Origin: Polychytrium aggregatum
Taxonomy: Eukaryota; Chytridiomycota; Chytridiomycetes; Polychytriales
Assembly: GCF_025602895.1 (NCBI RefSeq)
Contig: NW_026516219.1
Span: 372,001-436,000, forward strand
Reading direction: 5' to 3'
DNA length: 64,000 bases
A model generated the notes under the pieces. That model saw only the letters and a program-made list of their open reading frames with translations. It was not told the origin of the DNA and searched no databases. The translations under genes were made by a program, and so were the position numbers. Of the stretch, positions 1 through 64,000 are shown one piece after another (the stretch's first letter is position 1; each line of letters starts with the position of its first letter).

Positions 1-794
1 AAGAACTCGCCTGGAATGCGGGATGTGTCTCAGCTCGTGTGCAATATGGCCGTCGCGAGAGTAACCGTGAATGTCCGTGAGCGGCGCAACCCATGAGCTG
101 CGGGCCGATGCCCGGAATGGTGGTTGGATATGGCGATCGTCTGTCATTGAGCGGAATAGATCATGCACAAGCCCGTTTCATGAGCGCCATCGATTAGGGT
201 CATGAAGTACTTGGCACACATCGCCCTTGGCTCGCACCCTGCCACCTGATCGACCACGGGCTCAAACCGTACTCGAGGCCTCGAGGCGACGAGAGGAAGT
301 GGATATCCGCACGCCCAAGTACATCGGGGGTGCATCCTGACACATCACAATGGAGATACTACCGTTGCTCTTCTAGTCTCAGAGCGGACCAAACAAAGAT
401 GGCCCTGGACAAACCCATCGCTCACCAGGGGCGAGACGCTGGAATCTCCACTCAGTCTCATGCGCATCACCGCTCCCGATGAGCCTTTCCCGCAGCAACC
501 CTCTGATCCTGCTATGGGTCGGTAGCGGTCTCAGCACTGAAAGACCCTGAACCAAGACAAGCACCGCATAGATGTACTCAAATATGCTGCAACTTGTAGT
601 TCATAGGCGAGGCAGCGCCGTTCGGCTCCTAGTCTGTTGCCAGATCATCGGGGACAGATGTAGGAACTGGCTCCATCGGGTTGAAGCAGCGAAACGGAGC
701 AAAGGCAGATAGCACGAACAGAGATACAAATTCGCGCACACTCAACGCCGCGGGCTGTGATGGTGGGTGCAAGATTGAGCACGTTGTATTCGGT
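1..794. other. Intergenic, no gene recognised
   Basis: No reading frame here shows family features, splice structure or composition I can support. The bases next to 795 are the expected 3' untranslated region of the bL17m gene on the minus strand. A gene ending outside the window to the left cannot be excluded. Confidence 0.5.
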
Positions 795-1945
795 CTACTC
801 CGAGGATGTCCCAGCCTCCTGGGAGCGTCGCAGGGCAGATGCCAGTTTGCGCCCAAGCGCAGCTTCTTGGTAGGCAGCAGCTTCATCGAGATCGGCCTGC
901 AGCTTCTGCTGCTGCTGTCGGACGGCATCCTCCTCGAGTTTCTCGCTCAGGGCCTTTGCACTTTCTTCCTCGGCCACGCGGCCAGCTTGCCACTGTCGTT
1001 CCGAATGAAGAAAGTTGTTGAGGATACTCCGAAAGTAGGTCAGCTTTCTCTCCAAATGCCGAATCTCGGACGCCGTCAGATCCTCCCTGGGCGTCAGCTT
1101 GGCAAACTCGGTCGGCTCGCCCGTGACAGGATCTCGGATCGAAACCACGGTGCGGTTGTAGCGCTTCAGCTCCAGTTCGCTGATTTGTTCCTGAATCTTC
1201 TCCTTGTGCTCTAGCGAGAGCTTGTACACGATGTCGTTGTAGTGCCCAGGGAGCTCCAAGACGGCCAATGGCGCTACGTCGGAGCCCTTGCTTCGGTGCC
1301 CGCTTCGCAGGATGCGGCAGTAGTCTCCATCTTGGCTCTGGAAACGGAAAGCGATCGATCCCATCACCTTGGAGACAGTTTGGTCGGGGTCCTGATCGTC
1401 GTGTGATGGTTAGCAGGAGCGGAGAGGATGGGGACCGCCAGAGGTCACGATCACTTCGCCCGTGCGAGTGCCGGATGCCGAAGCCGAGAGCGCGGGAACT
1501 TACAAACAGAAACTCGCGCAGCTTGGTCTCTTCGCCCTGCTTGGCCCAATCTATACACTAAGAGGCAACAGGCAAGTAGGGTCAGGGTCAGATCGAGGAG
1601 CAATGTAAGGTCATGGCTGGGGCAGCCAGTGCCATACGAGATCACTGAATGGGTGCTCTTTTCTTTGAGGGGGGGGGGAGATGGTGATGACGATGGCCAT
1701 GGCGATGGCGATGAAGATGGCGATGGCAATGAAGATGGCGATGGCAGTGAAGTTGGCGATGGCGATGATGGATTGCAGCGTATACTCACTTGGTCGGCAT
1801 AGTGTTTGATGAACTTGGCCTTGGCGACGGTGGTCTGGATGCGCTCGTTCAGGAACAGCTGGCTCGTCATGTTGCGGGCGAGACTGGCCCGATGCGAGGG
1901 CGTCCGATTCAGCTTCTTTTGCCAGCTCCGGATTCCGTGCTTCAT
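795..1945 (-). CDS. MRPL17: Mitochondrial large ribosomal subunit protein bL17m
   Basis: Structural protein of the mitochondrial large ribosomal subunit. Three exons, 1945-1790, 1557-1504 and 1391-795, join in phase 0 to give 268 residues. Exon 1 carries the bL17 hallmarks: a KHG start, the LNRTPSHR motif near residue 12 and the NERI segment near 33. Exon 2 is only 18 codons (ending KLREFLF). Exon 3 carries the rest of the domain and a charged, glutamine-rich, probably coiled-coil C-terminal extension that bacterial L17 lacks. Donors are GTGAGT and GTAAGT. The start is the ATG giving MKHG, the family's usual beginning, so there is no separate targeting leader, as in other mitochondrial L17 proteins (yeast Mrpl8). 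The gene is divergent from the UBP12 gene. Intron 1 is mostly a GATGGC-type minisatellite. Family call is firm; the exact exon 2 acceptor is the least certain point. Confidence 0.9.
1680..1771. repeat. GATGGC-type minisatellite in bL17m intron 1
   Basis: About 90 bases of degenerate 6-bp units (gatggc, with gaagat variants) fill intron 1 of the bL17m gene. They read as ATC/GCC runs on the gene strand. Confidence 0.85.
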
Positions 1946-2746
1946 TTCGGCGGCTGCTTGCTGCGATTGCTCGTGTGGTGAGGTGAGGTGTGGTGCTGTC
2001 GGCGGGCCGCGATCTGATCCGGCCAGCAAGAAAAAAAGGCACTGCGACCGGGCACGGGTCCTGGCGGCGGCCATGGCACGCAGATGAAAAGCTCATATGC
2101 CCTAATGAATTCATATGCGCTGCGGCCCGTTCTGTGCACGCTGTGCCAATGTCACACAGCGATATCGCCACTGCACCGCCACATGGATACCGTCCTGCAA
2201 AAGCAGGCGTGGCCAGCGGCAAAGGCGGGCTGGGTATCTCGCTTGCTGCAGATTAGCGCTGCAGATCTGCGCTTCAGATTGCAATTCACATTAATATCAG
2301 ACTCGCACTTGGCTTGCGTTGCAGTTGCGTTGCAGTTGCGTCGCCTCGATTCACATCGCATTGTACCGCTGCAGCCCTCTGACCGCACAGACAGCCAGGC
2401 TGGTGGCGGCAGCAGCAGCCGATTCTGATACCCCGCACGCCCAGTTCCTCTTTTGGACGGCCGTGTCGCTCTAACACGCCCGGCGTTTCAGCTCGCTCTC
2501 CCCCAGGCCCAACGCTTTTTTTTCTGCCCCTTCAAAGCGGACGCTTCGCCCCGACATCGCCGTGGAGGTGCTGCTCCTGGACTTGGTTCTGCAAACGCAC
2601 CAGGCTACATCGTCCTCTGTCGCTCAGGCCCGCTGCCTCTCCTCCATCGCCTCGCCTGCTCCTCGGCTCAGGTTATTTCAACTCATCGGCCGTCCGGCAG
2701 CCTCTGCATTGCCCGGCCGCTTCAACCTCGGTTCCGCTTCGAGAAT
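1946..2746. other. Divergent intergenic region between bL17m and UBP12
   Basis: About 800 bases between two divergent starts. It should hold both promoters. I see no further gene, and no TATA box I would defend. Confidence 0.5.
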
Positions 2747-5700
2747 ATGACCACCCCAATGTCGCGCGAGAAGCAGCAGTTGCTCCTCCAGAGGATCATC
2801 GCCAATTCCGAGTCGCTGTCGTCGGCTCCGTTGGCGTACTGCATCAGCACTCTGTGGTACGGGCCTGACCTGGCTGCATCGGTTGTAGACCTCTGCCTTC
2901 TGAGCCTGCTGCCTCGTTGATACGACACAATCGAGCATGAGTCCGCTAACGCCATCCCCTATGCTATTTGGCTGTGTCCTTGCCGACCCCCGTGGTGCCT
3001 GTGTGCGGCACAAGGATCGATGAATGGAGAGCCCATCTCGAAGATCCATCCAGCTCCGATTTCGCCTCCTTGGACAACTCGGATCTGCTTGGCGATGAGC
3101 CCAACACTGTCCTGCCCAATCTCCAAGAAGTGCAGAACTACTACGTCGTCTCGCTCAGGGACTATGCCCGTTTGATTGAATGGTCAGTGGGCTTGGCTGT
3201 GCATATCGCCAGTTTCCGCCCGCCTTCTCCCGAGCTGCACCGACTGACCCTGCTGCTGTCTTCCCAGCTACAAACCCGTGAAACGCAGCCACCACGTCTC
3301 CCGAACCACCAACGGCACCGATTACGTCTTTTCCATAAACCCACCCAGCGCCCAAGCCTTAGCCGACGAACTGGAGCAAGCTGGATCGCTTGACAAGTAA
3401 GCAACTCGGTGCTGCTCGACCTGCTGCGTCCCCAGAGCGTGTGCAGTGCGGCCCTGCCTTGGGCCCTGCCTTGGGCCGCAGACTCTGTCCCGTCGTTTCT
3501 TGGTGGTTTCTTGGTGGTTTCTTGGGCGTTGGCCATATTCCCCTTGCCGCAGCTTGAGGAGAGGCAGCAGCGGCTGTGCCACATGCATACGGGTTGCAAT
3601 CGTGCGCTTGTTCAGACAGCTGGCGTTTAATCCGACGACCTTCGCCACCCTTGCTCTGTTGATCGCTGCCGTATCTGACACAACTCTGGATATATTGATA
3701 GCGACCTCGATAGCCCTGAATCAGCGCTGAAAGAAAGCAGGCGTGAGCGTATCATGCGAATCCAGCGAGACGGCTACGACAAGAACGAAAAGCCCCAGAC
3801 TGACAGCTCTTCCCAGCCCATCTGTATTGATTACCCCTCATCTACCACATCCACCACATCATCTTTCCCCCCGACTACCTCGCTGCCGCCGCCGCCGCCA
3901 CCTTACAGCGCGGGCAGCACGAGCATCGCTTCAGCCGGGAGTTCGTACAAGTTTACTCCTCCTCGCGTCAAGTCGACGCAGGTGATTGGCGCCGTTGGAC
4001 TCTCCAACCTCGGCAACACCTGCTTCATGAACTCTGCCCTGCAATGCCTTTCCAACACGCCACTGCTCACGTCCTACTTTATCTCTGGAAAATGGACGGG
4101 CGAGCTGAATCGCGATAACCCCCTGGGTATGAAAGGCGAGGTTGCCGACGCCTATGCAAACCTCATTTCTCAGCTTTGGAGTCCCGACCCCTATCGTCCG
4201 ACCAGCGTGCCCCCGCGCGACTTCAAAAGCACCATCGGTCGCTTCAACTCCATGTTTGTGGGTTACTCCCAGCAAGATTCGCAAGAGCTCCTGCAGTTTC
4301 TGCTCGATGGGTTGCACGAAGACCTGAATCGCATCCGAGAGAAACCCTACGTGGAATTGCCGGATATGGACGGTCAGCCCGATCAAGTCATTGCTGACAA
4401 GAGCTGGGAATGCTATCGGCTTCGCAACAACTCGGAGATTGTCGATCTCTTCCAGGGCGAATACAAGAGTCTCCTGCAGTGCACCGTGTGTCACAAAACT
4501 GCCACCAAATTCGATCCGTACATGTTCCTCTCCCTGCCTGTGCCAGATCGTCGTGAAGTTGTCGTCAGAGCGATTGTACTGGCCCGCAACCCCAAGGAGC
4601 AGACGCCTTTTGGTCGTCCCCAGCGACACGTCTTTACTCTTCCGCGCGACAGCACAATCGTGCGGCTCAAGAAGGCGGCGGCCGACTTTTACGGATGGGG
4701 GGATTCCGTGAACCAGATACAAGTCGTCGAGCTCTTCGGAAACAAGATCTGGGGCATCTTTTTGGACACGGACCCGATCAGCCAGCTGGTCCACAACGAT
4801 ACCGTCTGTGTTGTCTGTACGGGCAGCCCTGACTACAAGCGCTTCGAACTGGAGCCCGATGCAGACGCCGATGGCCACAGTACCCTGCCTGTTTACTTTC
4901 ACGAACTCATGCCCAAGTATATGTATGGATCGAGTCTGGGCGACGTCTTTGGCATTCCAAGCTTCGTTACCCTTCCATCCAATATCAAAGTCCAAATCCG
5001 CGACGATGGTGCCTCCAAGGCTCTGGACGAAGCCAAGCACAACGAGGAGGTTACCAAGGCAGCGGGTGCGCTGATCTACACCGAGGTCGTTGAAACCATT
5101 GCCATCTACTCCGCTCTTCCGCTCTTCCGTCGCATTGGAAGTGATATCACCCTGGACATGGTTTATGAAGCCTACTCCGCCACAGACGCAGCTGATGACA
5201 CAGAAGCCGAGGACAACGACCATCCTGTCCGTCGCGATTGCAGTCGTACTCTGCAAGAGGGCTTTGAGCCCCTACCGAATCTCTTTAGCCTGACCCTTTC
5301 GCATGAAAAGCAAAACAGGTACAGTCGACCCGGCTCGCACTATGACTCGTTCTACCGATCGGACTACTCGAGTACACATAGTTCTGTCAAAATCAAGCTT
5401 TATGAATGCGAGAAACCAGCCCCTGTTACCCCTGCAATCCATGCGAACCACGCAACCCCTGTGGGCCCTGTTAGCCCAGTAAGCCCTGTTGCGGACGATG
5501 AGTATACACCCGCGGCAGCCGAATCCAGCCCCAAGGAGCCGCGCACGGACGACGCCGTCGAGGACGGTGATGCCAACATGTCAATCGATCCGTCAAGTCA
5601 AGTCGAGCCCGACGAGCCCATCGATGCTACCACCGATGCTGTCGCCGAGGTACCTGCGGAGACTTCCGTGCCTGATGTCGAGATGGGCACCGTTGGCTCC

Positions 5701-7661
5701 ACCGAACCGCGGTTCATCAAAGGCATATATGTCCTCCCCAAGCTTCCGTCCGTGCTTGTGATGGAGTGGCCCAAGAACCACATCCGCATGGTTTTCAAGG
5801 ACGAGCGCCCTCGCAAAATGGAGGGCGCCTTCAAGGTAATGGTCCCGGCCTTGTGTCAGAGCGGGTATATGCGATCCAAGCTCCGTGCTGTGTACCCCTC
5901 CTGTCCACGAGTGTGCGTGCTCCTCTCGTCTCGTCCGGACTGCTGTAGCTCATGTGGCCGAGTCTCGCTGTTGCATTCTGATCGAGTTCGTTCGTTTTTA
6001 TTGCTTTGGTCGCTCTCTACATCCGGCAGCCGAACGAGACGCAGGAGTACACTGATTATGTCGAGGAGGAGCGTGCCTACAAGAAGAAGCGCCAGCAAAG
6101 CAGCCTTACGCTTCAAGAGTGCCTCAACGAGTTCTCCAAGGAGGAGCTTCTTAGCGAAGACGATACGTGGTACTGCCCTAACTGCAAGCAGCACCAGCAT
6201 AGCAAGAAGAAGCTCGACATCTGGAGTGTACCTGAGGTAAGTGCCACATTATGTATTGGACCACGGCCGAGTATTGCGCTGACGATTCCCCTCCTCTCCG
6301 GAATTCGTCCTATTCAGGTTCTAGTTTTCCATCTCAAGCGATTCTCGAACTCTGCGCGCTCGACCTACCGGTCCATGAGCGATAAAATCGATGCCCACGT
6401 CGAGTTCCCAGTTCATGGTCTGGACCTCACGAATTACGTCATCGGTCGTCAGCGTGAGGCCAACGGAAGTCTCTTGGAGAAGGGCCACATTCTCTACGAC
6501 CTGTATGCGGTCTCTAATCACTTTGGCGGCCTTGGCGGTGGACATTGTAAGTGATTCCTTCCTGCTCGATTGGTCTGTGTGAATGCCCGGTTCCAAAAAT
6601 CGACTGTGGGGACCAGCACAGTGTCCTTTGGTTCATCGATACATATCTACACACGGCCCCGGCTTTGGCCAGCTCAGCTGCCAATACTAGCTGTGCACCT
6701 GGGGTGTTGCAGCCTGATTGCGTCTGGGCAGTGATTGACCCTTATTGGGGTCACAAGTGCTTGGCGAAATGCACGACTGGATGACTTACGATACCCAACC
6801 GCACTCTTTAGATACCGCCTATGCGAAGAATATCATCGACGGCGAGTGGTACAACTTTGACGACTCTCGAGTCTCCAGGGCCTCCGAAAGCGAGGTGGTG
6901 GTGAGTGCGAAATGGTTTGCTGCAATGCGGATCTGCACACTAACTACATGAATATCCCCCCCCCGATCTGCTGCCGCCTTGTAACACTGTCCGTTCTCGA
7001 TCTCGTTCGAATCTTCCAGTCCAGCGCCGCCTATCTGTTGTTTTATGTGCGAAGAGAATCCCGTAGCAAATCGGCCAGGGAGCATATCATCGAGCGTCTC
7101 AAGGACATCGAAGCCAAGTTGGCTGAACAGCCTCCTCCGGCTGCGTCATCATACAGGCCATACGAGAACAACGCCCATATTTCCTACCGCACCCCTGGAA
7201 TCATTAGTCTCAAATCTGATCGCCTGGCAGACTCCCGCTCTGGCCATCCGTCGCCCCTGGCGACGCTCAACAACACCCCGGCTCGTCTCTCGCCTGCCTC
7301 CAGTGTCAACGATGTTCGTGAGCACGATACCACCGAGGTGGGCAGCACGACCAGCATGGTCCACCAGGTACCAACGGGTGGCGTCGGCTACGACTTTGGA
7401 TCGGGCTATTTGAGGGCCGAAACGGACGACAAAATGGATACCGATCTGGATGCGACTTCCGATACAAATGCCGACGTCGATGCAGACCACGACACACAGG
7501 CAGACTCAGATGCAGTTGCAGACGAGCAGCTGGAACATATCTTCCAAGCCGAACGGGCGACGAAGGAAGCCCGCCTCTCGGAGAAGGACCGTCTATCGGG
7601 ATTGGACCATTTGGATGGTGATTCTGACCAGGATGCTGATGACATTGGCCGCGAGTGTTGA
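2747..7661 (+). CDS. UBP12: Ubiquitin carboxyl-terminal hydrolase (DUSP-USP, UBP12/USP4/15 type)
   Basis: Cysteine protease that removes ubiquitin from proteins. Eight exons (2747-2856, 3015-3182, 3268-3396, 3702-5835, 6030-6236, 6318-6546, 6812-6900, 7020-7661) join in phase into 1235 residues. Residues about 20-135 form a DUSP domain (IDEW near its start, SLDNSDLL, then NYYVVS). A serine/proline-rich linker follows. The USP core begins near residue 234 with GLSNLGNTCFMNS, catalytic Cys about 243. The zinc-finger subdomain has cysteine pairs CTVC and CPNC. A long acidic, proline-rich insert (about 580-680) splits the core, as in USP4/11/15. The His box GGHYTAYA, split by intron 6, lies near residue 990. 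A SEVVVSSAAYLLFYVRR segment closes the fold. The C-terminal tail of about 200 residues is acidic. Exon 5 might instead start at 6045 (five codons shorter). Orthology to yeast Ubp12 is by domain order. Confidence 0.93.
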
Positions 7662-8279
7662 ATGCCCCGAGCGAGTCCGTATCTGCCTGTGCGATCAATG
7701 GCCTTGCGGCCGATGCTCTTGGAGCAGCAGCAACGTGCTGTGCCTTGCCATGTTGTAGACCGGTGTGTCTGGGTGCGGGTTCGTATGTATGCACTACTAT
7801 CCCGTAGGTGCCTCCTCCCACCCGTGGCAAGCTCAATACAGCGACACCCGAACTGTCGGAGCCGATGCTGGTCTGTGTCAACCGCCCCGTCCCGTCCCGT
7901 CCCGTTCCCACGACCAGTCGCCCGTGGCGCTTCCGTGGCGCTTCCGTGGCGCTTCCGTGCTCCCGCAGGCTCACACAGAACAGCGCTGGTGCGCGCCAAT
8001 GAATTAAATTAATATGCCGTGGTCTCACGCACAGCAGCGCCCTGTCGGCTTCGTGCCTCGCAGGGCTTCTCGGCCCTCGCCGACGAAAATTTTCGTTTTT
8101 TTCGTTCTCGTTTTTCTTGCTGTTGGAAGCGCAAGCGCCGTCGTCCCCTCCGTTCTCCCGACATATTCGCCTGCAGGTGGGCGCCCGCGGCGACTGCAGC
8201 TGCCGCTGCATGTGCCCGTATCGATGCCGGCTGGCGATGTCGATCCATGCCGCTGACGCTGTCCTCTGTCCACAGGAAA
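7662..8279. other. Intergenic between UBP12 and MPP beta
   Basis: 3' flank of UBP12 and promoter side of the next gene. It contains short direct repeats (cccgtcccgt; three copies of cttccgtggcg around 7925-7960). No gene seen. Confidence 0.5.
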
Positions 8280-10296
8280 ATGTTCCTCCTCAAGTCTGCT
8301 AGATTGGGCATGGCCTCGAAGGCCCTGGTACCGACCTGTTCCATTCTCTCGCTCATGAGCATCGGCTTTCCCGAAACATCATGGCTCGTCCGCTGATGGC
8401 AGAGCGAATGCGGCGGGCCTGGACATACCGATATCGCAATGTCCGCGTGCTATCCTCGCGATCGCATCAGCTCTTTGCTGGACCAACGATTCGATGGGGA
8501 GCCAACCAGCCAGCGCGCCCTGCGATTATCTCCATCCTATCTCGCTGACCAGTCCGGAGAATTCGGGCGGTCGAGACGAACGATACGGTGGCCCTGAATT
8601 GGTGCAATCCCCCCCCTCTAACGCCCCATCCCTTTCCTTCCATGCTCGATGATTGTCTGACTCGGCCTGCCGTTTCGATCACTCGTAACGCCCCTCCGAT
8701 GCGTTACCGACCGCAGACCCGATCCTTCTTGACCAACGTTGCCCCTCGTCCTGCGGCCAATACCCTCGCCCACACCTACGCCAAATCCCTCAACAACGTC
8801 CCCGAGACCAAGGTCACTCGCCTTCCCAACGGCTTCACCGTTGCGACCGAGAGCAACCCCAACTTCCAGACTGCCACCGTTGGTGTCTGGATTGATGCCG
8901 GCTCCCGCTTCGAGAACGAGAAGAACAACGGCACTGCTCACTTTTTGGAACACATGGCCTTCAAGGTAATGCCCCCGCACCGAGTCTGCGTCAGCCATTC
9001 GCGATTGTGGCTCGAGCAGCCCCGTATTTCAGGCGAAACGCATCCGCGATAGGACACCGGCACAAGCCTGCGCTGCGCTTTGAAAGCAGAGGTGCCGAAC
9101 ACTGTGGCGTGTCGCTCATTGGGCTTTATCTTTATTCACTCCCACGTCATCAGGGTACCAAGTCCCGCACCCAGCTCCAGCTGGAGACCCAGATCGAGAA
9201 CATGGGCGGCCACCTGAATGCCTACACCTCGCGCGAGCAGACCGTCTACTACGCCAAGTGTCTCTCCAGCGATGTTGGCTCCTCGGTCGAGATTCTCTCG
9301 GACATTCTCCAGCGATCCAACTACAGCGAGGACGCCATCGAGCGCGAGCGCGACGTTATTCTCCGCGAGTCTGACGAGGTCGAGAAGCAGAAGGAGGAGG
9401 TTGTCTTTGACCATCTCCACGGCACTGCCTTCCAGGGCAACTCCCTCGGCTACACCATTCTGGGATCCCGCGAGAACATCAAGAGCATCACCCGTGCCGA
9501 CCTCGTCGAGTACGTCGAGAAGAACTACACCCCCGACCGCATGGTTCTTGTCGGTGCCGGCGGCGTCGACCACGATGCCCTTGTCAAGCTGGCTGAGAGC
9601 CACTTTGGCGGCCTGAAGGCCAGCTCCACCGGCCGATCGCAGATCCTCAAGCCCCGCTTCGTCGGCTCGGATGTCCGTGCCCGCTACGATGACCACCCCT
9701 ACGCCCACGTTGCCCTTGCCGTCGAGGGTGCTTCTTGGACCAGCTCGGACTACTGGGCCCTGCTTGTCGCTCAGGCCATCGTTGGATCCTGGGACCGCTC
9801 GCTCGGCGCCGCCGGCCACGTCTCCTCCAAGCTGGCCCAGAAGGTCCACGAGTTCAGCCTTGCCAACTCGTTCATGTCCTTCAACACCTCTTACTCGGAC
9901 ACTGGTCTCTTTGGCATCTACGCTGTTAGCGAGAACTTTTTGGCTCTGGACGACCTTGTTCACCACATCCAGCAGGAATGGCACCGCCTCGCCATGAGTG
10001 TCTCTGAGGCCGAGGTCTTCCGCGCCAAGAACCAGCTCAAGACCTCGCTCCTCCTCTCTCTCGATGGCACCACTGCCGTTGCTGAGGAGATTGGCCGCCA
10101 GCTGCTCGTCTACGGCAGACGCCTCACCCCCTGGGAGGTCGATGGCCTGATCGAGAAGGTCACCGCCCAGGACGTCATGAAGGTTGCCTCGGAGTACATC
10201 TACGACAAGGAGGTTGCTGTCGTTGGCTACGGCCAGGTCGACGGTCTCCAGGACTACAACCGCCTCCGCGCTGCCATGTCGCCGATCTACTACTAG
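8280..10296 (+). CDS. MAS1: Mitochondrial processing peptidase, beta subunit
   Basis: Catalytic subunit of the matrix protease that removes targeting sequences from imported proteins. The M16 zinc motif HFLEH lies near residue 91, with the distal Glu in the [11 protein letters not shown] helix about 75 residues on. [14 protein letters not shown] and [10 protein letters not shown] are typical of MPP beta and the related core 1 protein; the intact zinc motif favours MPP beta. Exons 2 and 3 (8717-8965, 9154-10296) are certain. I place exon 1 at 8280-8327 because ATG 8280 opens a 16-codon basic leader ([16 protein letters not shown]) ending in phase at a GT donor, and the acceptor at 8716 joins it to TRSFLTN, giving 479 residues and a good targeting peptide. 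Alternative starts without that exon are ATG 8699 or 8642. It must pair with an alpha subunit encoded elsewhere. Confidence 0.92.
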
Positions 10297-11141
10297 ATTC
10301 TCATTTTGTGTTCACTTCCATCATTACTGTCCTCTCCCCTCTCGCTCTGTTCTTATATGCTCCACTGCCGGAGATGCGGAATACAATATTGTGAATATGC
10401 CCAACATAGGCACAATTTCCCCTCCTCCTCCTTCCCTTTTGCGATTCTCGAGTTTCCGACACCCGAAGCGCCCTCACCCTAATATAGCTCAGTCAATGCC
10501 GCTGATGCACCTCGGTTTTCGGCCTGTCGGATACGCTGAGCGACATTGCCATGTCGTGTGCTCGAGATCGAGCCAGCGCCGAACCGGTGTGCGAGTCACC
10601 GAATCGCACCGCCGAATCGCACCCGACAATGGCATGCTGGTCGATGGCGTCACGTGGCGCGTCACGTGGCGCGTCCTTCCCGTGTCGGCCGAAAGTGATG
10701 TTGCTCGCCGAGCCCGCCTCCTTTCGCCTGGATCGCACACCAGCAGATCCACCTGCTCTTCGACCTCCAGCGAGCTGAGCCGCTGCGCCTCAGTCTAGGT
10801 ACGGGCTGTTCTCGCCGTGGCACGATCGGGTATCCCTTCACGCCCACCCGCCCACTCTTGGTCTCGGGCGCATTCCCAGAAGATCTTGTCTGTCTGCTTT
10901 CCCTGGCGGCTGGCTGCATCGTCAACCAGCGATTGTTCTTGCGACCACAAGCAACACCCGTCGACTTTGCTGCGCGAGCTGCCTCCTCCCCTCGGGCTGG
11001 GACACATCCCTTCTTCCGCTCGACGACTGCCCTCGCACACTGATCAAGCTCTCTGACCAGGCGTGTCATATTTCTCCCGCAGACAACTGCCGCGAGCCCC
11101 GACCTGAACTCTGTCATACACCCTTGGCGACATTGCACACC
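10297..11141. other. Intergenic between MPP beta and glucosidase II alpha
   Basis: 3' flank of MPP beta followed by a pyrimidine-rich stretch that is probably the promoter and leader of the glucosidase gene. A 12-bp direct repeat (gtcacgtggcgc) lies near 10650. No gene supported. Confidence 0.5.
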
Positions 11142-14100
11142 ATGCATCTCTCTCGTCGGCAGATGCTGGCCGCACTCCTTCTGGCCATACTTGGCCTTGC
11201 TGTGTCGTCCGTTATGGCCGTCAAGCAGCACGACTTCAAACTATGCCACCAGAGTGGCTTCTGTTCGCGTCAGCGGGCCGTTGCCGAGCTCGTCGAAAAG
11301 TTTCCGACCCTCGGCCCCAACTACAAGTTTATAGAGTCCAGTCTCAAGCTGGGCAAGGCCGGCGTCGAGTTCAAGATTGTTGAGCAAAGTCACATTGGGG
11401 GATCTGTCCAGCCTGGCGGCGACGAGCTCTTGGTGACCCTTGATATTCTCAAGGCCGCTGGCACTGTGCGAGTGCGCGCCGATCCTGTCGTCGCCAAGGA
11501 CCAGAAGCCCCGATACAAGAGCGACGAGTTTGTTCTGACTAGTGTGCCAGAAAAGTCCAACCTGAAGGTCGCCTCAGCCAATGACAAGGATGTCCACTAC
11601 GAGTGGACCCACGACAGCGCCAAGTATGCGTTTGTCGTCGAAAAGTCGCCCTTCACCATTCGCTTCTATGTCAACGGGGACGAGGCCATCAGTATGAACG
11701 ACCACGATCTCTTCTTCTATGAGAACCAGATCGTGAAGGAAGAGCCCGCCCCCGCTCCCCCCGCGGATCAGAATGCCGCTGCTGAGGACAAGAAGGTCGA
11801 CGAGCGATCCGATGATGAGAAGGAGTTTGATCGTTTGAAAGAGGCAGTGCGCAAGGACCAGTGGGCAGAGCAGTTTGGCAGCCATCACGACAGCAAGCCC
11901 CATGGTACGTTCGCCGATCCTGTATCGCTGTCCCTTCTGACCGAAGCACGGCATACACCGAACCAACCCTGCTTGTGTATCCATGTACTGGAAGTTCTGA
12001 TGTCGCTAACAGTAATTTCTCTTCAAATGTGTGTGCTCGCCCTGCAACATCGTCGCTGTGTTAGGCCCGACTTCTATCGGGCTCGATATCAGTTTTCCCG
12101 GATCCAAGCACGTCTACGGCATTCCCGAGCACGCGACGAGCTTTGCCTTGAAACCTACCCGGTAACTTGCTCAAAGCAAATCTGACCTATACCACACCAC
12201 AACAGTTTGCTGCACAGATCCTTGGAGCCGAGATCGTTGTGCCGGGACTCGTCTGAGATCGCTCACACATGCTACAGAGGGATGCTGACGGCGTCTCTGC
12301 TCTTTCTGCAGGGGCGAGATCTCCGGGGAGCCCTATCGCCTATACAACTTTGACGTTTTCGAGTACGAGCTCAACAGCCCAATGGCTCTCTATGGCTCGA
12401 TCCCGTTCATGCTCTCCCACAAGAAGGGCCAGACCGTCGGAGTGTTTTGGCAGAACCCCTCTGAAATGTGGATTGACGTTGAGCATAAGAGTGCCGACTC
12501 AACCACAAGCCACTGGATGGTCGAGTCTGGATCCTTTGATATTTTCGTGTTCCTTGGTCCCCACGCTGCCGCCGTTCTGGACTCATACACGTCTCTGACA
12601 GGGCGCGCAGCCATGCCCCAGAGCTTTGCTATCGCCTACCATCAGTGTCGATGGAACTACCTTGACGAAGCCGATGTGCAAGGAGTCGACGGTAACTTTG
12701 AGAAGCATGACATACCATACGATGTTCTCTGGCTCGATATCGAGCACACTGATGGAAAGCGCTACTTCACTTGGGACAATGCCAAGTTCCCCAACCCGGC
12801 GAACATGCAGAGCGATCTCGCCGTTAAGGGCCGAAAGGTATGTCCCCGGAGCCGTCGGCTCACAATGCTCTGCTTCTCTGGACACTAGGGACTAGGCTTG
12901 GTCCGTGACATCCACTGTTCATCCGTGCTGAACAGAGCGGTATGGCCCCCGTCCTTCATTTTCACTTTGTTGACTCGACAACCTCTTCAAACAACACTTT
13001 CCGTGCGGCTGCCACCCCGCCTGCGCCATCGGCCCCTTTGCACCCACTCTGTTTGTAGATGGTGACCATCATCGATCCTCACATTAAGAAGGACGATAAC
13101 TACCATGTCTCGAGCGAAGCTAAGAGTGCTGGCATTTTCGTCAAGAACAAGGATGGCAGCGACTACGAGGGATGGTGCTGGCCGGGCAGCTCGAACTGGA
13201 TCGACTACACCAACGCCGCTGCTCGATCCTTCTGGTCCAAAAAGTTCCTCTATAACCAATACGAAGTACGGCATCCGACTCAAACTTGTCTACTGCGATT
13301 GCGCCAGGGACATATGCTGGTCGTCCGATTGCTGTACTTTGGTGATCCACGTTTTGACCATACTGGCGTGCACTAACGACAACCACCCACAATTTACTCT
13401 GGTTACTGTACAGGGCTCTACTCCGACTCTGTACACGTGGAACGATATGAACGAGGTGGTTATTTGCGACTATGTCACCGAATGACCTGTCGAGAGTCAT
13501 TCGTGCGTGATTGTATGCTTGTCTAATATGCAGCGCGCTTACCCCCTGCTGGCCACTTTGTCTCTCGATCGCCCCTGTACCCCATCTTCCACGACGACGC
13601 AGCCCTCCGTCTTCAACGGACCAGAGATCACCATGCCCAAGGATCTTGTCCATCACGACAATGTCGAGCACCGCGACGTCCACAACATCTATGGAATGCT
13701 TCAGGTGTGTTTTGAATCTAGGATCGCAGAGTAACTCTTGAAGCACTTCCTCCAAACAGCCAACGCACTTGCTCACGCCCCACTTCCCACCCCGTTCGTA
13801 TACATCGCAGCACCGCTCAACCTATGAAGGCCATTTGCTCCGCAGCATCGACAACGATCGCCCCTTCATCCTCTCTCGTGCCTTCTTTGCTGGATCGCAG
13901 CGCTACGGTGCTATCTGGACTGGCGACAACTTTGCTCGATGGGATCACTTGGAAGCATCGGTGCCCATGCTCTTGTCCATCGGCATTGCCGGCCAATCCT
14001 TCTCTGGAGGTAGCTGATTCGCAGCCGCCATAATCAAGTGGCCAAAACCCAATTGCGCGGATGCGGCTGTGACCACAGGGTTACTGACTCTTGGCGCTGC

Positions 14101-15457
14101 CTCGTTCCTTTCTAGCCGATGTCGGTGGCTTCTTTGGCGATCCCGAACCCGAACTCATGGTCCGCTGGTTCCAGACTGCGGCCTTCCAGCCCTTCTATCG
14201 TGGTCATGCCCACATCGACACGAAGCGACGCGAACCCTGGATATATGGCGAGCCCTTTACCGGCCACATCCGCTCCGCCATTCGCACTCGCTATCAGCTC
14301 CTGCCCTACATTTACACGCTCTTCCGTGAGTCCACGGTTTCGGGCACCCCCGTGATGAGGTAAATTGGACCGCGGCCCGCATCACAGCCCATAGCGTTCG
14401 TTTCTGGATCCCCTGACCGCGAAAACAATATCCGAGGCACAGCCACCCCATCCGTAGTAAGCAAAGGTCTCACACTCACTCCATCACCCTCGAATCTTCC
14501 TGAACCTGAAAGACCTCTCTGGTACGCCTTCCCCGATGACGAGGCCACCTTTGCCGTCGACGATGAGTTCATGCTGGGAAGCGCCTTCTTGATCAAGCCT
14601 GTTGTGCAGAAGGATACGGCTGAAACGGAGGTTTTGCTCCCTGCTGGATCGGTATGTTTTCTCCCGACTTGTCTTGGACGGGTGACTCCTGACCTGCTTC
14701 TGGACATGCTCTGCTCCTGCCAGGCACGTCTAAAAACTGTGCGCTCGTCGCCTGGAAGACAGAAGCAGTGTCTCTTGGGATTGCAGCTCCAACTAACCCG
14801 GGGTAACACTCCGCGAAAATCGTTGCCTAGAACTGGTATGACTACGAAACCCTCGTCAAGGTCGATCCCAGTGCCAGCGGAAAGCTCAATGTAAAGACTC
14901 CGCTGGACAAGCTCCCCGTGTTCCTTCGTGGTGGCTCCATTGTGCCTCGCCGTGATCGCATTCGGAGATCTTCTGCGCTGACCATCAAGGATCCGTACAC
15001 TCTGGTGATTGCACTGGACGAGAAGGTATGTCCGTCCCGAGCTTGCCCTGCATGGCATGTCGTCCATCTCCCATCATTACTTGCCAACTAACGAGTCTTC
15101 CTGCTCCAGGGCGAGGCTCTGGGCGAGTTTTATAACGATGACGGACGCTCCTTTGACTACAAGAAGGGTGACTATGTCTATGCCCAACTCGAATTCCGCG
15201 ACAACACCCTTCGCTGTACCTCTCCTGTAGCCAAGTATACCGACGTCTCGGCCAAGATCTCAAAGCCCAAATTTACCGGGCATGATAGCCGTGTCGAGCG
15301 ACTGATCATCGTCGGTGTGCACTCCAAGCCCAAGCGCGTTGTCAGCTCCTCGGGAGCAAACCTCGAGTTCACTTTTGCGCGCGAGGGAGGTGTCGTCGTC
15401 GTCAAGGAACCCCAGGGTGTCTTTGGAAAGGAATGGCATGTCGCCTTTGAGTTCTAG
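11142..15457 (+). CDS. ROT2: Glucosidase II alpha subunit (GH31), ER
   Basis: Trims the two inner glucoses from N-glycans in the ER lumen, part of the calnexin quality-control cycle. Eleven exons (11142-11904, 12065-12161, 12312-12837, 13059-13265, 13414-13455, 13603-13704, 13811-14009, 14116-14359, 14513-14651, 14831-15025, 15110-15457) join in phase to 953 residues, close to the family's usual length. Residues 1-26 are a signal peptide (hydrophobic [18 protein letters not shown]), followed by the typical HDFKLC start. The GH31 nucleophile is the Asp in WNDMNE (about residue 541), and the acid/base Asp lies in the WTGDN segment of exon 7. [18 protein letters not shown] and [12 protein letters not shown] are family signatures. 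The acidic, proline-rich loop (about 200-250) has the position of the beta-subunit contact region in relatives. The beta subunit is not in this window. Confidence 0.95.
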
Positions 15458-16286
15458 AGCCTGTCAAATTGAATGGGCTTGGAGCTACGAACAAGTTGGA
15501 CTCCCCCACCATGTTCCCCACTCCCGTGTCATATACGATGGCAGCGAAGCTTGTATGAAATGGTTTCCGCGGATAAACATACAACAGGACAGCTCATAAT
15601 CGGCAGCATGTATCTTGTGTCATTTGGACCTGGATGTGTGGGTCTGGCCTTTGCGCCCGATCGCGGTGTTGCGAGTGGTAGTAGGCTCATATCACCCCAA
15701 TGTTGGTCGACCTCGGAGATTCAGGGAGGGAGGTGCCCCTTGTCATGAGCACAAGGAGTAATACACCCCTGACTGCCGTTCCCCCGCGACTGCAAATTCA
15801 CAAACGGCCAAAGGCGCCTGCGACTCTGTATTTTATGCGGGCCGGAAGGAACTGTCTATACTTCTGACGCACCATATCCGCCCTCGAGCTGTCCTTACAT
15901 CTTGGCACGTATCGGTGCTGTTGCGTGCACGTCCAACCTCTCCACTCGATCTGCCGCCAGAATCCATCCATCGGCGAGCTTGAGCACTGCGCTGCATAAG
16001 AACAAAGCCAGAAGCTGTGGCAGGCATCCAGCCGGACCGTTGACGGATGATGGCTGGTCGACTTGCCACGCAGACGCAGCGATTCGTTGGGGACCTCGCC
16101 CACGATTTCGTTGTCGAGGTCTGCACGCCGTCACGAGTCACGAGTCACATACGATCTTGGTCTTTGTGTGCCATATTCTTATTCTTGTCCGCTGCTTCTT
16201 CATGAGCTCGACCGACGCTTGTCCCTGGCCGTGAGCGGCATCCCTCCAAATAGTGGAGAAGTGCTACCACCGGGCTCAGTCAAGGC
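15458..16286. other. Convergent 3' region
   Basis: Lies between the 3' ends of the glucosidase gene (+) and the F-box/ankyrin-like gene (-). Short frames on both strands have no family features. No gene, RNA or mobile element recognised. Confidence 0.5.
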
Positions 16287-19200
16287 TCATGTGTCATTTG
16301 GCGGCATGACTACTCGGCCAGATCGGGTGCGAATACCTGGGCTCGATTCAGGGCTGCTACTGCTGCTGTCATTGACGGGATCGGACTCTGCTGCAGGTCC
16401 TGCGGTCTCGTCGCCTTCGGGCTCGAGCATCATCCACCAGACTCGACGCTGGCGCTTGCGCCGAGAAGCAGGCGTGACGGGCTCGGAGGAGCTCGATCCA
16501 GCAGCCGCACCGGACATACAGTCATCTGGCCCGACATAGCTCGAGGACGACCCCGGACCCTCAGGAGAGGGCTGGGAGAGCGGAGCATCTTCGGTTGGAT
16601 CTTCGATCATTCGTCCCTTGCCCTTGGCACTGGAGCTGCTCGCCTTTGGAGTCGAGCATCGCTTTGTGTGCGCCTTGTCGCGGCTCTTCAGACGATTCTT
16701 CTCGACGCACGTTTGCAGATAGCGTTGGTATTCGACAAGGACATCGTAAAATAGTGGGTCGTCCTTTCCTGAGATCATGCGTCTCTCGGCGAAGCGTAGG
16801 ACCGAGCCAAATCCAGTAATGAGTCTGCCGGTCTCTCGTGCTGTCTTCTTGAGCTCCCGCAACAGAAGCGGCATAATCTCATATCGCTGGGAGACAACCG
16901 TACGCCGCAAGACCTTTTCGTTGATCGCGAACCGAACCTTTTGACGGCTGTTGAGGAGCACGCGCACGGCCGACATTACGTTCCCTGGGAACATGGGCAC
17001 GATGATCAGGACACAAGCACGCCTGTACACACGAGATTCGCACCGCGAGAATTGGAGGATGTGGCGATCAAACAGCCAATGCCTTACCTTCGATGGCTTT
17101 GAGCGCCCACATTGTGAATGTGTCAAGAATGTGTTCGCAGAGCGGTCAGCAGCGTTCTCATGTAATGTGTCCACGATAATCAATTGCGAATGCGTTGTCA
17201 GCAGTGCGATTCGAGGCACCTTACCAAGCACCAGCATTTGGCGCAGCGAAGCCTCATTAAACATATATCTCTGCATCAAAAACGACAGCAGTCGCGTATT
17301 CTCGCTTGTGATGATCATTTTCTGCGACGGATAGGCGTCGAATCAGCATGTGAAGCTCCGACTCCGGTTTTGACTATGGCTGCAACAACAGTGAGCCGGA
17401 CACGAATCCAGACACCTACGAGTGGATCGAGATAGCCGGCAAACCCATATATTTGTCGCCGGTCGTCGATTTCGAAGCGGGCACCCTCGTCAATTAGAGT
17501 CGCGACGCTTTCCAAATTCGATGATATGCATGCCTCGATGAGGGCACGGCGCAGGGCAAACGGCGATCTCTGCATGTGGCCGATTTTCTTCGTGGTGATG
17601 TAGTTCTGAAGAAGCTGAATGCCGTCATTGTACCCATCATCGATGCAAAATTGCAGCACACTCTGAGGCGAGCCCGAGACGCCGAGGAACATGAGCATAG
17701 TCGAGCACAGCCAAGGAAATTCGAGTCGATTAGACATATGCCTGGGTTATGGAGTAGAGGAGCTGCTCGAGCCCAACAAGCCGCTCGGGAACGACCCAGC
17801 ATCGCGGATTCCAGGACCAGAAGCCGACCCGAGCTGATCCTGTGCCATCGAATCAGCCATACTGTGTCTGTTTGCGACTGCCATATTTCACCCACCTTGA
17901 GCACCTGCACTCCGTGGCTTGTTTCCCAGCGATCCAAGTCATGATCGAGAAGCATTCGCATGATCTCTTGATTGTGGGTCTTGGCTGCAATCAGAACGGC
18001 ATCAGCCGAACAGGTAAGATAGTGGCGTAGATCGACAGGGAAGAATCCTTTGGCCCATTCGGATTGGCTCAGCTGGAGGGGGCTATTATCGATCACGCGG
18101 TCGGTCCAGTTCCAGAGACCGAGGCTAATGGTCTGGTGAAGCTGGCTCAAAATCATCTCGGAAGCCGTGCGGTTGTGGACTTTCAGCGCGCCGAGCGCCA
18201 GAGGCACATGAGTCATGGCATTGCATTCCAGGAGCGTCTTCACCAAGGGCGTATTCTTGGAGGAAACGGCACACAGAAGCGCCCGGTAGCCTGGAAAGAC
18301 ACAGAGATACGAGTTCATATGCAACAGAATTGAATGAGTCTGCCAACGAATGGACCGGGCGGACAAAGGTATCAAGTAGCGGCTCAAGGTAATGTCGAGG
18401 TCGTCGTCACTCCACTCCTCGCGCTGGTGTACTGTTTAGCAGGCTCCTGGGATATTAGTGGCAGAAGTTGCCTCAAGCCTAGCCGCCTGATTTCACAAAC
18501 CATGCCGCATATCCTCAGCGCATCGGCGCATACACCCCGGGCCCCGAGGTATTAAAATATCGTGCGTCGATATGGCGGGACGGTGCCAAGTACCTTCTTT
18601 GATTTGGGGGACCGGTATGGGCGACTGTCCCAAAGTCCACTTCATAAAGTTCACATCAAAGCCATAGTCACTAACGAGGCTCTTGATGGCCTCGAGCTTT
18701 CGAGCCGAATGAGACATCGTTCCGAGGATATGCGCATGTGGCTCGCATGCAGCCAGTTCCATGAAGGTCTGAACGTCGGACTTATCGAGGGACTGCGGAC
18801 GGAGGCGGAGCGTATTCCAGCGAGACATCAGAGGCAGCCCTCTGCGAAGCCGAGTGCTCAGGACGCAATGAACGTGGCAATAGGCGGCAGACGAGTGACA
18901 CACCCCACATCATGTCCAACCACCACCCATAGGACCAGCAACGCTCAAGCCAATGACTCAGCCGCCTCGATCGCACACACCATATCTGGCTCCAAACATG
19001 CTATGTGCTCGGGGGAAAGCAGACAGACTCATCGCATGCTGCAACAAAGGGCCTACCAAGTCGCTGTAGAGCCGCAAGCCATGGACAAGCAGATGGGCAA
19101 TCAGCCAGGGGCAATTCTTCTTCTGGAACCGAGTAAAAGCCCGCTGGATGACATATCTAGAGAAAAGCGTGCGAGACAACCGCATCGTGCGAGCTCATAT

Positions 19201-19834
19201 CAGTACGGAGACGGCATGCTTCTCCCATACAGACGCACATAAAACCCCAAATTTGCACTCTTTCTCCCCGACTCGAAGCCCTGGGTAACGACGGGGTTGT
19301 AGCGAGCAATAGAGCGAACAAGAGGAAACGAGGGCGAACAAAGCGAGCGAGAGAGCAGGCAACACACGGCGACAAACCGAACCGCATAACTGCCGCACTG
19401 CCATATTCAAACCCAAGCAGTGCCAACCTGGGGAGTTTTGGTGTGTTTTGGAATAGGTATTCCATGAGCTCGATGCTCCAGAGTCCCATCCAACGGCAGC
19501 CGGCCTCGAAGGCGGCCCTGGCACCGTATTTGCGGATGAGCCACTTTGCACGGACGATAGCTGATTTGGAAATGCGCTGGAGGCTCCAGCAGGACCGCGA
19601 GAGAGCCAAGGGATTGTCGGTATAGACAAAGATAAGCTCCAGGACCTCGGGCGGAAGGTCGACGAGCCATGTCCGCCATGGCGACGAGGCAAGCAGCGGA
19701 AAAGAGACAAGGGCAGCTGGCTGGGCTTCGGGAGGAGCCAGAGGCAGGGCCGAAGGGGGCGTCTCGGGCGCTGACGACACAGAGGCCTCTGGGACGGCCA
19801 GACGAGGGGCTTTTCTGGGTCGCAGGATATACAT
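16287..19834 (-). CDS. F-box/ankyrin-like multi-exon protein
   Basis: Probably one gene. The ATG at 19834 opens a proline/alanine-rich leader and then an F-box-like helix (WLVDLPPEVLELIFVY). Exons 19834-19428, 19156-18981 and 18839-18594, an exon from 18431, and at the 3' end an exon ending at 17420, 17321-17225 and 16984-16287 have consistent phases. The middle part contains weak ankyrin-like helices (GYRALLCAVSSKNTPLVKTLLE; RRALIEACISSNLESVATLIDEGA). The C-terminus is a low-complexity serine-rich, basic tail (RRKRQRR). An F-box plus ankyrin-like layout suggests a substrate adaptor of an SCF ubiquitin ligase; that is inference. I could not join the exon ending near 17900 to the one beginning near 17735 in phase, so the model may contain an error or a lesion. 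Confidence 0.55.
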
Positions 19835-20354
19835 TGCTGGCGAGCGGTGGGATGCGGCTGGATGCGGTGGGAATGCAGCGACGGGATGGAGACGAGGGCA
19901 GAGGCAGCGGGCGCGGATCGCCGACGTCAGCGGACGAGGGCGGACGACTCCGCCCACACGTGACGGCCGCTGTGGCTGTGTGGCTGGCTGTGTGGCGGGA
20001 TGGCTGGATCCATCGCTGGTGGGCCAGTGCAGCCCGGATCCAGCCAGGACCGTGGGAAGTGCCTGGTGCTCCAGGCAAAAGCACTCAGCACCATGAGCAC
20101 ACACTGGTGTATTCAGGCGGCCCAAATGCGCTGCCCAGGGTCATGGCAGACTTTTCTGCAGCCAACCAGCCAACCAGCCAACAAACCAACCAACAAACCA
20201 ACAAACCAACTGCAAAGGGTCCCTGTCCCTGTGTGCCCAAAACCTAATTCTGCCGGCCGCGGCCACGGGCGGCTTTTCTTTCCTCTGTCCAGCGCCGTCC
20301 TCTCTTCCCTCGTCCAGTCCTGCAGCTACCCTCTCATCTTTTCCAAAACAAGCC
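19835..20354. other. Divergent region upstream of metacaspase 1
   Basis: Promoter side of both the F-box/ankyrin-like gene (-) and metacaspase copy 1 (+). Contains a simple repeat of ccaa/ccag units at 20161-20212. No other gene seen. Confidence 0.5.
20161..20212. repeat. aaccaacc/agccaacc simple repeat
   Basis: About 50 bases of 4-bp units (caac, caag) roughly 150 bases upstream of the metacaspase 1 start. Confidence 0.8.
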
Positions 20355-22236
20355 ATGTCATTCTTTAACAACTTCGCAGGCCAGCTTGAGCAGGTTTCTA
20401 TCTATCATAGATCGCCCGCTCTGTATTCCGCTTGTTCGTGGCGTTCGCAGGTGCCAGCCTAACGAAAGCGACAATGTTTGATCTTTGCAGAAACTCGGCC
20501 AGCAGCTCCAGGGGCAGGGACTGGTACGTTTGACGCATAGCACATCGCAGGGAGTGTCAGAATGGTCCTCTTGGTGCTGATCCCATCAGCAGGGTGCACT
20601 TTCTGGATTGATGGGCCAGGGACAACCCCAACAGGGACAGCCCCAACAGGGACAACCTCAGCAAGGCTATCAGCAGCAAGGCTATCAGCAACAGGGATAT
20701 CAACAGCAAGGCTACCAACAGCAGGGCTATCAGCAACAGGGATATCAGCAGCAGGGATATCAGCAACAGGGATATCAGCAACAGGGATATCAACAACCTC
20801 ACCAGCAGCAGCCCCACCAACAGCAGGGTGGCTACCAGAGCTACTCGTCAGCATCCTCGACCCACTACCAGCAGACCACAACCACAACCCACCAGCAGCA
20901 GGGTGGATACCAGCAAACCACCACCACCCAGCAGTACTCCTACCAGCAGTCGGGAGGCCGATACAAGGTACTGCCATCGTCATGCGCCGCCGATCCCAGC
21001 ACATGCTTTCCTCGATGATGTCCCGATCGATCTGTTGAATCAGCGTTGCTCGCTAAGGGTCCATTCTTGAACTGCCTGCCGTTGTCCGGACGATCAATGA
21101 CCCACCCATTGATATGTCAACTCACTGACTCCCAAACCATCCGCTTGTGCCAGGCTCTGTTGATCGGAATCAACTACATTGGTGGCAAGAGTCCTCTCAA
21201 TGGATGCATCAATGATGTCCAGAATGTCCGAAACTGGCTTCTCCATCGCAACCCAGCCTATGGTCAGAACATGCTTGTTCTCACCGACGATCAGCAGGAC
21301 CCATCCAAGATCCCAACACGCGCCAACATGCTGAACGCATTCCGATGGCTCGCAGCCGATGCTCGCCCTGGAGATCACTTGTTCTTCCACTATTCGGGAC
21401 ACGGTGCCACTCAGAAGAATACGAACGGAACTGAAGCCGATGGTACCGACGAAACCCTTGTTCCTGTCGACTATGAGAGGGCCGGACAGATTGTGGATGA
21501 CGACGTCCACGCTATTCTCTGCAAGCCACTGCCTCAAGGCTGCAATCTTGTTGCGTTCATGGACTGCTGCCACTCTGGCACGGTGTTTGATCTGCCGTAC
21601 ACATACGGTGTTGATGGCAATCTTGACATCACGATCCGAGACAACAAGGCCGAGGCAGTCAAGCATGGAACCAAGGTAGGCCAGTATCAACTGCCGCCTA
21701 TCTGATTGCCCTGGTCGCCGTTCGCTCCGTTTGACTCCTCCACCTCTTATATTCACTTGGCAACTCTTCGACATAGGCCGTATTCGCCTTGCTTCAGAAG
21801 AATCACGGAGTGGCCTTCCAGGAAGCCACCCAGGCTCTGAAGCTCTTCCTCTCTCCAGAGCAAGGCAGTACCGACTCTGCCGCGCTGGATGCTGCGCGGC
21901 AGCAGTGCACCACCCGAGCGACCATCGTCCAATTCTCTGGATGCCGAGATGACCAGACCTCGGCTGACGCCCAAATTCAAGGACAGGCCACCGGAGCCCT
22001 GTCGTGGGCCCTCATGACTGTTCTCCAACGCAACCCAAACCCGACCTATGCTGAACTGCTTCGCGAAACTCGCGGGCTGCTCCAGGGCAAATACAGCCAA
22101 GTTCCGCAGATGTCGACGGGATTCCAGGTGCGTGTTTCAGAGCGCCTGGACCGCATTTGTGTCATGACAAACATGGCGCCAGACTAACAGTCCGCATTCG
22201 CAGATGGATGTCGCCAACGGACGATTCCAAGTTTGA
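20355..22236 (+). CDS. MCA1: Type I metacaspase, copy 1
   Basis: Ca2+-dependent Arg/Lys-specific cysteine protease, linked in fungi to proteostasis and cell death. Six exons (20355-20393, 20491-20523, 20593-20967, 21154-21675, 21777-22127, 22204-22236), all phase 0, give 450 residues. After a short MSFFNNF start comes a prodomain of tandem QQGYQ units and Q/T/Y-rich sequence (about 30-149). The p20 domain follows, with the His of HYSGHGA and the Cys of MDCCHSG as catalytic dyad. The p10 domain contains FSGCRDDQTSADA. The small second exon (KLGQQLQGQGL) has no counterpart in copy 2. The ending MDVANGRFQV is encoded by a separate 33-base exon. Copy 2 lies 691 bases downstream in the same direction. 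The catalytic parts look intact, so it is likely active. The family call is firm; the symbol is by analogy with the yeast metacaspase. Confidence 0.95.
20630..20801 (+). repeat. Coding 15-bp repeat (QQGYQ) in metacaspase 1
   Basis: Tandem 15-bp units of the type cagcaacagggatat encode QQGYQ, nine or ten in a row, after shorter 12-bp QQGQ units. The pattern resembles the repeats of prion-like domains. Confidence 0.9.
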
Positions 22237-22927
22237 ATGATCTATGGCTGCCATCCCAGCGCTCAAAATCAAATGGATCACTCAGCGCCCTTCGCCTTGG
22301 TTTTTGGATGGGAATACACACAACAATCATTCACAACGGCCTTCCACATCGTGCAGACAGGGTAAGGGATACACCCGATTCCCATCGTTGAGGCTGCTCG
22401 GGAACCCTGAGCAGCTCCACCACCAGGGGAAGTGTGGCCTGCATATGCCCATGTCGCAGTGGATGTTGGCGGTGAGTCGGAATCGATCGATTCGATTGGC
22501 CCGATCCACCGCCGCAACATGTCCAAGGTGCGCAAGCCGACGATCGCTCATGGAGATCGCTTCACACCATGTTGGCGCGGGCACCTGCTGGATGAACTCG
22601 CTGGGTATGATTCTGCCTTGGATGGACTGGATTGCGCTGTCTGGGATGGATTGCAGCCGTCTTGGCTGGGACATGTGACCCGCCAGCCACCCACCCGCGA
22701 CCCGCCACCGCGGTGGTGGCGTGCTCGGGGCAGGCGTTGTTTGGCCGCGCACCTGATTGGCTGGATGAATGCGTTGCCCCGAGCCCGTCCATCCACTGGC
22801 CGCCCCCATATAGAGCCGCCGTCTCCCGCACACCCCCGTCGCCCGCATCGTTTCGCCCACCTCCAAAGCCAAAGCCAAAGCCAAGTCAAAGCCAGCACCC
22901 CCATCAGCACCAGGCCGCAGAGACACA
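22237..22927. other. Spacer between the tandem metacaspases
   Basis: No counterpart of this spacer is seen elsewhere in the window. Reading frames on both strands lack family features. It should contain the copy 2 promoter; cc-aaagcc repeats lie just upstream of the start (near 22860). Confidence 0.5.
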
Positions 22928-24785
22928 ATGTCCTTCTTTGAAAATATCCTCCAAAAAGTTGAGCAGGTGAGCTGCTGTCGAAAGCTCGTTGACACCGCCA
23001 AGGACCAGGATCGATCCTCGGGGATAGCCATATCGATTTTGCATCTTACTGACGGGCTCTGGATCTGGACTCCATCGCCTTTCTGTTTCCGTGCTGTTAG
23101 AGCCTTGAGGGCCAGGCACAAGGCGGGAACCAACAGGGTTACCCTCATCAGCAGCAGGGCTACCAACAGCAAGGCTACCAGCAGCAAGGCTATCAGCAGC
23201 AGGGATATCAGCAACAGGGATATCAACAGCAAGGCTACCAACAGCAGGGCTATCAGCAACAGGGATATCAGCAGCAGGGATATCAGCAACAGGGATATCA
23301 GCAACAGGGATATCAACAACCTCACCAGCAGCAGCCCCACCAACAGCAGGGTGGCTACCAGAGCTACTCGTCAGCATCCTCGACCCACTACCAGCAGACC
23401 ACAACCACAACCCACCAGCAGCAGGGTGGATACCAGCAAACCACCACCACCCAGCAGTACTCCTACCAGCAGTCGGGAGGCCGATACAAGGTACTGCCAT
23501 CGTCATGCGCCGCCAATCCCAGCACATACTTTCCTCGATGATGTCCCGATCGATCTGTTGAATCAGCGTTGCTCGCTGAGGGTCCATTCTTGAACTGCCC
23601 GCCGTTGTCCGGACGATCAATGACCCACTCATTGATATGTCAACTCACTGACTCCCAAACCATCCGCTTGTGCCAGGCTCTGTTGATCGGAATCAACTAC
23701 ATTGGTGGCAAGAGTCCTCTCAATGGATGCATCAATGATGTCCAGAATGTCCGAAACTGGCTTCTCCATCGCAACCCAGCCTATGGTCAGAACATGCTTG
23801 TTCTCACCGACGATCAGCAGGACCCATCCAAGATCCCAACACGCGCCAACATGCTGAACGCATTCCGATGGCTCGCAGCCGATGCTCGTCCTGGAGATCA
23901 CTTGTTCTTCCACTATTCGGGACACGGTGCCACTCAGAAGAACCTGGACGGAACTGAAGCTTCTGGCTTCGACGAAACCCTTGTTCCTGTCGACTATGAG
24001 AGGGCCGGACAGATTGTGGATGACGACGTCCACGCTATTCTCTGCAAGCCACTGCCTCAAGGCTGCAATCTTGTTGCGTTCATGGACTGCTGCCACTCTG
24101 GCACGGTGTTTGATCTGCCGTACACATACGGTGTTGATGGCAATCTTGACATCACGATCCGAGACAACAAGGCCGAGGCAGTCAAGCATGGAACCAAGGT
24201 AGGTCAATACTATATCGCTCAAACACGACTTTGATATAGGTTTGGGCGGTTGAGATGGAGTACTGACCAGGCTCAACTCGTACGCCAGGCTTTCTTTGCG
24301 TTGCTACAAAAGGACAACACCACCGCCCTGCGGGAGGTCGAGTCGGCAATCAAGCTATTTATCACGCCGGACCAGCAGCAGCAGAGTGCGCCGAACGAAG
24401 AAATGGCTCGGCAGCGCGACACCACCCGAGCGACCATCGTCCAATTCTCTGGATGCCGAGATGACCAGACCTCGGCCGATGCTCAGATTCAAGGCCGTGC
24501 GTCTGGAGCTCTGTCGTGGGCCCTCATGACTGTTCTCCAACGCAACCCAAACCCGACCTACACCGAGCTGCTTCGCGAAACTCGCGGGCTGCTCCAGGGC
24601 AAATACAGCCAAGTTCCGCAGATGTCGACCGGATTCCAGGTAATGTTGCAATGGTCAAGTGGGGACAATGTAGGACCGATGACTGGCGCTCATTGTTGAC
24701 CAAATTTCCGGGTTGCTAACGTTGCATGCTACTGTTGGGGGGTCTGCTACAGATGGACGTTCACAGCGCGCGTTTCCAGGTGTGA
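22928..24785 (+). CDS. Type I metacaspase, copy 2
   Basis: Second member of a head-to-tail pair. Five exons (22928-22966, 23101-23490, 23677-24198, 24289-24639, 24753-24785), all phase 0, give 444 residues. The layout matches copy 1: MSFFENI start, QQGYQ prodomain, p20 with HYSGHGA and MDCCHSG, then p10 with FSGCRDDQTSADA and a final 33-base exon (MDVHSARFQV). The p20 exon and even the intron before it are almost identical to copy 1, while the N-terminal exons, the loop after HGATQKN (LDGTEASGF versus TNGTEADGT) and the start of the p10 exon differ strongly. This is a recent duplication or a pair kept alike by gene conversion, with possible change of substrate-loop specificity. Both dyads are present, so neither copy looks dead. 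Confidence 0.95.
23133..23325 (+). repeat. Coding 15-bp repeat (QQGYQ) in metacaspase 2
   Basis: Same 15-bp unit as in copy 1, with about three more units at the 5' side, so the array length differs between the two genes. Confidence 0.9.
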
Positions 24786-25087
24786 GCACGGATCATAGTT
24801 GCTCTCCATGGAGTTCCCGGACATGCCGTGTCGCAGTGAAGTGAGGCGTTCCGTTTAGGAACGCTGGTCATGTTTAGCCTCTTCATCGATCCCGAATACA
24901 CTCCCCTCTACATAATCAGCTTCGAATCTCGGCGCTGCACTGGCAGGCCCTAATCAATAGCGACGTGTACGCACAAGCAGGCCATCCATTCACCCAACTC
25001 GCTTAGCTTCGCTCTATATGTATTGTATTTCGTCTGCACGCAGTGCTCGCCAAGTTCCGATGGGCACATGGCAATAGGCTTGCTGGC
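24786..25087. other. Convergent 3' region
   Basis: About 300 bases between the stop of metacaspase 2 (+) and the stop of the transporter gene (-). Nothing recognised. Confidence 0.5.
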
Positions 25088-27630
25088 TTAAGTTCTTGGA
25101 CAGCCCTGTGCACTCGCTGGACATAGAATCGGCGTCACAAACGCACCGCCGACAACACCCCCGACCTTCAGACCAGCTGTGAATATTGCTGCTATGCCCT
25201 CGCCGAAGATGAGGCCGGTGGCCAAGGCCCAGCCCCACAGCAGCCATGAATTGACGTTGACCCGCTCCCACAACAGGGCCGTCAGGACACCGAGAGACAT
25301 CACCACCGAGTACTGGCCGCCACCGAGCAGCATCGCGATGCCGACGGCGGGTGGACTCGGCAGATACCGCCGGTACCGCCAAGGTACCCGGCGTTTGTAG
25401 TACTCCAAGGCCGGGTAGATCAAGACAAGGACGAGCGAAAGGATGGCAGAGCTGAGTTGGATGGGCTGGGCAGAGTCGGATGTGAGTGACTTTGTGATCG
25501 CCGACCACGCGCCGATCCCGAGCAGATCAAAGGCACAGCCCTCATCCAGGTTCAAATCCAACAGGCACGGATAGGCGTTGGCCATGAGGATAAGCAGGCA
25601 TCCAGCCAAGATCATGCCGATAATGGATCCGAGCAGGGTCGAACAGCACTGGGCTCGGATTGTCGGTCGCATGGCAGCAGGCGGCTTGGGCTGATCCATG
25701 GATGTCTTGGAGCCCAGGGTTGCATCCTCCGAATCCTTTGGACCGCTTGGATCACTCGGATAATCGGGCTCGGCTGAATCTGTGAGTTCCGGGGTAGAGA
25801 AGAATATATACGTTGGCGCTGTGCAGACAAGATACATGGTGTTGTGTGCAGGCAAACGTCTCGATAGTTCAACTCCGTGGCACATATCAGTCTGTAATCG
25901 TGCTGTGCCGGTAGAGAAATCCAGTCGACGGCCGCCAAACAATCAACCAACTGGGCGCCTCAGCGATGTCGTGGTGGTCGAACTTACTCAAAATGTCGCC
26001 TTCGGCTGCGTTGGCATTTTCGATCCCGACAAAGGCGAAGATGAATGCGCACAGAAATCCAAAGATGATATCGCCCGCCGGGATCGGGAACTGTGCATTC
26101 AGCGTGACAACGACCATGAAAAACGAGATGGTCAGCCCAAAGAGCCACTGCCATGCTGGCATCATATCTTCGGCAGCCACTCCGAGCTGATGTCGCTTCT
26201 CGTCGACATAGAGACGGATTCGAAGGAGCGAGGCCATGTTCATGGAGATGATTTCTAAGCTGTGCTTGAAATGTGTCCAGATCGGGTGGATGTTGAGGAC
26301 AATTTCGGTGAGAGCGGCGCACAGCAGTATCGTGGCCCCGGGCCAGAGCATCCAGTTTCGGGGCGATGGTGGGCTTGGAGTGAAATACTGGATGACGTTT
26401 GGATCGCTGCTGGAGGGAACACCCGCGCATAGGCCGACGCCGACCAGGACCGGGCCGACCAATCCCCACGAAAGCACAGACCCGAGCATCATGGAGCCCG
26501 TCAGACGAGGGCCGAATATCATCCCGGCTCCAAAGAAGGCCGGCGACCAGCTGATGAACCAGCCCCAGTTTTCGGGCCGTTGTGCATCGGTCCATCCGAG
26601 GCCGTACAGCCATGCTATGCCGAGCATTATTGAGAAACAAACAGGTGAGTCTCTTACCGAGGACATGATGATGATGATGATGATGGTGATGATGAGAAGG
26701 CATCGCAGAGAGCAGCCACAAGAAGGATCCTCGCCGCCGGAGCACCCGATCAACCTTTCGTATTCTGCACCGTCCGTCTCCAAACCAGTAACCATTCATG
26801 GCGAAACCATCCGTGCCTGCTCAATGGTTTGTAATTCTCACCAAAGACATGCCAGGAGCCGAACAGTCCAGGGGCAAAGTGTGCCAAGATGCACCAAATA
26901 ACCGACAGCATCATGCCGACAGATACAATGATGATGTTGGCCCGGGTTTTGTTCATGACCACCGTTGTGCTTTTTCCTTCGTACGAGTGGATCGTCCAGA
27001 CTTCGCTATGCTGGGCGGTTAGATGGGCCGCTTGGACTCTGTTGGCTGCCGCGCTCGCATCGACCGGACCGTTCTCATGGGAGCTGAGAGCCGGAAACTC
27101 GCTGCCAGCTGGGACTTGGTCGGTGGGCAAGGGCGAGACTTGCCATGGCCGACACGACGATCCAGACCAGGCCTGGTACTGGATTCGATTGCGCAAGACA
27201 AAGAAGAGCCTGAAGGGAATCGAGAAGAAGACACCGAAGAGGGCGCTGGCGAAGCCGAGCGCATAGGTTCGCTTGGAGGCGGAAATGTCGCTCCCAAAGA
27301 GACGAATGTTGTAGCTCATCGGAATAGCTGTCAGGTTGATGGGACATATCCAGTGTGAGTCGGAGGAATGTCTTTGGTAGGTGGAGGTGAGAGAGTGGGT
27401 GGGTTGGGGTCCTGTGTAAGGACTATGTGGGAAATGGAAGCACAGCGGTTGGGGAGTGGTGGGAAACGCAGCGTCGTTGCAATCGGCTGTCTGGCCATCG
27501 AACGAATCATACCAGAGAGGAACAACGCCAGACTGCCGATTAAGGTCGCCGCCGTCTGGACGGCAAGGCTCTCTCGGAAGGTCGTTCCATACCACCGCTT
27601 GAAGTGGCCGGCGAGTTCGTGTGTTTGCAT
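25088..27630 (-). CDS. OPT-family oligopeptide/metal-chelate transporter
   Basis: Multi-pass membrane protein of the OPT superfamily (YGL114W/YSL-like branch), predicted to import small peptides or metal complexes by proton symport. Exons 27630-27513, 27327-26842, 26614-25988 and 25779-25088 join in phase to 640 residues. Supporting segments are AVQTAATLIGSLAL (the ENVxVQT region of the family), YALGFASALFGVFFSIPFR, ENWGWFISWSPAFFGAGMIFGP, SPRNWMLWPG and a C-terminus with several hydrophobic helices (LGSIIGMILAGCLLILM; WGWALATGLIFGEGIAAIF). The start is uncertain: ATG 27630 leaves out the first one or two helices expected in the family, so a further 5' exon around 27650-27890 is likely, or the gene is 5'-truncated. 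The stretch after FFVLRN also lacks the usual PSGxATA motif, so part of exon 2 may be wrongly spliced in this model. Confidence 0.8.
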
Positions 27631-28641
27631 GGTTGTCGAGGGAGGCAGCTTCAGCAACGTTGGGCCAGATCGATCAACTTGAAACTGGAGTGGGAGCAAG
27701 GGCCGAAGCAGAAGAAGGACCAGGCAAATCAAACAACCAGGAACAAGATGCTGCAGCAAGTATCGCAGCTAGTCCACCGAGGAGAAGGACTGCGGGCGGT
27801 AGAAATAGGGCGACAGCATCTGGGCGATCTATCGAGACGATCCATCCGGCAGTCATCGGGCAGGAAAATGAGACATTGAACCAGGCGGCCATTGTATACC
27901 GAAATGGCCTGGCAACATGTCACAATCGCCAATCATGGGGCATAATGCACAGACACTCAGTGGTGACGACAGTATTCACAAGCAGAGCCATTCCGCCTGA
28001 GTCCCCGGCGGGTTGGATCCTGAATCGGAACGAGTCCATTCACCTCCACAACAATCGCAAAGCTGAACCGATGGGCACTGCCTGCCTGCACTACGACACC
28101 ACTGGCAATAATCGCGGGTTGTGTGGGTCCAATGACTTTGATCGGTACCCAAACTCCATGAAATCCGCTCGCTGAGGTCCACCGGCGATTTTTTATCTTT
28201 GGTTTGTGTCTTCCTCCCTCACACAGGGAAATGATAATATCCATTTGAACGGGTGTGCGATCTGATCCGACGACGCCGCGTTTGTCCGCATGAGATGATG
28301 GATCCCATTTTTTCCAACACGTTATAACTTCGAGCGTCATGTTTTTCTTGGAGGGGCCGTACAAACGAAGAGGTCGGTATTCAAAAGCACTGGCACCAAG
28401 CGACTACAGCACAGGCTTCAACTATCGTCCGCCAAGACCACACACACGATCAATTCACCGAGATTCCAGGGCCGACTCGGACCAGCGGAGGAAGCTGACG
28501 AGTCGGCCGTGCAGGGTCTCTCGAAGGGCAAGGAAACCGAATCAAACCGAATCAAAGTCAAAATCACAATCAAATCAAAATCACAATCAAGTCAAAATCA
28601 CAATCAAATCAAATATACAAGGGCAAACACTGCACACACTC
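27631..28641. other. Region upstream of the transporter gene
   Basis: Probably holds a missing first exon of the OPT gene (hydrophobic minus-strand coding potential at 27680-27890, for example LLLGGLAAILAAASCSW) and its promoter. From 28180 on I see no gene. A simple repeat lies at 28540-28620. Confidence 0.4.
28540..28620. repeat. aatcaaaatcac simple repeat
   Basis: About 80 A-rich bases made of caaatc/aaaatcac units, just beyond the 3' end of the minus-strand gene that stops at 28642. Confidence 0.85.
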
Positions 28642-29966
28642 CTATTTGATGCGCACAGCCGGCTTGTTTCCAAAAAGACGATCCTCCTGGATAAGGGCAT
28701 CAATCTCACGCAAAAAATCCGAGATGGCCATGGTCGATTCTTCGTTCGTGGTGCTGCTTCGAGCGGTCGAGGGGTTGCTCTTGAAGGAATCTTGGCCAAG
28801 GCGAGGGGACGAGCGACGCTGGGGCGGAACGGGGGCTTCTTCGATGATGGAAAAGCGGTCGGCTTCGGGCGAGATACCCATGGTTTGCAGCCAGCCATTG
28901 ACCGTCTCGGCAGTGACGGCCTTGGGAAGACGGACGTGCAGTTCATAGGCGCCGTTGGACTTGGCACGCGACTGCACCCGAATGCTCTCAGGGTAGAAGC
29001 GGTGCAGCGTAGAGAGGACATGAGCAACACGGTCCAAACGATAGTAATGAGCCCGGGCGGCACTCTTGAATTCCTGAATGGCCGTGGGCGACAAGGGGGC
29101 TGGTTGAGGGGAGGTGATCGTGCCAAGCTTGGATGCGGGAGAGTCAGAGAGGCTGCTTGGCCCATCCAAGGATATTGCACATGCCAATCGATGGAATATG
29201 GTCAATAACGAGCCGGTGGCGTATTACTTGTTCTCACTCCAACCGCTGAGCCACCTCGATGGCTGCTATGCAGAATAGAACGACGCCGCCAGTGCCGTTT
29301 GGGCCGGAGGTCAGGCAGTGCAGTGCTTACCTGAAGGACAGACCAACAGTCGGACGAAAAGCCGACCCTGCAATCGGAGACGTGAAGGCTTTGGGCTTGA
29401 CTCTGGACTCGGAAAGCTCTCGGACATGGGTGGAGACCTCGGTCGTGTATTGCTTCGGCTGAGGGAGGCCCCAAAAGGTGAGCGTGTATCCATGCTGTTT
29501 GGAGAAAGAACGGATGGCAGTCAGCCGTCAATAGGCTGGAATCAGCGTGCATGCAGCTGGGAACTGGGCTTTGGATCGACACCGGGGTGGCAGCAGGAGC
29601 GAACTGGAGCCAGCAGGAGCCAGCAGGAGCCAACTGGAGCCAACTGGAGCCATGCGCTGTCGTGACGGAGACGATAGAGTCGCTGCGTGCACTCACCTTG
29701 TGGCTTGGAGTGAGAGTCGAGAGGTTGGGTGAGACGCCGGCAGGAGCGAAATTGCGGTGGTTGTCGTTCGGGGAGAACGGGCTGGTGAGCCAAACATTGG
29801 TGTGCAGAGAAGAAGCAGGGACGATCCGGGGTCCAAAGGCAGCCAGAGGACGCCGGAGGCCGTGGATGGCGAGTGCAGACGCCCGGCCCAGGATGGGCGG
29901 CGGGTGAAGTGGAGGCCTCGTCCACAGACGGAGGAACCTCCACGCCAGTGATCGCAACGTCGACAT
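28642..29966 (-). CDS. Putative mitochondrial protein of unknown function
   Basis: Three exons, 29966-29697, 29494-29367 and 29152-28642, join in phase into 302 residues. I do not recognise the family. The N-terminus (MSTLRSLAWRFLRLWTRPP) is basic, tryptophan- and leucine-rich and free of acidic residues, as in mitochondrial targeting peptides. Exon 2 encodes a compact segment (YTLTFWGLPQPKQYTTEVS). Exon 3 encodes a likely small alpha/beta domain (EFKSAARAHYYRLDRVAHVL; YELHVRLPKAVTAETVNGWLQ) and ends with a helix near KPAVRIK. No membrane segments. A mitochondrial ribosome or RNA-related role is possible from size and leader only. Intron 1 holds an agccagcaggagcc repeat. The exon joins rest on phase and splice consensus; intron 2 uses a weak GTCGGC donor. 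Confidence 0.65.
29603..29651. repeat. ggagccagca minisatellite
   Basis: Short tandem units of ggagccagca / ggagccaact inside intron 1 of the unknown mitochondrial-protein gene. Confidence 0.8.
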
Positions 29967-30322
29967 GGAGCTCTCTGCTGGGGAGGAAAGAGGGAAGGCC
30001 TCGGCCGCGGCCGGCTTTATATTCGAGTATCGAATGACAGGTATATCAGGAGCGAGGGCGCATGACCGCGACGTGGACGAATCGCCGCGGGCTTGATCAC
30101 GTGTGCGCCACATGCCTGTTGTTCGCCATCCAACCGCCACCCATCCAGCAACCGCCGTCCATCAATCGCCATCCAGCAACCGTCACCCGACGATCACCCG
30201 ACGATCACCCGACGATCACCAGCCAGTAGCCGGTATCCGCCAACCGGTATACGCCAACCGGTATACGCCAGCCGGTATCGAGCAGTCGCACAATCATTCA
30301 ACATTCGCCATTCCCTTTGACC
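29967..30322. other. Divergent promoter region
   Basis: About 350 bases between the unknown mitochondrial-protein gene (-) and the GLTSCR1-domain gene (+). Contains direct repeats cgatcacccga (30185-30220) and aaccggtatacgcc (30240-30275). No gene. Confidence 0.5.
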
Positions 30323-31816
30323 ATGAACCCAACCCTCCAGTCCCAGTCCCAGTCCCAGTCCCAGTCCCAACAGCCCAGCGGCCAGATACCGATGACAGTC
30401 CATCCGTCCATCGCATCTGCAGCCGCAGCCGCATCCACGCCATCGGCGAGTCTGGGGCAGCTGGCCTCTCCCACCGCTCGATCGCAAGCTGCACAGATCA
30501 CTTCTTCCTCAATATCCACCTCACAGTTCTCGATGTCCTCGCAGCCCCTTGCCGGCGCTGCATCGCAAGCCGCCTCTCGATCAGGGCGGATCCCAAATCC
30601 TGCTGCCTTCCGCTCAACAGTGGCACAACCAGCATCGACCATGCTCTCCATCAGCCCATCGACCCTCGCGATTAACCCAGCGGCCGCGACAGTCAATCCG
30701 GCCGCGATGCAGTCGGCAATGGGGGCCTTTCCCGTTGTGGGAGTGCCTCCGGGCCGCCCGCCTATCCTCTCGACTCCCATCAAGAATGTTCTCAAGCCCG
30801 ATATCCAGATCAATGCCAACAGGGTGCCCTATACCAGCACGCCCGTGTCTTCGACGAAGCGGACCTATACCAAGAGAATCAAGACAGCGCCAGGTAAGGG
30901 AGCGATGAAGAGGAAGGATGGCTGCCGATCGATGCCGGTGCTCCACCGCTCCAGCCCTGGAAACTGACTTTGACCCAACGGCCACTCCCTCCAACCGCGG
31001 GCAAAACACACGAAAGTCGTCAGGCCCCACGAGATCGCCATTCCTCCGCCTGACCGGGCACCAGAGGATATCGCCCACAACGAAGAGATCAAGCGGAGGT
31101 GTGTATCTTGACGAAGAACCGTCCGATGTGCTGTCGCCTCCCACCACCAACCCGCTGCTGGAGCTCAACAATGTCCATCTGCGCATCCATGTCGCCAGGT
31201 TCTCGGAGACTCTCAAGCGCGACCAAGAGGTCGTTCAAGTGCCTCATCCGAGCCGGCCGTTTGCTTCCCTCCATGATGCCGTCGAGACTCTTTTCAGCTA
31301 CCATATTCTGCAGGGCTCACGCGAAGCCCAAAAGTTCTCTGAGCACGAGCAGGCCACCCACAGTAAGCACCGCTCATGAACCCGTTGGGCAGATGTTCTG
31401 CAAAGTCTATATAGACGGTGACATCCCCAAGGGACGAGCAGGACAACATCGGCGCTGATTACCGTTGCTCATTCCTCACATCGTGTCCTGTCCGCGCTTT
31501 GCTTCGGCATTGAATGGCGTCTGTAGAGCGGAAGGCAGAAGCACTGCTTCACGAAAGCCAGCAGCTTGTCCGCCGATTCCGTCGGATCCAGGAGAAGGAC
31601 GAAAAGGTATGCACCGCCGTGTCGATGTTGTGTCCAGCCGTCTTCGCACGGCGACTGGATACTCCATGCTTGGCAGGCAAGCGGGAGCGACCCCGGGCTG
31701 ACGAGTGACCCGCTCTGTCCTTCCTCGAGCAGGCCGCTGTTCCAAGATACATCCAAAAGTTTGGCGAACACCTCGTCGACAACAACTTTCCGAGCGGGGA
31801 TATCAGCGGCCTGTAG
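30323..31816 (+). CDS. GLTSCR1-domain protein (putative SWI/SNF-type subunit)
   Basis: Four exons, 30323-30893, 30955-31362, 31527-31606 and 31733-31816, join in phase to 380 residues. The first half is low complexity (QSQSQS start, then S/A/P-rich), with a basic patch near residues 180-190 (KRTYTKRIK), a possible nuclear signal. The second half matches the GLTSCR1 conserved region: an RDQEVVQVPHPSRPFASLHDAVETLFSYHI stretch, interrupted by an intron, then a coiled helix ending QQLVRRFRRIQEKDE. In animals GLTSCR1 (BICRA) defines the non-canonical BAF remodeller; fission yeast has a GLTSCR1-domain protein too. A chromatin-remodelling role is therefore likely but inferred. The last exon (28 codons) ends in a short FGEHLVDN helix. 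It diverges from the unknown mitochondrial-protein gene. Confidence 0.78.
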
Positions 31817-32248
31817 CATGCATGAGCAGAGAGACGCTGGGCCCGTATCCATCCCTGCCTTTGCAGCCCATAAAAACAACAAGCGCAACGTCGTCTTGGG
31901 CCGTGTGCACGAATCCCGTGTGCACGAATCCCGTTTGCATGAATACCGTTTGCTAATCTCCGCGAGTGACTGTCGATTGATGGGCCATAACCATGATTGC
32001 CCATCGATACACTGGAAACGGAGTCAACGCGCACAGGTTGCGGATCAAAGACACTCTGTTTCATTGGGAGCGCTTAGCGGCTTTACATAGCTGGTGTGGA
32101 TAAGGGGCGTCATGGCACACAGCACCGTCAAGGATCACAACGGACTCGCCTTCGACGGGGGAGGTAAGCCCACCGGCGGATCTGAGTCGGAGCAGAGGCT
32201 TGACAGCAACGGTGGGACAAAGCCTACCGATGCCACAGGTGCGTCCCA
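31817..32248. other. Convergent 3' region
   Basis: Between the stops of the GLTSCR1-domain gene (+) and CBK1 (-). Short direct repeats gtgcacgaatcccgt lie near 31905-31945. No gene. Confidence 0.5.
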
Positions 32249-34909
32249 CTATAGCTCCTGTCGGATGGTCTCCCAGCGCTTGAAGGTATAGCCGACAAAT
32301 GCCAAGTCCTTGTCGCCCTCAACTTTGGAGACCATGGGGTCGTTGACGGTCTGGCCGGACGTGAGTTGCTCAGGCACGTCTACCAGCTCGTCAGTCGGGA
32401 AGTAGGATGTATCGGTGATGGATCGCAGGGCGGGGACAAAGGGGCTTCGCTGGTGTCGCAAGGTTGCCCAATCGATCGATCGGAAGAATGGATGCGCCTG
32501 AATCTGGGAGATGTTCAAGCGATAGGGGGCGTCGCAGAGGAGGCTATTGAGGAAAAGAGCAAAGTGGTTGTTGGAGAGAGAGATGCAGCACATGTGAGCA
32601 AACGATCAGCACCGCACCGAATGCGAACAAATGATGGGCGGATGGGGCGTGCGCAAGGTGGCGGTCGTCAGGCGCGCTGCCAATGGCACCGACGCTTGCT
32701 CCACCGCCAGTGCGTCGTCGCATCGCCATGAAAGATCGGCAAACACCAATACACAGCCTTCGAACAGGCGACAGGATGGCAGGATTGCTTACCCTCGGAT
32801 GAGATCCTCGGCCTCCGGGGACAGATGAACATCGTTGGGGATGTAAAAGTACTCCCGCCAGCCGATGATCTTGCGGTACGTCTCGTGAGGGTTCTCGCTG
32901 CAAAAAGGAGGATAGCCAACCAGGCACTCGAACATAATGGCGCCCAGAGACCACCAGTCACACTCCTTGCCGTAGCCCTGTTGTTGGAACACCTCGGGGG
33001 CAATGTAGTCCGGCGTGCCGACAGTAGAGTAGGCGACTGCTCGGCGGTTCTTCTTCCAGGTGGCGATTCGGTCCTTTCGCGAGAAGGTCAGATCAATGTT
33101 CTTGGCCGTTCCAATGCCATCGAACTTGGAGGAAGCGTTGGTGCTGTCGAACATGCGCTGGTAATATGAGGAGTCGTGGGTCTTGTGGAAGCCGGTGCTG
33201 AGACCAAAGTCCGAGAGCTTGATGTGACCGTCCTTGTCGATGAGCACTGCGATATCGAAAAGAAACAGATCAGCATGAGGACCAGATGCGGTCGCTGCCG
33301 TGTGGCTGCTGACGTGCGGGCAGCAGAAGCACAGCGGGATGGCATTGACATACAGTTATCGGGCTTGATGTCGCTGGTGTTGATCGGGGATACAGGGGAG
33401 GAACACAAGCAAGGGAGCATCAGCCAGACTGCCGCCATCGCATGGGGTTCACAATGACGCCCGACGTTGAGTCAGAAGACCTGTCAGCACGATGGCGGAT
33501 CAAAGAGGTCGCTGCGATGCTTACCGGTGAATAAAGCCCAGCTCGTGGACGGCGCTGATGGCGGAAACACACTCGGCCATATAGAACCGCGTGACATCTT
33601 CCGAAAAGGTGTCGTATTTGATCAGCATGGTCATCAAATCTCCTCCGGGCAGGAATTCCATGATCAGATACAGGAACGAAGGGTCTTGGAATGAGTAGTA
33701 CAGTTGGACAACCCAAGGGGAGTAGACAGATTCGGCAAGGACGTCGCGCTCGGCGCGGACGTGTGCAAGCTGCAGCATCGGCGTTCGAGTGAGACAATGA
33801 CCGAGGGAGAGGTGGGCGGATGAGGAAAAGTGTGGGGTGGTGGATGCCGGGAGCAGAACCAGCCCGACCAGATTAGTGACCAAATTCCTGCGATAGGGCA
33901 TCGCTCTCCTTGCCCAGTATCCAGTGCCGATGAAATCGCGCGAGGCCAGCGGTCGAGAGCATCGGAATGCTCCCTGGAATTGTGACAGCATCGACATGTG
34001 GCGATCGGCCTGACGACGTGCACTCTGGCGATGTGTCATGGGGACATCCAGAACAGCAGGCCTCCTCTTCCTCCCCTTCCCCAGGCGGTGTGGCTGCTTG
34101 CAGTACGGAGCCTGGCGCACCTGATCCTTCTTGACCATCTCGGACTTGCGCAGGGTCTTCATGGCATAAACCTTGCCGCTATCGGCTTTCTGGACCAGAC
34201 GAACCTGGCGCCATTTCGATGCAAGCACACCGAATGTGTCAACTCGACAAACAGCACAAATTGTGGCTTTGGGCCAGACTGCCAACGAACCGAGCCGAGC
34301 CGAACCGAGCCGAGACATGCTGATCCCGGCCCCGTACACCATGTTGCGCGACAGCACTACCAACCTCACCAAAGGCGCCCCGTCCGATAACTTTGATGGT
34401 GAAAAAATCGTTGACACTCAGCCGGACCCGACGCAGCCGAAGGAAGTCGGACTCTTTTCGGCCGAGGGCGGTGAAGTTGCGGTTTTTCTTCTCCTCAGAC
34501 CAGTTTTCTGCCTGCATTCGCTGCTCGACATCGAGGCGTCTGGGGAGGCGGCAGTGATGGCAGATGCTGAGCGACTAGGAAACGAGATACACACGTGTAC
34601 AGCTGGTCGTCTCCATGCGCATCTGTCGCAGGAACACGACTGAGCGCATCCAATGCTGAAGTACCGACGGCAATGTTTCCACGCCTCCCGGTAATGGTCG
34701 CAGCGACAGCGACGACAGGACACAGGACGGAGGTGGCCGTACCTGTGCTCGCGCTCCGAGCATTCCGAGACAACCTGCTTGTAAAAGTTCTCTAGCCGGT
34801 ACTTTGCCGCTGTGGCCCGATCGAGGGCGGCCGTGGAGAGGGAGTCCGGGCACCGTTCAAAGATGTATGATTCGTCGAAGGCATCCGACATGGAGACATC
34901 GGAAGACAT
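32249..34909 (-). CDS. CBK1: NDR/LATS-family AGC kinase (Cbk1/Orb6)
   Basis: Ser/Thr kinase of the RAM/MOR morphogenesis network, working at sites of polarised growth with a Mob2-type partner. Seven exons (34909-34743, 34539-34365, 34204-34121, 33769-33525, 33373-33354, 33246-32793, 32543-32249) join in phase to 479 residues. The N-terminal region (about 30-75, [16 protein letters not shown]...RRLDVEQRM) is the Mob-binding helix pair. The kinase domain has GRGAFGEV, the VAIK-type Lys in VYAMKTL, the catalytic HRDIKPDN, DFGLS, and the NDR-specific insert before the activation loop ([16 protein letters not shown]; Ser/Thr target). The C-terminal hydrophobic motif FVGYTFKRW is present. Exon 5 is only 20 bases and encodes the DIKPDN core. 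All conserved residues are present, so it should be active. It is shorter than yeast Cbk1, which has a long Q-rich N-terminus. Confidence 0.95.
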
Positions 34910-35693
34910 GGCTGCGGGGTGGCGTTCGGTCGACGGGAGCGGATCGATGACAGCAAGAGAGATGGATCAGGCGAGGATCGACAAGCAGAGACCAACGGGC
35001 GGCTGGTGGGATGAGGTGTGGGGGGAGGGATCAGGACCAGCCAGGAGCAGGCAAGATGGATGGGTGGGCGGATGGAGCATCGGCCGAGGCGAAAGGAGGC
35101 CGAGGCAGGCGGCGACAAGCGAGCATAGGCGAGAGCGGGCGAGAGCGGGCGAGAGCAGGCGAGAGCGCCAGCGAGGAGCGGCTGCAGCCAAGATCGCGTG
35201 TTGCACTTGGACAACGGCGCGCCGCACAGGGCGGGTGGCCAGGCACTGGCTGTGCAGACACTGTGCAGACACTGTGCGCTGCGCACGCCGCCCCCGCTGG
35301 CGCGCACAGCCGCCGCCGCGAAAGGAAAGCAGCGCACGTCTGTGCAACGTGCGGCTGCGCGGGCGCGGCCACTGCCACCACCGAGCAGCAGTGTGGCTGA
35401 AACGGCGAGTGTCTCGACCACACGAGCATGAACAGCATGTCTCGTTCCGCTTTGGGCGCCGTTCGAGTCAGGGCGGTCGCTGTTCTGGGTGCCCAAACGC
35501 ACGCACACCCATCACCAGAGGCGTCCCGGCCCTCTCAAAGTCGAGAAACCAGCAAACAGACGGTGGCTCATGCGAAGGGCGCTCACGATATGCTGTCCCG
35601 TCTCGTTCTGAAAATGCTGTATTGTGAGCCCGGTCACCGGAGAGCTGCATCGCCAGCCCGGCTGTCGTATGTACATTGGCATCAGCAATAGGT
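34910..35693. other. Intergenic, G+C-rich
   Basis: Upstream of CBK1 (-) and downstream of the H-protein gene (-). Strongly GC-rich with gcgagagcgg direct repeats near 35125-35175. Frames on both strands are compositional and have no family features. No gene. Confidence 0.5.
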
Positions 35694-37065
35694 CTAACCG
35701 GAAATGTGCTCGGCGTAAGCAGCCTCGTCCAGGAGAGAGTCGAGCTCCTCGGGGTTGCTGAGCTTGACCTTGGCGATCCAGCCTGGGTTGACAGTGTCCG
35801 CCCAACAGAGTGAGCATCACGCACATGGTCGATCACAATCGGTCACAATCGGCCACAATCGGTCACAATCGGCCACAATCGGTCACAATCGGCCACAATC
35901 GGTCGTGGGCACATCAGGACGGAATGGGCGAGAGTCAGGAGGGTCGTCGCATTGGGTAAAGATTCGAGGCACACGGACAGAGGAAGGAATCGGGGAAATC
36001 GGCGGAGCGGTAGGGTCAGTGCGTGGCTCATCAAGATCACTTTCGTTTTGGACCGTCAGCGCTGTCAATATACTCGATACATCTACGCAGCAGCTCAGGC
36101 GCAAGAGCGACGCAGATACTAACCGTTCCCGAAGGGGCTGGAGTTGATCAGAGAGGGCTCGTCGTTGAGGGCCTCGTTGGCCTCGACGACCTCACCGCTA
36201 ACAGGGCTGTAAACATCGCTGGCGGCCTTGACAGACTCGATGGCGCCGATTTGGTCTTGGTTTTACGTCGTAGCACATTGGAGGGCCGTTCAAAGTCATC
36301 GATCGAGGAGATTTGTGATGCCGCGTTTCATTTGATTCCATTACATTTAGTTACATTTCCAAAGCACCAGCCGCGAATGAATGTTTGGAATTGCCATGAT
36401 CGTCAGTTACAGGGCCGGGCATCGCATAGGCGGCGAGTCAGCCTACTGCTCGTTCGCTTGCTTGAGGCCAGTTGGTTCTGGCTCCGACCAAGCACTTGCT
36501 GGAGATCGACAAACACTCACCCTTGATCGAGAGAGCCTTGCCAACCTCGGGGGTTTCGACAAAGACAACATCACCGAGAGCCTCCTGCGCATAGTTGGTG
36601 ACGCCGATGGTGCCAACGCCGTTCTCAACAGAGATCCACTCGTGGTCCTTGGTATACTTGCGGGCTTATTGTTGGTCACGGTCGTGGGAGGCCGGCGTTG
36701 GGAGTGCGAGGCAATCGCCGCAGATCAATAGGGCACACGTTTGAAAGAGTGGCAGCGGGGAACGCAAAGCCGATTAGAAGATCATCCAAGAGACGGAGGA
36801 CGATCGCAACAGCGCAACCTCGGGCTGGACATGCCGCCTCGCTGAGTGGCATGAGCGTATCGTGGGCTGGAGCGAGGGCCGACGGCCGTAAGCGCCGCGG
36901 CGGTCGGGGCTGCCTCGCGGCTGGTCTCGGTAGGACTGTTTCGGGGAAGCGACACTTACTGGCATAGGTGCGGACAGCCATGCTCATGGAAGGGAAGGCA
37001 CGGAAGGCACGGGGCGCAAAGGCAGAGGCCCGGAGGGCTGAGCGAGCAAAGACACGGGCCAGCAT
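35694..37065 (-). CDS. GCV3: Glycine cleavage system H protein, mitochondrial
   Basis: Lipoyl carrier of the glycine decarboxylase complex; it shuttles the aminomethyl group between the P and T proteins in the matrix. Four exons, 37065-36960, 36664-36521, 36255-36124 and 35782-35694, join in phase to 156 residues. The leader ([19 protein letters not shown]) is a clear targeting peptide. The mature part has [30 protein letters not shown], and the lipoylation site Lys in [12 protein letters not shown]. It ends in [15 protein letters not shown]. Length matches the family. Intron 3 contains a 10-bp minisatellite. P, T and L proteins are not in the window. Confidence 0.95.
35831..35903. repeat. 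10-bp cacaatcggt/c minisatellite in GCV3 intron 3
   Basis: Seven alternating 10-bp units, ggtcacaatc and ggccacaatc, a few dozen bases from the exon 4 acceptor. Confidence 0.92.
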
Positions 37066-37573
37066 TGTTCGGTGTGGTGCAGAAGGCAGGCGAGCAACGG
37101 CAGATCGGGGTGAAGAAAAGAAAAGGGCGAGGCGGGAAAGCAGGGCGAATAAATAGCGGTCAGGGCGGGTTGGGCTGCACATGCATCGTCTGTCGCCGCC
37201 CAGGAGCGCCGGCGGCACTGTGAATGCAGGATCCCTCTTGCCGGCCCCGTCTGCATCACACCCCCCAAAAAAAACACTAGCACTCAAAAGGAATGCGATG
37301 ATCTCTAATGGTTATATGAGCGCATCTTGCCGGCTTGATCCCGGCATCTGCGCCCCCAACGGGCTGCGCACGGCTTCCTGCCACACAGCACATGTGTTGG
37401 GCAGGGTGGGCCCATTGCGATCGAGCGGGAGCCGCGCATGTTGGATGTCGGATGCTGGGTGCCGGGCGCTGAGTGCCCGGGGTTGGGTGTTGGACACACC
37501 GGCTGGTGATTCTATTCAGGATCCAGTCAATCGTCGCTGCTGGCCTCGCCCGCATACCAGTCCTGCTCCCGGC
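37066..37573. other. Intergenic upstream of GCV3
   Basis: Promoter side of GCV3 (-) and 3' side of the C5 methyltransferase gene (-). A short A-rich run lies near 37270. No gene recognised. Confidence 0.5.
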
Positions 37574-39916
37574 TCACTGGTCGAGCGTGGCCAGAAAGCC
37601 CTGCACCCTGGCCCGCAGCGACGGGCGGCCATCGTCCCCGATGCCATCGGGGTTATTGCAGGTCTCCAACAGCATCGCTGCCGCCGCTGCTTCGGCCGTT
37701 CGGCCCTCCAGGATGCCGCCGGGCACCACGGCCTCCATCAAGCATCCCGCAATCGCCGCTATCACGATCGGGCACACGGCGTTGCCAAGATGGTGGTATG
37801 CCCGGCTTCCGTTGCCGCAGGATCGGTACCGCGATGCATCGATGATAAAGCTTTCTGGGAATCCTTGCAGCCGGGCGACTTCCCGAGGAGTAAAGAACCG
37901 AGGCGGATCGGTCGTCTCACCCGTGACAGTAGCCTCGGGGTCAGGCATCCCGTTCTTCATCGGCACAAACTCCGAATAGAGCCCGAACCCCGTCCGGTAG
38001 TTGGATATCACTGTCCGAGCCGAGCCATCCAGGTGCACCAGTCGCCGAGCCGGGTCCTCCTGGAAGCTGGCCAGGCTGCGGATCTTGCTCCACTGCGAGG
38101 TGGTCAGGACATATGGAAGCGTTGTGGCCGAGTCGAGCTCCAGGATATCTCGCACTCGCCGGTCAAATCCTCCCACGGTTGAGAGCCGGCCTTGGCGTGG
38201 AGTTACTTCAGGCATTCTCGGCCACCGGAACCGCTGCTGGGCTTGGACGAGGTCGCTTCGGATGCCGGCAAAGTAGACTCGCTGGCGCTGCTGCGGGACC
38301 CACGATCGGGCATCCACAACCCGCCAGTCGACCCAGTACCCCTCGAGCCGCAGCTTTTGGAGGACAATCGCCAGCGTCTCGCCGCCGTCGTGCTGAATGA
38401 GGTGCGCCACGTTCTCGAGCAGAAATGCCTTGGGCTGTCTTGCCCGCAGGACTCGGATGATCTCAAAGAACAGGTTGCCGCGGTCTTCTCGAAATCCCTG
38501 GAGCTTACCGGCTTTGGAGAACGGCTGGCAGGGAAAGCCGGCCGTCAACAGGTCGTGCTCGGGAACGACGTGGGCGTCCCACTCGGTAACGTCGCCTATG
38601 CCGAGCGGCAGTCCCTCGTACTGCTCCGCAACGGCCCCGGTGGGTTCGGGAAGGACAGTGGGGCCGTGGTTGGCATGATAGGCATCGAGTGCGGTCGAGT
38701 CCATTTCCGACATGAGCACACATCGGCCGCCCAGGTAGTCTAGAGCCAGGCGAAACCCACCGACACCAGCAAATAGCTCGACAAAGGTGAATTTGGGAGC
38801 GGCGGCAGTTTCCTGAGCCGATGAATCGCCCAGAGCAGCTTGGCTGTGATGGCGTAGGTCGACGGCGGTATTGATATCGGAGGTGTCGACGACGGTGCCG
38901 ATCTTGGGCAAGATGTCGATCGTATCGATTTGCTCGGTCGCATTGTCGATGGCTGCGGCATTCGTTGGTCTGCTCGAGCTTGCTGATCGGCTGGAGCTGG
39001 CCGAGTTGGATCGACTTCGTCCCCGGGGCGGCTCTGGCAGCGGCGAGCGATAGTTGGCCACGATGTGATATCGATCTTCCTCTCGCAGGGGAGGGCACTG
39101 GATCGACCGCGAACGGAGACCGGCGATCCAGACAGCCCGCTTGGCCGAGAGCAGCCTCAAGATCTCGGCAATCGAGCTGCCACTGTCGGACTGCAGCTTG
39201 GCTCGTTTGGACGGGCGATCGTCAGCTGCAGGGTTACAGCCAGCGCCAGTGGCCTGGGTCTCGGCATCGTTCGGAGTGCTGGCCTGCGACACCGATTTTG
39301 CATGCTCACAGCAGTTGGATGGCGTCGCTGTGTCGGTCTGCTCTGCTTGGTCCAAGGTATTCAGATAGAGCGCCGCAGAGTGCGAGAGATGGATGGCCAT
39401 GAGCTGCTCCTGTCCCGTTTTAAACCCGACGAGCTGCCCGGTCCATTCCTGCCTCTGGACGGGAGACGGTAGGAACAGTGTCGGCTTGATCCAGCCGCCC
39501 TTGATCCAGCTGCTGGCTCGGAGATGCGGGTAGATATCCTGGGCCCGGGCCTGCGGAATGACGATGGCACCGACATGGTACTGGTCCAGCACAGCAGGCA
39601 GGACCCGATCGAAGACGGTCGAGGCGATCGTTGTGGAAGTGCTTGGGTCTCCCGCCGACCCTGGGTACGATGGCGACGACAGGCGGCGCATGACGGACAG
39701 GGAAAAGAACAAATTCAGTGGAGTAGACGAAGCTGGATCGATGAAGCAACGGACGAGGGTCGGCTCGGTGCGAGGTGGTCCAGGGGCAATCTCGTCGAGA
39801 CGATTCGGCGATGGTCCGAGTGGGTCAGATCGGGGCAAAGTCGGCCGAAATCGCGTTGCGGCGAACAACAGCAGATTCTGCCCGATCCATATTCTCCCGA
39901 TCAGAGAGGCGGCCAT
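37574..39916 (-). CDS. Cytosine-C5 DNA methyltransferase, prokaryotic type
   Basis: Transfers a methyl group from SAM to carbon 5 of cytosine in DNA. A single 780-codon open frame with no intron, unlike most neighbours. The catalytic domain fills the C-terminal half: motif I FVELFAGVGGFRLAL near residue 380, motif IV GFPCQPFSKAG (catalytic Cys) near 460, motif VI FLLENV near 500, motif VIII QQRQRVYFAGIR, then a short target-recognition segment, motif IX TPREVARLQGFPESF, and motif X HHLGNAV near 710. Motif order and spacing match bacterial HpaII/HhaI-type enzymes; no BAH, CXXC, chromo, RING or SNF2 domain of Dnmt1, Dim-2, RID or DNMT5 is visible. The N-terminal 375 residues are unrecognised, with serine/arginine-rich linkers. 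The start may be ATG 39691 rather than 39916. It lies 535 bases from the left end of the Fanzor element. Confidence 0.9.
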   Translation of the reverse strand: MAASLIGRIWIGQNLLLFAATRFRPTLPRSDPLGPSPNRLDEIAPGPPRTEPTLVRCFIDPASSTPLNLFFSLSVMRRLSSPSYPGSAGDPSTSTTIASTVFDRVLPAVLDQYHVGAIVIPQARAQDIYPHLRASSWIKGGWIKPTLFLPSPVQRQEWTGQLVGFKTGQEQLMAIHLSHSAALYLNTLDQAEQTDTATPSNCCEHAKSVSQASTPNDAETQATGAGCNPAADDRPSKRAKLQSDSGSSIAEILRLLSAKRAVWIAGLRSRSIQCPPLREEDRYHIVANYRSPLPEPPRGRSRSNSASSSRSASSSRPTNAAAIDNATEQIDTIDILPKIGTVVDTSDINTAVDLRHHSQAALGDSSAQETAAAPKFTFVELFAGVGGFRLALDYLGGRCVLMSEMDSTALDAYHANHGPTVLPEPTGAVAEQYEGLPLGIGDVTEWDAHVVPEHDLLTAGFPCQPFSKAGKLQGFREDRGNLFFEIIRVLRARQPKAFLLENVAHLIQHDGGETLAIVLQKLRLEGYWVDWRVVDARSWVPQQRQRVYFAGIRSDLVQAQQRFRWPRMPEVTPRQGRLSTVGGFDRRVRDILELDSATTLPYVLTTSQWSKIRSLASFQEDPARRLVHLDGSARTVISNYRTGFGLYSEFVPMKNGMPDPEATVTGETTDPPRFFTPREVARLQGFPESFIIDASRYRSCGNGSRAYHHLGNAVCPIVIAAIAGCLMEAVVPGGILEGRTAEAAAAAMLLETCNNPDGIGDDGRPSLRARVQGFLATLDQ

Positions 39917-40451
39917 CCGCCCGTCAACCTACAAGCAGTCAGCGGCCAGGGTGCGATCCAATCGGCCGTTGAGGTGGACCTCTGTCGGGAACTGGTCGCT
40001 CGAATCAGTCGCTGGGGTACTGGCGGCCTCGCCAGCACGAGCCCTCCAGACAGCCACCGAGCCAGTCCGGGGTGCATTCCAAGCCTGCACACTCGCCCGG
40101 ATGCCTGGGACAGCAGATGCCGCAGCAGAGTGTCGGCGAACATGTCTTGAAGCCGGCGTGGGCAGAACCGGGCGCCGGGATTCAGATCGAGAGGACGTAC
40201 ATCAGGCGTCGGTGGTGAAGGCCGCTTGTCTGTCGCCCGGAGCGATTGCGGAGGTTGTCGGGGCGGCTGTGGAGGTAACCGAGGCAGCCAGCTCGGCCAG
40301 CCTGTTAGTGTAAGTGACCTTATCGGACGTAGGCTGCCACAGACTACATGTTCGATTGGAATGGACGGATCTCGGTTGCCTCTTCATATTGCACGGGCAT
40401 GGGGTTTCTTTTGGAGGCCTTGGGTTTGTGGCGCGCATCTACACTTTATTC
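39917..40451. other. Gap between the C5 methyltransferase and the Fanzor element
   Basis: Promoter side of the methyltransferase. A minus-strand open stretch stopping at 40202 runs up to the transposon end and could be a fragment cut by the insertion, but it has no recognisable family. Otherwise nothing seen. Confidence 0.4.
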
Positions 40452-40468
40452 AGAAAAAAACGGGACAA
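40452..40468 (+). repeat. Left terminal inverted repeat
   Basis: Reads inward as CAGAAAAAAACGGGACA. It matches the right end in inverted orientation at 15 of 17 positions, including 13 consecutive bases (AAAAAACGGGACA). Confidence 0.7.
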
Positions 40469-40539
40469 TATAGCCGTTTCCATGAACAGGTAGTATGTGC
40501 TGTGCTTGCGTCAAGCAAAGCCACAAGAAATAAAACAGA

Positions 40540-42912
40540 TCACTTTGGCAGCCTCCGAGTGAAGACCGCCGGTCGCTCTCCGATCTCCACAATCGACCTG
40601 CACACTATGATCATGTTGCGCGCCGCATTGACGTCGCGATTCCACACTGTCCGGCAGCTGGGATTCTTGCAGCTCCTGACAAAGTGGGAATTCGCAACAC
40701 TGGGCGCATCGAGTCCTTCCAACCGAACTGGCTCCAGGCAGTTGGAGCACACCTGCGAGGTGTTGAACTCGTTCGTCGAGGCCACCTTGATGCTTCCATG
40801 AGGGCGATGTGGGTGGCGACGGTGGTGCTCGAATTGCTCAAAGTACCGAGCAAATCGCTGCCTCCGAGGGCTGGATGCATAGCCCTTGCCTTGACGCCAT
40901 GACGCATTGCCAAAGGCGATCACCACATCGGTCCGTATCGCGGCGTGCTTCAGGACGGCCTTGCACATCCTGTCGACGGCCACTTGGCGCCTCTTGTGGC
41001 CCGTGAAGCGATGGTGACGGGCCTTCTTGCCAAGGTGGAAGTCGAGCTGCACTCGCAGCTCCGGTCGCAGGACATGGGTGAGATGGACCTTGAAGGCCTC
41101 CGAGGACGACACCTTGGGCGAGGGGGTGGTCGACATCCAGGTCTCGATGCTGAGTCGATACTTCATGATATTGTGCCACTTGGTGTTGGACGTATGGCCA
41201 CACATTTGCTGGTAGTGGCCATTGGAGAATGAGACCACCTCGTCTTGGTGGCCCGGTGCTTGGATGACCGCCGTGAAGATGGAGCCGACGCCTGGGTCGA
41301 TTCCAATCCAAGTGGTGCGGTTGGGGTCTGGGTTGCCGATGTGGGCCTGGATACGCTGCTCGGCGGTCGGAGGAGGCTCGATGGTCTCGGTGCGATCGGT
41401 TCGACGCACAAACTTGACGAGACCGATGGTGCATCCAATGCCATCGGTGCTGATCTCGTAGTTGAACAGCTTCTTGTTCACGTCTCGCTCTTGGAAGAGG
41501 GAACTACGCAGCTTGAAGCAACTGCGCCAGAGACGATCCTGGTTGTTGACACCGTCCTCACCTTCTTCCTTGAGCATGTCCCGGGTGAGTCCAAGGCGCT
41601 TCTTTGGACCCAGGAGTTCCCAGAGAGTGACGGTGTCGATCTTGACATACTTGGCCTTGGCTGTGCACAGAGGGACCATCGTGCACACGGCCGGAGGAGT
41701 GTCGAGAGCGAGCTGCTTGAGGGCCCAGTTGATCCTGGCGGCCAGCTTGTTGATCTTGGCCTTGGTGGTGCCGAGCTCAGACTTGGCCGTGGTGAACCTC
41801 TTGTCGTCGGAGGGAATGCCTTGGGTAGTGAGCTCGTCCAGCTTGGCCTGGCGCTGCAGCTCGGTGACTCGGAGGGCGGGCATGTCACAGTCGATCCACT
41901 TGTGGACATTGTCGACCATCTTGTCTCGGGCGAGGATTCTCACATGGTGTGAGAGGCGATGAAGGGCCCGGAAGCGGTCCTGGTCGCTGCTGTACCGAAA
42001 CTCGTCCAGGACGTGGCCAAAGTCCGGGTAGAGGAACTCGAGATCGGCCTTGGGTGGAGTCTGCCCTGGTTTCTCGAAGAGCTCGAGACAGACCTCGATG
42101 GCTTCGTGCTTATGCTTGTTGGCTGGGAAGACGGCAGCACAGAAGCGGCGAAGGAGTCGTCAGTAGGCCAGGTCGAGGTGGGTGGTGCAGTTGGTAGCAT
42201 AGGCATTGGCAGCCAGGGTGAGAAGCTGACTGTGAGCACCATCAGGCAGACGAGGGGCCGGAGGCAGGTCTGCGTGCCGAGTGGTCTGGTAGTCGCGAAA
42301 GGAAGCGACCAGATGCTCGTTGTACTGCTCGATGTCCCCGGTCGGGGAGAGGGCACCGTCCTGGACGATCTTGAAGCATAGGCGGATGAATGCAGGGGTG
42401 GCCCTGGAGATGACAGGGACGGGAAGATCCTGCTCGATGCACCGGAGGATGTGCAGGTTGAGCAGCCTGGATGCCTCGAATTGGATCTGGGTCATGGCCT
42501 CGACGGTGGCCTGGATCTTGTCGCGGAGAGCGGGATTGAGACAACAGCCATCCATCGTCTGCTTGAAGCAGCTGAACTGAGGGGCGGATGACCTTCCATC
42601 CACGAGTGGGACGACAGAACTCTTGAGGGGCCGGTATTTGGGACATTTGCTGGTGTTGCAGCGTTCGTGATCGGTGCCATCGCATTTGGGACATCGCTTG
42701 CCAGTACTCGAGGAAGTAGATGGACCAGGCTCGGTGGGATCGACATCCATTGGATCTGCAGAAGCAGTGGTGGTGAGCGACGGAGCAACAGACGACCAAG
42801 CATGCGTGGGATCAGAATACGAACCAGAGACAGGCTCCGACTGTGACTTGGCTTTCTTGGGCCTGGGTGGCCGAGGCTGGCCATCACCGGCACCCTTGCG
42901 CTTCGGAGGCAT
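40540..42912 (-). CDS. Fanzor (eukaryotic TnpB-like) RNA-guided nuclease, one in-frame TGA
   Basis: Expected to use an omega-RNA guide to cut DNA. The frame from ATG 42912 to the stop at 40540 is 790 codons, interrupted only by TGA at 42162-42160 (codon 251, in TAC TGA CGA). N-terminus: two basic clusters (PPKRK; RPPRPKK), a nuclear signal typical of Fanzors, then a zinc-knuckle CPKCDGTDHERCNTSKCP near residue 95. Helical recognition region about 130-450. RuvC-I is WIGIDPGVGS (Asp about 537). At the usual RuvC-II place it has VIAFGNAS with no Glu; instead the Fanzor-specific Glu is in STNEFNTSQ (about 713), directly before a zinc finger CSNC...CKNPSC. RuvC-III is WNRDVNAARN (Asp about 759). 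A GTCAGC...CCCAG intron at 42230-42123 (108 bases, in phase) could remove the TGA; otherwise it is a nonsense mutation, possibly CGA to TGA. Not resolvable from DNA alone. Confidence 0.88.
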
Positions 42913-43089
42913 GGGGGCAGAGGATGGTGAATGCCTGCCAGTGGTACTGGTCAGAGCAGAGACTTTTTTATCGTACAATAGCGCGATGATCAGATCAAGG
43001 CGAGATGAGGGAAGAAAGCAGCAGGACGAAGGTGTGGCATTTATACCCGAGAGCAGGAGCCTGTTGGTGCGGACTGGTTGGGGAAGTGA

Positions 43090-43993
43090 CCCTGTTCAAA
43101 AATCGCCGAGAGGTTCAAGCCAGGGATGTGAACGCGAAAATGGCGGAGTGATTGGAGGGAACTCAACCCCAAAATTGATGGGGACTAAACCCCAAAATGA
43201 TGGGGACTCAACCCCAAAGAAGTTCTCGATGGGATTGAAGTCGGGCGATGCAGGTGGGGTGAAGATCACTGACCATCCTCGGCGCTCGATGCAGTCCAGG
43301 ACAGCCCTTGTCTTGTGCATGCTGACATTGTCCATCACAATCACAGAGTCGTCTGGGAAGCTCGCTCGCTCAAAGAACTCGACCATCGAGTGTGTCTTGA
43401 ATGATGTGGGGATGTACATGCGATGCAGCACACCAGAGTGGTTGATGGCAAATGCAGCCGAGACAGACTTGTGTTTCATGTGATTGCGCTGGCGAAGCGG
43501 AGCACCCTTCGGTGAGTATCCGTAAAGAGGGAAAGGTGGTTCGTCTGATCCCTGTCTCATCGACAAAAACGAATCGTCGTGGGTCGATGGAGCGGACCTG
43601 GTCGCTGAACTGTGCCACTCGCTCATCCAGTCGCTTGGACTTGTAGAGGTGTGTTGCCCTCTTGTGTGAGAGACCTGCTCGGTGGATGGCAGTGTGGCAG
43701 AGTGAGAGTGATACTTTCCTCTGGAGGATGGACTCGAGCTTGCATCGCAACACAGGACCAGTCTGGAACGGGTCCTGTTCAATCAGGGTGCGAATGACTG
43801 GACATGCCTGCTCGAAGAAAGTGGATCTGCGAGCTGGGACCCGGGATGGGTCATCCAGCTTGCATCCTCGGTGCCATCGATGGATGGTGCTCTTGGATAC
43901 ACTGAATATGGAGGCGACCTTACGCAGGCTATGGATGAGGGCGTAGCATCGCAATGCGGCGGTGCGAAAGTCGGATGTGTGGCGAATGGTCAT
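43090..43993 (-). pseudogene. Tc1/mariner-IS630 transposase, frameshifted
   Basis: DDE_3-type transposase. ATG 43993 lies 58 bases inside the right inverted repeat. The N-terminal helix-turn-helix (RKVASIFSVSKSTIHRW) and the first catalytic Asp (FVDETG) are in one frame; the second Asp (VIMDNVSMHKT) and the final acidic residue (SPDFNPIENFF) are in another. The frame changes near 43525-43540, apparently by one extra base. After IENFFG the expected C-terminal helix is missing: the frame runs into three tandem 22-bp repeats (43156-43222). The gene therefore cannot make a full transposase as it stands. It lies upstream of and co-oriented with the Fanzor gene. Confidence 0.85.
43156..43222. repeat. 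Three 22-bp tandem repeats at the transposase/Fanzor junction
   Basis: Three near copies of tgatggggactcaaccccaa in a row. Each unit contains the inverted pair gggg...cccc, so each could fold into a small hairpin. Confidence 0.85.
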
Positions 43994-44051
43994 GGCCAGC
44001 GCGCGATAACATTGGGTAACAAAATATTCGATGAATGGTCAAAATCCCGGG

Positions 44052-44068
44052 TGTCCCGTTTTTTATTG
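44052..44068 (-). repeat. Right terminal inverted repeat
   Basis: Partner of 40452-40468 in inverted orientation (tgtcccgttttttattg on the plus strand). Confidence 0.7.
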
Positions 44069-44209
44069 GATTGCCTGTAATACCACGATCGGGCAGTGAT
44101 CCTGCCCAGCACGAACATCCCACCCGTCGTCCATCATCTCTCCAGGCCCAGGATCCGACCGCTGCTGCTGCCGAATCGCCGAATCGCCGCGCTCGACCAA
44201 GAACACCCC

Positions 44210-45037
44210 ATGAACCCAACCTCCACCGAAAGCATCACCTCCACCAACGGCCCGGAATCTGCCGCGCTCGAGACAGCCCCGGCATCACAACAGGCTACGA
44301 TCGCCGTCCCTGTGCCCAACCGACCGGCCTCGGGCGTCCATGTCAGCTCCGTTCGAGGGGCCTACGAGACCTTTGGAGTCGAGGGATTCTACAACAACTA
44401 TGGCCACGAATACACCAACCCACACACCCGACCGATCATCAAGTGCATCGAGTCGGTGATGGCCTGGCTGGCAGCCGAGCAGGCTCCTGGGGTCGTCGCA
44501 GACACACCCGAGTACGTCGTCGAGATGCCCAGTCCTCCGCTCTGCATCCCGCCAGCACCAAGCCAGTCTTCGATCGCTGCTCTTCCCAAGCTGCGTGTTC
44601 TGGATCTGGCCTGCGGCAGCGGCGAGGCAGCACTGGCGCTGTCCTCTTGGTTTCAGCGGTCGGCCACGGCCCGATCCACCTACAGCCATCTCGAAGTCTA
44701 TGCCACCGATCCCTTCACCCACGAGGCCTTCCTGAAGCGATTCCAGCACCAGCCCGACCGATATGCCTTCGAGGACATTGCCCAAGGCTGTTATCCGACC
44801 CGGTCGTTCGATGTCTGTATCTGCAGCTTTGCGCTGCATCTCCTGGACGAACAAAAGCTCTTCTCGACACTGTATGCACTCGCCCGGATGTCGCAGTGGC
44901 TCATCATCGTCTCGCCGCACAAGCGGCCGCACATCAAGGATACCTTTGGATGGGGGCCGTTGATGCGGGAACTGACGATCGACCGGGTCCACATCCGGTG
45001 CTATCGCTCGAACGAATACGACTATGCCTTTGACTAA
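44210..45037 (+). CDS. Class I SAM-dependent methyltransferase
   Basis: Single-exon gene, 275 residues from ATG 44210. The Rossmann-type SAM fold shows motif I LRVLDLACGSGEAAL near residue 128, a motif II acidic strand (VYATDPF), and motif IV FDVCICSFALHLLD. Before these lies FYNNYGHEYTNPH, a segment seen in small fungal methyltransferases. The N-terminal 45 residues are low complexity (T/S/A/P). Substrate unknown. It is not a DNA methyltransferase of the C5 or N6 types (no PCQ or DPPY motif). The start lies only 142 bases outside the right end of the Fanzor element, so the transposon sits in or next to its promoter. An in-frame upstream ATG at 44096 is less likely. Confidence 0.85.
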   Translation: MNPTSTESITSTNGPESAALETAPASQQATIAVPVPNRPASGVHVSSVRGAYETFGVEGFYNNYGHEYTNPHTRPIIKCIESVMAWLAAEQAPGVVADTPEYVVEMPSPPLCIPPAPSQSSIAALPKLRVLDLACGSGEAALALSSWFQRSATARSTYSHLEVYATDPFTHEAFLKRFQHQPDRYAFEDIAQGCYPTRSFDVCICSFALHLLDEQKLFSTLYALARMSQWLIIVSPHKRPHIKDTFGWGPLMRELTIDRVHIRCYRSNEYDYAFD

Positions 45038-45546
45038 CAGGCCAGAAAGATTGCATGGACTTGCTCTTGGCGATCATCTCGTTCAGCTCGCTGGGGGAGA
45101 TCCATGTGGCATTGGTGTTTCTTGGACTGCACTCACGCCACCTCTCGGTGATCGAGGTATCTCGCTTTCGAGCATGGACTCGCCACACCAAACTAAAGCA
45201 ATCCAAAGGAATCGAACAACTTCATCCTGCCCCGCAATACAGCCACAGTCAGAGACACAGCCCCCAGGTTTATCCCTCGTCCCCTCGACATGCACACGCG
45301 GAGGCTGGCTATTACAATGGGCTGATGTATTCGGTATTCAGAGTCGACACCATCACCAAAAGTTCAGAGACGTCTGTTTCATTCTTTAGAATGGAGACGC
45401 CGTCGTAATTTGGGTGAGAAAGGGAGAAGAGGGTGCAGCGCCAGCGGCGATGGCTGGCAGGCAGTAGTGGGTGACAAGAAAGGGGGGAGGAGGAGGAAGA
45501 GGAGGAAGAGGAGGAAGAGGAGGAAGAGGAGGAAGAGGAAGGATAT
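45038..45546. other. Convergent 3' region
   Basis: Between the stops of the SAM methyltransferase (+) and CNOT10 (-). Contains a purine-rich ggaggaaga tract. No gene. Confidence 0.5.
45483..45541. repeat. ggaggaaga purine-rich repeat
   Basis: About 60 bases of perfect or near-perfect 9-bp units next to the 3' end of CNOT10, a possible triplex-forming tract. Confidence 0.9.
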
Positions 45547-48500
45547 TCAAAACTGTCCGATGGATAGCACTATCCACTTGCGAAGCTGGATCGCCTCTGG
45601 GATCGAGATGGATTTGAGTCGAGCAAGGGTCTGTCGCAGCTCGGCCACGTACTTGGCCCGCTCGCTCGTTCGGGCCGTCCCTGTGGGTCCGGCAGGGGTC
45701 GTGGGCTGGACTTGGATCGGGTCGCTCGCCAGTCGCCCCGATGTATCAGAGAGCCGCTCGAGCAGGGACCGGTAGCAATCTAGGCACTCCCGCGTGACCT
45801 TGAGGAGATCCGAGAGTGAGGGCGTTCTAAGGGTATTTCCCGGGGTGGTGGAAGTGGCAGTGGTGGTAGTGGTGGTGGCAGCGGCTACCCGGTCCAGATC
45901 GGATTCCAGAGCGGCGAGCACAGCAAAGGCCTGCTTCAGATCGAGCTGCATGGCATGTGCTTGGCAGGCGTAGAGCCGAGAGATGGATCTGTGGATGCGG
46001 TCGTGACCCGCGAGTATGCGATTGGAAGAGGATCAGCGACGAAGCCAGGATCCGAGCCGACGCATGCGGATCGTGTCGATAAAGTGCCCTCCAGCCGCTC
46101 AGCAGCAGCAGCAGCAGCAGCACTCAGCAGCACCGTGCCTTGCACCGACTTGCGGCCCATAAGCGCACTCGCTTTCCAGCCTTACCTGATAATCCGAAGA
46201 AACTCGAAATGGGCCGAGGCCGACTCAACATCTTCTGGATCGAGATGGCTCGAGTTGCGGGCCAGGATCGCATCTTCTCGGCCCGTTGTTGCGATCTGTT
46301 CGGCGATCCGGAGCACTCCCGCATAATCCTCGAGCTCCAGCAGCGCGTAGCACGCAGAGGTCAACACGACGATCCAGAGTGTCCGCACATCCTGGAGCGA
46401 GGAGCGTCGCTCACGGCCGGAGTCGACTGGTCCCTCTCCCATCGACCGCACAATCGAGCCGTAGCTTGGCAGATGCGATACAGCTTTCTGGAAGCAGTAA
46501 GAGGCATAAGGAAGGGAGAGCTTGGGATCTTGGTGACTTGAAGCAGAAACAGGGATCGTATTAGCCGATTCCATTGCACAAATACGATGCGACCCTGCGG
46601 CGAACCATGCCGGATCCAATTGAGCCGCCCAAGTCACGGCGTAGAGTCGCCAGTTACCTCCATGGGGCCCTTGAGCCCTTGGGAATCATCCGTCGGATCT
46701 TGAAGCTCCCAAGAGAGATCTCTCGCTCGACATGCGGCTTCTATACACAGCGTTGGATGCGAACAAAAGTAGTGTTGGCAGCAGTTGCGGACAGGGACCC
46801 TGCTCCGGCTACAGGTTGTCAATGCAGTCTCATCCGGGCTGCGACAGGGCCAGGAGACGGTCCCACAAAACCAGGCAGGGTTCTGTCGAGCGTTTGCGGC
46901 ATGCAACTCTCGACAATACGCAGGACTCAAGGACACGCGAGCCCAGAGCCATGACTGGTCGACAGTCAGTACGATGTCGATGTGGCTCACCTTGCGGGCA
47001 TGGATGTGGATGATGCATTCTCCAAGACGATACCATGCCGACGCGAGTCGCAGGTCCACCCAGCCTTCATCGCCGTTGGATGCAGACGCCTCAGGGTCAA
47101 CCGAGGGGCCGGCTTCGTCGGGTGCTGTAGGCTTGCGAGTCGCCTCGAGTGTCGACACAACCACCTCAAAGCATTGCCGCGCCTTGAGCGGTTCGTTTGC
47201 AAACAGACGCTGAATCCCGAGGTTGTAGACAATCTCGAGTCGCTCGTGGTGGCAGGAATGCCAGAGGTCCTCCGAAACAGGTTCGGGATTCGGTGGGTCG
47301 TCTGTGGGGGTGAGTGGGACTGCGACAGAGCACAGCCGTACCATCGAACAACCGCGTCAATATGAGAGAGCCTTTGAATCGTTGTGGTGCAGGGGGGTGA
47401 TGGCGATGGCTGTGGCTTCAGACGGGGTGGTAGTATCCATCGCGGCGCACTCCCATTGGGCGGATCATCGGCGAAGCCCATCCACCACAGGCAGAAGCAT
47501 CGGCATGGCGTGGTCGTGAAACTTGTAGGCCAACAACGAAGCATACCTGTGAGATCCTGCGTCAGAGAGGCGGTCTCGAGGGTCTGTACCGAGGAGCTCA
47601 TGGGATCGCTCATCGTCGAAGACTCTTGGCCAGTCTGTTCGCGGCGCTCGCGCTCCTGCTCCTCATCGAATTGAATCTCCCATTCTTCGCGGTCGTCGAC
47701 AGCAGGGCCAGGGCTCGGGCGATATCTTGTAGCAAGCCGTGCACGCTGAAGCGCCGCACACTGCTGGTTTTCGTGAAGTGCTTTGGAAAACATGAGCGAG
47801 GCGAGAGCATATTGGCTCGATTTGAAGCTCAGGCAGCCCAGGTTGTTGTAGAAGACTCGCAACTCGGCCGGGGAGCCGTATCCGTTTTCGCGAGCACGGA
47901 CCAGGAGCTCGCGACTCGCCCGATGGTTGTTGTGTCGGTACTCGAGCTGGGCCCTCAGCAACAGCCCTGAGACGTGGGCCCGATGAACGAGCTCGCTGTG
48001 TCGCTGCAACACATTGGATGGGACGGCGCTGGAGCCATCGGTCGTGTCGGTTTCAAGCTGCTGCGAATCCGCAAACTGGGTCAACCTGTCGATGGCTTCG
48101 TCGGCCTGGCTGGCATCGCCGGTCAAGTATACTTGCGCCTGCAGCTCGAGAAAAGCAAGTTGGGCAGACAGGGCCGATAGCGGTGCGGAGGGATCGGTAA
48201 GCTGGTCGCTCGAAGCCGGAGCTGAGGCCGGGGTCGAGGCCGAGGCGAGGCCGTATCGAGATTCCGGGGCGGGCGCAGAACCTGACTCCAGCGCAAGCCC
48301 GTCGTCCAAGCGGCGGTGATCTTCGATGGGCAAAGGCGATGAAGGGGCCCCTGAGCCGGAGAGGAGCAGCCCGTGCACCCTACTATCCCATCCCGCATAC
48401 GCCCGGAGCTGCCCGAGGGCCTCGGTCTTCATCCCAAGCTTGAGCAGAACCCGAATGGCGAGCGTGCGGATGTGGGCGGATATATCCGAGTCGAGAACCG

Positions 48501-49137
48501 GAATAACTTGGTGCAGCGAGTCGAGCAATCGGTAGCTCTGCGCGTACCGCCCGAGCCGATAGAGAACACACGCCTGGTTGTAGAGGAGATAGCCCTGATC
48601 TTGGAGCAGCGGCGTCAGGGCCGGCAGCTGCGTTAGATGGTCGTCGTCGGCATCTGTATCGGCATCGTGGTCACTGGTATCGAAATGCGCCGAGAGCGGA
48701 TCGCGCTCGGCAAGGAGATCGACTGGCGATGGGATGCTGGCCGTGCTGGGCTGCCGGCTGTGTCTCTGGCTGAGGCTCTCGAGCGAGTCGACGGATGCAT
48801 GCGATCGGGTCAGCGGAATCCTGTCGAGGCTCAGCTCTATAGCATGCGTCGGCTTGCAGGCCAAGAGACGCAGCTGGCCGAGCACAGAGACGAGCTCGGC
48901 CATCTCATCGCAGGACGGCTTGGCAGTTGTGCTGTGTGGCAGGTCTCGCTCGGGATTCCGGAAGGGAATGCCAAACTCGGTATTCTGGCTGTAGAACTCG
49001 AGGACTGCCAAGTTGTGCAGGACGCGGTGGTCGGGAGGATCCTTGGAGGATAGAAGCTGTTGCAGACCGGCAAATGCCGAGTGGAAATCATGGCGCCGGA
49101 ATGCGTCTGTGGCCTCCCGGGCAGTATCTGAGGACAT
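45547..49137 (-). CDS. CNOT10: CCR4-NOT complex subunit 10 (CNOT10/NOT10)
   Basis: TPR scaffold of the CCR4-NOT deadenylase; in animals it pairs with CNOT11 in an mRNA-recruiting module. Five exons (49137-47547, 47301-46991, 46740-46658, 46536-46186, 45988-45547) join in phase to 925 residues. Segments matching CNOT10 are the TPR-like start (AFRRHDFHSAFAGLQQLL), YNQACVLYRLGRYAQSYRLLDSLHQV near residue 180, VFYNNLGCLSFKSSQYALASLMFSKALHEN near 440, VYNLGIQRLFANEPLKARQCFEVVV after intron 1, SAWYRLGECIIH, and KLSLPYASYCFQKAV in exon 4. The central part carries acidic and P/S/A-rich linkers. Introns are short; intron 4 contains a CAG tract. Identification is by motif order, without alignment, but I consider it firm. 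Confidence 0.87.
46099..46136. repeat. CAG trinucleotide tract in CNOT10 intron 4
   Basis: Seven or more uninterrupted cag units followed by cagcac variants, on the plus strand (CTG on the gene strand). Confidence 0.9.
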
Positions 49138-49661
49138 GGAGGGTAAGAACCGCCGTCGGGAACACGGCAGGAAGGGCCGATTTAGGGGTGGTGCAGACGA
49201 GCGCAGACAGGATGCGAGTCAGTTTGAGTGAGCGGGTCAGCGGGTGCTGGGATGGTGCAGGCGGATGCGGAGGATGAGGTGGGCGGGGAGACGATGAGGG
49301 CCAAAGGGAACGAGGCCGGGCTTTCCCGTTTGAGACAGGGCCGTGGCGGGACGTGGGTGGACGGTTTCACGCCGACAGGGGCACGCGGCTCTGGTTTGGC
49401 GGCGGTGCGAATGGCGATGCGAATGGCGGTGTGAATGGCGATGCGAATGGTGATGCGAATGGCGATGCGAATGGCGATGCGAATGGCGATGCGAATGGTG
49501 ATGCACATAGAAATGTAGATGGCGCCAGCTTAATCGAATAGCGCGAGTCCATGAAATGTATCCAGGGCACGGCACGGGCTTTTGTCGTGGTCAAAATGTA
49601 TTGTGTGAAATGGGGTCCTGGCGATCCCAGACTATCCAAGGCTATCCCAGAATATCCCAGA
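49138..49661. other. Upstream region of CNOT10
   Basis: Between the CNOT10 start and the 3' end of the F-box/LRR-like gene, both on the minus strand. Mostly a 12-bp minisatellite and a short ctatcccaga repeat (49625-49675). No gene. Confidence 0.5.
49405..49505. repeat. 12-bp gatgcgaatggc minisatellite
   Basis: Eight to nine units (gatgcgaatggc with ggtgtgaatggc variants) about 300 bases upstream of the CNOT10 start. Confidence 0.92.
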
Positions 49662-51137
49662 CTATCCCAGCCAGTCCCACAGCCATGATCCGCGCTTGGG
49701 CCCGCTTTCGCCAAAGGCATCGATGCTGGTGTCGCCGTCCTGCTTTGCCCGCTGTTGGCCCGGCTCCTGCCAGGTCATTGCGTGGAGGCGACCGCCAGGC
49801 ACATGGACCAGGATCCCGAGGTACTCGCAGCTGTCGGTGTCGGCAAAGGACACCCGAGACGTCGGCAGCTTCTCGAGCCAGGGGATCGTCGGGATGCGCT
49901 TGCCTGTCCTCATGTAGATGAGTTCTTTGGGGAGAGCCACGATCGAGCCGTAGCGGCCCACAAAGACCTCCTCGAGCAGCGAGCGCACCACCACGGTGGA
50001 GATGGTGTTGCAGTGGGTGCCGAGCTGGCGCATGCAATCGCACGAGCAGGAGAGCGACAGCTTGTGGAGCAGTTTTGGGCGGTACTTTTTCAGCAGCAGC
50101 AGATGCGGATCGCCGAGGCCACAGGGAAGCACCAGCTCACTGAGATCGGGGCACGATCGCAGCAGCAGCTCAAAGAGGGCAATGTCGATGCCCTTTCTGT
50201 GGTTGGAGACGTTGAGGATGGACAGGTTTGGGCACTGCTCCACGACGGCCAGCAGACCGGCTTGGTAGACGTTGGGGTTGAATGTGTCCTGGGTACCGTG
50301 GGCCGGGGGAACAACCAAGGTCTTGAGGAGCGGGCCGCGCTCGGCGATCCACCACCACATGGTTGAGCTCAGCTCGGGCAGGCAGTATGGCAGATGCAGG
50401 TTCTCGAGATTGGGGGCCTTGCGCAGCAGGTCCAGTATGAAGGATTCGGAAAACTTGATGCACTTGGCCGAGACTTGGAAAGTCCGGAGCTTGGGGAAGA
50501 CCAGAGACGACTCCAAGCCGGCGTCGGACATGCTCTGGAAGCTGTCGTCGACGGCGGAAAGCAGCAGGAACTCGAGCGAGTTGGAGCAGTGCGACAGGAG
50601 CTGCTTGACCAGTGTCCAGGAATTGAATCGGGACTTGAGCGGCTCTTCGTCGGCGATCTGGTTGATGTGGAGTACCTTGATGAAGCGGGCATAGCCGCTG
50701 TTGGAGACGGACCCAGGGACAGAGAAGTTGGAGAGGGTGCGCAGGACGCTTTCGAGGCAGACGTGCGAGAGGTAGCCGATAAAGCGCAGATCCCGGTAGA
50801 GTTCCTGCGACGCAGCCATATGCCACTGGCGGGAAACCACCATGCAGGTCACAAGCATCTGGTTGCGCTCGTGCCTCGATCCCGAGAGATAGGACAGGAT
50901 GTGGGCAAGAACGGCGGTGGGAAACTTGTAGGACTTGAACGGAATCGAGGAGCGGTCGATGGGCTGGACCAGGCCCACAGGGACGGCGGATTTCCTTGCA
51001 TTTGGCCTGGACGAAGGCTGCTGTGGCTCATGCGGGGCGCTGTGCTTGGGAAGCAAATGCTGGTTGTGGTAGAGAGTGTGGGGGTCGGTATACTTCCAGG
51101 GGAAGCGGACCTCGGGCTTTGTCGAGACGAGACTCAT
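49662..51137 (-). CDS. F-box/leucine-rich-repeat-like protein
   Basis: Single exon, 491 residues. After a basic, proline-rich N-terminus (about 1-70) an F-box-like segment (FPTAVLAHILSYLSGSRHERNQMLVTCMVVSRQWHMAA) begins near residue 72. Leucine-rich strand/helix units follow (LRTFQVSAKCIKF; APNLENLHLPYCLPEL; CPNLSILNVSNHRKG; CPDLSELVLPCGLGD; LLHKLSLSCSCDC). This layout is that of an FBXL-type substrate receptor of an SCF ubiquitin ligase; the target is unknown. ATG 51137 gives MSLVSTKP. The last 30 residues are polar. No intron is needed, unlike most neighbours. Confidence 0.75.
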   Translation of the reverse strand: MSLVSTKPEVRFPWKYTDPHTLYHNQHLLPKHSAPHEPQQPSSRPNARKSAVPVGLVQPIDRSSIPFKSYKFPTAVLAHILSYLSGSRHERNQMLVTCMVVSRQWHMAASQELYRDLRFIGYLSHVCLESVLRTLSNFSVPGSVSNSGYARFIKVLHINQIADEEPLKSRFNSWTLVKQLLSHCSNSLEFLLLSAVDDSFQSMSDAGLESSLVFPKLRTFQVSAKCIKFSESFILDLLRKAPNLENLHLPYCLPELSSTMWWWIAERGPLLKTLVVPPAHGTQDTFNPNVYQAGLLAVVEQCPNLSILNVSNHRKGIDIALFELLLRSCPDLSELVLPCGLGDPHLLLLKKYRPKLLHKLSLSCSCDCMRQLGTHCNTISTVVVRSLLEEVFVGRYGSIVALPKELIYMRTGKRIPTIPWLEKLPTSRVSFADTDSCEYLGILVHVPGGRLHAMTWQEPGQQRAKQDGDTSIDAFGESGPKRGSWLWDWLG

Positions 51138-51792
51138 GGCGAGCAGGACCGGGATGCTGGAGCTGGGCTGGGGGATGGCAATGCCGATGGAACGCAGAAC
51201 GAAGTGCAGGAGGAAGCGCCGAGCGAAGGCCGGGGCGGAGGAGACGCTGCAATTTCAGGGCTGCTGGAGACGACCATGAGAATCGGGCCTGGCGCGGTGG
51301 GGAAGGACAGACGCGAACTCTGGGCGCCACGACACGCCCCAGCCCACACGGGCGCAGCCCGCCCAACTGCCCAACTGCCTGAGTGGAGAGAGGCGATGGA
51401 CATTCGCAGTCGGTATCGAGGGCCGATGGCCTGGGTCGCTGGTCTGGGCCGATGGTCCGGGACGATGGTCTGGTTGATGAACGACGGGGAGTCGGTGCAG
51501 CCATGGCACAGTAATGGCAACAGTAATGGCAACAGTAATGGCAACAGTAATGGCAACAGTAATGGCACAACTACAACAACTACAACAACTACAACAACTA
51601 CAACAACTACAACAGCAGCACAACCGCCCCACACATGCAGTGGCATCCGCCCCGGCTGCGTGCGCCTGCTGCGCCTTGCGCGGCGCGCCCGGCGTGGCTT
51701 GTCCCGCCGAGGCTTGTCCCGCCGAGGCTTGGCCGCTGCCGTCATCCCGCGCGTGCCGCCGCCGCCCAGATCTGCTTTTCTCTCGCAGCGCC
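51138..51792. other. Divergent region between F-box/LRR and FKBP genes
   Basis: About 650 bases carrying the promoters of both genes and a dense microsatellite at 51508-51615. No gene supported. Confidence 0.5.
51508..51615. repeat. aacagtaatggc and acaact tandem repeats
   Basis: Five 12-bp units (cagtaatggcaa) pass directly into about six units of acaactacaact type. Located roughly 180 bases upstream of the FKBP start. Confidence 0.92.
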
Positions 51793-52768
51793 ATGTCGTC
51801 CCCCTCCCGACTCATCTCCCCGTTTCGTCGTGCCTTCCACTCCTCGATCAAGAACATGGTAAGCCGCCGAGGAGCGCATGAGCGGCCGTCGTGCTCGCCC
51901 CAAGGCTGCTCGTGCTGCATCCCGCTGACCTCTCCACCTCGCTAACAGGGTGTCACCAAGACCGTTATCAAGCCTGGAGATGGCAAGACCTTCCCCGTCC
52001 CGGTACCCGTCGTCTCCACAGTCCCGCGTCGCTTTGCAGATCTGGCTTGACTGCAGATCCGAGTGCTGCAGATCCGAGTGCTGCAGATCCAAGGGCTGCA
52101 GATCCGAGTGCTGTGACGGCCCCCCTGTCTTGCTGCGGCGGTATGATCCTCCCTTTCTGCCCAAGAGCTCGGTCCCGCGGCCAATAACACGTTCGTCTGA
52201 CGATTCCAGGGCAGCCGAGTCAGCATGCACTACAAGGGTACTCTGAGAGACGGCTCCGTCTTTGACTCCTCCATCGACCGCGGCAAGCCCTGTAAGTGTA
52301 GCATACAGAACCAGGGACAACACACGTTATGGGCCCGTCAGCCAGTCCGGTCGGCCTGCCAGGAGAGCTGGGCTGACTTGCGTGTCCTGATCTCGCCCTA
52401 TCACAGTCGCCTGCCAGATCGGTGTCGGCCAGGTCATCCGTGGCTGGGATGAGGGTGTTCCCCAGATGAGCCTCGGCGAGACTGCCAAGCTCGAGATCAC
52501 CTTCGACTATGCCTACGGCGAGAGAGGCTACCCTCCTGTAAGTACTCGCTCCCTTGTGCCACAGGGCTACAGGGTGATCCCCGAATAGCCGAGGCGGCCA
52601 AGCAACCTGCATCGTTCGGGGAAGCTTTCGTCCTCGCTGACACTCCGTTCGTCCTCGCTGACACTCCGTTCGTCCTCGCTGACCCACTCCTTCCGGTCAC
52701 GCCTCCTTCCCCAGATCCCCCCTCGCAGCGACCTGATCTTTGAGGTTACTCTTCTCTCTATCAATTAA
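51793..52768 (+). CDS. FPR1: FKBP12-type peptidyl-prolyl isomerase
   Basis: Cis-trans prolyl isomerase and rapamycin/FK506 receptor. Five exons, 51793-51858, 51949-52002, 52210-52291, 52407-52537 and 52715-52768, join in phase to 128 residues. The domain is [31 protein letters not shown] (Tyr and Asp of the drug pocket), [14 protein letters not shown] (Val, Ile, Trp of the pocket), [10 protein letters not shown] (Tyr) and LIFEVTLL (Phe), so the pocket looks complete. Exon 1 adds 21 residues before the canonical Met: [20 protein letters not shown], basic, serine-rich and without acidic residues, like a mitochondrial leader. Methionine 22 (ATG 51856-51858, last codon of exon 1) is exactly where ordinary FKBP12 starts (MGV). 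Two starts could give mitochondrial and cytosolic forms. Introns 2 and 4 hold minisatellites. Confidence 0.95.
52050..52118. repeat. ctgcagatccgagtg minisatellite, FKBP intron 2
   Basis: Four 15-bp units (ctgcagatccgagtg, one with aagggc in place of gagtgc). Each contains a PstI-like ctgcag palindrome. Confidence 0.9.
52622..52684. repeat. 21-bp cgtcctcgctgacactccgtt repeat, FKBP intron 4
   Basis: Three 21-bp copies, nearly perfect, about 30 bases before the exon 5 acceptor. Confidence 0.9.
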
Positions 52769-52866
52769 ATGTGCTGTCTGTCTGGACCTGGTCAGACCTT
52801 GAATATACAGTGACTGGAGCAGCATCGGTTGATCGACTGCCTTCCTCCACACGCAGCCTTCGGACC

Positions 52867-53930
52867 CTAACTGATTCCGCCGCTACGGAGCGTCTTGATG
52901 GTGACGACCCCTTTCTGGGTCTTGAGAGCAGCGCCTTTGTAGACCGCCACTCCATCCTCCCGGATCGAAAAGTGTGGCTGGCACTGCTCAAACACCTGCT
53001 TCTTGGGGTTCAGGACGGTCTCGGGCTTGACATCTGGCGAGCATGGATGAGTGACATCAGTTTCGAGCCCTCGAGACCCACGGCCTCTCGAGGATCTTGG
53101 CTCCTCTATGCACACTCCACGCAACTTTGCACTCTTGATGCGGCAGCTGCTACTGGCGTCTGTCTGTCGCTGGCTACTCACTTGGATCGCAGCTCTCCGC
53201 CCAGACTTGATCGCCTGGCTGGCTTCCGGCCGGTGGGTCGAGAACCTCGACCATGTCGTCCTTGAATCCGCACAGCAACATGCCCTCGGACTTGATGCCC
53301 TTGAACTTGCGCGGCTTGAGGTTGCAGACAACAACCACATGCCGATCCTGGAGACAGCGAGCCATACCAATCAGTGTGCGGTATCACCCGAGCGAGATCG
53401 AACAGATTCGCTCGTAGTCTCGTGCAGCCAAGAAGCGGGATGAGCGCAATGCGATCAGCCATCCAGCCGCGGGACATTCGGCACCCCTCCGTAAATCAAA
53501 TCTGATTTCTTGCCTTGAGTTCCTGAGCACCGTAGAACTTGGTCAAGCCGCTGACGATGGTCCTGAGCCGCCTTTGAGGGCTGCTGGACGCATCTCCGTT
53601 GGAGACGGATCCATCGGGAGTCGTCGCAGCCGGTGCCGCAGTCGGTGCCGCATCTCCAACGTCAACTTGCTCCACAAACAAACCATCGGCCTCGGGATGG
53701 ACTTGGATGTCTTGAATTCGGCCGACCCGCAGCTCGATTTTGTGGATCAGATCGAGATCGCGGTCGAGATTGGCGGCGGTGGCTGCAGACGACGTGGATT
53801 GGTATCGAGTCAGCAGATCACGGCCATGGCAAGCTGGCCATCTCGTTTCAAGATAGCTTGGTGCTTTCTGGCCAAGAGATCGGCCGGGGCGCAGCGCATG
53901 CAGCTTTAGCAGTCCGAGCAGACGTCGCAT
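52867..53930 (-). CDS. EMAPII-type tRNA-binding-domain protein, probably mitochondrial
   Basis: Three exons, 53930-53514, 53347-53182 and 53033-52867, join in phase to 249 residues. From about residue 62 it is an EMAPII/Arc1-type OB fold plus C-terminal extension, as in AIMP1, Arc1 and the tail of some tyrosyl-tRNA synthetases: [75 protein letters not shown] and [13 protein letters not shown]. There is no catalytic synthetase domain and no GST-like domain. The first 45 residues ([20 protein letters not shown]) are arginine- and leucine-rich without acidic residues, a likely mitochondrial leader. It should bind structured RNA, probably tRNA; the partner is unknown. Intron 1 begins AAG|GCAAGA, a GC-AG intron: no GT nearby gives the right join. 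It is convergent with the FKBP gene. Confidence 0.88.
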
Positions 53931-54019
53931 TGTGTGTCTGGTGATGATGAAACGCGGCGATCTGGAGCAAGAGCAGCACAGGCAACGACGCAGCGGAAAT
54001 GCTTGCTCTTGACGAAGTG

Positions 54020-54197
54020 CTCGCGTGGTTCCTCGGTACCTAGAGGGACACTGATGAGACTATCGACTATAATCGCAAGGCCGCTGCCGGCCGCGGTAAA
54101 CTCGAAGCATCGTCCGAGCTGGCCTGGCATCACGATGGACCAACATATCGTTCAATTCGCCCTCAGCCTGCAAGTTCTTCGAGCTGTGTCAGAAAAA
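54020..54197 (+). pseudogene. Relic of a Sel1-repeat kinase gene
   Basis: Two stretches match the intact Sel1-kinase gene downstream: 54080-54120 (aaggccgctgccggccgcgg and onward) matches 58420-58465, and 54155-54195 (cctgcaagttcttcgagctg) matches 58735-58765. The roughly 300 bases that separate them in the intact gene are deleted. The match stops where the DDE transposon starts. A broken paralogue, too short for any function. Confidence 0.75.
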
Positions 54198-56170
54198 ATC
54201 TGTTGAGGTGGCCAGGCTGTGTCAAACAAAGAGAACACTCGGCGGTGTGAACGATATTGCTTGATAGCAACCTCAACGTCCCGTCCTTTGAGCTCTTGGC
54301 GATAAGCGGCCATATAATCGCGAGATTTTCTAGCGAATCTTCTGATCATCGCCAGCTTTACCGATTCCAGCGCTTCGGGCACTGTTTTGAGATCCTGAAA
54401 GGAATACGTGCAATTGGTTCTGGCATATCGCTTTGCTACTCCCCAGAATCTCTCAATAAAGTTGAGCTCGCAATGGAACCTTGGAACGAAAATGATGAGA
54501 TGATTGTTCCTGATAATTTCCTCCTCAATGCGTGGTCGCTGGGATATGAAATCTGGCTGCGAAGCAAGCAAATGCAATGCACAACACGGCTGGTCATCGT
54601 CTGGGACACTTTCGTCTGATGTGGGGCACTTTCGCCTCAAACCACGATGGGGCCACAGTCCCCGTTCTTCCAGTACGACCTGCATTCCTTTTGGCTCTCC
54701 CAATTCTACATGGCGACCAATCACCTGATATTTGGTTAGAGTCATTTTATAAGATACGCCCAAGCCGAGGGAGGAATCGATAGCTCACCTGCCGTCCAGC
54801 GTCAACGTCCCCCTGGGTGAACTGCATGCTTTGGAAGGCATTGTCCGGACCAAACACAGTCGATCGTAGCGGGGGCTGCTTACCACCAGGCGTCATATTC
54901 ATCTTCTCGGCTCGAAGGGCGTCAATTGCCCATGCTCGATGATTGGCGGAGTTGTCGAATTGGAACAGAGCAACACAATCGGGATGAAGGGACTCAAATA
55001 CTGGAATCGCCCGCTGCACTTGCTCGAGCATGTCATCGCTCTTCCAGGAAGTTTGATAATCTGGATCAATGATCGCAGTGGCGTCGGACGACTCATTCTT
55101 GAGGATTCCGTGACATTCACATAAAAACGCACTGACCATGACAGTTCGGCCTGCCCCTTTGGGTTTTGGCTGGCCATAGTCGCCCTCTTCGAACCATCCC
55201 CAACCAATATCGTCATTTGCGTAAAAAATACTTTCATCGTGCGAAACCAGAACAATTCTTTTCTCATCTTGGTTTCTGGGCTCTATCCCGATCTCCATGC
55301 TTGATCCTTCAAAGAACTTCATTCGCTCTTCGTAGACTTTCATCTGAGCAATATACTGGGTGCGATCCTTGACAACATCCTCTCGCTCATGCCCATCTAC
55401 GTATTGACCCTTTTGATAGCGCCTGAATTTGAAGCCAAAGAGACGCAAAGCACGTCGTGTTGTAGATATGGTAATGGATTTTGGAGTCTGGCGACGAGAT
55501 GACTCGTTATCGGACCGAAGCTTGGGAATCAAGTGGTCGTCGATAAATTTCTTGAAGGATCTTGGGGTTCGATTTGGATTTCGGCGAAGAAAACGGACAC
55601 ACTCTTCCATGACATCTTCGTCACGCAGAATCGAGAGTGTCTTTCGATGCTTGCCAGTGTTTGTCAAGGGAAGGCTCCCATGAAGGAGGAAGTGCCTTGC
55701 CATTTTGGGCTCAAGACACTGAAGTGTCTCAAGCTGCGTTTCATAAGCACGGTTTTGGCAAGTTGTTGGCAAAACTTTGAGTCGCTCAAGGATTCTCCAT
55801 CCAACTTTTTCTGGAGATAGAGGAGAACAGCCTCGTAACGGCGGGCATTGAACCTTGTCAGGGTTTCTCTTTGGACTCTGTCAGTGCGTGACTCACGAAG
55901 AATCCCTCAGAGCCTCAATACAGCTCGCTCCATGCTGTTTCTTGCGAAAAGATCAACATCAGATACATGGCCAGCCGGGATATCGACAGCGTGTTGGACA
56001 GCGGAGCTCGCAGTCGAGTTGGTCTTGGGGATGACTGGGAAGTAGCTCTTGATTCCAGGTGAGGCATGCGACGCCATTGCCTCGCGACTCTCAGCACGCT
56101 TGCGTCGCTTGTTGCGCTCGGAATCTCCGATGTAAACTCGCTTCTTGATTTTTGGAGGAGTAAGGCTCAT
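54152..56170 (-). pseudogene. Fungal DDE transposase, decayed
   Basis: A DDE transposase of a kind widespread in fungi and distantly like IS630. The C-terminal part is well preserved: exons 55772-54789 and 54724-54152 (GTGAGC donor) carry SHDESIFYAND (first Asp), FQFDNSANHRAW (second Asp) and FHCELNFIERFWG (Glu). The N-terminal part (ATG 56170, SLTPPKIKKRV..., a basic NLS-like stretch) is interrupted by TGA at 55909-55907, and the frame has to shift near 55750 between ARRYEAVLLYLQKKL and ARHFLLHGSLP. The last dozen codons read into the Sel1-kinase relic, so they come from flanking DNA. Not functional as it stands unless unseen introns repair it. Confidence 0.8.
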
Positions 56171-56592
56171 CGAGGAGGGGAGAACTGGGTCGAATGGGAC
56201 CTGAGCGACGGGTGCTACTGTCTGAGGAGGTTCGCAAAGGGCTTGTGGGTGAGAAGCACATGGGAATGGCTGTTGGGATATAGCCAGATGCCGACCCTCG
56301 GGCAGCGAGTGAGTCGCCTGGGTGCTCAATACGCCGGCCACATCGGTCGAGTCGGGGTGGAGAGAATCTGGGTCGTCAGCAACCCTATCGTCTGGGCCGG
56401 GGTTGGCAGTTGTCCCAGGGCAGTCTGGGCTGCTGGCAACTCGTGCGAGGCGAGCAAGATTCGCAAGCTCAGCCCTCCTCTGGGTTGCCTTGGCCGTTTT
56501 GAGTTGATATAACTCAAACAAAAATGAATTTAACCCAACCAAACTCCGTGAGCAAATAGCGAGACCAATTTCCGACAGATTTACGGAGTTTG
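54198..56592 (-). mobile_element. DDE transposon inserted in the Sel1-kinase relic
   Basis: Left limit: identity to the Sel1-kinase gene ends at about 54197. Right limit is uncertain; a perfect 10-bp inverted pair (caaactccgt at 56540-56549, acggagtttg at 56583-56592) lies near it. I found no convincing terminal inverted repeat or target duplication. Confidence 0.55.
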
Positions 56593-57251
56593 AGGTTCAC
56601 ATGAGAAAAATTGAAGAAGTTATTGGAGATGGGCCAAGGGCACAAACTGTCAACGTGTCAGTGCTAGGCTCCATATTTCACATGAAAATCGTATGAATGA
56701 TCATTCAATTGGCCTCGATTTTCAGTCCTCCTTACGTGGCTTGAAGCTTGTCATTAACAGAGGCAGAAGGCCACTTCCTTGCCTCACACGACCTATCGCA
56801 TAGTAGTGTCCTCCTATTTATGCACGAGCCCTCTTGACATTTGTTTTAGCCCCCTTTGTTCTTTCTTCCCTTGTCTCTGAAAGAGGGGACACGAATGTAT
56901 TTGGTAAACTGAGGCTTGCACAGCTACTAAAATAGGACGTAATCTCTCTTCGACGGGCAAGCCCACAATCGAATTATGCTTGAAACAAAGGAATAACACT
57001 GCCCCTGTCTCCGTGTCTGTCTCGTCACGGTCCCTTACGCCAGGCAAGCCCAGCCAGATTTAGTATTGGCTTCATTGGGGAGTCGCACATCTGAAGAGCG
57101 CCACCTTTTTTACTCCGAGTGGCGTTGTTCAGGTACCTCCCTATGCTATATATTCCAGTTTTACCTCACCTGATTCCTCTCCCTCGCTGTCACTCGTCCT
57201 TGGCCAGCACCCTCCCACGTTCCTCCTGTCCCTCTGCCTCCCACATTTGAT
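56593..57251. other. Upstream region of the Sel1 kinase gene
   Basis: AT-richer than the rest of the window. A stretch at 57145-57152 (tatatatt) about 100 bases before the start could be a TATA-like element. No gene recognised. Confidence 0.45.
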
Positions 57252-59255
57252 ATGACCAGCAACGGCTCCATCCCTTTCACCAAACTCGCTGCCAGTGATT
57301 GGCAATCTTGGTTTATCCCGGCTGAAGCCATCACACACAAGGCCCAGAACCGCCTTGACGGTGGTGGTTTCGCTGATGTATTTGCCGCCAGGCTTGGTAA
57401 TATGGATGTTGCCGTCAAGCAACTCAGAATCCATTTGAATAACTACGGTATCGACGTTTTCGAGAGAGAAATTAGAGTCTGGCATCGCTTGAAACACGTA
57501 AACATCCTCCCTCTACTCGGTGCCTGTGATCGTGACGCCCAAGGCACCCCCATTCCTCCTTTTATGGTGTCACCCTTGATGGAAAACGGCTCCATGCTCG
57601 AATACATCAAGAAAAACCAGTGTTATCTCAATCAAAAGCTCTCCTTCCTTGCACAATCCGCAGCCGGCATGAACTACCTCCATAGTGAAAGAATTATTCA
57701 CGGAGACTTCAAAACCGCAAATGTCCTTCTAGATGGCCGACTGAACGCAGTCGTCGCCGACTTTGGAATGTCACGCACAAAGCGCACATCTGCATCCGCT
57801 GTCTGGGTCAGGGCAAGCCCCTTTGAAGGTGGAACCCCGGGCTTCATTGCGCCAGAGATGCTTGATCCCAATGATCCAGCCGGCGCTTCCAAGAAGACTG
57901 ATGTCTATGCCTTCGCCATCACCATGTACGAAGTACTGAACGACGGCAAAGAGATATGGGTTACACGAGATGGACAAATCATGCAGATCTTCCAAATTGG
58001 ACTCATGGTCTGCAATGGAAGGCGCCCAAAACGCATCCCTGGAATCCCCGACGACGTCTGGGCCCTCATCGAACGCTGCTGGGCACACGATCCCGCCGAT
58101 CGTCCCTCGTTCCCTGAGATTCTTGCCGTCCTCCAGCCATATAACCGTGTCTCCACCGCTGCCATCAAGTCCCCATCCGTCAGCCTGTTGGCCAGCCATC
58201 TCAACGCACTCAGTCTGAAAAAGCGCCCGATCCAGTCCCAGCCCAGTCGTTCCGCCGAGCTCAAGTTTGATGACATCGAGTTGGTTTTCCACCTCCCTGA
58301 CTCACTCGTCTCCCGCGCCAAGCAAGGCGATCCTGATGCTTGTCTCGAAGCCGCCAAGTTGGTATCGGAGGGGCTTCCTGCTCACCACCAAGATTGGAAG
58401 CCCGCCACACAACTCTACAAGGCCGCTGCCGACCGCGGTAAACTCGAAGCCTCCTTCCAGCTGGCCAGGCTTGCGTTCCTAGGCGAAGGAATGATGCAGA
58501 GCGATCGTAGTGCCTTTTGGTTCTGGCAGGAAGTCAGCACCAAGTCCACCGACGCTGTTCTCAAGCCCATCGCCACCCACATAGTCGGTTGGATGCATTA
58601 CCTTGGACGAGGAACCCAGCTGGACAAACAAAAGGGCATCAAGATCATACGAGAAAACAGCACGAACGAGTTCAAGCTCGGAGAAGACGAGTGTCTAGCC
58701 GGTGGAACTGGATGTAGCTCCAATTCGCCCGCAGCCTGCAAGTTCTTCGATCTCTGCCAGCAGGGATCGGACCGAGACTGGCTCTGCCGACATCTCATGG
58801 CCGTGTGTTTGTTTCTTGGATTTGGAACGACTCAGGACCGGAAGAAAGCAGTGAGCATATTTGAGCAACTCGCCAACAAAGGCCATAGCGACAGCCGATT
58901 ATGGATCGGAAAGTGCTTCATGGGTATCGAGGAAGTACCGGAAGATCTCAGGAAGGCATTCGAGTGGTTCTTCAAGTCGGCCACCGAAGGCAACCCGTAC
59001 GGCCAGTGGATGGTCGGTGAATGCTTCTCCAATGGATGGGGGGTCACCAAGGACATCGCCAAGGCATTCGAGTGGTATGGAAAGTCGGCTGAGAATGGCA
59101 ATCGATCGGGACAATTCTATGTCGGCTGTTGTTATGAATTTGAGACTGGTGTCTCCAAAAACCTCGACACTGCTATCTTCTGGTACCGCAAGTCCGCTAA
59201 ACAAGGTTACCAAGTTGCCATCAACAGTCTCAAATATCTCGGAAAGTGGCCCTGA
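57252..59255 (+). CDS. Protein kinase (TKL-like) with C-terminal Sel1 repeats
   Basis: Single exon, 667 residues. Kinase domain about 30-300: glycine loop LDGGGFADVFAAR, Lys in VAVKQLR, catalytic loop HGDFKTANVLL (HGD in place of HRD, Lys and Asn kept), DFGMS, and GGTPGFIAPEML before KKTDVYAFAITMYEV. This points to the tyrosine-kinase-like group. After a linker come Sel1-type helical repeats (about 350-660), for example DLRKAFEWFFKSATEGNPYGQWMVGECFSNGWGV, DIAKAFEWYGKSAENGNRSGQFYVGCCYE and DTAIFWYRKSAKQG. Catalytic residues suggest an active enzyme. Such fusions are expanded in some early fungi; the substrate is unknown. No signal peptide or membrane segment. A deleted paralogue lies at 54020-54197. 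Confidence 0.93.
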   Translation: MTSNGSIPFTKLAASDWQSWFIPAEAITHKAQNRLDGGGFADVFAARLGNMDVAVKQLRIHLNNYGIDVFEREIRVWHRLKHVNILPLLGACDRDAQGTPIPPFMVSPLMENGSMLEYIKKNQCYLNQKLSFLAQSAAGMNYLHSERIIHGDFKTANVLLDGRLNAVVADFGMSRTKRTSASAVWVRASPFEGGTPGFIAPEMLDPNDPAGASKKTDVYAFAITMYEVLNDGKEIWVTRDGQIMQIFQIGLMVCNGRRPKRIPGIPDDVWALIERCWAHDPADRPSFPEILAVLQPYNRVSTAAIKSPSVSLLASHLNALSLKKRPIQSQPSRSAELKFDDIELVFHLPDSLVSRAKQGDPDACLEAAKLVSEGLPAHHQDWKPATQLYKAAADRGKLEASFQLARLAFLGEGMMQSDRSAFWFWQEVSTKSTDAVLKPIATHIVGWMHYLGRGTQLDKQKGIKIIRENSTNEFKLGEDECLAGGTGCSSNSPAACKFFDLCQQGSDRDWLCRHLMAVCLFLGFGTTQDRKKAVSIFEQLANKGHSDSRLWIGKCFMGIEEVPEDLRKAFEWFFKSATEGNPYGQWMVGECFSNGWGVTKDIAKAFEWYGKSAENGNRSGQFYVGCCYEFETGVSKNLDTAIFWYRKSAKQGYQVAINSLKYLGKWP

Positions 59256-59744
59256 TCCCGGAACTCTGCCGAGTACCAACTCCAAAACGATCAAGCCACA
59301 ACCAATCCCGCAAGCAGAGCAGCCAAGCAATCCCATCAGCAACCATCCCAGACGCCACGACTACCAAACTCTGGACTTGTAAAGTGGCTCCGATAAAGCA
59401 GCAATCGCTGAGTGGCGTTGGATTTGGCATTTAATACATCCAGTATTCAAATCAGTGCTGTCCCATAACAACCGTTGATCGATTGCCACCCATGGTTCGG
59501 ATCATCAAATCAACAGCAGTGTTCGACAGCACCTCTCCCCCAACCCATCAGCATTCAGGGACCACCCCCGTCCCCCGCTCGGACTCTGCCAGACCTCTGT
59601 TCACTAACCAGCACAACCGACACAATCTCTCCAACTCTATCGGCTCATGAAGACGCAAGGCTGTAAACGCTAGAGATAAAGCTTCATATCGGCAGTAGCA
59701 GCGGATATGGCCACGACTGTCGATCGGCTGTATTTGCATAGTCT
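59256..59744. other. Convergent 3' region
   Basis: Between the stops of the Sel1 kinase (+) and the Sec14-like gene (-). Nothing recognised. Confidence 0.5.
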
Positions 59745-61589
59745 CTAGCGGCTCCTCGGCTTGCCCTTCCCATCCTTCTCCCACTCATAGCTCTCGACAA
59801 ACACTCTGTCGACCGGTAGTTCGTATTCAGTGTGATAGACATAGCTGCGGATTCCCCGTGGATCGTGATTCTTGAGTGACCCGAGCTTCGGAAACAGCTC
59901 CTCGTCGCCGCTAGAAAGATCAGCCTCGGCTTCGGGCTGCTCATCGCCTAGCTCCTTGCGGGTGTAGCGCCATTCCCAGAAGCATTTTTTCGAGCGCGTC
60001 AGCACGTCGCCGTTTTCCATCATCTCTTCCTCGACCCAGCGAATAACTGCATCGCCGAGCTGTGTCTGGATCTCGGGTGAACGCAGCGCTGCGGTGTTGA
60101 TGAATCGGATCTTGGACACGGTTGTTTCTCGCAGAAGTGGATTGACGATCGCCCAAAGTTCTGGAAGTGGGATTGGGGTGGTAGAGTGCAGAGGAGGGAA
60201 CGAACGCCAAAGCGGCACCGTTTTCCATCGGACAAGAGTGTGCCCCAGACGAGAGGCAAGTTCAGTGAGAAGGACGGTCAGCCTTGGCGATGCAGCACAC
60301 ACCTGCGACAGCTGGATTGAGCAACAGCAGCAGGACTCGGAAACATACTCGAAAAGCTATACGGCGTATTCAGCAGAACGGCAAGTCCCAACCGCTCTGG
60401 ATAGAGTGTCGTGAGCTGAAAGACATCGTGGACAAGTTCGGGGTTGCAATCCCTGGGAAGAGCCAATAGTGCAAGTTTGAGACCGCGATGAGACCGTGTG
60501 CCAATGCGGCAAAGAGTACTTACGAGGGCTGGAATCCGTCGAAATCAAAGATCCATACTACCTGGCCTCTGTCAGAGACATCGCGGCCGACCACCAGAGC
60601 GCCGTGCACCGAGACCGGAATCGAGTCGGCTGGCGGATTGACCTTTTGCGACGCCTCCGAGACACGCGCATTGAGGTTGGTCTTTCGCTCCTCGCGTCTG
60701 ATGAGCCGCAGACTCGACTCCATGATGCTGCGGATGTGCTCGACGATGGCGCTGGTGTTGGATCGGTTGGCCGAGTGGACAAAGTTGGTGTAGACGACGG
60801 GCCGGGCATGGCAATCGAGGCCGATGATCCGCTGTGCAAGGCAGAATCGTCCATGGTTGACCCCAACAGAGCGATTTTTGTGAATCCGGGAGTCGACGTG
60901 CGATAAAACCAATGAAATCCAAGTTCATGACGGTTCACGACGGGCTGGCGCATCCGCTGTGGATGCCTGATGGCAGGTGCCGAGACATGACAACCAGGGC
61001 CTCGATCCAGCAGGCAACCGTACAGCCGACAACAAGATGCTGGTCAGGGCCCAGAGACGGCCGATGCAACTCACCATGCTATGAGACAGTGGATCCGCTC
61101 TGCAATCTGGGCACGGCACAGCGTCGTGCTCGGCCGGGAGCTGCTTCCTGAACTTCAGGGTTCCCTTCAGGGCGGCTGAGGCACTGACAACGGGGTCGGG
61201 GTATTCGGCATAGGCGGCCAGATATCGCGAGAGCCTGAGCGTTCCAGCCGGCGACCGTCCAGTTCAGACCAATGCATCCCCGCATCGGTCGCCAGCAGGA
61301 GAGAAGACAAAGCGTCGGCGTTGGCTCGGTGGAATGGGGCGGGCGACCTTCCTGCATCTGTTCCGAGCGGAGCCACCTCCGAGCCATGGAACTGGCATGG
61401 GCAGCATCGTCCCCACGGCTCTCACTACGGATGGTGCTTTCATCCGCCACGCCTCGTCGTCCTGGTGCGTCGCATATCTGCCATATCCACTCACTCGTCT
61501 TTGTCGCAGTGCTCCGCGAGCCGGGGGTCGCTGTCGATCATGCTCCTGACCGAGGCCAGCAGCGCGGCGAGCTGCGTTGGCGATGCCAT
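59745..61589 (-). CDS. CRAL-TRIO (Sec14-like) lipid-binding protein
   Basis: Five exons, 61589-61495, 61234-61075, 60831-60524, 60452-60349 and 60160-59745, join in phase to 360 residues. The N-terminal helical part has LSRYLAAYAEYPDPVVSASAALKGTLKFRK, the usual 'RYLxAxxxDxxxAxxxLxxTLxWR' pattern before a CRAL-TRIO domain. The lipid-binding domain follows: IIGLDCHARPVVYTNF, then VVWIFDFDGFQPS, VFQLTTLYPERLGLAVLLNTPYSFS, LWAIVNPLLRETTVSKIRFIN. This resembles phosphatidylinositol/phosphatidylcholine transfer proteins of the Sec14 superfamily. The C-terminal 80 residues are charged (EAEADLSSGDEE) and outside the domain. The ligand cannot be told from sequence alone. ATG 61589 gives MASPTQLAALL; no targeting signal. 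Confidence 0.85.
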
Positions 61590-62345
61590 CGAGGGCTATG
61601 TGGTTAGTGACGACGGCGGCTGGTGCAGTTGCGCTTTGAGTCCGTGGCTGCAGAGCGGAGGCTGGCCTGGATGCTGGTCCTTGGTCGTGAGGAGGGCTGC
61701 TGCAAAGCGAGAGAGGTTCCCCTCCTGTTTGCCACCGTTTCTGGCTGCTGAGTGCTCGGAATTTTTTTTTTTCCCTCTTTGGGTGTGCTGGGGCGGCACC
61801 GTCCTGGCTCCACAACGACCATCACCCCGAGCCCCGGCGGTTCGCCCCTCGCTCGATATCCATGAGACACGTAAGCACCAAGAAATGATGCATCAGCAGA
61901 GACAGGTGTGCAGCCAAGTGGCCGTTCCGTTGAGGCCATCCTTCGATACGGCTCGCCGACCCACATCTGTCGGTCTCGCACACAGCCCTCACGGCAGCTG
62001 TGATGAAATTCGATGTATTGTGCAGTGTTCTCCTGGACAACGCTGGTGAAGGAAGCAATGATCGAGCACACTTCGAGCGCCACCGCCTCAGAGAACAGAG
62101 CAATGGAGAGAGAAAAGAATGAAAGAGAAGAAATGTAGTCATCCAGAGCCGCGCCAGCTGTCGATCCTCACTGCCTGCCAGGATGGCCGTCAATTATTTG
62201 CTTGTTGCTGGCTGCTGGTGATCTGATATCCAGGCCGAATTAATGGCCCAATGGCCGCCGATCGAGTTGCATGTCTCGGACCATCGCTTGGCTCTGCGCT
62301 CGCCTGGCTGCGTCCGTCCTTTCGTGCGCCTGGATTGACTCTGGC
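61590..62345. other. Intergenic upstream of the Sec14-like gene
   Basis: Promoter side of the Sec14-like gene (-) and 3' side of VMA16 (-). A run of nine T lies near 61763. Open frames here have no family features. Confidence 0.5.
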
Positions 62346-63628
62346 CTATTTAAACTCTGGGACCTTGCCAGTCATCAAGAGTCCGACGATGAGGCCAAAC
62401 AGCCCAATGATCGATCCAAAGATTTCGATAATCAGAACCTTGACAAACAGCACGGGATCCGCGGCGTCGGCAAGGGCGCAGCTGGAGCCCGTGATGCCGA
62501 CACATATTCCACAAAACAGATTCGAGATTCCGACAGTGAGACCCGACCAGAACATGGCGTAACCTGCGCATTGAGAGTCGCCCGAGGAAATAATGTGACA
62601 GCAGCGGCAACAGTGAGGGTGAGCGCACGTTGAGCGGGGTGAAGCACATCGAGCCGAGGGTCAATGAGGAACGGCTGGCCATGCGCTGATTCAGATGACG
62701 ACCTTACCGGCAAAGTAGGCGTCGCTGCTGAAGCCACGAGTGACATCTTCGCTGTTCGACAGCTTGGCGGTGAACACGATGCCAATGATCAGGCCGTAAA
62801 TGGCGACGACCTCACAGAAGATGATACTGATGGGGGAAGCAAGCGTTAACATATGACCATACGCCGCAGAGCACACACGATGATGACCTGAGCGACAGCA
62901 CGGCCGCTGCCCGCTAATGTATGCATCGGTGGCGACGGCGGTACTATGTCTTGCTTATCGTACCCAACCTCCACTTTCCACCCATCACCTGGGCTCTGTA
63001 TGTGCTCGTCTCACACATATCCGTGCTTGCCTCGCGCTCCCTCAACGACCCTTGCTCATTTTGCTTGTGCTGCACGTACCTGATCAGATTCTTTGTCCGG
63101 ATGCGAGGGACCTTGACGGCAGCGCCGAGGATGCTGGAGCCGGTGATGAAGATGCCCCTGTATCAAAGCAAGTGAGCAGAGAGGGTAAGAAATCACCAAT
63201 GTTTGCCGTATCCAGTCCAGCCAGCCAGCCTTGGCGAGTTGCGCGTTTGGCCAGGCAGGCTTGGATGCAGCGCTCGCAGCAGCAGCCGCAACACCAACAG
63301 CGTCAAAGGACAGATCGCCAGATGGCCGATAGTAGCTATCAGCACCAGCGACACGCACGCCGGTCGCGAAATAGCCAGCCACATCGCCGAGCGCCCGTGG
63401 CTCTCTGGGGGGCATCACGAGTCGTTACCATGCCGCTCCGATGACGCTGAGGCCACAGGTGAGTGCCGTTCCAAGGGTCGCCCACATAAAGGGCGAAGTG
63501 CTGGTGAGGTAATATCCGACGTCGAACTGATACGCGTTCTTGGTGAACAGGAGCTCGAGAGTCACGGCGACTCCAAAGGCGACGGCGATGAAGCCCAGGA
63601 TGGCGGGTTTGGAGTACAGAATCGACAT
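62346..63628 (-). CDS. VMA16: V-type H+-ATPase proteolipid subunit c''
   Basis: Membrane rotor subunit of the vacuolar proton pump. Four exons, 63628-63429, 63157-63080, 62826-62708 and 62563-62346, join in phase to 204 residues. Five hydrophobic helices are visible: [20 protein letters not shown], then [59 protein letters not shown] (Glu in the second conserved helix), the [23 protein letters not shown] helix, and the last helix with [24 protein letters not shown]. The extra N-terminal helix and the FCEVVAIYG motif separate c'' from c and c'. The essential proton-carrying Glu is expected in FCEVVAIYG. Length is near yeast Vma16 (213). Confidence 0.96.
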
Positions 63629-64000
63629 GGCGCTGATGCGGTGCCGGCACAGAAAGAGGAGGCGGAGGGAGGCTGGGGACGGGTGCGCCTGCAGATAGGG
63701 GGGGGGCCGGTGCCGAGAGAGCGCTGCTGGGTCGGAAGCGGGATCAAGGACAGAGAGTCGACCAAGGCGAGCTTGGGCTGGCCCTGGTGGAAAGCGGCAG
63801 GGCAAAACCGGGACGGCGGGTTCGAGTGCGGCTGGAGCCAAGCGCTCCCGGGTTTGGCCGGCGCTGTCGCCCTGGACCCGCCACTCGTCCTGGAATCCGG
63901 CGGCCTTCCTGGGCGCAACTCCCCTCCTGGACTCATCTGCACCGGCGCGGATCTGCCCCTGCGTGCATCGGCCTGCGTCTCTGCCCTGCATTGAGCCGCG
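63629..64000. other. Upstream region of VMA16
   Basis: GC-rich promoter side of VMA16 up to the window edge. Long frames here are compositional. No gene seen. Confidence 0.5.

Follow-up and report, generated by a model that had tools for sequence, protein, structure and literature searches.

Fanzor1 genes in mariner elements were already published in 2013 (PMC3627910), and PMC10432273, PMC10711439 and PMC11423790 describe RNA-guided cutting by Fanzor proteins and a guide-RNA scaffold predicted to include the duplication. SPu-1 of Spizellomyces punctatus, the element of SpuFz1, has a Fanzor1, inverted repeats and putative TA duplications, and occurs both as full copies and as short 'ghost' copies; it is about 2.1 kb long, and no transposase was identified in the interval bounded by its repeats (PMC3627910, PMC10432273). 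The target-adjacent motif (TAM) of SpuFz1 is CATA, and CA is conserved beside the left inverted repeat of its copies (PMC10432273, PMC3627910). A mariner-like transposase and a Fanzor1 are combined in one element with TA duplications in PUl-1 and PGv-1, where related elements have the transposase part in common and differ in the rest; PGv-1 and its three relatives each occur once and share a stretch of 1 kb at about 78% identity (PMC3627910). For TnpB of IS200/IS605 a gene drive has been described, in which the guide of the nuclease records the element's own insertion site, copies without the element are cut and the element is favoured (PMC11870625). The biological role of Fanzor is stated as unknown in PMC10432273.

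The window, which is the whole 64,000-nucleotide stretch of Polychytrium aggregatum DNA analysed, contains a Fanzor-mariner element, here called family A, which is real and of this known kind. It resembles SPu-1 in its Fanzor1-type gene, inverted repeats, TA duplications and mixture of full and short copies, but has a transposase inside. As in PUl-1 and PGv-1, both genes lie in one element and related elements share the transposase part; unlike PGv-1, there are hundreds of right ends here, and identity between the related elements is 98% over the first 485-510 bp. The motif that we predict for it is TTA, which like that of SpuFz1 would include the TA and an extra base outside the left repeat, whereas it differs from CATA, and the similarity of the two proteins is weak (E=8.2e-05). 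A guide recording its own site, with cutting of copies that lack the element, is proposed here as for the TnpB drive, although that system was on bacterial plasmids, used a different transposase and was demonstrated, whereas here we infer it. What is added is a comparison of two cassettes and a one-sided rule of insertion sites, which together make a role for Fanzor testable: one genome contains many copies of two natural constructs that are nearly alike in their transposase cassette and unlike in their Fanzor cassette, so that what Fanzor does to insertion sites can be followed and put to the test. Among the open-licence papers that the literature searches listed, none pointed to a comparison of this kind by its title or the start of its abstract. 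TTA is, in addition, a predicted motif for an uncharacterised Fanzor.

Results

Limits and copies of the element

A whole-genome DNA search with positions 40452-44068 as the query gave 62 match rows, the best 40 of 1249 candidates being scored, and 30 loci, the window copy included, were cut out. The flanks of 28 of these are unlike, making them independent; L010 repeats the window site and L022 repeats L018. At 26 of the 30 loci the match, of 95-100% identity, stops no more than 3 bp short of either end of the query. Other copies therefore keep both ends, and the shared-ends transposon proposed in the earlier note withstands the comparison. Its limits do not: the junctions across copies showed 40452-44068 to be 10 and 9 bp too narrow, and these limits were dropped for 40442..44077 on the minus strand (3636 bp), which are common to other copies.

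Along the minus strand the order is left end (44077, the transposase side), transposase, Fanzor and right end (40442, the 3' side of Fanzor). The left terminal inverted repeat (44052..44077, minus strand) and the right one (40442..40467, plus strand) are each 26 bp long and match at 19 of 26 positions by hand count; the 17-bp inverted ends with 15 of 17 matching positions that had been claimed are present when read by eye. Junction comparison placed TA target-site duplications at 40440..40441 on the right-end side and at 44078..44079 on the left-end side. TA adjoins the left end at 28/28 independent loci and the right end at 46/47 independent right flanks, and family A shows both the TA target duplication and the inverted ends of a Tc1/mariner element. 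In one copy (L027) the left inverted repeat has lost its outermost bases to sequence that also stands after the right TA, which gives the appearance of copying from the target.

The right-end pattern of family A matched the genome 258 times with at most 3 mismatches, alleles counted, and its reversed control 0 times. The PF07282 zinc ribbon was over the cut-off at at least 150 places, again with alleles counted and with the best 150 of 663 candidate places scored. Two copies of 300-370 bp (L039 and L040) have retained both ends together with the final part of Fanzor, and resemble the 'ghost' elements of S. punctatus (PMC3627910, PMC10432273). Family-A copies at L037/L041 and L040 were observed to be inserted exactly at the TA beside the apparent end of another related element, and their predicted guide would therefore be the sequence of that end.

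Transposase and Fanzor genes

Both genes lie on the minus strand and each has its domain match, which bears out the claim of a co-oriented Fanzor and Tc1/mariner-type transposase in one transposon. The claim that the unit is complete stands for its boundaries and fails for the genes of the window copy, where Fanzor has a stop and the transposase a frameshift. The transposase gene (43187..43993, minus strand; span taken from intact copies of 268 aa) is present in the window as two overlapping frames. It matches PF13358 (DDE_3) with E=1.9e-18 when a window piece is scanned and 4.3e-21 when the copy is intact, and 34 residues separate the second D from the E by hand count, family A having a DDE/D transposase of the Tc1/mariner type. 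A frame of at least 260 aa with the usual start is found in 19/30 loci. Compared by sequence with the PDB, the transposase gave no solved relative.

The Fanzor1-type gene (40540..42912, minus strand) encodes 790 aa in intact copies and has an in-frame stop at 42160-42162 in the window copy; a frame of 790 or 833 aa is kept in 22/30 loci. The mean dN/dS was 0.32 among 21 intact Fanzor genes, the window's allele L010 being one of them, and 0.19 among 14 transposase genes of 268 aa (intact copies only); in the intact copies of both genes, silent differences outnumber protein-changing ones.

The window piece of Fanzor matches PF07282 (E=7.7e-10) and by itself had no match in the PDB at 0.001. With a five-row family profile, the best solved relative was SpuFz1 (E=8.2e-05); up to E=10 there were four sequences, the next being GtFz1 (0.032) and the others LaTranC, with none of the Fanzor2 type. 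In the profile alignment the catalytic D, E and RD line up with those of SpuFz1. The Fanzor/TnpB superfamily has been given the motif D-X(125,275)-[TS][TS]-XX-C4 zinc finger-X(5,50)-RD (PMC3627910), which we read by hand in L014 as D539, T718-S719, C722/C725/C748/C753 and R759-D760. The signatures that set Fanzors apart from bacterial-type TnpB are a DPG at the first aspartate of RuvC and an alternatively placed glutamate (PMC10711439). In our alignment IDPG (539) and E715, which lies directly ahead of the zinc finger, are invariant in 5/5 rows, and E715 aligns with the E of DEYKTS in SpuFz1; in our reading it is probably the alternative-position glutamate of PMC10711439. Judged by comparison with PDB sequences, the protein is probably of the Fanzor1 type and is far in sequence from the solved Fanzors; it may or may not represent the undescribed lineage suggested in the earlier note.

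Candidate guide RNA

The candidate omega-RNA scaffold (40440..40539, minus strand) begins at the Fanzor stop, takes in the right inverted repeat and ends at the TA; it is proposed from its fold. It is predicted to form a terminal hairpin and a closing stem that includes the U of the duplication. The fold of the window right end was not significant (z-score -0.71, with 53/200 shuffles as good), and the right end of the second family described below folds somewhat better than its shuffles (z -2.24, 3/200). The same stretch is retained in the short remnants L039 and L040. By analogy with SpuFz1, whose guide is 14-15 nt (PMC10432273), the predicted guide of the window copy is the flank just past the TA (40420..40439, minus strand).

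A one-sided T at the insertion sites

Read along the genes, family-A sites have the form xxT-TA-CAGG at the left and GTG-TA-flank at the right. T precedes the left TA at 28/28 independent loci, whereas the background frequency of T before TA is 12.9% of 3724 NTA when the flanks of all 30 loci are counted, and 390/2878 in the window. Genome-wide, the left end was found 172 times with T and 6 times with another base, in counts that include alleles and exact left ends only. Among these six, C119 is an allele of a T site, and C101 and C376 are mutual alleles. This leaves four independent sites without T (L098, L100, L101 and L102), all with family-A right ends, one of which (C358) is a short remnant. 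In the left-flank set T stands at 61/65, a biased rate because these four flanks were added on purpose; one position further out, C occurs in 1/65. After the right TA the base is C in 16, G in 13, T in 9 and A in 8 of 46, which is no bias like that on the left. The T as a part of the duplication was considered and ruled out, the right junction being G-TA and the base after it unbiased.

Since SpuFz1 needs CATA and its copies carry CA beside the left repeat (PMC10432273, PMC3627910), the target motif of the family-A Fanzor is predicted by analogy to be TTA, composed of the flank T and the TA duplication (44078..44080, minus strand, in the window).

A second family with another Fanzor

Four loci (L044, L046, L048 and L054) are 98% identical to family A across their first 485-510 bp and belong to a second family, of which L173 is a full element of 3797 bp with its transposase frame cut to 172 aa and L166 a remnant. 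Per 50-bp window, L173 is 84-100% identical to family A up to position 850 and mostly 30-70% thereafter, and this drop at 850-900 coincides with the end of the family-A transposase gene (891). The Fanzors of the two families are 43% identical (339/779), and their right ends differ too.

At nine independent sites of the second family, the base before the TA is T in 5, C in 3 and G in 1. These are the sites with a matched right end, eight of the GGTTTGACTG kind and one, C35, of the related GGATAGACTG kind; L074, whose right end is unmatched, was for that reason not counted. The difference from 28/28 in family A gave P=0.0019 in a Fisher test, which took C2 and C174 instead of C35 and C57 with the 5:4 split unchanged. 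In another ten left-end variants, whose right ends are unmatched, T stands at 6/10, and adding them gives a split of 11:8 (P=0.00024 vs 28/28). With a near-same transposase the site rule thus differs along with the Fanzor and right-end cassette. Since the second family is itself above the background of 13% and its right end differs as well, attributing the rule to Fanzor is our interpretation.

Haplotype pairs and linkage

The assembly carries both haplotypes of some sites, and the interior was more divergent than the flanks in 6/6 pairs (by locus L009/L010, L041/L042, L018/L022, L012/L172, L044+L158/L173 and L040/L175). The window pair (C79/C141) differs by 107 substitutions within the 3636 bp of the element and by 5 across about 2900 bp of flank; the alignment gave 33 flank differences, of which 28 fall in the outer 80 bp, at the point where the haplotypes diverge, and were left out. 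The corresponding figures are 158 in 3632 against 8 in about 960 for C372/C119, 86 in 3385 against 2 in about 2100 for C76/C223, 81 in about 3300 compared against 0 in about 700 for C63/C326 of the second family, and 8 in 380 against 0 in about 155 for the short remnant C34/C79. C124/C379, with 16 in 3631 against 2 in about 2980, shows a weak contrast (0.44% inside). At a further site, a full-length copy in C398 stands opposite a 308-bp interval in C246 that includes a family-A left end, and over the query the flanks are 100% identical. An insert is present in C113 as well as in C405, of 3633 and 3736 bp by coordinates, and an unoccupied allele was not seen at the two sites, few as they are, that were probed by joined flanks.

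Linkage between common variants in 28 copies had a mean r2 of 0.435 within 10 bp; past about 30 bp it was no higher than in shuffled data (0.037). Transversions alone show the same loss, which rules out recurrent CpG mutation as its cause. Taken together with the divergent interiors, this suggests that the elements are rewritten in place by repair, though ordinary conversion or mixing during assembly could give the same picture.

Discussion

The reading that we prefer, at a probability of about 0.5, is that family A is a Tc1/mariner element of the autonomous type which carries a Fanzor1 and has a guide RNA at its right end, and that Fanzor-assisted homing leaves the one-sided T. The transposase would insert the element at a TA, and the right end would be transcribed into a scaffold RNA with the flanking DNA as its 3' tail, so that each copy would carry a guide to its own site. 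Fanzor would recognise TTA and the guide match on an unoccupied allele or after exact excision, and would spare the right junction of the element itself, where the sequence is GTA. Once the target is cut, homologous repair may copy the element into the gap; insertions without a preceding T would be neither defended nor spread in this way and would be lost, leaving the T on one side, while interrupted repair might give the short remnants. The T bias and the interior divergence fit Fanzor-assisted homing or retention by repair. Counting against this, the second family is also above background for T (5/9 vs 13%), and the transposase or left end that both families share may therefore be responsible for part of the preference; that family also has a different right end, and Fanzor is thus not the sole variable. 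The four independent sites without T all have family-A right ends, the fold of the window right end is no better than shuffled sequence, the L173 transposase frame is of only 172 aa, and the unoccupied allele that would be the target was absent from the two sites probed.

As a rule, Tc1/mariner elements have a symmetrical target preference. An ordinary element of this type with Fanzor as a passenger, whose transposase itself favours TTA in one orientation since its ends are unlike, would give a one-sided T just as well; inverted ends that match at only 19/26 positions make an oriented complex possible, and both the second family, with the shared transposase cassette (5/9 vs 13%), and the unmatched left-end variants (6/10) are T-rich. 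Yet a near-same cassette goes with T at 28/28 in one family and 5/9 in the other, and the right flank has no mirror-image A (8/46), and we regard this explanation as rather less likely than not. Families with many copies undergo mutual conversion, and ordinary ectopic gene conversion, with Fanzor uninvolved, may account for the interior divergence and for linkage that falls to the shuffled level beyond about 30 bp, transversions included. It leaves the one-sided T unexplained, and interiors 2-4.4% apart within flanks 0-0.8% apart in 5/6 pairs (0.44% in the sixth) would imply a very high rate; we consider it quite possible, if somewhat less than an even bet. Much the same weight, a little on the doubtful side, is given to an artefact of assembly or read correction in a high-copy repeat as the source of the divergent interiors and mosaic copies. 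Mixing of consensus sequence could act on the scale of 20-30 bp at which linkage is lost, but there are no N gaps within the loci, and copy-specific bases evidently survive, since the Fanzor frame of 790 or 833 aa is kept in 22/30 loci and 296/718 variable columns are singletons. Moreover, some haplotype differences are only 26-57 bp from unique flank, and at one site a full-length copy faces the 308-bp interval with a family-A left end.

If Fanzor-assisted homing does operate, a eukaryotic Fanzor may be a homing nuclease that filters the persistence of its cut-and-paste transposon: only insertions next to the target motif would survive, both chromosomes would be driven to carry the element, and a swap of the Fanzor and guide-RNA cassette under one transposase would change the rule. 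This wider view we put forward tentatively, as one that could hold but for which we would not claim even chances.

Other Fanzor copies were observed in the same genome. A third group (L050-L053, L056 and L057) has the right end ..GGATAGACTGTA, and the sequence past this end was shared in 3/3 cases inspected; these Fanzors therefore seem to lie inside a different, larger repeat. Family B is of the Fanzor2 type, and its copies (L002, L003, L006 and L007) encode a 476-aa protein with a TnpB/Fanzor2 body, the best PDB match of L003 being the TnpB-like protein L79 (E=3e-24). In the N-terminal part there is a weak MerR match below the cut-off and, by eye, the apparent start of a serine recombinase, and the protein is possibly an IS607 TnpA-Fanzor fusion. 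The family-B gene has two differing positions per allele pair (L002/L006 and L003/L007), which is not raised, but as a control it says little because B copies are near-identical anyway. In the window, positions 37574-39916 on the minus strand hold a 780-aa frame which by eye resembles a cytosine-5 DNA methyltransferase.
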